Shown here: piece after piece, positions 1 through 64,000 of the stretch
How positions within the stretch are numbered: the stretch's first letter is position 1
Layout of the letters: every line of letters starts with the position of its first letter
Notes under the pieces: generated by a model
Databases searched by the model: none
Seen by the model: only the letters and a program-made list of their open reading frames with translations
What the model was told of the DNA's origin: nothing
From: Bolinopsis microptera
Lineage: Eukaryota > Ctenophora > Tentaculata > Lobata > Bolinopsidae
Reading direction: 5' to 3'
Assembly: GCF_026151205.1 (NCBI RefSeq)
Contig: NC_087082.1
Coordinates: 2,446,001-2,510,000 of the forward strand
DNA length: 64,000 bases
Position numbers and translations under genes: made by a program

Positions 1-2
1 GA

Positions 3-96
3 AAACAATTAAATGCCACCTCAATGCAGTTTTTTGTTGGAATAGGTAGCCTCGGGGTTTTCGGGCTGGGGCTGGGACTGATGCTGTTGTTTTTGT
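3..96 (+). CDS. Tentative membrane-anchor exon of the DPP4-like gene
   Basis: An open frame encodes a very hydrophobic stretch (core FFVGIGSLGVFGLGLGLML) and is followed at 97 by a good donor, GTGAGG. DPP4 and FAP are type II membrane proteins whose short N-terminus precedes one membrane helix, so this could be the anchor exon of the peptidase whose ectodomain starts at 1292. Reading through the donor gives a stop at 123-125, so the alternative is the C-terminal membrane tail of an upstream gene. The exon joining this one to 1292 was not found with confidence; a weak candidate lies near 930-990. Confidence 0.35.
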
Positions 97-1291
97 GTGA
101 GGGATATGGTTGTTGTGAAAATTGAAGGATGTAATAATTGTATGTCGAACTTGAACCGCACCGTCCACGGTGGAAATGTTGAGCTGAGTTCTTTATACAC
201 CCCTACAATGGTATGTGGCAGTTCCTTGTGTAGAGCGATCTATCTTATCTAATCTAATCCATTCATTAATTGTTACACTTACTATAATACACCATATCAT
301 TATATTTTTCTAACCTACAATAAAATGTGCCGAAGTGAAGTTATCATCACATCATGACCTTGTTATAAGTTATTACCATTAATATTTAATCTCGTTATAA
401 TATACAGTGCCCTGTCAACACTATTACTGATATGACACGTCGCTCAAATCCCCCAGGAATTGCACTATTTCTCTTTTATCTACTCAGCGTTCAGTTACCC
501 AGCACTCTTAATATTTGTATAAATTGAAGGTTGAGTTATTAGCTGAAGGAGTTTAAATCTGCCTGCAGTGCGTATTATATTAGGGACATATAGATGCGCA
601 TCAAGTGTTGCGTTTGGTGAATAAATAACAGTTATTGTGTACCGACAGTTATTAGTTGCAAGTAGTGGACACCATGAACCGAATAAGAATGAGACAAATC
701 AGGATACAGGATAATTCAAAAAATTCAAAATTGAATTTGTTGAACTGAGTATTGAAGTTGATAGAGGCCTCTGTGTTTCCTTTTGTTAAGAACTCCATAA
801 CAAACAAATACCTGTGCTTAAGAAGAACAACCTTCAATAAACTATCGACTTTTCATACGCTTCAAAGTTTAGAAATTGACTTCATTTGACTGTTAAACAA
901 GGTATTTTCTTGAAACAAGACCGAATAAACAAGACCAAATTGCCAGTAGAATATGTTGACGAGGTTATGAGGGGAGAGCTGGATTCTCAAAAGTCAAAAG
1001 AAGCTGAAACAACAATGTGTAACCTGTAACAACAACCTGTAACAACCATGATATTTCAGATGTAAGACTGTGGCACAAGTTAACGTGGCAAGACATCAGG
1101 AACCTCCAAGTGGAACCACGGAATATAAAGTGGGGTCAGCACGGTAAGTGGTGACACAATCCTCCGTAAGTAGTGACACAATCCTCCGTAAGTGGTGACA
1201 CAATCCTCCGTTAACTTTAGATCTGACTTCAGTTGTTTTCAGTTGTTTTTTTCTCTTCATACTTTTGGTGTTCATTTTTTGTAACTTCCAG

Positions 1292-4200
1292 GACAATATG
1301 TGTACTACAGAGATTTCAGTAACAACGTCATTGAAGTTGATTTGATTAACCATAGCTGGGACCCCATCTTTACATTTGAACAATGGGTAGGTTGTTTTTT
1401 GATTGAGCGTTTTCTTAATACTAATATTCCCAATTACAGTTGTCCTCTATTCGTCCAAGTTCGTCATTTTTATGTGTGAATTTTCTTTCTGAATCTAGCA
1501 ATCCGGAGATTGTTAGACCAACACATCAGGATTCCAATATAATTGGTTCTAAATTTCGCAAAATGTTCTGTTTATTACTACCTCTGTACTCTAATCGATT
1601 CACATCCTCACAACTCCTTATTTTAGAACAAAGCTGGGTATGATGATTTCGACGTAACAGGACACAACAGACTTCTCATCTTAGCTAAGAATAACGGGGT
1701 GAGTGGACTTATATTCCAAACTAATTAGAATATTCATAGATATTATGTATTCTTGATGACGTGCAGTAAAGATTCGATCACCGGAGCAATCTAAGTATGT
1801 CACGACTCACGATTTGAAATTTCAATGTTCCGGAGTTTAATTGGTCCGTTATGTAAATTCAAGTTTTTTAATGATTTAAATATGACGAAATACCGGAAGT
1901 CAACAGGTTCAGACTTTTGGGGTTGTTTATCAGCTGTTATCAGTAATGACACAGTTCTGTAGTTCGGAGACGGTTAAGTAGGTATTTTCGGTAACGCGCG
2001 ATAAACGTTTTTGTAATAAAAGTAATCATTGTAAACATTATTAGCGCGCGTTTTGAACGAAATTTGAATTACAAATCTTCGATCCGCCATGTGAAAATGC
2101 ATGCGTACCATGTGCAAATTGGATGAATTAACGACCCACTTGTACTTTCAGACGAAATTTCTACACATGAACTTTGTTGATCTTTACAAGTACAAGATCG
2201 GAGATACCAACAACGAACCCCAGAAGTTTGAGAGAAATGTCGTCCATTGGTCGATTGCATCGCATTCCTCCGAGGACAGATTGGTAAGAACTCTTAACCA
2301 ACGTTAAAAGATTAAAAAACACATTTTTCTCTGTCAAATGCCAGAGTAGAATCTAGCTCTCGTGATCATCCCGATATATTTATGGTAAGACTCCTTTACC
2401 AAACATTAAAGTATTACATATATTTCTTATCTAATGCTCGTTTCAATGTTAACTTTGGACAGGTATTCGTTCAACAAGATCAGCCGAGTAACTGTTACAA
2501 TATCCGCTTACATGAGCTGGGTCCCGTTAGTAGAACTCTCAAGAATATCGGAGAGGTGTCCACCAAACCGTCCGTAATGCGAGGAGTCCTCTCATACCTC
2601 TATTCCGGTTATTAGCAGTCTTAATAGTTGTTGCACTGTTGCAGTGATTTAGCTTGCTGTTTAATTGTGCCATTTCATCCTATATATAAGTAATAGCAAA
2701 GAGTTTTGTGGATTAATAATTAACATGATCCGGGTATTTATTACAGAGGAGTTTTATGGGAAGTCGTCACAAGGATTCTGGGTGTCTCAAAATGGAGATT
2801 ACATAGTTTACATGATAACTGACACCAGCAACATGAGTCCTATCTCTGTGTAAGTGAGACTTCTGGTTTATTGATTAGCTGTAGATTAAAGTCAGAGGGA
2901 ACTTTTATACCTAATTAATATTGTCAGAAATTTTGCTACGGATAAAATGTTTCCAGAGCGAATGGATACCAATTTTATGTTTGATTAAAATTGAAATAAT
3001 TGATCCAAGAGTTAGCAAATAATCCCCTTTTCCACCACAGACAATCACCAGAGGATCCTGAGAAAGAGATCGTGTACAACTACCCTACGGTCCAGAACAA
3101 CAAGAACCCACTAGTCCGACTGCGAATGTACGACGTGTTGCGCGGTGAGATAATTACGGGAGCCGACGAAGCGCTCAACCCACTTGGGAAACAGGATCGG
3201 GAATACATCACGTCTGTTTCTTTCCCAAACGCGTAAGTTCCTTGGTGTCAATGTGAAAATCACGTCGGTTTTTTAACCATCAAAACTAGAGGAGATAAAT
3301 TCCACAATCCAAAAGGCAAAATTAACCCTCAAACAACTCTACAGGAAGAAGCTACTGGTAGAGTTCATGAACAGAGAACAAACCCGGGCCACCACAGAGG
3401 AGTGCACCTTGAACCTCAGCCCGACATGTGAGGATCTCCGTGTCTTGAGACGGAACAGTCACTTGGGGTGGCTGCCACGGTATCCGGCCGTTGCGTTCCC
3501 TGCCCAGGAGGATCTCAGTACACAGCAGTATTACGTGCTTAGGCCAAGGGTTGATAAACAGGTACGTTCTATAATCTATACTGGTTCATTTGTTTGTGTG
3601 CTGAGGTGAAAAACATTTTTTTCTGGTGTGTGATCTTTAAATTGTGATTTGAAACTTTCATTTTTACGCAATTACCGAGTTGTTCATTTCTAAAATTTCA
3701 TTTCAGTTCAATTTCACCCATCTCCACAAATACGAGACGACGAACGACCCAAACAGGAAGATAGCCATTACCACCGGGGAGTACGCTGTCACTGAACTGA
3801 TAGGAAACGACTACACTCGCAAACACGTGTAAGAACTTTATTTTACATCTGTTAGTTTTTTATTGACCATACTGACAAACTGACTTATTTAAGACGGAAA
3901 CACATTTAAACCGCTGAAAAACTGACAGAAATAATAAAATATTCATGTTGTTATAAACTATGACCGACAAACCGACGGACAGACCGACAAACATCCCAGG
4001 TACTACATTTCGACGGAGAGAGGACCTCACACACGACACCTGTACCGCATCACACCCTCCACCGGCTCCAAACATTGTTTGTCATGTGGAGTAGGCTGCT
4101 CCTGGGTCTCAGCCTCTTCCACCGGGATCTCACGTGACCTGCATCACCTCAAGATGACCTGTCTTGGACCAGGTCCCCGTAATCGTGTCTACCTCTTCAA

Positions 4201-5032
4201 AACTAGTCAGACTAAAAGTTTTATGATCATACGAACAAAGCCGGACAAAGAGTTGAAAACTCAGAACTCTGTAGTTGAGGAGATAAAAAGAGTCAAGTTG
4301 GGAGAAACGTGGTTTTACGTCAAGTTTTACAAACCGAGTAACTTCAACCCGAGAAAGAGATACCCGGTGGTGTTTGACGTGTACGGAGGACCCACTATGA
4401 ACAAAGTCAGCACCAAGTATAAAGTCGGATATGACCACTATTTTGCGGGACGGTATAACACTATAGTTGTCACCATGGATGTGAGAGGTACTCCCGGAAG
4501 GAGCGACAACTTCCAACGAGCTATTTATAAGAAATTCGGCACTGTCGAGGTAACTGACTCGATTGAAGTTATAAAGTGGGTCAGTCGGGAGCCGTACATA
4601 GATTCGTCTCGCATGGGTATTATGGGAGCTTCTTACGGTGGGTACCTGGTGTTGAAGATCATTGAGGCGGAGCCGAAACTGTTTGTGGCGGCGGTGTCGT
4701 CTGCAGCGGTGTCAAACTGGCGGTGGTACGACACGGCGTACACGGAGCGGTTCATGGGACTGTACGACAGGATGGTGTACGAACGTGCTTCAGTGGTACC
4801 GGACTTGAAGAAAATACCTAACAACGTGTTACTCCTGTTACACGGACTATCGGACACAAACGTGCTTATTAGACATCACTGGGCAGTGGTCAGGGAACTA
4901 AACTTGCGTCATAAAATATACAGTCATTACGTGAAACCAGGCCAGACTCACAGACTAAAACGACTGTTTCACACTTTACTTTGGTTTAGAAAGAGGCTTT
5001 GGAATCGAGGAAGACGGTGTAGATTCGGATAA
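1292..5032 (+). CDS. DPP4: DPP4-like membrane serine exopeptidase (S9B), ectodomain
   Basis: The gene encodes a dipeptidyl peptidase that would remove N-terminal dipeptides at the cell surface. Exons are 1292-1386, 1627-1698, 2152-2283, 2463-2607, 2747-2849, 3041-3232, 3345-3561, 3707-3828 and 4000-5032. All phases agree, giving 702 aa against about 766 for full DPP4, so only the N-terminal anchor is missing. The first eight exons form the beta-propeller. It includes a Glu-Glu pair (YSEEFYGKS) where DPP4 has its substrate-amine-binding EE motif. The last exon is the alpha/beta hydrolase with nucleophile GASYGG, acid HGLSDTNV and histidine QTHRL; the Tyr before KFYKPSNF fits the oxyanion Tyr. 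The whole hydrolase domain is one 1033-bp exon, while the downstream paralogous module has seven. FAP or another S9B member is possible; the enzyme class is secure. Confidence 0.92.
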
Positions 5033-5151
5033 ATTTACAAAACAATGTAACATGCAGTTATTTTTATAAACCGTACGATAACAAATTTACAAATCAATTA
5101 TTATTATTATAAAACAGGATCTTACCGACAAAAATGATTCTTAAAAATACC

Positions 5152-7108
5152 TTAATGCGGTAAACTGTACCCTTGAAAAAGATTTTCCCAACATCTGTTG
5201 CATGCAGCTATATCTTTAATTTCGTTCAATTCATACAAGTTGTCCATTTGCAAACTTCTACTATTTAAATCACTTCTTAAAACCGATAACAAGTTCATTC
5301 TAGGTCTCCCCAATCTTCCAATGAATAAATTATCTGATTCAATAGCAAATGAGAGAGCCGTTTGGGCTGGGGTGTTCTCCATACTCCTGAGAATGTGTCC
5401 AAACATTTTCCACCGCTGGTGTTCAATACGCTTGGATAACTTTTCAACTTTGCACCTTTCATACAATGCTTTGTTGCTTATCATACCTTTAGGCCATTTG
5501 ATGTTTAAAATGGACCTGAGGTGTCTACGATGGAGTGTGTCCATTTTCTCCATGGTTGCTTTCTTAGGACTCCAACTATTTGAGTTGTAAATCAATACAG
5601 ATACAACTTGAGCATCGTATAACCTCAGCTTTCTTTCAAGGGATATTTTCTTACCAGACAGCCTTACTTTTTCAAAGTTCTTAAAAGCAATCTCAGCTAG
5701 GATTCTTCTTCTTTGAATGTCCTTCTCAGTACACAGTAAGGAACCTAGTGACTTGTTACTTCTCCATGGTTCGTTATTAGCTAATGGCTGACCGTTTGTA
5801 TCTTTATCAGATTTTGTCGCTAGGTAGAAGGTACTGAATTCAGTTTTACTTTCATTTACTTGGAGGTTCCAGTCTTTGAGAATCCCCTTCACTGTAGGAA
5901 GGAAAATTCTCAGTTTCTCGATGTCCTCGTCAGCAAAGTCACAATCGTCTGAATATTCCCACTCAGTTGGAAAACCTAGTTCTGATACTGGTGGGTTTGG
6001 TCTCCCAGATACAGCTCTGAGGTGGTGTAAGGCTGCTGCAAGAATAAGTGTGAATAGCTTTCCAGATAAACTGTCACCTTGAAAGGCTCCGAGTAAACTT
6101 TCAAACTCTTCCGACAGTGAGGAGTTAACACGAACTCTAAGGAGAGTATTCGATAGAAGGTATTGAACTAAACGAATGTCGTCCTCCGAACAACCAGCAT
6201 CTTTCAAAACATTGATGATAGTGTCCCTTTTCACGGTATCAAAAGCTCTACTCATATCAATACCCATTTTGCTAAATGTCCATTTCTTCCTCATTACAAC
6301 AGATATGAGCATTCTCTGAGCCCACACAATGTCAGAGCAGCTCCTACCTCTCTTGTAAGCACTCTGCCATGGCATGGTGTAGTTGTCAATTCTACTCTCA
6401 ACCCGTTTTAAGGCAATTTGAGTGAGCATCTTCCTCGATCCGTTTAACAGTGTAAGTGGTCTAAGGCTTGTGAGGGGACCCTTAGGTTTACCGGGCTTCT
6501 GTAGAGGAGTCACAATACCTTGTCCTATCGAACTTATGTATTTGTTCCCACTAAATGACTCGTTAATTGCCTCAGCATACTTCTCAAAAGTGATTGGATG
6601 GGCGTACTTTATCAGCTCATTCTGGAGATTATCTGGACCACTGGCACGGTTTGATTTGAGTTTACTTGCAGCAAGTTTAACTTCAACTGGTGTGATGGGG
6701 TTATCAAGTGGTTTTGGATCGCAGGTAAAAGGTTGCAGGCCAGCTTCAACTCCTTCTGTTAGTTGTTTTTCGAAGAAAGATTTCGCTGTGTTTGCTTTCC
6801 CTAAATCAGTACCAATAGGGTTGTTGTTGATATCATTGACCACTATGTTACCCGACTTTCTTATTCCAGCTAAAGATCTTGAAGCTTCAAACATCTTTCT
6901 AGCATCGTCAGTGTTATTTATTTCTTCCGCTAGAGCGTCAGCCTTCATGTTATTTATTTGCACAAGTCTCTTAGAAATGCTATTTTGAATCTTTCTAACT
7001 TCTCTCCTATCTCCACTAACATCACTACCATTTGGGGCTGATTTGATCTTCAGAGTCTGATCACGCTTTTTTGCAACTAATGAAGCTACTGTTAGATCAC
7101 TGGAGAAA
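5152..7108 (-). pseudogene. LINE reverse transcriptase and C-terminal region
   Basis: The frame is open from just after the homopolymer at 7109-7117 to the stop at 5152-5154, about 650 codons; the first ATG is at 6963. Reverse transcriptase blocks are clear: the fingers (LKSNRASGPDNLQNELIKYA), LRPLTLLNGSRKML, motif A DMSRAFDTV, motif B GAFQGDSLSGKLFT and the catalytic box as YSDD instead of the usual YADD. The C-terminal part (HRRHLRSILNIKWP, then WKMFGHILRSM and GRPRM) is the tail common in metazoan LINE proteins. The reverse transcriptase itself is unbroken. Confidence 0.85.
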
Positions 7109-7804
7109 TTTTTTTTTAGAGGATTTCCCTTTCAGTGGTATAGTTTCTTCAGCACACGCACGTATGTCACTAAAAAGTTCATTCATTTTCTCATTTGGGT
7201 CATCTGGATAAGTTTTACCCGATAATCTTTCAGCAATCGCACTTTGATATTTCTGTCTGAGTTCTTTATCAATGTAGAGAGTTGAACAGTCAAACTGAGT
7301 GCTATCTGATTTTTTGGTTTTGTGAATGAGAACATGATTTTTCAGCGTTAATCGAGTTACAACAGGTTTGTGATCAGATCGTAACTCAGCGCCTCCGTAT
7401 GATCTGCTGTCCTTTATTAAAACCGTAGACCTCCTCCTGCAAAGCACATAGTCAAGTTGAGCGTATATAGGAGTATTTCTCTTAGTCCTGTGTTCACCAG
7501 TCCAAGTTAGTTTGTGCCTACTTGGATGATCAAACAAAGTATTGCATGCTGCTAGGTCTTCTTTAACCATAAATTCAAGCAAATGCTCCCCATTTTCATT
7601 TCTAGTCCCAATACCATGTCTACCTATCAAACCTTCCAGACCTAATTGTTCATCAACCCTAGTTCGTTTACCCAGCTTTGAGTTGAAATCTCCGCAGTGG
7701 AACATTTCCCATTTTGATGGAGTAGAGGATACATTGTGTAAACCCCTAACATTCCAAGAACAAACAGCGAAAACAAATAGCACAGCACACAGTGTTGATC
7801 CCAT
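7097..7804 (-). pseudogene. LINE AP-endonuclease remnant with internal deletion
   Basis: The fragment begins with the endonuclease start-like block FAVCSWNVRGLHN and jumps almost at once to the GDFNSKLGKRT block. The usual hundred or so residues between these two, which carry the catalytic Glu and the YAP region, are missing. Later blocks are present (LTWTGEHRTKRN, AQLDYVLCRRR and the terminal SDHKPVVTRL with its catalytic Asp-His). The frame ends at the homopolymer that separates it from the reverse transcriptase. The element was therefore inactivated at least once by deletion. Confidence 0.75.
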
Positions 7805-8238
7805 CTTGATTTTGGGCGTATCAAATCAATAGTTGAATAATACCTCATTTACATGTTTTTCAGTTATAATTAATATCTTGTTTGTATAGCAATTGGACCT
7901 TTTATTTCTGCCAAAAGAAAGATTACAGAAAACAGGATTATGACTAACTTCCGATTGGGAGATTTAATTGACTTATTGTTCACTATTAGTATATTTCGTT
8001 ATTTTGTCCTTTAAAGGTCCATTATCCATGCTAACAATCAAGTAAATGCCAATCCACTTGCAATCACTTTTAGACAACTTTGTTGTTCGACAGACCCCCA
8101 AAACTAAACCAAATACTTCTCCTCCTATTTCAAAGAAAAATCTAACTACTTTGAGCGATGACAGCCTGGTACAGTTCACCAAACTTGCTATTCTCAACAT
8201 ATCACACAGTGCACACTAAGTAACCACTATACCGACAG

Positions 8239-11200
8239 ATTGTACGTGAGAACGGAAGTGCTGAACCCTACCCACGAGCGAACCGCCTCCACCCGTAAGA
8301 GAATGTTGTGGATGTACAATGACTCTGCGAGTGGTGAGGCCCAGCACACTTGTATCTCTTGTTTGGAACCTGATGATAGGTGTGAGGTTGCCACTGCTAC
8401 CATCGACAGTTCTATGCACTGGTCAGTTGGGTTAATTAGTTTCTTGTTAGTTTCTTGTTAATCGGCTTAGTGGCTCAGTTGGTTAATCCGGGCCTGGTAT
8501 TGCTTGAGGTACCAGGTTCGATTCCCGACTCTGTCACTAGCCGTGGGGTGAGCGTCGTCGACGCTCAGCTAAGGATCCTGAGTGGTCTATGCAGCCCCCC
8601 GGTCCACTCAGCCAAATACTCGAGAAATCGGGTGTGAGGGTTAAATGAGGAGCTGCCCATTGCAGCAAAGTCTCGGGCGAAGAAAGTATGGTACACACTA
8701 CCTTAACCGTCACTGGCCTAATGTATAATTGAATCCTTCGGCTTCCTGTAATTGGCTGGTTACACACTTGTGTAACAATGTGGCTGTTGGAATGTCCGAA
8801 GTAAAATAAGAGTTGAGATAAAAAAAAACGTCATGGCGAATGTTTTTATTTTGTTATTTTTGTTAGATTTTTGCACATTATTAATGAAATTCATATTGTT
8901 GGAATCGGTCCCTTTCATAATAATACAAATAGGTATTGTAGTGACCATATAATCCAGATTTTAGCCGTACAAACTGATAATAACCCCCCATTAACAAAAT
9001 TCCACTTACGCTTCAGGTACCAGATATTCTGCCTAGGACCCGGTGTACCGTACGTAAGAGTAAAATCATTCGCCAACAACACATACAACATCTACGCAGA
9101 CGATCAGGCTAACATTCAATACCAGGATCCAAGTAAACAAGCCCAGCTTCTTCAGAAGAAGTCACCTTCTGTACAGTACACTCAGGTATTTATTGTTTGT
9201 CTGTGGGCTAAGTTTGAAGTTTGAATATTATGTCCTTTCGCGTCGGCCACACTTCCTCTCCCTCTCATTTTACCTTTTTAATCAATATTTAAATCTTCAT
9301 TAAGTATCCCTAGAATCCCTAGAGAGTACTGTGAAATTTAAAATGTCATGTTTATGGTGAGTTGCCGCAGGTTTTCTAACATTTCACTATTTTCAGGTAG
9401 AGCTGGATAAGAACACTAACATTTACGTGGCTGTAAAGAAGATATTCCCACTGTACTATGTTAAACACGCTAATATTCTTAAGTATCCGCTCCTTATTTG
9501 GGTAAGTTTTTTCCAGACCTACTTTCCTTATAAAGTTAAAATGGACATTTTTTCTGGTACACAATGTTACAATTTTTACAATCATAGCCCAAAAAGTACA
9601 GTCAATTTCATGGTAGTTTATCTATGATAGAACATCTTAATCATGCGAATTTACATGTTAATTAGTAATTAGTAATTAGTAATTAGTTAATCCCTGTGCC
9701 ATAGGTCGACCCTAACCCTGAAGGCAACATGGCCATGAAGAAGTACAAGTTAGATCTGGCACAGTGGTTGGCGACCTCCAAAGACTGTGTGGTCGTGTAT
9801 ATGGACGTGAAGGGTACCCCAGGTCGGGGCCTCGCATTCCATCACTGGCCTTACAAAGACTTTACCGTAAGTCTTTCCTAAGTCTCTTTTTAGTTTCCTA
9901 GTGAATGTTTTTGTTTAATTGCAAGACTATTTGATTTCACTTTTCCGAAAAAATATCTTGTACGAAATCTAAATTCATCATAAAGTCGTATTTCGATTGG
10001 GCGACATCTGTCCGACAGCGACATCTGTCCGAAAGCTGAATTAGGGATTTCGGACAGATGTCGCTGTCGGACAGGAGTCGTTTTTGGCGACATCTGTCCG
10101 AATTTCGGATCATATTGTAATTTAGGTTCACATTCGCATTTCACAAGCTCACAGGTAATCTCGTGACGTTCTAAAGCTGATGTGATCCCTTAAGATCTGA
10201 TCCATCGATACGTGATTGACTAGTTGAGAACAGGATCGTGCTAGCCGTACCCTAACAAGCTGTCGATCACATCACAGGACATGAGTACATGTAGGACAGC
10301 AGTATGGAGATCACTTATCGCAATCCACAATGGCAACCAATCTTCAGTTTATCCCTGGACGCAAACAAGGCTCGGAGAACCCTATCCTAAATGGCTTCAG
10401 ATACGTCTTCGACAAGCGAAGTAACGACACCTCCTACTGGAAATGTTCGGAATTCCGAAAGGGTTGCAGAGCCCGCATCCGTACCGTGGACAGACAACTG
10501 ATCACTCCTACTCCTGACCACACTCACCCTGTCCACCATGCTGAAACGACCGTCCACGTCAGCAAACAGAACTTGAAAAGAAAGGCTTCTGGTGGAGATC
10601 AACCGACGAAATACCTCGTATCTGAAGCAGTCGGTGGATTGGGTTACGAATCTAGAGCAAAGCTTGGCTGCCAGCTGTCATCCCTCAACAGAATGGTACA
10701 GAGAAGCAGAAAAGCAGCTAACAGACACCCTTCTAACCCGAGAGATCTGGAAACGCTCTCCATTCCTGCAAACTACATCCTCTCTACCGACAACGAACCA
10801 ATGATGCTCTGGGACTCTGGATGGGACGAACGGACTCGTCGATCTTTCCTTTGGGGGACTCTTAAGAACGCAGATCAGATCCTGGAAAAACGACGACCCT
10901 CTACCGCAACCTGTTCGAGGAGATAGACACCTGGGCTTCTGGGGGCTACCAACCACAATCCATCCTCATGGACTACGAGCTCGCCATTCACAACGCAGTT
11001 GCTTCCGTGTGGCCCTCCACTACCAGACGAGGATGTAACTTCCACTACAAGAAAGCCCTCCTGAAGCATGTTAAGCAGACCAACATCTGGGAGGAGTACC
11101 TGACTCCAAACTCTCCTGTTCGGGATTTCTTCGCGATGACTGGAGCTATTGCCTACGTTCCGGAGACTGACGTCCCTCGAATCTGGAGACACCTGAAGCC

Positions 11201-14200
11201 CCTCCTTCCTATAGACATGGCTGAGTTTGCTTCATACTACGAAAACACTTGGATCGGGACATCAACCACCAATCCTAACTTCGCTCCCCACATGTGGAAT
11301 CAACACGAAGCTGCACAGATGAGGATTCCATTCAATGCTGTCCTGCTCGAAGCCCACAATTTGGAAGTTCCTTGATTGCCTTAAAGCAGAACAAGCCCTT
11401 ACAGACGTGAAGAAAACCAAAAGAGACGGGCGGGAACTACCTGAGCCACGTGCACCCAAATGGATCCGTTATGATCGACAACTTCAGAGAATTGTAGATG
11501 ATTACGACAACTACAGCAACCCTATGGATTTCCTTAAAGCTATCGGAAATTTGACTACGCTTTAGATTTGATTCTGTGATATTGTATTATATTGAATTAA
11601 TTTATAACATTTAAATAACATTGTCCAATTTATCGACATCAAATTAAAATAAACTGTGGTAGTAAACTATGGCTCAGATCATATCTCAAATTGGACATGT
11701 TACGTATACAATTTAGCAAGTAACAGTTTAGATCATGTCTCTAATTGGAAATGTGTCGTATTGAAATCAGGTCACAATTTCGGACAGATGTCGTTTTTTT
11801 CTGGTACCCTGATTCGGACAGATGTCGCTTTCGGACAGATGTCGCTGTCGGACAGGAGTCGTGTTACCTCGTATTTCCAATGTTAATTTCATGTTGTAAT
11901 GGCCCCCTCTCTCTCCCCTCCCCCCCCCCCATCTCTACTCCTCTTTACCCCTCTCTACCCCTCTCCCACTCTTTGCTAAACCTGGGTACTTTACAGAGAC
12001 TCGTCAACAAGGCTGAACAAGCGATCAGAGATATCAAGATGTACTGGCACGTCAACGACAGTGAGTAGTCTTAACTTCTTTAAACCGGCTCTTGAGATTA
12101 GCACTCACTCCAGTACGCGCATTTCTGTACAGTTGACACTGTTAACTGCGGAGTCCTTTTCTGTAAATCCCGAAATGATCGTTAATCCATAACAACTTTA
12201 ATTGATACAACTGAATGATAAAAAACGATTCGAGAACCAAATATGGGAACTGGGATTTATCATTTAAGCTACAGGGTGGGCCAAAAGTCAGTACCCATAG
12301 GTTGGCCTTTATAGCTCAGTCACTGAGTGCCCAATTTAAATACTTCTTTCTGGTATGACTTAGTACCACCACTGGTTCGAGGAATTTGTCAACTCGAAAA
12401 ATATTCGCGCTCATTTTTTTCAAATGGAGGTTCATTTTCACATTTATTTGATAGTTTGGATAGTCGGATCAAGCTAAATGTTATTGAATTGTGTTTGGCC
12501 ATTCGAATTACGTTTGTCCTGAAAGAATTAGAACTGTAGCTTCTCAGATGACCGAGATATGAAGCATAACGAGTTTATTCATTACGTGTGATCAGGTGAT
12601 TGGATTACCTAATCACGTGATAAGGTGCCCCCGTTAACTACCCCGTTAAACATTATGGGAATTGTTAAGGGTGCCCAATTAAGGTGTCGTGTCACGGTGT
12701 CACATAATCACCCAGTCAATATTGTTAACGAGATACAGAAAATGCTTGATAACTTCGTCATTTCTAATCCGTTTTGCCTCATGTTTTCAGATCATATGCA
12801 ACATTTAATAATCTACCGTCTCTAAAAAATTAGGCGTTCAGCATGTTCAGAGAAAACAATATAGGTGTTTTAATATTGAATGGGCGTGGTCTAAAATATT
12901 CGAATTTTCAAATTTTGACGACAGAATCCTCGAACCAGTAAGTACAGTATGCCATCTGCAAAGCAACAGCTCTCAAATATAAAACACGGCGGAGCTATTA
13001 AGGCCAACGTATGGGTACTGACTTTTGGCCCACCCTGTATTTTATAGCTTCGTCTAAAATATCATACTTAAAAGATAAAAGCATCAGTTATATCATCAAC
13101 CACAAAGTAAAATAAAACAGTACAAGGCAATTCATCCCAATGTTGATTCACAAAATATTTGAATCATTAATCATTGATAAATTAATATGGTTTGCAGTTA
13201 ATAATCTGTATTTTAAAATTTGAAGTTTTAATGATATCTTACTTTAACATAATCTTTTAGTTTACCAAACAGACTACTACTATTTGTCTCATCAAGTATC
13301 GTATCATTAGAAAAATTAGGAAACATTATTACTGTGCACTTAACTCGTGCTCTTGACATGGCAAGATATAAAAGTTCTGGAATAGATGAAATTATACGCT
13401 TCTCAGTCAGTGTCTCGTTGTTATGATCAAAGAACGATTGCAGTGCTATAACTGCAGGCCATTCTTTTGAATATGTTGACATCACCCTCCTTGGTGGAAT
13501 ATTTTTTGAAAACAAAATATCTTCCAAAGTGGATTTAAGTAAATTGTCTGTGTCTGTAAGAGAGTGAAGAATACCCACATCATTACTATCTATCTTAATA
13601 TCATCAAATAATTCATTCAATTCTTTGACTATAATATCATTTATAAGTTTCTCATCAAACTTTGGCAGAACATGTACGGTAGTTGTAGGTCCATGTATAT
13701 AGTGCCCGGGGGCTTGTAAAATGGCGAAATCATTTCTAAATGTTGATACAATAATGTGTCCCTGCTCAATGATATGTTCTCGAATTACTGACAATGTTCT
13801 CGACAAATCAGAGGTGTTTCTCAAGTTCTTTGATAGACTTACAAGCTGTGTAGATGATAATGTGTCGGTAAAAAAATTGACTAGTCTATAGTTGGGTCTT
13901 AAAGTTACCTTCTCAACAGGAATCATAAGAAGAGGACTTTGTAGCATGTCACATGATATCCAAACGTGCCAAGAATGTGACAGTTCAAACAATGTTTCGG
14001 GTAATCCATAGTCGAAATTATTGTTTTCTAGTAGAGTGGAATGTGTATTGCAATCGAAATGTACCCGAAAATCGTCGTAAAAAACGTTAATTCCTTCAAA
14101 TAAACGTATAATATCACTTTGTGAGCTATTTCCAAGAATCTTGAGACCATAGCACTCCCTATCATAATTAGCACTCCTTATCATGATTATGACAACTTGA

Positions 14201-17197
14201 TTCTCTTCAAGATAGCCTCTTATTTTACGATATATTTCATCAGCAGGTTTTTCTGCCATTTCTGTAGCAAAAATAGAAAGGTTCTTAACATCTGCTTTGT
14301 CTAGCGGCTTATGTAGATGCTCTGAGGATGTCATCTCGTCATCAATGTCATATGTTTCAAGGAATAGCACAATTTTGTTGTCTTCGCTTGACAATGCTAG
14401 TTGTAGCATCTTAGCTAGTAGTACAACAGTTTTACCGGCTCCAGCGGGTCCATTGATCCACAAGAAATTCTCACTTGAATTTATCAAGTCGTACTGTTGT
14501 TTAGTCAAGTTGTCTATTCCTAAAAAGTCCTTGACGATCTTGGGTGATGGAATAACTAGAGGGTTATTGCTCCTGAAGGTAAATCTTCCTGAACGCAGTT
14601 GTTCGTCGATTTTTGCTATACACTTTCCCAAACTACATTTGGACTTATCACAAATGGTCTTGTCTGTGCACCATATAGCTAACAATAAGTTCCTAACATC
14701 TTCATGTTTGGTCCGAAACTCAGGATGCAAAGGCTCATTCAAGACAAAATCACTTATATTGTCTTTCCACCAATCACTAAAATATTTCAAATCTTCTTTG
14801 AAAATTATTGATGAAAGTTGATCTCTGCTTAGCTGAAAATCTTTCTTGGATGATTTTTCAAAGTTGGGGTAAACAGTAAACTGGAGAACTGTGAACCGCT
14901 TACAAAATCTTTTAACAAATTCTACCATCTTGTTCCTCTGGTCCAGTGATTTCTGGAAAGTTTTGGCAAATGCTTGCGACTGCAGGTGATCTTCGCTACA
15001 ACCAGGGTCTAATTGTCTCCCGATATGACCCATATTCTTCACTTCGATTATAACAACGTAGTTTGGTGCTATCACTACAAAATCGCATTCGCCTTCTCTG
15101 TTAGTTGCTCTCTTCTTGCACTCGGTACATCTTCGTTTAACATGGGTTAAATCTCCCAGATAATATTGGAAATGAGTATATTCAAAACTGTGGAGAACAA
15201 TCAAATCTTCACCACTCAGACTCTCTAAAGCTCTGTATACAATTACCTCAGCCTCATAGTTGAGTTGCTGGTTTCTGTCGTTTTCAAAACTGCATCCGGG
15301 CTGATCTTCAGGGTAAATGTCTATATACTTTTGTTGAGGAGCTCTGGGTAACATGATGGGATGTTTGTCTCCAGTTGAACAGTAGGTTTTAAATATCTCA
15401 TTCCCATTCCGCAGGTATTTCTCGTACTGTGTTTCATTGGTCATTGCTCTCTTCGCCATCTTGGGGGCGGCGCCAAATCGTAGTTTTAATGTGGGACAAT
15501 TTTGAAAAACTTAACTTAGGTACTAGCAAAACAGGGGGAAGCCTTTTCGGCGGGGGGTGCCAACAGGCAACGTTACGCCACTGCTTTGAAATGCACTGTA
15601 AATTGATAAACACAACACTAACAGCAAGTAAGTAATACAATAGAATAGTGGATTGTGCACGATCCGCGTGTCAAAATTCAAACTCAAAGTTAAACAAAAG
15701 TAGAAATGGCGGACAATTTTAATACGCGTGTTCGATGTTCGATCGATCACATGCTTGATTTGTTCCAGACTAATCTTGCGCATGTGACATTAAGTACGAT
15801 CCTATTATTATGACGATATAAATTAAAATGAGGCGACATTGATTTAGACGTGTACGCTGTCTTTTTCAAAATTTTAAAAATTTATAACTTTTAAAAATGA
15901 CTCATGAAATTCAACCGTTACGTATAGGGATCGTAGTCTGGAATTTTGTCATTGGGACCACTATTTAAAACAAATCTTTTCTTGTTTTAATGTTAGCAGA
16001 TACAGGCTACAGCCTCGTATTTTTACACTTTTTTACACTACACTTCTTTTTCTGTGTATGTTGTAGTGAAAATTGTAGTAAAAAAGTACACTAAATTACA
16101 TTTTTCTTAAACTCTTCTTTTTTCTATTATTTTCCCATCAGTTTTCACATTGTACATTTCCAAAGGCAAAACAGGGGTAAACGATACTGTTTGTCAGACA
16201 AAAATGTCACTGAATAACACTTTTTACAAGTGTAGTGAACTCGATATATGTGGAACTGGTTTGGGGTTTGGGCTATAGGAGAACCCGACCGGAAACTGCC
16301 GGATATTAATCTCATTTCCGGTTAAACGGATCTTAACTCTAAGAAACCGAATTGAGGGTCAAACATTTTATGTAGAATTAAAGGTGCTAAGAGATAAAGA
16401 GTAACCCGTACAAAGAAAAGAAAGACAACCTTGACCAAAGGTTAAAATTAATAAACTCATTAAGATTTTGTCTCTCACTTTTATTTCTTTCACAACTTTT
16501 ATATCTTTCACAACTCTACCAACAATTCTAATAATGTCCCTCAAACACGGCTACAGTAGTAAACTAACGCACAAATTGCCCAGATAAGGTTGCGATAATG
16601 GGAGAGAAGATGGGAGGTTGGTTGGCTCTGAAGATGGTTGAGAGACAGCCTGACTGGTTCAAGGCTTCTATCGCTGTTAACCCTATCCTTAACTTTGAGC
16701 ATTACATTCAAGTAAGCATTTGTATTGTGAAATGTTAACCGGGTGATTGTTATCATTTTTCCAAAGGCCTGGAATCTAGCACATTCTCCAACACAACAGT
16801 TTTATGGTTCATGACCATGTTGATTAAAAAATGCTACTCATGATTAATTATCGGAACCTTCCAGGCGTTCTCTGAGCGGTATCTGGACAAGTACACCGCC
16901 GGACAAACTAGCTCAATCTACCCCTCCGCCGCCATGGACTTAACCAAGTTGAGCACAGAAATCAGGAAAAAGACGGCTATATACTACGATCCGCGAAACT
17001 ACGAGGTACCCAGTACCTACCAAACCATGAAACCCTTCCTGGAGGGTGATAAAACCACTGACTTAGAGAACTTTAACTTGTTTAACATTATGGATGTGGA
17101 GGAGAGTTTAGAAGATAAAGTGCTCGGTGACGTGTTCCTGGATATTGGGCTGAATGTCACTGCATTTTTGGAAGAGAGCCCGCATAATATTTTCTAA
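8239..17197 (+). CDS. Catalytically dead DPP-type alpha/beta hydrolase module
   Basis: Seven exons (8239-8421, 9017-9185, 9397-9501, 9705-9866, 11997-12060, 16584-16711, 16865-17197) join in phase without any stop, giving 380 aa. The product follows DPP4 from the last propeller blade (LYVRTE; HTCISC) through FCLGPGVPYV and VYMDVKGTPGRG to the stop. The nucleophile motif GxSxGG reads GEKMGG, so Ser is Lys. The family His region reads NIMDVEESLED with no His, and the Asp region is also altered. It is thus a pseudopeptidase, as DPP6 and DPP10 are among vertebrates. No propeller exons precede it; the gap holds the LINE. Its first exon needs a phase-2 upstream exon, which the propeller exon ending at 3828 supplies. 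It may be an alternative 3' end of that gene, or a separate gene that lost its 5' part. Confidence 0.82.
8463..8730 (+). mobile_element. tRNA-derived SINE, copy 1
   Basis: A tRNA-like head carries an A box (TGGCTCAGTTGG) and a B box (GGTTCGATTCC). It is followed by a body with AAGGATCC, CCGGTCCACTCAGCC and GGGTTAAATGAGGAG. The same body blocks follow a different tRNA-like head at 21572, so this is a SINE family and not an isolated tRNA pseudogene. It lies in the first intron of the dead DPP module. Confidence 0.75.
9660..9690 (+). repeat. Short tandem repeat, ATTAGTA unit
   Basis: Four to five copies of a 7-base AATTAGT unit lie just upstream of the acceptor of the exon starting at 9705. It is a simple microsatellite in the intron. 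Confidence 0.8.
9995..11868 (+). mobile_element. MULE transposon with 9-bp target duplication
   Basis: The element is bounded by a perfect 9-bp direct repeat, TCGTATTTC, at 9986-9994 and 11869-11877. Its inverted ends consist of stacked copies of CGACATCTGTCCGA. They cover about 10001-10110 on the left and 11778-11863 on the right, with the order and spacing partly rearranged between ends. A 9-bp duplication and a FLYWCH/MULE transposase place it in the Mutator-like superfamily. It is inserted in the intron between the exons ending at 9866 and starting at 11997 and does not disturb the splice sites. Confidence 0.88.
10330..11565 (+). pseudogene. FLYWCH-MULE transposase, broken
   Basis: The first frame (10330-10926) starts with a FLYWCH zinc finger (FRYVFDKRSNDTSYWKC, CRARIRT and a paired His near HTHPVHH) and runs into the pre-catalytic region (LWDSGWDERTRRSFLWGTL). 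A second frame (10968-11375, open upstream) has the MULE core: acidic motif ILMDYELAIHNAV, then the Cys-His motif GCNFHYKKAL. A third frame (about 11340-11565) has the C-terminus. Two frameshifts separate these frames. The first is at a deletion that has also removed the stretch where the first catalytic Asp (usually in an ADGTF-like motif) should be. The copy cannot encode an active transposase. Confidence 0.82.
12272..13037. mobile_element. Non-autonomous Tc1/mariner-like MITE, copy 1
   Basis: The 766-bp element is flanked by TA at 12270-12271 and 13038-13039. Its ends are inverted repeats of about 45 bp starting CAGGGTGGGCCAAAAGTCAG, with only a few mismatches. A TA duplication with such ends fits the IS630-Tc1-mariner group. 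There is no transposase. The middle contains a 66-codon open frame (12625-12825) that is also open in copy 2. It lies in the large intron 12061-16583. Confidence 0.85.
13228..15459 (-). CDS. NERD-domain nuclease fused to SF1 (UvrD-like) helicase
   Basis: A single intronless frame of 743 aa lies antisense in an intron of the dead DPP module. Residues about 60-160 resemble a NERD nuclease-like domain of the PD-(D/E)XK fold: NYEAEVIVYRALESL, then GECDFVVIAP and VVIIEVKN, giving the Asp and the Glu-x-Lys. Between them is a Cys pair (RCTECKKR). A helicase core follows: Walker A INGPAGAGKTVVLL, a Walker B-like INVFYDDF, motif IV-like TLRPNYRLV, motif V-like STYSKEWPAV and motif VI LLYLAMSRARVK. Walker B has Asp-Asp where UvrD has Asp-Glu. 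The family acts on nucleic acids; the role here is unknown. The lack of introns among intron-rich genes suggests retrocopying, lateral transfer or a mobile-element cargo. I saw no terminal repeats around it. The frame has no damage, so it is probably expressed. Confidence 0.83.
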   Translation of the reverse strand: MAKRAMTNETQYEKYLRNGNEIFKTYCSTGDKHPIMLPRAPQQKYIDIYPEDQPGCSFENDRNQQLNYEAEVIVYRALESLSGEDLIVLHSFEYTHFQYYLGDLTHVKRRCTECKKRATNREGECDFVVIAPNYVVIIEVKNMGHIGRQLDPGCSEDHLQSQAFAKTFQKSLDQRNKMVEFVKRFCKRFTVLQFTVYPNFEKSSKKDFQLSRDQLSSIIFKEDLKYFSDWWKDNISDFVLNEPLHPEFRTKHEDVRNLLLAIWCTDKTICDKSKCSLGKCIAKIDEQLRSGRFTFRSNNPLVIPSPKIVKDFLGIDNLTKQQYDLINSSENFLWINGPAGAGKTVVLLAKMLQLALSSEDNKIVLFLETYDIDDEMTSSEHLHKPLDKADVKNLSIFATEMAEKPADEIYRKIRGYLEENQVVIIMIRSANYDRECYGLKILGNSSQSDIIRLFEGINVFYDDFRVHFDCNTHSTLLENNNFDYGLPETLFELSHSWHVWISCDMLQSPLLMIPVEKVTLRPNYRLVNFFTDTLSSTQLVSLSKNLRNTSDLSRTLSVIREHIIEQGHIIVSTFRNDFAILQAPGHYIHGPTTTVHVLPKFDEKLINDIIVKELNELFDDIKIDSNDVGILHSLTDTDNLLKSTLEDILFSKNIPPRRVMSTYSKEWPAVIALQSFFDHNNETLTEKRIISSIPELLYLAMSRARVKCTVIMFPNFSNDTILDETNSSSLFGKLKDYVKVRYH
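15926..16005 (+). repeat. 80-bp dispersed repeat, copy 1
   Basis: This 80-bp block recurs as its reverse complement at 31104-31183 with no difference that I could find. It starts AGGGATCGTAGTCTGG and ends GTTAGCAGATACAG. The near-perfect match over 15 kb suggests a recent or active repeat, of which only a fragment is visible. Confidence 0.75.
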
Positions 17198-18160
17198 GTT
17201 TAGTACTCAGCTTATCAGAGGGGGTTGTTTTGTCGTTTTAGTGATGAGAATATTTGTTTTTCTGTTGATTTTGTGACAGACATCATTCAAAAGATATTGT
17301 ACGCCGTGGTCAGCACGAATGCTCGAATGATATCACAAATTTTATATTTCATTTAGGTCTGCTTATATTTTAACCATGAGTTGATATTATCGAAATCAGT
17401 TATTTACATTTTTTGCATTTTCAAAGTGTGATAATTTTTCAGTATATTTGCGAAAATGAATTATTTTTTGCCGGGTAGGGAGATTTGTGACATGCTGAGG
17501 TATTGAATAAGGTGTAAGGTGATCGTGAATTTAGCTTTTATTTTCATTTTAGTGAAACTTATTATTTTGATCCGGTTCGAAGAATTCCCAGTTTGCGTTC
17601 ACCATTAACGAGTACAAAATATATTTTATTATGAACTATTGTCATTGATTCATGGTATTGTGAATCGAATTTAAGTTTTGAAATTTCGTGCTAAATCATT
17701 CAGTTTACAGACCTTAGAGGTGGTTATTTTATGATTTTTATTTCTTTTTATTATGGAAATTCAGAGTTTTAAGATCTTTAGTTCAGAGCTACATGGTTTG
17801 TAGCAGTATTACATGATTTACAGTTTAGTTCAGATGATTTAATACAACCAGCTCTATAATTTTAAGATTAACTTGCGTTGAACGAAATAGGTTGTTAAAC
17901 AGAGTTTTTTTATTCAGCAGCACAGAAGATGTAGCCTTTCCAAATGATTTGGTTTATTTTGAACGGAAACATACTAATACTATACCATTAACAGATAGAA
18001 CAAGTTATTATTCAGATGATTTCAGAAATATCTAATAACGTTTCAATAATATTACGATGTATGACAATAGAATACAATGTTAATGTAAATACTTTTGGTA
18101 CTTTTAGAAAACCATCAAAATTATCGAATTTGACTTTTCTGAACTACTGTTTAAACGGGT

Positions 18161-18525
18161 GATACTCGTAAAATATTTGTTCCAAACTCGACGCGCGTCC
18201 TGGTAGGATATATAATAAACCTACAAAACTACTGGTGTGACGATCACTCTATCTGTTTAATTATATTTATATTTGTATCCGGACAACTCATAATGATTCC
18301 AAAATCCCTGTTGAACTTATGTTATAGGCCCTATTAAAAGTAAAATAACTCGTCCAGATCCAGTCTAGTCTTAACAGTTAACACTTAACCTTAAATTGGC
18401 TTTAACTGTTCACTTGTTGAACTAGCTCTGATTGTCGTTAACGGGTGATACTCGTAAAATATCTGTTCCATAGTCGACGAGTCCAACTCGGCGCGCGTCC
18501 TGGTAGGTTGTAAACCTACAATGAT
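18161..18525. repeat. Dispersed GC-rich repeat, two copies
   Basis: Two related blocks at 18161-18235 and 18440-18525 share GGGTGATACTCGTAAAATAT, then CGCGCGTCCTGGTAGG and nearby AACCTACA. A third, longer copy lies at 53692-53880. The CG-rich core stands out against the AT-rich background. I cannot assign it to a class. Confidence 0.65.
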
Positions 18526-19860
18526 TGTCGAGGCACCAACCCTTTTTGCTTTTATTTTTTCCCGATCCATGACTCAAAGTGCCGAAGGCACAAAAGAGTC
18601 AAGGACAAGGGTTAGCGATCGAGGTTTTTTTTGTATATGGTAGCTTTGCGACCGTGCGTGCGTGCGTGCCCTCGCCCCCAGTCTAGTTATCGCCCACGTG
18701 TCTGCCTGCGCAAAGTTATTTTGCGCAATCATCTGAATTAAACAATTGTTGGCGCGCGGTGCTGAAATGTTCAAGTACATTGTTAATTTTACCATGTACG
18801 CATCCCGATAGGGACTAATTGATAGCATTGTATTATTATTTTGAGTTAGTATTACTATTTTGCACAGATCCGTGTCAGGTTGCATAAACAATAAACATAT
18901 AGTTACATAGAAATATACACGATTTTCAAATTCAATATAGAATTGAATTATATCAACTGGGCGGCGCTCGGCCTGTCACTCCGCCATATCTGCATGCTTA
19001 TAAACAGCAAAGACTGGGGTCCCCAGGTGGTACTGGTATGGAATATGATAGAATACTTCATCCCGGATCGGGAAATTGAGCGGCCATCCACAAAAGAAAA
19101 GCGGCCGCATTTCTTGTTAGCTGGTAGATCTGCTGCGATCTTTAATGCTTCGAACTCGAAGTGAATCAAGTATGATATGCGCGCGTCGAAACGGCAATTT
19201 CCTTGTTCGATCCGATCCTGCATGCGCCATAACAAAATAAAATCGATTATTGCCAATTCCTGCGAAGGATTGACATCGAGAATCGTAGCATATGCATATA
19301 ATCTAAATCAGCAAAATTTTAATAACATAAATAAGATAGTTTGAACCTAACCGCTGCGCCGCGCATACGATAATATAATATTGTATTAAATTGAGCAAAT
19401 CTGAAACCCTTCCATTTCTTTGGGTAAAAATGAAAAAAGTAGTCAAACATCAAAACTTGCAAACTTTCTGCGTGCAATTACAAATTAATTTTGCTTTTGT
19501 ATTTTGGTGCTATATTATGAGCAAATTTTTACATGATCTGTGTTAACAATAAACTTATTAAAATGTATGTAACACAACTATTGCCAAAAATTATTTTAAA
19601 ATGAAACTAAAATTGAAGTCGCGCCGCGCATATTTTCGCCAATATACATTACAGTATGAAAATCGAGCGCTGAACCAAATACTGTCATATTTTCACAAAA
19701 ATATTTCTTCGGTGTTATTGTTGTATCTCAGAACTACCTATTACATATTTTCGTGCATTCTCATTGATTAGATGTGGAGTCTCATCCATACTAATTCCTT
19801 GTCTGGGGATTTGCCTCAAAACCTCTTATAGAATCTCTTTTTGCTAAACAAAAACAAGGT

Positions 19861-20346
19861 ATGAGGGCAGTTATGGCCGGAAATGTGAACTACTACTACA
19901 AGGACGGAAAACTGCCAGAGCACACAAAACTAGCATTTAAAGAACACGAGGTCTTAACCGTTCAAGGGGTTATCGTTAAAAACGCACTTATTTTACTGCA
20001 CAAAGTTCGAAATATGTCTAGTTTGTTACCTAAATCGATTTCAGAACTTTTCCCTCCTAACACACCCAAACAAGGAACGACACACGAACAAAACTTAGAC
20101 TGGTTATCAATTTACTCACAGACTGACCTGAGATCTAGCATCTTTTATAAAGGCCCAATGCTCGCTATTTCAGAGCATAACACTCGCATCACATGCCCAT
20201 CCAGTATATTTTCTATCAACATATATAAGAATTCGTCAAAAAAAGTACTACTAGACTTACAAAGTGCTGGCTGCAACGACGAATGGCCACCATTTTTACT
20301 CCACAACCTACCTGGATTACGTAAATCACAAAGAACATTAATATAG
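19861..20346 (+). pseudogene. C-terminal tail of a LINE reverse transcriptase
   Basis: A 161-codon frame resembles the region after the thumb in invertebrate non-LTR proteins. It has an FKEHEVLTVQGVIVKNALIL block, a LLPKSISELFPP block and a basic C-terminus. No catalytic block is present, which fits the 5' truncation usual for LINE copies. The assignment rests on general resemblance only. Confidence 0.4.
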
Positions 20347-21571
20347 TAATAATAGTCAATAATCACTCAAAACCAAACTCATACAGCTCAAATTAAACAA
20401 TCTGAATTAGGACAACATTTCAAACCACCTGCCATTCTAACAGCACATTCCTTATTTCACTGCCACATAGCGCATATCTACACTGATAACACACCTAATT
20501 GCGGTGAGGCAGCATCATAAAGTTACTAATATCAAATATGTTTGCAGATCAGGGCCAGTCGACTCGACCAATAAAATTTTAATTGATTAGTTTTAAAGTT
20601 TTAATAGATAACATCACAATTATAATCTGCGTGCCCCTCGGGGATGAATATTTAACTTATTTCAATTATATATTACTTTTGAGTAAACATTGGCTGGTAC
20701 TACGGACCAGTCCCCCAATCAATCAATCTATCGTTTGATCATTTGCTTGCTTTATCCATCAAAAGTCGACTCTTTGTGTGACATACTTTTTATCTTCATA
20801 TAGTGAGGTAATGACATTTATTAGGAAGAGAGTAAGATTTGACCTTTTGAGAACAACAGTCATAGCTCTTAGAGGAGAGAGAGGGTTATAAAGTAGTAGT
20901 GCAGTAAAAATAGCAGAATTAGATATAAATTTGGAGCCAGTTCTTTAAACTGGCTTACTTATACTACTTAAAGGGTGTTTATTTAGTTTTCTATTGAATT
21001 TATATTGAATTTTTATATAGGGTAATTGTTATATTATGTGTATATTGTTTGAATAATTTTATCTTCACCATACTTTGTGATGATTTATGTTATTTTATTT
21101 TGTTGTTCTGCAAGCCTAGAGAAGCCTTCGGATAGTTTACTGTGGATTTATTTCTCAATATTGTTTTGTTGGGGATTTGATGGTGGCTTACGAGTCACAG
21201 TATAATGTGTTAATGTTCCTGTAGACGTTTTGAGCAGTTCTATCTACAAAAAATGTTTCTGCTTGGAAAACAAAGTTGTTCTTTCCCAACTTCTCTAGCT
21301 CTGCATATCCATAATGTTTCTGTGGGTCCATGAATTTGTAAATATAATTTTACCAAGAGCATGTTATTGCCCACTAGAAGTTAGTTAAATTATCAGCTAT
21401 CCAAGATTTAATTACAATGTAGCAGAGGTTTTACAGTAAAATGTAACTTGACGTTTTCTTATGGTTTTCTAAATCAGGTACATTGTACAATGACTTGATC
21501 AGTATTTTTGCGTGTTAGATATCGATGGACTTCAAGTTTCGTGACAGATATTTTATCAATTATCAGCATTA

Positions 21572-21833
21572 GGGGCTAGGTGGCCTAGTGGTTAGAGCAT
21601 CCGCCTTCTGCGCAGAAGGTTCAGGGTTCGAATCCCAGCGTCACCTAGTCTAGGGAGTATCTAAGGATCCATTGGATCTATGTGATCTCCTCGGTCGACT
21701 CAGCCGAATGATAGGAAACTTTATTGAGGGTTAAATGAGGAGGGGTACCTGTTAAAAGTTCAAGAAACTTCCTAGGATACCCCTTCAGTGCATACTGTAA
21801 ACATAGTACTATTAACTATTAACTACTATTATA
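21572..21833 (+). mobile_element. tRNA-derived SINE, copy 2
   Basis: The tRNA-like head has an A box (TGGCCTAGTGG), an anticodon-arm-like hairpin (CTTCTGCGCAGAAG) and a perfect B box (GGTTCGAATCC). The body repeats blocks seen at 8463: AAGGATCCA, CTCGGTCGACTCAGCC and GAGGGTTAAATGAGGAG. It ends in short CTATTAA tandem repeats rather than poly(A). The head differs from copy 1 much more than the body does. Confidence 0.78.
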
Positions 21834-21962
21834 TCAAAAGGGAGGTATGTGCTATATTTTATGCACCTTTTATTTTTATCGTATTATAACCTAAAATTAC
21901 TACTCCAGGCCATGTAGAATTTTAGTTTGAGATATCACGAAATGTAACTGTAGACAGCAATC

Positions 21963-40254
<18,292 letters not shown>

Positions 40255-40631
40255 ACGTGAAGGTGGGTGTGGTATGTTATAATTAGTCTAGGAAGAATGT
40301 CACATCATCAGGTATTCCGCGGATTTTTAGTTGATTGAGGGTCTACTGGACTATCTTTTTTGGAGGGCGCGATGTTTTTATTTCTAATGTTCATCGCGCA
40401 TATTACCATGTTTTTCGATATAATATATATGTGACGCGCCGCGCATGATATAACACGCGACGCGCGCGTAACGTAAATATTGCATGCAATCAATGCATGT
40501 TCATGCACACATGTTCACAATGCACAGCTAATAAGCGAGAAAGATTAAGAGAGAGATATCTGCGTTAAAAAACATTGAATTTGGTTAAACAGGACGTTTG
40601 AACATGTTTTGGGCATGTTCAGGGTATTTGG
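40255..40631. other. Short tail-to-tail intergenic stretch
   Basis: This stretch lies between the stop of the Src gene (plus) and the stop of the Sushi gene (minus), so it must contain both 3' untranslated ends. It includes a CG-rich block near 40430-40475 with GCGCCGCGCAT, a motif also seen near 19366, 19617 and 53490. I found no clear AATAAA. Confidence 0.6.
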
Positions 40632-42112
40632 CTAAATTGGTCCTAATTTGGACCAAAAAGGCGCCAAACCGTATTTGGCGGAAATGGAGATATTATCCAC
40701 AGTATCGATAGTGTCCTCTGAAGTACTATCAAAACGATGCGCGCTTGAAGTTGCTTCTTGTCTCTGGCCGCCTTTTAATGTACCCACACAATACATACCT
40801 GGCTCACAAGACGGAAGTTCACTTTCATCATCACACATCAGGACCTCCTCCCCCTGAATTTTGTACCCTGAAGCGCAGGATAGAGTGATAGGTTGTCCTC
40901 GTGCTAATGGCAGGGTCTCATCACTCAATCTCATCATCTTCATCGAGAAACTTTTACATTCTGTGGATAATGCAGGGGGCTAGACTAGAAGTTGTAAGGT
41001 TCGTTTCATGGGAAATAACTTTTGATGAAATGAAAAAAATCGGAATTAGCTGCTTAAAAAACTTACGCTTTTCAACTACTCTGTATTTTACTGACAGCAG
41101 ACTTGCCACGTCACCTAACATTCTTTCAAGACTAAAACTCATCCTGCTGATCTGTCCACTTAGAACAGCAGATTCCCAATGGTTGACATGCGAATCTGCA
41201 CAGTTCGAGAAATCGCCAAACTTGTTTTCGACTGTCTCCTGCAGTACGTACTTTCTCGTGACATCTGTAAGAGACTTTGATTCGTATCGTTGATTAGGAA
41301 AAAAAACTGATGAAAATTTGTCTTATGCGGAGACTGGAGAATCTAGATTTCAAACGATCCTAAGGTTTTGATGTATGAATGATAATTGAAAACAGGGATT
41401 CACCAACCAGTCCTAAAATCTGCTGTTTCGCATTAAATCAAGCTTGTGACAACTCTGTTGAGTCCTCACCCGTATAATTAAATACTTAAGCATGGAATTA
41501 CCGATTATGAAACGACCGTTAAAGCTGTTCGTTTTGGACCACACTTTGTTGTCATCACAATACCTTCCTCCCGCCGTGTTGTACATGATAATCTGGTTAT
41601 TGTTCCTGTAAGATTTAGTTGTATAGAATCCAAATAGACTTGATACATGCGGTATGTGGTATTAGTTTAAAGTTGTATGAAACACAATATACTGATGTGA
41701 TATTTAGAAAAAAACAAAACTGCTAACTCTCGCATAAATTTGACCACTCCATTCGACCCAGTTCCAGCGCCGATCCCTAATTTGAGGTTCAAGTTGAATC
41801 TGATGCCTGCGGTAGATTCATCTCCAAGTCGTGTAGTTTCCAGCTCGATATAGTGGCTAACAGCATTAAAATCCTCCCAGCCCGTAGAAGTTGAACCAAC
41901 TTCCAACGGTTTCCAATCATCTGAAATACAATGCCAGTTAATTACTCAGTATACGTTACTCATTATAACCACATCTCTTTAAATAGTTCACACTCATGTT
42001 ATTTACTTCCCACTCAGTTAAAATGTCAAAATATTTCCCTGTAGAATTGTAGCTAACCTTCAGCGTGAGCCGATAGAGAGAGGACGAAGAGACAAAGCTG
42101 AGTGCGTATCAT
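40632..42112 (-). CDS. Small secreted protein with a Sushi (CCP) domain
   Basis: Five exons (42112-42058, 41920-41728, 41605-41502, 41264-41067, 40960-40632) join in phase to 292 aa. The start MIRTQLCLFVLSLSAHA is a convincing signal peptide. The middle (GWEDFNAVSHYIELETTRLG, MYNTAGGRYCDDNKVW, FGDFSNCADSHVNHWES) is a domain I do not recognise; a Methyltransf_FA-like fold is only a guess. The C-terminal part is one Sushi domain: QCKSF, GQPITLSCASGYKIQGEE, LMCDDE and LPSCEP give the four Cys and the GY. Either the last exon reads on to the stop at 40632, or it is cut at a donor at 40798 (GTATGT) with a further exon unseen. Secretion and adhesion or recognition are inferred. Confidence 0.62.
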
Positions 42113-44077
42113 TGAAAGCTGCATTAAAACAAACATATACTGGATAGAAGACTAAGTTACAATATATTACCGATATCATTTTCCTTCGAAGAAGACAATA
42201 CTAAAACCATGCTAAGCAAGCAATGAATGCACAGAATTAGAGATGTGTTAGATGTAAGGTTGAAATTGACCGACCATTGTTGTTAATTTGGTTTATGGGA
42301 TGTGAGGGCTGACGGTCGACCCTGCTTAAAACAAAACTGATCCATAACAACCCCAAAAACTGTATTTTCACATTCGCCCCCCCCCCCCCCCCCCCAATTG
42401 TTGATCGACAAAATATTCTGAATTCTTGAGAGTCAGGTATTGAGAACAGAGAGAGTATAGGAGACAAAAGCATCCGAGATTTGTCGAATTTGTGTGCCAA
42501 TTGTTTTGCTGCTTCCTTGTGGCGGCTAGAAGAGAATCTTAGCGTTTATAACTAAGGAGCATGACATTGTGACTAGAGAGTTTGCTACGGAATAAATTGG
42601 CAATTAACTCATTATTGGACGCCGTAGACGGTTATTTTATTATTGTTATTTCCTGCTAGGTGTATATTTTAAAAAGGTAGGATTGTAACGACTATGTACA
42701 ATAGAAATGGTGACCGCCATCGTGCGACTGTGACCGCCACTACGCGATGGTGGGTTGTACCTTGTTCAGACGTCTTTGAGTCCGTGGCAATCCAAAATGG
42801 AATATTTCAACGGAAATGAACCACTATATTATATTTATACAACTCATATCATACTCTAGTAGCAGGGTGTAGTTAAGTGTGCACTTCGATGCATACGATA
42901 CAGGGTCCTTCGTTAGGTCATTCTAACCCAAAATCGTTTAGGTACGCAATTTTTATCGCTAGACCCAACCCTATATACAGGGTACATTTTCTAAATTACC
43001 CTCAGTCGCGTATATGAATTATGACGGTAATAGAGACTTCAATTTGAGATTTTAAAAACAACCGCTAAAAGCCACATTTATATACAATTTATGAAGCAAC
43101 ATAACATTAGGTCTACAGTGCTTCGTTTTAAGATATATTGACAAACATCAGTCATTTTGGCTACACACGTTCAAGGAAAGATACTAAATTGGACACCTAC
43201 TTTGGTCTTTTAATTGCCAATTTTTGCGCTCAAGTTAACAAGTTGCAGTTGTGGATCGGGTGTTCTCCTCCAATATGGGTTTCCAGAATAAATCCGGAAG
43301 CACACGGTACATAGGTGTCAGCCGTCAGGTGATGGGTGAGACAATTTTCTGAATTTGGTTATAAATCACTTTTTGCTCTCTTTGGTAGGGTCTGCTTTTT
43401 TCTGCTACATCGCAACGATCAGCTTTTATCCCCCTCTACATCATTCTCTTTAAGGTTAGAAGAGAAAGCTTCCTGGTGGAATAGCAGGATTGCAGTTAGC
43501 TTCCCAGTGTAGCGGGAAGCGAGGAAGTTTCCCATTATTTAGTGGCCGGACTTGAACTTCACTGTACAACGAAACTTGACAAGATTTATCATTTCTCATT
43601 GTAAGATATTAATCTTGAAAGCAAATATCCGAAATTTTTTCCGAGTGCCTACAATTTACACTTATTTCACCTGTTGCCAAGCCCTAACATATAATTTTAA
43701 AATCTCATTATTTGAATCAATCTTGAAACTAAGTTTGAAATGATCTCTATTGCCAAATTGCTTTTAGGCCTTCTGCGTGTGCAAGATGGTCAACTGTCTT
43801 CAAATTGAATTCCTGTCTGTGCGAAAGTTTATGATGTCTACACATCACAAACAATCATATAATAGTGTGAGAGCTGTTGAATTGAACACAAACTCAAACA
43901 GTTAAACTAAGATGTGGCGATCGCAATAGAGAGTAGAGAGCTTGCCCTCATTTAATGCTACAGAATATGCTTCGCATTAAACCCGGATGTTTACTACCAT
44001 TGCCCTAAGCCAATCGTTACCTCGCTTTCTTAACTCTGAGAGCTCTGGTTGGTGGAATAACTCTATTTTTAGGTACG
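42113..44077. other. Intergenic stretch without recognised genes
   Basis: It contains a run of 19 C (42377-42395), a short piece (near 43073-43108) also found in the foldback element at 24456, and AT-rich DNA. A 34-bp block near 42866-42900 recurs inverted near 45328-45361. No coding sequence is supported. Confidence 0.6.
42377..42395. repeat. Poly(C) run, 19 bases
   Basis: An uninterrupted run of 19 C, reading as G on the minus strand, just upstream of the Sushi gene. Confidence 0.9.
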
Positions 44078-45001
44078 AGATGGGCTAGTGGTGGACTCAC
44101 TCCACCAGGCAAGAGATGTAAGAAAATGGCGAGTGTTGCGTCCCTAAAGCTGTAATGTTATTCAATATAAGGTCACCAGTATAAAGTAAGGCCACTATAA
44201 GGCGGAAACGATAGGCCACTGTGATATGCTTCATATGGTTGCGTAAAAATAACATGTCTTTACTTTTTAGGCCAGTCCCTCTCCATCTCAACAAAGAAAA
44301 TAGCCCTAAAAATATAACATTTCTGCTTTAAAACATCTTACTATCACTATGGGAAAGGTTATTGTAATGGAAAGGTTATTGTAATGGTACTAATGCCAAA
44401 CTCGCTATTTCTTTGCGCTGTCTTATCGGGCCGGGCACCTAGATTCAAATAGTTTGATCACTAGCCCAGGAAAGAGACTGGTAACCACAAAGAGCCGTAG
44501 GTCGAGAGGGACCTTTACAATGGAGAAAGCAAGGAACGAGTCCAAAATATTGTACTATCCACGAGCAATGAGAATTACTTATTGGTTTCTAGGTGTCATC
44601 GGAATGCCTCGCCGAACATTCCTCGTCAGCGAACGATAGCCGAAGGAAAACTGGTGGACTAGCGAAGCTATGTGTGGGACACTTAGACACCCAAACGAAA
44701 CGTTGATGTCGATCAAGTATAAGTTGAAAGGGCTGGAAAAGACGTTCAAAAAATGAGCCCGAATGGTCGGATCTCCACTTTAAGAGCCACTCGTTGAATC
44801 GTACGGGGTGCACCTGGATATCTGAGCTAGGTCGATCTCCGGTGCTTTACATCATTTATTTAAAGTTAGGCGGAATGGCACCTCTTTTACATCGTAATTG
44901 TTGTCTTAATGCTTAACCAAATTTTATGGTGATGACTCTGACCCTGGCCAGGGTTACAATCTGTCGGGCATTGTCTAAGCTGATTTGATGCAGGCTTCCT
45001 G
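44078..45001. repeat. Tandem segmental duplication, copy A
   Basis: Copy A corresponds to 45225-48090 (copy B) in the same order and orientation, with scattered differences. Copy B carries three inserted blocks that copy A lacks (about 45321-45835, 45922-47184 and 47671-47871). On the minus strand, both copies keep an open frame ending in MTPRNQ (about 44586-44780 in A, 47469-47668 in B), with a 6-bp in-frame difference. I do not recognise that frame. Confidence 0.75.
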
Positions 45002-45921
45002 GCTACTCTCTAGTTCGATACGTACCTAGTTCGCCAAACATAGAGGACACAATTTTCGATAATACTATCAATGTACCTGCATGGGCTTATACACCATCTC
45101 ACTTCGTTATCCCAATCAAATACTTGTATGATTATGATCCGATAGCATGCAGCAACAGTTAAACTTAAATGAGCGGAAACCAGCGCGAAAAACAGTTTTC
45201 ATTAATACCGCGCCATGATTTATTCATGAAGTGAGATGGGCTAATGGTAGACTTACTCCACCAGGTAAGAGATGTAAGAAAATGGCGAGTGTTGCCTCCC
45301 TAAAGCCGTAATGTTATTCACTAAATCGTATACATCGAAGTGCACACTCAACTACACCTTGCAGCTTGCTAGTACTAGACTATTATAGCCGACAAATAAT
45401 TTTTGGTCATAATCCCTCTTAAGAGGTCTATATAATACGAACGGAAATTTTAGATGGCTAAAGACAACAAATAAAATGTTTATCCTTTTATCGCCAAATA
45501 AACCAATAGTTTTGTCCTTAAAATCGGTAATCAATAATTATGTTTTTTAGTTTTCATATGTTAAGACACATATAACTTAATAACTGGGATTTATCCCAGG
45601 GGCCAGGTGATAGTATTGTTTTGATCATTGTGCTTATTAAGTATTTATTTTCTCATTATTAGGATTCCTCCCACTAACTCTCATACGTAGAATAAGCCAC
45701 TCCTTAGTCCTTATTTAGTAGTAGCAGTGCCCAATAAATCCTGTATTATTGTAAAGTGTATCAGTCTGCAACCACCACACCGTAATGGTGCATCTGATGA
45801 ACCATTTAGTTACGGTCGTCGTGGAATCGCATAAGTTCCCGTAAGGCCACTATACGGCCACTATAAGGCGGAAACGATACGGCCAATGTGATATGCTTCA
45901 TATGGTTGCGTAAAAATAATA

Positions 45922-47184
45922 CGGGTAAATGCCTCACAGAATGGCTAGCCTCACAGAATGGCCAAATTTGTAAATGTTTTTGTAACTAATTTTTTATAAA
46001 AGACTGGTAGGTTTTGTGGATACCATATGAAACAAAAGTCTTCTGGCAACACTTCCTGTGGTGAAATCATTAACTAGGACCACATTTTCTGGAATAAATA
46101 TGACTGTTTATGTAGAAATTTTGAGCACTGAAAAATTTGTTTTCAAATTTTTGAACTAAGTTTACATTTTGGTGAGAACTTCTGGCACCAGTATGACAGA
46201 AGATGTTCAAAGAATAGTATTCATCAAACAAAACGAACATTGTTCAATATAGGAAGAAAAAAATGCTAAAATGGCTACACGCCTCACAAAATGGCCAAAA
46301 TATGACTCACAAAATTTGTTTTCAAATTTTTGAACTAAGTTTGCATTTTGGTGAGAACTTCTGGCACCAGTATGACAGAAGATGTTTAAAGAATAGTATT
46401 CATCAAACAAAACGAACATTGTTCAATTTAGGAAGAAACAAAATGTTAAAATGGCTAAACGCCTCACAAAATGGCCAAAATATGCCTCACAAAATGGTTA
46501 AAATTTAAAACTCCTTTTATTCAATGAAACCATAAGTCTAAAGTATTCACAAGCTATTTATCATACAATAACACCCCAGATGGAGTGTTTTTACAGCGGA
46601 ATGAAGGTTATAAATCATGAAATCAGGGAATATGAACAACGCCACACAAAATGGCCATTTTTGGTGTAGGAAATTATGCCCATTTTATTCAGTTCTAAGA
46701 AATTTCACCTATATGGGGGTGTTAACAAGGCATATTAATACCAGCAGCATGCCTGAAACAAGAGCCAAAGGTTTTAGAAAAATAAAATTTTCTCGTTTTC
46801 TTTTTTTTTTGCCATTTTGTCAGGCATTTTTTCTTTTTTGTGAAATAATTTTTCACAGCTCAGTTTTTTCGTGAGTTTTAGGTTATTACCCCATTCCTTA
46901 ATAGGTTTTCTAAGAACGTGTGGTGATAGAAATTTAAAAAGTATCTCCATCAACAAAATTATAGAAATTCAGATTTGGCCATTCTGTGAGGCATGTTTTT
47001 TTGGAGGAAGATTTTCCAGCCAATTTTTCTCAAAGAAAAAATGGTTATGAGATTAAATGAACCCCCGGGAAGAAAAATATGAGTGTCAACTTAGCTTCTT
47101 ATGAGATAAAAACTGGAATAAAGTGTGTTTTGTGACTTTGAGAGACCTTCCTTTTGTTTGGCCATTCTGTGAGGCAAATACCCG
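45922..47184. mobile_element. 1.26-kb non-autonomous element with TA duplication
   Basis: Inverted ends start CGGGTAAATGCCTCACAGAA and the complement of CATTCTGTGAGGCAAATACCCG, with TA at 45920-45921 and 47185-47186. Copy A of the duplication lacks it. The motif GCCTCACARAATGGCC recurs inside on both strands. A unit of about 178 bp is tandemly duplicated (46134-46312 and 46313-46495). No transposase frame is visible, so it is a passenger element of a TA-targeting family. Confidence 0.78.
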
Positions 47185-47670
47185 TATGTCCTTCCTTTTA
47201 GGCCCGTCCCTCTCGATCTCGACAAAGAAAATAGCCCTTAAAATATAACATTGGGAAAGGTTATTGTAATGGTACTAATGTCAAACTCGCTATTTCTTTG
47301 TGCTGTCTCATCAGCCTGGGCACCTATATTTAAATAGTTTGATCACTAGCCCAGGAAAGAGACTGGCACAAAGAGCCGTAGGTCGGGAGGGACCTTTACA
47401 ATGGAGAAAGCAAGGAACGAGTCCAAAATATTGTACTATCCACGAGCAATGAGAATTACTTATTGGTTTCTAGGCGTCATCGGAATGCCTCGCAGAACAT
47501 TCCTCGTCGGCGAACGATAGCCGAAGGAAAACTGGTGGACTAGCGAAGCTATGTGTGGCACACTTAGTCTTAGACACCCAAACGAAACGTTGATGTCAAT
47601 CAGGTATAAGTTGAAAGGGCTGGAAAAAACGTTCAAGAAATGAGCCCGAATGGTCGGATCTCCACTTTTA

Positions 47671-47871
47671 GGGTCTGCCCACATTACGCCTCTATTCCCC
47701 GAATGTCTGCCCACACTACTTCTGGCACGGATTTTAAAAATCCGAGCTCTGCCCACACTACGCGCCTCGTTGTGTGAATCCAGTTTTTTTGACCCACGCC
47801 ATGTGGCCCGTCAGAACATGGCGTAGTGTGGGTAGACATTCGGGGAATAGAGGCGTAGTTTGGACAGGCCC
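47671..47871. mobile_element. 201-bp palindromic MITE in copy B
   Basis: The element consists almost wholly of two inverted arms of about 48 bp (GGGTCTGCCCACATTACGCC, then CTCTATTCCCCGAATGTC) around a short loop. It is flanked by TTA on the left and TAA on the right, and is absent from the same place in copy A (near 44788). A 3-bp TTA/TAA target suggests a Harbinger-like element. The long minus-strand frame across it is partly this palindrome. Confidence 0.72.
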
Positions 47872-48964
47872 TAAGAGCCACTCGTTGAATCGTACGGGGT
47901 GCACCTGGGTATCTGAGCTAGGTGGATCTCAGGTGTTTTACATAATTTATTTAAAGTTGGGCGGAATGGCACCTCTTTTATTGTTGTCTTATAATGCTTA
48001 AGTCTTAACCAAATTTTATGGTGATGACTCTGACCCTGGCCAGGGTTACAATTTGTCGGGCATTGTCTAAGCTGATTTGATACAGGCTTCCTGCCCCCTC
48101 CCTCTCGGTAGCTTAGAAAATAGAAAGCTCCTAAAGCTATTAATATTCAGTAGGTAGATGTTAACGTTAGACATGACACTCAGCATGATGATTACCTCTC
48201 CAAGCAGAGATATGAGGTCTGCAAACCAAGGTGTTATGAGATAGCATGTGAGTGCTTGGAGAGCAAGGTACAAATTTCTTTAAACTCGTTAAATTCTGTT
48301 TAATATCCGGCCAAGCACCTTCTAAACTACTTACTTTAGCCGTATAATCGATCTATTCCTAAATAGTATCACTATGAGAGTGAAATTGAGTGGATTTTGA
48401 ATTAAAACATTGTCGAATTGGTATTATTCTAGAGGAAGAATTCAACCATAATCATTTGGAATTTGGAAATCCCCTTTCTGATTACATAATATGTGAACGA
48501 CCCCTAAGTCAACAATTTTGAGCGTTTTCCTGGAAACCACCTTTCGGCTTTCTCCACAGTTCATATCATTCGCAAACTCAGGAGTCTTTATAGCTTGGTT
48601 GTTTCAATACAAGAAAAATAGCAGATTAAAAACGATTCTAAAATAGTGACCATTATGAAAAACAACAAATGTTTCCACAAATATACAATAGATGTAATAA
48701 TGATACAGCTGTGATAACAATCTAATAATCTTGGTTGTCATCCACCAATTTATCAGATAAATCTGAATAGCGAATATAAAACTGAAGATAAAACATTAAA
48801 AACAATTTACTTTACATGCTACTTTTATAAAAAGGAAATCCATCGCTTGGATTAATTAAAATATTCGTACTTTAATTTTATAAAAATTGTACAATCAACG
48901 TTCCTCTTCAAAACTAACGAAAACAAAATCCCAGGGCTTATTCTCAGCCCGTATTAAAATACTG

Positions 48965-49204
48965 TCACTTCCAGAACTTCAAGATAGCGTACATTATCAC
49001 AACAAGAACAAACAGACCACTGAGTGCCACTGAGTGGAGCCATCCAATCCCAGGGTGCAGAAAAGAGTTGAACGTCATCAGTACTACGCTCAGGAACATG
49101 AGGAGGCCATGAGTCCCTCTTCTTTTAGATGAGTTTCTGAAGGGTTCTTTGAGAGCGTGGGGTAAGAGGTTCAGCACCTGAAGCAAGCAGCTGTTTAGAG
49201 TAAA

Positions 49205-49246
<42 letters not shown>

Positions 49247-50816
49247 TTTTGTAATTCAATAGTCGAATAAAATAGTATACAGCCAGTTATTTAATAGAGA
49301 TGTTGTGTAAGAATGCTTTTCATACAAAGTTATAACAAAGTCTTCATGGAATGTATCCTGGGTTTGGACAGGATAATACCCGCTTAAAATATTTCGCGTT
49401 ACATAATACTGAAATATAATATATTTACAATAAATTATGCAATAACAACATTATAATCAACAAAATAAATTTAATCACAGAATCTCATATGACATACCTG
49501 AGTGTTATCAGGCCTAAGAACTCCCGCTGCTATGGTTACACAGAAAATAGCGAGTAGGTACATCCTGTCGATTAGAGTTAAAGGTAGAGCTATATATCTC
49601 CCTGAAAATAATTCGGGATTGAGAACATTTTATTTTTGTATATAAAAATAAAATAACAGAGTTCTATATTATAACACTGACAGTAAATAATCTTTTAATT
49701 TTCAAGAATCTCTAAATTTAGACTCACAATATTTCGCAATAATATCAGAATAACAAACTCCAGTATGAGAACTAAGAACATTACCTGTAGCCACCACCAT
49801 GATCGGGTGGATTGGTCCACAAATGAGTCTAGGTTCTCTGAGCAGCTCCTTTAACCCAGGCGGAGATCTGATGAACTGGGTCATTGCTCCGATTAGGGAT
49901 ATGGTGTGCAGGGTAGAGAGGGCTGCTGTGGAGGCTAGGTACAATGCTGAAATAGTGAGGGGATCACTTGTCAAATACCTTCAGAAGAATGCTGATGTAA
50001 GGAATTCAATTAATCTGTCATTTAGATGTGGATTCTGGTGGGACGCATATTTTCTTGTCACGTGACAGTGATTCTGGGATTTGCTTGGCAATAGTGGATG
50101 CTGATTGGTTAAACTCCATGCTTAGCTGTCTTGTGTCAAAAAAATGCTTCATATCCCAGATTCCACATCATGGAATAATCAAAATGTAATCTAAATTTAT
50201 CATGACTGCGAAATGATGATCACCTGTTTGCACTTAGCAGTAACAAACAGACGTAAACATTGAAATGTCCCACATTTAGCACATAATTAGACTTACCGAG
50301 CGCTGTGACTAGCGTTTTTGTTTTCTGCTCTCCAAGAAACTCGTTATATCGGATTTGGGTGGCTGCCAAGACGATTATCACTAACGCTGTAGTTACTTGC
50401 CCTGAGGTGATGAAGCTATGTAATACTGGTGAAACTAACAGTGATAACATCTGACTAATGCTAATAAAGCAAACAAAACAATATTATTCATGTGTTGCAA
50501 TTCAACTGAGCATGTAATACGATACAACTTGTCTGTATTAATTAATCAATGAACAATAAAAAGACTACTTACATGTGTAAGTAGGGAGTTGGTTCTGAAC
50601 CAGTAACGAAATTAAAATCGCTAGGTCAACAGCTAGAGCTTCACCGTGTTTTTTAAAAGAGAAGGTTCTCAGATAAAACAATGTCAAGAATCTGGCAGCC
50701 GTGAGAAATGAGAGAAGGAAGCAAATTCTATAGTGCTTCACGGTTATGGTTGGGAACAAGGGCATGATCGAGCCGTCGGGGCATGAATCGGTTGCATTAA
50801 GCGGTATATTAAACAT
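48965..50816 (-). CDS. Multi-pass membrane protein, unrecognised
   Basis: The exons are 50816-50573, 50450-50297, 49946-49785, 49601-49498 and 49177-48965. The last four join in phase and end in the stop at 48965. Hydrophobic helices are plain in each exon: ICFLLSFLTAARFLTLFYL, ALVIIVLAAT, ALYLASTAALSTLHTISLIG, MYLLAIFCVTIAAGVL and LSGLFVLVVIMYAIL. The first exon has a possible N-glycosylation site (NATDS) before its first helix. A mostly hydrophobic protein of about 255 aa or more is certain, but I know no family. Exon 1 ends with one base over and exon 2 starts in phase 0, so a microexon, another donor or a sequence error lies between them. Confidence 0.6.
49205..49245. repeat. Poly(G) run, 41 bases
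   Basis: An uninterrupted run of 41 G lies just upstream (in minus-strand terms) of the last exon of the membrane-protein gene, inside its intron. On that gene's transcript it reads as poly(C) close to the splice acceptor. Its exact length is uncertain by the nature of such runs. Confidence 0.9.
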
Positions 50817-53057
50817 TGCGAAAAATATTATGCTGGGATATTTGTTGGGTGCGGTCTTATATAGCTGATTCTGCCATCTCCTTTGCCAGCCAACCGTACA
50901 TTAGATCATCATGATTCATGTTACTCATGTTACATCTTTAAAATGTGCCACTCACTTCGCCAGCCAAACAGTAAAAACGTATATGCATTTTTTTCTTGAG
51001 TACACGATATTCTGAAGTACATTCTTCTTCAGAAGTGTTATTAATCAGAGTTTTACATATTAAGTTATTGTTTGTTGAGCTGACATTATATGCCTCTCTT
51101 GTATGTTATGTTCTTGTGGTGCTTCTAATCAACGAATGTTCAATGTTCAGTTCTATGAGTCTAGCTTAACAATAACTAGGATTAGTATGGAAGGAATTTT
51201 GATACATAATAATATGTAATCAGTAAAATTTTAAAATCAAGTACTCCTGTTATATTCGTGTTATGTTTGGTGATTATTTAAACTTGACACATGATTCTGT
51301 TTCAGGGGAGGCAACTGAAGACTCTGACCCCAACTTCTACAGTATGAAACAAGCTTGAAAAGATTCCACAAGATCGTCTTAATCGTTCTATATGAGTATA
51401 CCCGATCGAAAAACATCATCAAGAGAACTCGAGAATTAATTCTGATTTAGGTGAATTAAAACGGTATGCTGTGAAAATAAACTGACTTTAGCTCGATTTC
51501 GTCAGTTGGATAAGTATTTAGTGTTTGTTTTTTGAGATCTGACTGATGATAAACATCGGAATATGCGCACATTTTTATTTGAAGGGTTGGCTGGTGTTTT
51601 TGTTTTGTATTTACAACTTTGCTCTAATAATATTCGCTTATGTCTAAAGCCGCTTTTTAAACGTGCATATGATTTTTTGGCGCAGCCCTGTTTATTAAAC
51701 ATGATGAAAATTTTATGTTATTAATTAGTCTGAATTAATTTATTTCTTACCGATGCTTTGAACGTTTTTAGTGCCCGAGATTTATCATATATAAAGAATA
51801 TAGTCAATAGTCAATAGTCATCGCAATTTTATTATTTTATACAATCAAGATTATGCTTTTTTCTACCTGCTACCGAAAGTGAAGACTTAGAGTAACGATA
51901 AAATATTAACTTGAGATTTGAATAGCTAGTATTATTGGTGTGATACAGCTTGTTTACGACACTGTTAATAAGTTTTAAACCCGTTAATAAGTTTTAAACC
52001 CGTTAATAACTTAAATACGCTTTTATCACAACAGCTGTTTAAGTATGGGTACTATATCTAGATATAATGTAAGATTAATGCGCACTTTTCCAAGATGGAA
52101 CAATTTTTGCCGGTTTCCATATTCCATATATATGTCGTATAACTATAAGCAGGTCTTTTTCTAACCCTAATGTTCATCTTTAACCTTGGTTTTATGTGCC
52201 ATAACATTTCCCGTTTAAATATCAAACCAAGGGGTGTAAAACAAAATAATTGTTCCAGCTTGCAAGTTAAAGGGTTCCAGAAATCTTGTGCACTTACAGT
52301 TTATTATGTGATGAACAATATTCGTATTTGTACTACTATCGTTACGTTATGGTGTCCTTTTAAAAGTAGCAGTGGTATTAACTTTACTAAAACTATTTGT
52401 TAATGAACATGACGTCACGATAACGGAAGCCAGGTGAATTTGTTTTGTCAAGACCTTGAAGGTTCGTGTTTGACTTATCGTCGGTAAAGCTAATATTTAC
52501 AGTGGGTCCGGTAACTTTCAAATGTTAAAATTTAGTTTCAAGTTTGTATCCCTTCTCGCGAAAGCTATGTCTCTATGTTCGGTTCACGGTAATATTTATA
52601 TACACTTTGATACCAATTTTTAAGTGTGAAATGTTGAATGTTGGACAATCCTGCTAGTACATAGAGGTACCAATGAAGCTATCGCACAATTTCTAACCGG
52701 GGCATATTTAGCATCAACACACTTTTACTTACGAAACTGAGCTGTCGTGGACAGTTGTGCCTTTTTGGGCTGTGTTATATATAGGTCACTGTCAAATTGT
52801 GCTTTATTTCTGTATCTGAAACATATTGATATATAATGATGATTTAGAATGTTCCATCTGTGCAGTATGATCAATGTAATGTTATTTTACCAATTATTTG
52901 TCTCAATTTGTGTTAAATGTAAACCTAAAACGGTTTATCAAATTGAAATCACTATCAAAACTTTAAGACATAAACATAAATCCACAATCAAATAGTTTTG
53001 CATCACATACGAGTGCACAACTGTTTCAAAACCGTATTTATAAGTGCCAATTAACTA

Positions 53058-53083
53058 CAGGGTGGCCCATAAAACACTACCCA
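53058..53083 (+). repeat. Lone TA-flanked transposon end
   Basis: TA followed by CAGGGTGGCCCATAAAACAC resembles the first bases of the MITE at 12272 (CAGGGTGGGCC). I found no partner end nearby, so this is a truncated or solo copy of a related element. Confidence 0.45.
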
Positions 53084-53459
53084 TCCTTATCTCTTAAAAT
53101 TGTTACAGGTCGCTGAGATCTTGCTAACTATTTTATTTCAGAATGAAAAAGCGCCATAACTTACGTTCTGATTAATATTTTTGCTCCAAATTTTTAGAGA
53201 ATGTCAATCATAATTAGACACAACTTAGTGCTAAGTTTTGTGTGAGTCTGAGCTTGTCTGACAAAGTTATATGCCCCTGACCGTGCTAGCTTTAATTTCT
53301 CACCCAGATCTGTTTACATTGGTTAGTAATAGTACTAGTAGGAACCACAAAAAATCCTGGGTAAAAAAAAATTAAAAAACCACCGATTTATTTATGTTTT
53401 ACCAATTCTATTTACCATGATCCATCGCACATTCCATTATGGTACAGTGTACATATCCT

Positions 53460-54110
53460 ATAATTTAATTGTAGCGCGATGCACTACTGGGCCGCGCCGC
53501 GCATATTCTCGCAACCGTAGATCGGCGAGATGCACCACTGGGCCTCGCCGAGCTAGGAAGGATTGACATCGTGAATCAAATATTTTAATTGTCATACGTT
53601 GTATGACCCGCCGCGCACGAGTGCAATTGCGCGGCTCCCCCTGTATCGTCAGGACGATAAAATTAAAGTTTAAAGTGAAACGACATATTTGCGGGTGATA
53701 CTCGTAAAATATCTGTTCCATATAATAAATCATATATTGGACCGTCGACGAGTCTGGAGTCCAACTCGGCGCGCGTCCTGGTTTGATACATGTTTCGTAT
53801 CCTTCGGCGGCGCGCGCTTCGCGCGCGAAAAGTGGCATGCAACGTATGTCAAGTCCTGGTAGGTTATAAACTTCACATAGCCATGTGTGACGCGCTTGTT
53901 TCACAAGCGAGAGGGCTCTGGTTAGAGCAAGTTATAAACCTACAAAAACGACAGTGGGTGAGTGGGGGTCACGAGGTGCTGGCAGTTTGATTCGGGGATC
54001 GGAGGAAGCTTTCACCTAACCATGTGCTTTCGCGCCGCTGCGGGCGCGCTTGTTTCACAAGTCGTGAGGCGGGCGCGCGCTACTGCAAGCGCAAGGGCTC
54101 TGGATAGAGC
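53460..54110. repeat. GC-rich dispersed repeat, longer copy
   Basis: The block contains GGGTGATACTCGTAAAATAT at 53692, CCAACTCGGCGCGCGTCCTG near 53760 and a GTCCTGGTAGGTTATAAAC core, matching 18161-18525. It also has GGATTGACATCGTGAATC near 53558, matching 19268. Two diverged clusters about 35 kb apart thus share the same parts. It is far richer in CG than the rest of the window. Confidence 0.65.
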
Positions 54111-54111
54111 A

Positions 54112-54795
54112 AGAGGAAGCTTGCTGCAGATAGCTTAACAAAACGAAAATTCATATTTTCTAAATTCTGTCCCATTTTCAAATATGAAAATTTCTGAACA
54201 CAAATTTGACAGATTGGATGAACTTTTTGCCCCCAGACTAATTAGTCAGTTAATTAATGATGGTATGAAACTAAATTACGGTTTTGGAAGTAAAAATCCC
54301 GAAGAAAATTAAAAAAATCATATTGTCCCAAATTCTGTCCCATTTTCACTTTATGAAGATGAAATTTCCAGGACCGAAATTTTACAGTTTTGACTGAATT
54401 TCTCACCCGCGACCAATTAGTCAGTCAACTATAGATCGCATATGACACGATCGAGGTGCTGGAAGTTTGATTCGGGTCGGAGGAAGCTTGCTGCAGATAG
54501 CTTAACATTAACAAAACGAAAATTCATATTTTCTAAATTCTGTCCCATTTTCAAATATGAAAATTTCTGAACACAAATTTGACAGATTGGATGAACTTTT
54601 TGCCCCAAGACCAAGATGATGGTATGAAACCAAATTAAGGTTTTGAAATCAAAATCTCGAAGAAAATTGAAAAATCATATTGTCCTAAATTCTGTCCCAT
54701 TTTCACTTTATGAAGATGAAATTTCCAGGACCGAAATTTTACAGTTTTGACTGAATTTCTCACCCGCAACTAATTAGTCAGTCAACTATAGATGG
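54112..54795. repeat. Tandem duplication, about 355-bp unit
   Basis: The unit 54112-54437 recurs at 54481-54795. Shared landmarks are GAAGCTTGCTGCAGATAGC, CAAATTTGACAGATTGGATG and TCACTTTATGAAGATGAAAT, with a few substitutions and a small deletion. Within each unit, ATTCTGTCCCATTTTCA occurs twice, so the unit itself has a repeated substructure. Confidence 0.8.
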
Positions 54796-55478
54796 CTTAG
54801 TGATACTACTGTTAACATGGGTTGCGGGTTGGTTCAGTCTGAGACCCATTTCTGATTAAAAAAACTGGATTTTTTCATCGAACAAAATAAATGAGTCTAC
54901 TTTTACTTAGCGTATCTATCAAGATTGCACAAATAACTGTAAAAATCTTTTAATAATTTAGTGCTACCCATACTTAAATTACCGTAATAAATTAATTTCA
55001 AATATATTCAAGACAGTTTCGCTTTATACGTAGTCAATATAAATTATGAAGACGAAACCATGAAAACAACATTCGCTTAAGTTGTACTGTATAACCTTCA
55101 ATATTATTGTTTTTAGTACAAAATCCAAGGAAAATGCTTCAGAACTAGAAGTACTCTCCTCGAAATAACCATTAAAGTTGATATTAATATTAGATCGATA
55201 GGTTCCTATTTTTGTTGATTTATTAATTTATTTACTCCTGATCTTTAGTCAGTAACTTATATAATATGTAATATCTACTGTGACATGACACATCACGGCT
55301 CCATACATAAAATTGTAGGAAGCAGTATTTCTACTCGAACTTATCCGGAAAGTTCTAGCATTTGCACAGTTCCGTGACACAGCACTGTCCGACGAAGAGT
55401 AAAACTGTATTCAATAAATGAAACGTTAACCGCTTTCCTGGCTCCACAACATTAAGAAGCTGTTCAAGATGTGGCCGA

Positions 55479-57964
55479 TTATCCGTTCTGGAAGAATTGG
55501 TGGTCTGAGTGGGACTCCGTGGCATCCACTATTCTTCCTGTCTCCTCTTGCTCCTTCATCATTTTTATGTACTCCTTTATTTTAACCTTGTCGTACTCCT
55601 CTTTAAATACTTCCTGGACAATTAACTCTGTAATATTAAGATACATAATACTAATATTAAATTTAGATACAGGGTGGGCCAAAAGTCAGTGTGCAAACGT
55701 TGGCCTTAATAGCTCAGTCACTGAGTGCCAAATTGAAATAATTTGTCCTGGTATGACTTTCTACTACCACTGGTTCGAGAAATTTGTAAAATCGAAACAT
55801 ATTTGTGTTCATTTTTTTCAAAAGAAGGTTTATTTTCGCATTTATTTGATAGTTTGGCTAATCAGATCGAGCCAAATTTTATTGAATTGTGTTTGGCCAT
55901 TTAAATTACGTTTGCCCTGAAAAAAAGAGAGTTCTAGCTTCTCAGATGACCGAGATATGAACCTTAACGAGGTTATTCATTACGTGTGATCAGATGATTG
56001 GTTTACCTAATCACGTGATTAGGTGACCCCGTTAACTACCCCGTTAAACATTATGGGAATCGTGAAGGCTGCCCAATTAAGGTGTCGTGTCGCGGTGTCA
56101 CATAATCACCCAGTCAATTTTGTTAACGAGATACAGAAAATGCTTGATAACTTCGTCATTTCTGATCCGTTTTGCCTCATATTTTCAGATCATATGCAAC
56201 ATTTAATAATCTACCGTCTCTGAAAAAATTAGACATCTAGCATGTTCGGGGAGAACAATATAAGTGTTTTAATATTGAATGGGCGTGGTCTGAAATATTC
56301 GAATTTTCAAATTTTGGTGACGGGAACCTCGAACCAGTAAGTACAGTAAACCATCTGCAAAGCAACAACCCTCAAATATAAAACACGGCGGAGGTATAAG
56401 ACCCAACGTTTGCACACTGACTTTTGGCCCACCCTACATTTTCAAATCGGACATACACATTTTACGCGGTCGTTTCTGTGCACAGAAACGACCGCGTAAA
56501 ATGTGTATGTCCGATTTGAAAATGTAGGGTGGGCCAAAAGTCAGTGTGCAAACGTTGGGTCTTATACCTCCGCCGTGTTTTATATTGACATTATAGTGAC
56601 ATGTCACGTGGGTTTAGAGTGACATAGTGTTCAGCATAACTTACTGCTGCTTCGTGTTTGCAGTTAAACCAGGTCATTGCTTTTGCAGCACATTTGAAGT
56701 AGAAGTGGTTGTTGAGGCACTGGTTGAGATCTTGTAAGAAATGGTGACATTCAACTGTTGCACTGAAAATTGGACTTTAGGTACAGATTGAAATGGCACA
56801 ATGCCAAATATTCATTTAAAATAATTTTGCATATACAAACTTGTTTAAAAGTAAATCAAATTAAATGTAAAAAGAGGAACTGCCTAGTCCAGTTGTCACA
56901 TCTTGATGAAGCCTATCATCTTTAATCGGAATTATATGGAATAATAATAATAATATGGAATTTCTTGCCCTGCAAGCCCTGTTTCTTGTCTATACAACAT
57001 ATTATAATTGTGTAATAAACATTGATTGTAGCGTAGGATTGTTTGAATTTCTATTTGCTAATTCATATAATATACACTTTATGATTGTTTCTCCCATTTT
57101 TCTTCCCTTGCATTGCAAGCCCTGTCTCTTGTAAAAACAACCACTTTTGTAGATACACACAGTCTCTACGTCTTTATCCTCTGGTCCCTAGGGTCAGCTG
57201 ACTCCGGGCCAGAGGAAAATTACCGATTGCCAAGGTTTGATGCCTAGGCACTAGGCAGTCGAGACCTCTTATTGAGACCCGATATAATATGGAATAATGT
57301 TTCAACTTTTTTGTAATGAAGCAGAAAATTTGAATTTGAGGTTGTGGCACCAAACCGTAACCGGAGATTTGTCTGCATATTATTATAATAATTATCCTGT
57401 TAATCATAGAGATTTGTTTTTTGCTCAGCGTTGAAATTAACCTACATTAGTTTTTTAAAGTCCTTATTTTAGTTTGCAAATTATGGCTACAAAGTACAAA
57501 TATTATCTGCCAGAGGATCATTCACATAATTATTACGAAGCCAAATTTCCTCTATAATTATGCCATATCAGTGTAATATTAGTCTACAAAAATGGTGAAA
57601 ATTTTAGAAAATTCTTAATATCAGACCATTTGTGTATTTGTAAATATCTTATAGCATGTATAGGGTGTACAACTGTTCTATGATTATTATTAGCCCCATT
57701 TCTCTCAAAATTTCTGATCGTTTTTCTTGCCCCTCTATTACGAAGTGGTTATTATACCACGAGCTTGCTATATTACGGATTGTTCTTAGATAGCAACGGA
57801 GCTCCTCGGTCTCCAAAATAAAAAACTCACACTTTCTGCGACCACATATTCCTCTCTTCTTTGTACTCCTTCCTTGCGAGCTGAGTTCGTATCTTGGTCA
57901 TGTCTGCCATGTTGGTAGCCAGAGACACGCCACCGTCACTTGTTTCACCCACTACTTCAGACAT
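55479..57964 (-). CDS. Twin CX9C (CHCH) protein, CMC1-like
   Basis: Exons 57964-57831, 56762-56645 and 55625-55479 join in phase to 132 aa. Exon 2 encodes CHHFLQDLNQC and CAAKAMTWFNC. Each has exactly nine residues between its Cys, the signature of proteins oxidised by Mia40 in the mitochondrial intermembrane space. The first exon is charged (MADMTKIRTQLARKEYKEER). The C-terminus (IKEYIKMMKEQEETGR) resembles the YLKERE-EF-TG end of CMC1, a cytochrome c oxidase assembly factor, so CMC1-like is my best guess. Other small CHCH proteins cannot be excluded. The third acceptor must be the second of two AGs (ACAGAG) to keep the frame. Its second intron carries the MITE and palindrome at 55670-56586. 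Confidence 0.62.
55670..56436. mobile_element. Non-autonomous Tc1/mariner-like MITE, copy 2
   Basis: This element is closely similar to 12272-13037 along its length, including the internal 66-codon frame (56023-56223). The left end is intact (TA then CAGGGTGGGCC). The right end reads GGCCCACCCTAC instead of CCCTG followed by TA, so its last base is changed and the duplication is lost. The right end continues straight into a perfect palindrome. Confidence 0.85.
56375..56586. repeat. Perfect 212-bp palindrome
   Basis: Two 106-bp arms meet at 56480/56481 (TTTCTGTG then CACAGAAA) with no spacer. I found no mismatch. Each arm holds the last 62 bp of the MITE plus about 44 bp of flanking DNA. The sequence on both outer sides is unrelated. 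It lies in the second intron of the CX9C gene. Confidence 0.9.
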
Positions 57965-59103
57965 GTCGGGATTCGTGCTAAATTGGAGGGGGTTCCTTCA
58001 AGTCTCGTACTTTTATTGTCATTGGAAAAATGTAAATTGTATTTTTTTCAATAACTGTTATTCAATTCATTGCTGAAGTTTGTTAAAATATCATTTTAAA
58101 TTTTCTATCTACCTTGGGAGACATAATTTTGGGAATCGGAATTCTGGTGGTGTGATACATAGCCTGGATAGTGGATTTGTGCTTTTCTGTATAAGTATGT
58201 AAGAGTGGTAAGAAGATGTGAACTATACCAGGGGTCCTTTGAAAAGCTTCGACAGCATTTCAAAGGACGCCTTTTAGACAGGTATTTGGCAGCATTAATT
58301 GTGGCAGCATGCCTAATGCCTATTGAATTTGGCAGCATGCTTATTAACCTCCGACAGCATACCTATTAATTGTCATCCTGTCACATGTTTCCAACATTCT
58401 TCCAACTACTTGCAAGTAGAACACTGCTTCTTATACCTCCTTATATGGCAGTAAACATCTGACGATTGAGCACTTAAACTATGTAAGTATTCCCAACTTT
58501 CCTTGCACTACTTACACCTCATAATCTTTCCATAATTAAATGGCTCAACATTTTTGATATTTGGCGTGATGTTGGAATCTGTTTCACACTGACAAGGCGC
58601 AATAAAGAACGTCTTTTATAAAAATATCAACGGTCAAACTTGAACGCATAACATGAAAAATCGTCAATTAAAAACAATAATTCCTATTTCCTATAACATC
58701 GAATTGAAATGTTATCGTTATATCAATAATGTTATTTCTAACCTGATAGAAACGAGAAGTTTCACAAATTAAGTATAAAATTCCCAAAAGACAGTCCCAG
58801 TCTATCATAAACCGTTTTTGTATTACCAAAATCCAAAATCTTTTCAACATCAGAGATTTGTTTCATATTAGACAATAAGTTGAAGTGGTCCAATTAATAC
58901 GATGTTGCGATTGGCATCTTCGACTCAAAAAGTTTTGCTATGCTTCATTCTCAATCATATGTATATCAACAACAGAAGTGTAAAATGTTAAAAAAAGACT
59001 GGACTCCTTTTTGAATAGATAGAAGTTAAACACATGAAACAGAAACAATCTACAAAATGTGGTCAATGTTAACATGGTTAAAATAAACAAGTAGATAAGG
59101 TCA
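57965..59103. other. Intergenic stretch between CX9C gene and EPS15
   Basis: Both neighbours are on the minus strand, so this holds the CX9C promoter and the EPS15 3' end. A run of GGCAGCAT motifs lies near 58280-58370. A short minus-strand frame ends near 58108 at a donor-like AAGGTAGAT, but I could not connect it to the CX9C gene in phase. Confidence 0.5.
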
Positions 59104-62100
59104 CTAGGAGAAAGTAGCTGTAAAGCCACTCTGACTGTCAGGTGGATCAACACTTCCATTCCCTGCAAACGGGTCAAATGGATCGCCTGTTTTTTGGTTG
59201 ACAGAGAAAGGGTCTGCCGCGGTCGAGCTTGCAAAAGGATCGTTGTCATCAAATTTGGCCGTAAATTGGTTCGTAGATGATGTTCCAAACGGATCATTTG
59301 CATCTCCACCCGACCTAAAAGGATCGTCAGAAGAATTACCGAATGGATCTGCATTAGCTGAAGAAAATGGGTCATTTTCTGGACCATTTGTTGTAGCGAA
59401 TGGATCAGATCCAAACCCGGAGCTCTTAAATGGATCTGCAGCAGTATTAGAGTTGGTAAAAGGATCGCTGTTAGGAGTGGAGAAGGGGTCCTTACCACCA
59501 GCAGGAAACGGGTCGGGGGTATCATCAGGGGTCTCAAATTGATCATCCGATTTCGAAGATTGGTCGTTGAAAGCACCATCTGTAGGGGGTGCCTTGGTCA
59601 CTTCAGTTGATGGATTCTCCTCGGGTGTTCCTTCGTCCGCTGATTTGACTTGAAGTTTAGGTGATGAATCAGCAGTATTGGATTCATTCAGCGACGTTTT
59701 GGACCCTTGAAGGGAGTTTTTGGATCCAAAATTCTTAAAATTATTCAGTGAGTTTTTGGAACCACGCGTTCCCCGCGACGCCAAGGATGTATTGGAACCT
59801 TTGAACAAATCAGTTGACCCGGCAAAGGGGTCAGGAGTATTTGCAAACGGATCATTTGTATTAAATGCGTCAACTTCAGAAGCAAAGAGGTTTTTCTCTT
59901 TAAAAGGATCGTCGAGATCATCGAATGTGTGAGCACCAAAAGGATCCTGATTACCAGAATTCCCAAAAGGATCTCCTGTCGAAGGGGTTGCAAATGGGTC
60001 TTCTGACGGATCCATTTTACTGCCAAAGGGATCTTCACTAGGAGCTGCTCCGAAAATATCCGCAGACCCCTCTTGAAAAGGGTTACCTTCGAATGGATTT
60101 TGCTCAAACTCGCTTGATTTGAATGGATCTGCACCACTCTCGAACGGATTAGAAGTTCCACCGGCAGGAAATGTGCTGTCTTTTTCTTCCTCAGTTTTTA
60201 GAGTTGCACTCTCAGAACTTTGCTTTTTTCGTCTGTTCATTTGAGGCGTGTTGGTCCCTGACTGTACCTGGGGTTCCTCATTCACTCCGCTACTTTCACT
60301 TTCTTTACTCGATCCCACACTCGGCTTCGTTTTAAAAGGATCTGTTCCACCGAATGGGTCCACGTCTGCTTGAAAGGGATCACTTGAAGGTGGGCCAAAC
60401 GGATTAGAGTTCTGAACCGTTTGTTCGGTCTTGGCTTCGTAGTGTGTTTCCATATAACTGTCGACACTGAACCCGCTCATACTGGATACCGGGGAACTAC
60501 CAGCAGTTGCCCGGGTAATGTCTGACATCTGGGTCACGTCTTGTTCTTGACGCCTCAGCTGGGTCACCTGAAACACATTACTGCTACAGTGAGAGTTCTA
60601 GTTTAACGAAAGGAACTCCTACAAGTATTACTGTCTAAAATGTATTTGAATGACATGAAATTTGCATATTGGATCACTAATTGAACAAAATTTAAGAACT
60701 AACTTCGTGAATATTGGTGAGAATTGATGGTTTTCCTTCAGATCCAGCATATCGTCTACCAAAGGGCGCCAATTCCGCCAAGGCTTTGTCGATCGTTCGG
60801 TGGGCTGCTTCGATTTGCACCAACTTTGATTGAGTCTGAATAAATGGACATCAGTTTGAATGGTCATTCAACAGTTTTTTATCCTCTTTTTAAGCTAATG
60901 CGGTTATAAGTTTGTAAAAGGCATTTTTCTCAAGTTGTTTAAAACTTCGATCGATTTAAACTGGACTTCGTTTATTACATGTATTATGTATTATGTATGT
61001 CAGTGGGTTTAAGTAATAAATTAGCAAATTTTGAATTTCAAATGTTCGCCACATGATTACCCTGTTATTATTCAAGTCTAATGTTATTGTACATTTAACG
61101 TGAGTGGATCGATGCAGAAGTGTAATTTCACCTTTTTTTATTGGGTCTCAAATTCCTCTCCATTCAAAAGCCAATTCAATAAATCAGTTTTAAAGCAAGA
61201 TAACGGAAATTACAAACGATCTTTAAGAATTATCATACCACATTCGTATCGCTTTGAACTATCTTCAAATTTGCTATCAATGTGTCGAGCTGCCTCTTCC
61301 CACTTTCAACCAAATGAAGGTAGTGAGATTCTTCTTGCCTCAGCTTTTGCAACTCATCTCTAGGATTATTTTATTTAGATCACTGCCGCTTTAGGGGAGG
61401 GTTTGAATGTGCATCATAACATGATCCGATACAATTGGTGGTTAACACGCTTAAAATGTAATCGGGAGGAACACTTTGAAAATAGTAATTTCAGCTCAAG
61501 CCAAAATAAGTGCGCGTTAGCAAGCTGCGCGCGCTTAGATGTCGCTGTTGAATGTCTTCAACTTTGGATACAAAAAGGGTAAAATTTGCTAGTCTAAAAA
61601 GTTGCAAAAATGACAACCGGTTTTTGCTGATTAACAAGGCTCATTTAAAATTGTAGTACTGACAACAAACAATAAACAAACCTAGCTTTCTGGAGTTCTT
61701 CCTCTTGTGATTTTCGGAGGGCATCTTGTGATGCTATCTGCTGCTGTAAGCCTTCTATCTGATGTCTCTCATATAATGCTTTTTTATGCAGCTCTGATAT
61801 AAGTTCCTCATACTTTCGTCTTTCGGCATCAGCTTCGTCGAGCCTGAGTACAATGTTACATCAAGAGAACGCATAAAGTGAGCTGGTTAATGACGTACAG
61901 CAGGGTATCTTAATTGTGAAGGCGTTGAAAATATTGCGTAACATTTTATTTAATAGCAAAGGTTTACGGATTATAATAAGTAGTAACAATGACTGCAACA
62001 AACCTAGCTTGAACTTCATCCCTCTGTTTCCTCGCCTGTTCAACTTCATCCTCAAGAGAACTTAGCTGTTTCTTCATGTCTTTTAGTTCTTCTCCTGCCA

Positions 62101-63482
62101 TACTGAGACCCTCCTCTGCTGACTTTATTTCTGTTTGCAAGTCTTTCTTTTCTTTTGTTAAACTATCTGTGGATCGGTTGCTCTTCAGTTACAAAGAAAA
62201 CAATTGGTTATCAAAACCAAGGACAAGACTTTAGAATGATTAATTGAAGACAAGATACACACAATCCATTTTATAATATTTTTATTTTGCCATTCGCGAT
62301 TTTATAACATATGGTAATTACAAGTTAACCTACCAGATTCTTTGGTGTAAGTATCCAACTCTTTAATGACAGAAAAGTCGGCATTATCTAGGCCAGAGCC
62401 CAAGTTAAGAGAAGCCAGTTCGTCAGGGATACTACTAGCAGTACTGGGCACACTGGCGGAACTGGCACTGAACGGGCTGCGAGTACCGGCCAACAGGACT
62501 GTGCTAGTGTTTTTGGTTGCGGGTGTCGGCACACTGGGTGTGGAGGCGGCGATCGGAACTGAACGCGTGTAACTTTGTGCTAATGTTGCTGTCTGTAAAG
62601 ATTAAGGAATGTATTAGACCAATGATGATACAATAAAAGCTGATACATTAGCTAAACATAGCAAAGTTGTCCTTGACAGTTATTGCCAAGGTCAAATATT
62701 TGCAATTAGAAGTTCCCTGGTCACAATTGAAAACGGGATAATTATATAAACTTCGTCATGAGCCCCTAACTGCTTAAAGTTCCGAGCAATTACTTTAAAG
62801 TATCTAGGATGTAAATTTTACATTCTACATTGTAAAATGTACACTCTGACACAAACCAGCAATATCAACAATATTACTGTTCTTAAAGACAGCATCCAAA
62901 CCTTATCATGGATGAAACGAGGAGGAGGTTGCTTAGCGGGGAGTGTTGCAGTACCACGTGGGGGTAGGTGAGGGGACCCCAACACCCCCGCTCCCCCAAC
63001 AGCTGCTGGGGCAGGTACTGCTGCTGCTGCTGCTGCTGACGTTGCCGGGGTTCCAGCCCCTGCGCCCCCAGCTCGCAGTGTTGGGGGCACTAATTCAATA
63101 GGTAGCACTTCAGGTAGCGTTCCTTTCTGGAAATATGGGATCTTTAAACCTCGGATGTTAAAACGTGTAAATAACATGTTATCGAGACATTTAGCACTGG
63201 TGGACGGTAGAGCATTGAAATAGCTATCGAATTTCAACTAAAAACAATGAAATATTTCCTTCACATTACCCCACCACCGCCCCAATTTAGGGCACAATAA
63301 TTAACTTTATTAACAATAATTAACCTTGTGAAGATCGATGAGATGAAGGGCCAGTGCGTATTGTTCCTGGTTTAGTTTGCCGGTGCTGGTGATATCACAC
63401 AGTGCCCAGATCTTAGCAAGACCCAGCATTGGAACTCCTTTGCTGACCAGCAAGGGCCGCAAATCTGCTCCTGTCAGCACTC
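59104..63482 (-). CDS. EPS15: EPS15 endocytic adaptor, 3' portion
   Basis: Eight exons (63482-63325, 63126-62902, 62592-62334, 62166-62004, 61843-61682, 61359-61239, 60835-60704, 60567-59104) join in phase to 893 aa; the 5' end is outside the window. The first exon is an EH domain (LTGADLRPLLVSKGV, IWALCDITSTGKLNQEQYAL), which binds NPF peptides. A short LPEVLPIELVPP linker and an Ala/Pro-rich stretch follow. Four exons of heptad-rich coiled coil (KKDLQTEIKSAEEGL, KALYERHQIEGLQQQ) serve oligomerisation. The 487-aa last exon carries 24 DPF motifs for the AP-2 alpha-ear and four NPF motifs. It ends GFTATFS with no ubiquitin-interacting motif, unlike mammalian EPS15. The protein acts in clathrin-mediated endocytosis. 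Alternative: EPS15L1; the pair is usually one gene in invertebrates. Confidence 0.93.
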
Positions 63483-64000
63483 CTGAAATACCACGTTATT
63501 ATAAGTGTACTAGTGTAACCCGGCCTTCGGCAGGGATTTCACTGCCGCAGTTAAAAAGGGTAGGAGTAATTACCCGTTGAGTCAACCCGCATTAGGTGAG
63601 TATCTTAAACAATAATCAATAGAAATTAACCCTTAACACCACACCCGCCTATCATATTTGTGAACACGCATAACATTGTCGTATGAAAGTATGAACTCTC
63701 TCTGCAGTCCAAACAGTGCCCCCTCCCCTAATAAGATTATAGTATAGACAGCGAATCTTACCCGGGTAACTCAATTACACTAATTATGCAGCTACATATG
63801 CGAGCCCCGTAACTCTTACCGTTCTGCTCAAGCCATTTTATGTAACATTTGTGGTACAAAACCATCAATTAAACCACTTACCAACGACCGATTTAAAAAA
63901 CCTTTATCATTTAACTTCGTCAGAGTTTTGTCGGCACTTTACCGAAAAAATCAGTCCCGCAACTCTTACCGTTTTCTTGATTAAGCCGCTCGGAAATTAC
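63483..64000 (-). other. Upstream EPS15 intron, truncated by the window edge
   Basis: The acceptor of the EH exon lies at 63483-63485, so this should be the preceding intron. I see no further EH-like exon before the end of the window. Confidence 0.55.

Follow-up and report, generated by a model that had tools for sequence, protein, structure and literature searches.

A DPP4-like locus of the ctenophore Bolinopsis microptera with one propeller and two hydrolase ends, one of them dead, that may be joined by alternative splicing

RESULTS

The window analyzed in this study is the whole 64-kb stretch of Bolinopsis microptera DNA at C11:2446001-2510000, and positions below are counted from its first base. 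We rebuilt the exons, phases, and splice dinucleotides of the whole locus from the sequence and carried out our searches in a genome of 264.65 Mb in 232 contigs. The plus strand carries the exons of a DPP-type propeller, a single-exon hydrolase module (M1), and, beyond a retrotransposon, a second hydrolase module in several exons (M2).

The propeller occupies nine plus-strand exons between 1060 and 3828 (1060-1143, 1292-1386, 1627-1698, 2152-2283, 2463-2607, 2747-2849, 3041-3232, 3345-3561, and 3707-3828), which by themselves score 91.5 bits against the Pfam DPPIV_N profile and reach position 293 of 354. An earlier, sequence-only reading of this DNA did not list the exon at 1060-1143, which encodes an N-terminal part of the ectodomain (peptide VRLWHKLTWQDIRNLQVEPRNIKWGQH), is bounded by the acceptor tttcag and the donor gtaagt, and runs in phase 1 into the exon at 1292. 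The exon at 2463-2607 ends in a phase-1 donor ahead of two Glu codons, at a place where a DPP4-like paralogue (L008) also has a phase-1 intron (by eye), and the exon at 2747-2849 begins with the double-Glu motif. Joining 2607 to 2747 restores a YLYSEEF stretch, which, aligned by eye, we take to correspond to the WVYEEE motif of DPP4. In DPP4, the double Glu of the propeller binds the N-terminus of the substrate. The propeller alone gave no match in the PDB at a threshold of 0.001. The window does not reach the start of the gene. About 740 bases ahead of its first base begins an exon (L001:9259-9382, equivalent to C11:2445259-2445382) that, judged by eye, encodes a hydrophobic, transmembrane-like stretch, and this candidate transmembrane exon is putatively linked to the exon at 1060.

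M1 (4000-5032, plus strand) is a single terminal exon with a stop codon that encodes the final propeller blade and an active-looking hydrolase. It had been described from the sequence as an intact DPP4-like hydrolase exon, and this description was borne out, given that the catalytic Ser (GASYGG), Asp (HGLSDTNV), and His (QTHRL) are all there and that the best PDB matches of M1 are DPP4 (9e-44). With the residue numbers of DPP4 (Ser630, Tyr631, Tyr547, Tyr666, Asp708, and His740), alignment confirmed the Ser, Tyr547, Tyr666, and the Asp, and the His of QTHRL was read off the sequence. Placed in one chain, the propeller and M1 score 133.0 bits against DPPIV_N (to 351 of 354) and 132.5 bits against Peptidase_S9, and together they would constitute an active-looking DPP4-type S9B peptidase. 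The locus shares with DPP4 and FAP (S9B) a single chain that combines a double-Glu propeller with a Ser-Asp-His hydrolase, downstream of a transmembrane-like exon; it departs from them in having another hydrolase end farther along the gene region.

M2 consists of seven plus-strand exons between 8239 and 17197, with 381 codons, no stops, and 6 of 6 introns that are GT/AG and in frame, as the sequence-only reading had it. The first exon (8239-8421) has a phase-2 acceptor and encodes the final propeller blade with its CISC...RC cysteines, and the second (9017-9185) encodes the end of the blade (FCLGPG) and the linker into the hydrolase, which starts in exon 3 (9397-9501). Exon 4 (9705-9866) contains WVDPNP, in which an Asp stands for the oxyanion Tyr; exon 5 (11997-12060) continues the hydrolase; and exon 6 (16584-16711) contains the nucleophile elbow GEKMGG, with Lys for Ser, and is the sole M2 exon recovered in the Peptidase_S9 scan of the animal's own genome (E 9.1e-4). 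Exon 7 (16865-17197) encodes AFSERYL followed by a strongly diverged C-terminus and the stop, and the catalytic Asp and His are not recognizable in it. The best PDB match of M2 is DPP6 (2.7e-20, residues 20-281), which runs across all six junctions, and M2, like M1, is above the Pfam Peptidase_S9 cutoff. These two matches indicate that the M2 exon model is not due to chance, as the DPP4 and Peptidase_S9 matches do for M1.

The earlier claim that the nucleophile of the second module is Lys was confirmed by alignment, and the oxyanion Tyr is lost as well. At the positions of Ser630, Tyr631, Tyr547, and Tyr666, M2 has Lys, Met, Asp, and Phe, and DPP6 has Asp, Tyr, Asp, and Phe in the alignment. 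The regions around Asp708 and His740 are not confidently alignable in M2, and neither residue is evident, the earlier reading having counted the His as gone; the last ~90 residues have no recognizable DPP similarity, and the Peptidase_S9 match stops at position 129 of 213 of the profile. Judged by these residues, M2 is a catalytically dead hydrolase end.

Although M2 appears dead as an enzyme, it has properties of a coding and probably structured ectodomain. L008, rat DPP4, and human DPP6 agree with one another at 53 alignment columns, of which M2 keeps 30 and M1 keeps 33, and in the other columns M2 matches rat DPP4 at 39 of 245 and M1 at 60 of 239, with the compared columns ending near AFSERYL because the DPP6 fragment stops there. 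Four cysteines of blade 8 (columns 38, 41, 48, and 66) occur in M2, L008, DPP4, and DPP6, and M1 has three in place and the fourth shifted. M2 has a GC3 of 0.588, which matches the propeller value of 0.580; M1 has 0.558. GC content is 0.377 in the four short M2 introns together and 0.340 in the propeller introns. The propeller followed by M2 scores 102.2 bits against DPPIV_N and reaches 354 of 354, so that M2 completes the propeller profile. The intact frame, the GC3, and the retention of structural residues and cysteines argue that M2 diverged as coding sequence. Neutral evolution was simulated from M2 with assumed substitution and indel settings, and the frame escaped both stops and frameshifts with a probability of 0.343 at 0.5% divergence, 0.14 at 1%, 0.123 at 1.5%, and 0.037 at 2%, and no run out of 300 remained intact at 3% or more. 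It is thus supported that M2 bears the marks of a selected coding ectodomain, with a very recent loss of function possible. The retained blade cysteines further suggest that M2 would be made as an extracellular blade, which would require the anchor exons upstream.

The interval between M1 and M2 is largely taken up by a young non-LTR retrotransposon (RVT_1; 5099-7821, minus strand, with copies matching from 5097 to 7820) of about 2.7 kb, for which all 55 other genome matches listed are 95-100% identical. The element is flanked by a 9-bp target-site duplication, CAAATCAAT, at 5090-5098 and 7822-7830 on the plus strand, a sequence that occurs at only three plus-strand places in the window. Another candidate duplication, AAAACAGGAT, was rejected in favor of CAAATCAAT because copy alignments place it inside the element. 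Given the 9-bp duplication, the flanks were originally contiguous and the first exon of M2 lay 474 bp after the M1 stop, which supports the view that the original spacer would have been too short to hold another propeller. This copy of the retrotransposon is without ~400 bases near the 5' end that are found in longer copies (jump at query 2701-2709).

The introns of M2 contain other sequences. A tRNA-like, SINE-like stretch lies at about 8465-8620 in intron 1 (by eye only), and an element bearing a MULE transposase, with broken frames and mosaic similarity of 84-100% to many genome copies, lies at about 10000-11870 in intron 4. Within intron 5, an intact, intronless frame of 760 codons runs antisense (13228-15510, minus strand) with matches to a NERD nuclease-related domain and a P-loop NTPase/ResIII-like domain; it may be a nested gene or a captured mobile gene. 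We considered transposon ages as a clock for M2 and rejected them, given that the retrotransposon is too young (95-100%) and that the MULE copy is pieced together from segments of 84-100% similarity. Neither transposon dates M2, and only the bound from the simulation therefore remains.

The claim that M2 has no propeller of its own held at the locus. Genome searches revealed no second copy of this propeller, but they would overlook one that has diverged strongly. The propeller (without the exon at 1060) matched only its own 8 exons in the genome at E values up to 10, and M2 matched itself, M1, and, at weak scores, DPP and S9 relatives, such that propeller, M1, and M2 each occur in close form at one genome place. 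A Pfam DPPIV_N scan of the genome found only places on C2 and at C11:17.98/18.01 Mb and missed the present gene, the exons of which, scanned one by one with the same profile, gave nothing at E 0.001; a strongly diverged propeller elsewhere is possible because the scan misses even this gene. Near M2, no propeller was found in any of three regions: the spacer, 8422-16864, and 12.8 kb downstream of the last M2 exon. Among the 12 best matches listed, the top one had E 2.4, and any match in the spacer would be weaker than E 5.8.

The donor at 3828 leaves two bases over, and the acceptors at 4000 and 8239 each supply one; the earlier proposal that this donor fits both acceptors was upheld by phase (2) and codon position. 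The arrangement would suit alternative terminal exons of one gene, with one upstream donor and two phase-compatible acceptors. A phase-2 intron before the last blade is also found in the paralogue L008 (donor by eye), at the same codon position as the acceptors of M1 and M2. The phase match is weak evidence for sharing, since a single ancestral phase-2 intron gave rise to both acceptors, and it should not be counted as independent proof, given that a decayed tandem gene would match too. The acceptor at 8239 scored 3.55 and that at 4000 scored 8.43; the 20 acceptors that we scored had a mean of 6.29 (s.d. 2.92, minimum 1.35), which places 8239 within the range, and at least 5 of the 23 AGs in 7830-8300 outscore it (4.69-8.11). 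The M2 frame has a stop upstream at 8159, and its first ATG, at 8303, is in frame and inside the blade, so M2 does not obviously possess its own start, signal, or anchor. Polyadenylation signals gave no useful information: only two on the plus strand (AATAAA or ATTAAA) occur in the M1-M2 interval, at 5324 and 7416, and both are inside the retrotransposon; the first one after M2 is 1 kb on, at 18214.

The relationship between the two modules is distant. M1 and M2 are 25.7% identical, M2 and DPP6 26.5%, and M1 and L008 31.0%. The exons of L008 were assigned by eye with GT/AG sites, and its hydrolase part has at least six introns (six further ones were modeled), whereas M1 has none and M2 has six. 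No intron of M2 shares both column and phase with an intron of L008, the nearest pair being about two codons apart and in another phase, which suggests that the modules are not simple recent copies. The six introns of M2 (8422-16864) unmatched in L008 could be intron gains in M2. In a tree of seven hydrolases, M2 grouped with M1 in the best tree (60 of 100 bootstraps), and an AU test rejected none of four alternative trees (M2 with DPP6, p 0.068). NCBIfam models added no information. M2 may have originated by duplication of the M1 module or from an older DPP, and both origins are compatible with the tree. L008 (C11:18003501-18013000) itself forms an inverted DPP4-like pair with L007 (C11:17979501-17989000), 95% identical over 7.6 kb, which may be a recent palindromic duplication or an uncollapsed allele.

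DISCUSSION

The best explanation of this locus, to which we give a probability of roughly one half, would be a single gene for a membrane DPP, whose two alternative 3' halves share one propeller through alternative splicing. The product would be a type II membrane protein, with the transmembrane-like exon upstream of the window followed by the nine-exon, DPP4-type propeller. Joining 3828 to 4000 is presumed to be the default and would give the full DPP4-like enzyme. An occasional or regulated junction of 3828 with 8239 would skip the M1 terminal exon and give the same tail, anchor, and propeller with the dead hydrolase end. DPP6 and DPP10 are inactive DPP proteins that serve as partners of Kv4 channels, and the dead isoform may act as a binding or scaffolding ectodomain in a similar way, or it may pair or compete with the active isoform. 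Given that it would share tail, anchor, and propeller, it would also share location and partners. Relatives of DPP4 work as dimers. Slightly more tentatively, we propose that in an early-branching animal the terminal acceptor chosen decides between a dipeptidyl peptidase on the cell surface and a dead partner of the DPP6/DPP10 kind, and that a separation of enzyme from pseudoenzyme, which in vertebrates came about by gene duplication, is here held in one locus. The suggestion that active and decoy isoforms arise from one locus came from the sequence-only reading. In its favor are the lone propeller and two hydrolase ends, an active-looking and a dead one, whose splice boundaries are interchangeable; on the other side, the phase match is explained by descent and the 3828-8239 junction is a prediction from the sequence.

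We considered that a second, tandem DPP gene could instead have lost its propeller by deletion, in which case M2 would be its orphaned 3' half, now unexpressed or transcribed as noise, and thus a very young pseudogene or relic. Descent would supply the phase match for free, the acceptor at 8239 is weak, and M1 and M2, at ~26-28% identity and with different intron layouts, look as old separate genes do. All that the intact frame disfavors is relaxed evolution for longer than ~2% neutral divergence. Even so, M2 is without a stop or frameshift, its splice dinucleotides are all there, and its GC3 is of the coding type; moreover, the target-site duplication indicates that the element in the spacer was not the cause of a propeller loss, and the spacer showed no remnant of a propeller. 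We regard this explanation as fairly unlikely but still a real rival.

Another real rival, though a more doubtful one, is the possibility that M2 is a separate downstream gene that receives a spliced leader by trans-splicing and starts at the ATG at 8303, encoding a dead hydrolase without a propeller. An independent M2 transcript is possible given that spliced-leader RNA-like genes occur in the genome. Three of them (L011, L012, and L013) form a 67-kb cluster at C13:12.83-12.89 Mb, each with the ctenophore leader end AATTAATTTGAG directly before GT, in the form GTAA(A)GATT followed by a hairpin-like stretch (by eye). The leader pattern has 8 matches in the genome, the three places on C13 among them, compared with 4 for a reversed control. 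The C13 leader resembles the Hormiphora leader printed in PMC8527503, a paper that puts leaders on at least 56% of Hormiphora Iso-Seq reads. The first ATG of exon 1 is in frame, and stronger acceptors lie upstream. The main counterargument is that four disulfide-type cysteines of an extracellular blade make little sense without a signal or anchor. In addition, a start at 8303 would cost M2 its conserved first 22 residues, and the exon boundary coincides precisely with the propeller-hydrolase intron. An operon could account for a gene only 474 bp downstream, but as of 2021 ctenophores had no reported operons (PMC7986045).

An assembly or haplotype artifact, in which a true second propeller is missing from the assembly, is improbable: M1 and M2 are indeed separated by a near-identical repeat (95-100% among the matches listed), the kind of place where misjoins usually arise, and the 95% inverted duplicate of a DPP4-like gene is possibly an uncollapsed allele, but the 9-bp target-site duplication fits one simple insertion, the window has no Ns, and close forms of propeller, M1, and M2 are each confined to a single genome place.

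Alternative 3' halves on a shared propeller can be compared with several known systems. M2 resembles DPP6 in that DPP6 is its best PDB match and in the replacement of Tyr547 by Asp and of Tyr666 by Phe, and it differs in that it is without a gene or propeller of its own and that a grouping with DPP6 is unsupported, though not rejected (AU p 0.068). Its nucleophile is replaced by Lys, compared with Asp in DPP6 and Gly in DPP10 (PMC4873792). According to the same paper, DPP10 has orthologues in Bilateria, DPP6 is confined to vertebrates, and fly DPP10 is a peptidase and Kv4 subunit in one protein. The fly gene likewise combines enzyme and nonenzyme roles, there in a single protein and here in two proposed alternative hydrolase ends. 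Tandem duplicated exons that are used in a mutually exclusive manner (PMC9741552, PMC9013439) also provide homologous alternative segments after a shared part; unlike those, the segment here is a whole multiexon domain, ~26% identical, with one copy catalytically dead. Among the papers listed by our literature search, none was seen to report one propeller with active and dead hydrolase ends. If the proposed splicing is correct, an enzyme and its pseudoenzyme counterpart would come from one gene, they would be coregulated, and mixed dimers would be likely. The locus would also represent an independent, ctenophore case in which a dead DPP arose, for comparison with DPP6 and DPP10.

Two further observations concern other genes. 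A protein tyrosine kinase exon lies farther along the window at 37454-37930 (plus strand). A glutamate-receptor ligand-core domain has 32 matches in the genome, including L009. Many of these lie in one long, uninterrupted reading frame each, the longest of 989 codons, so that the receptor genes have few introns, or none, in this part.
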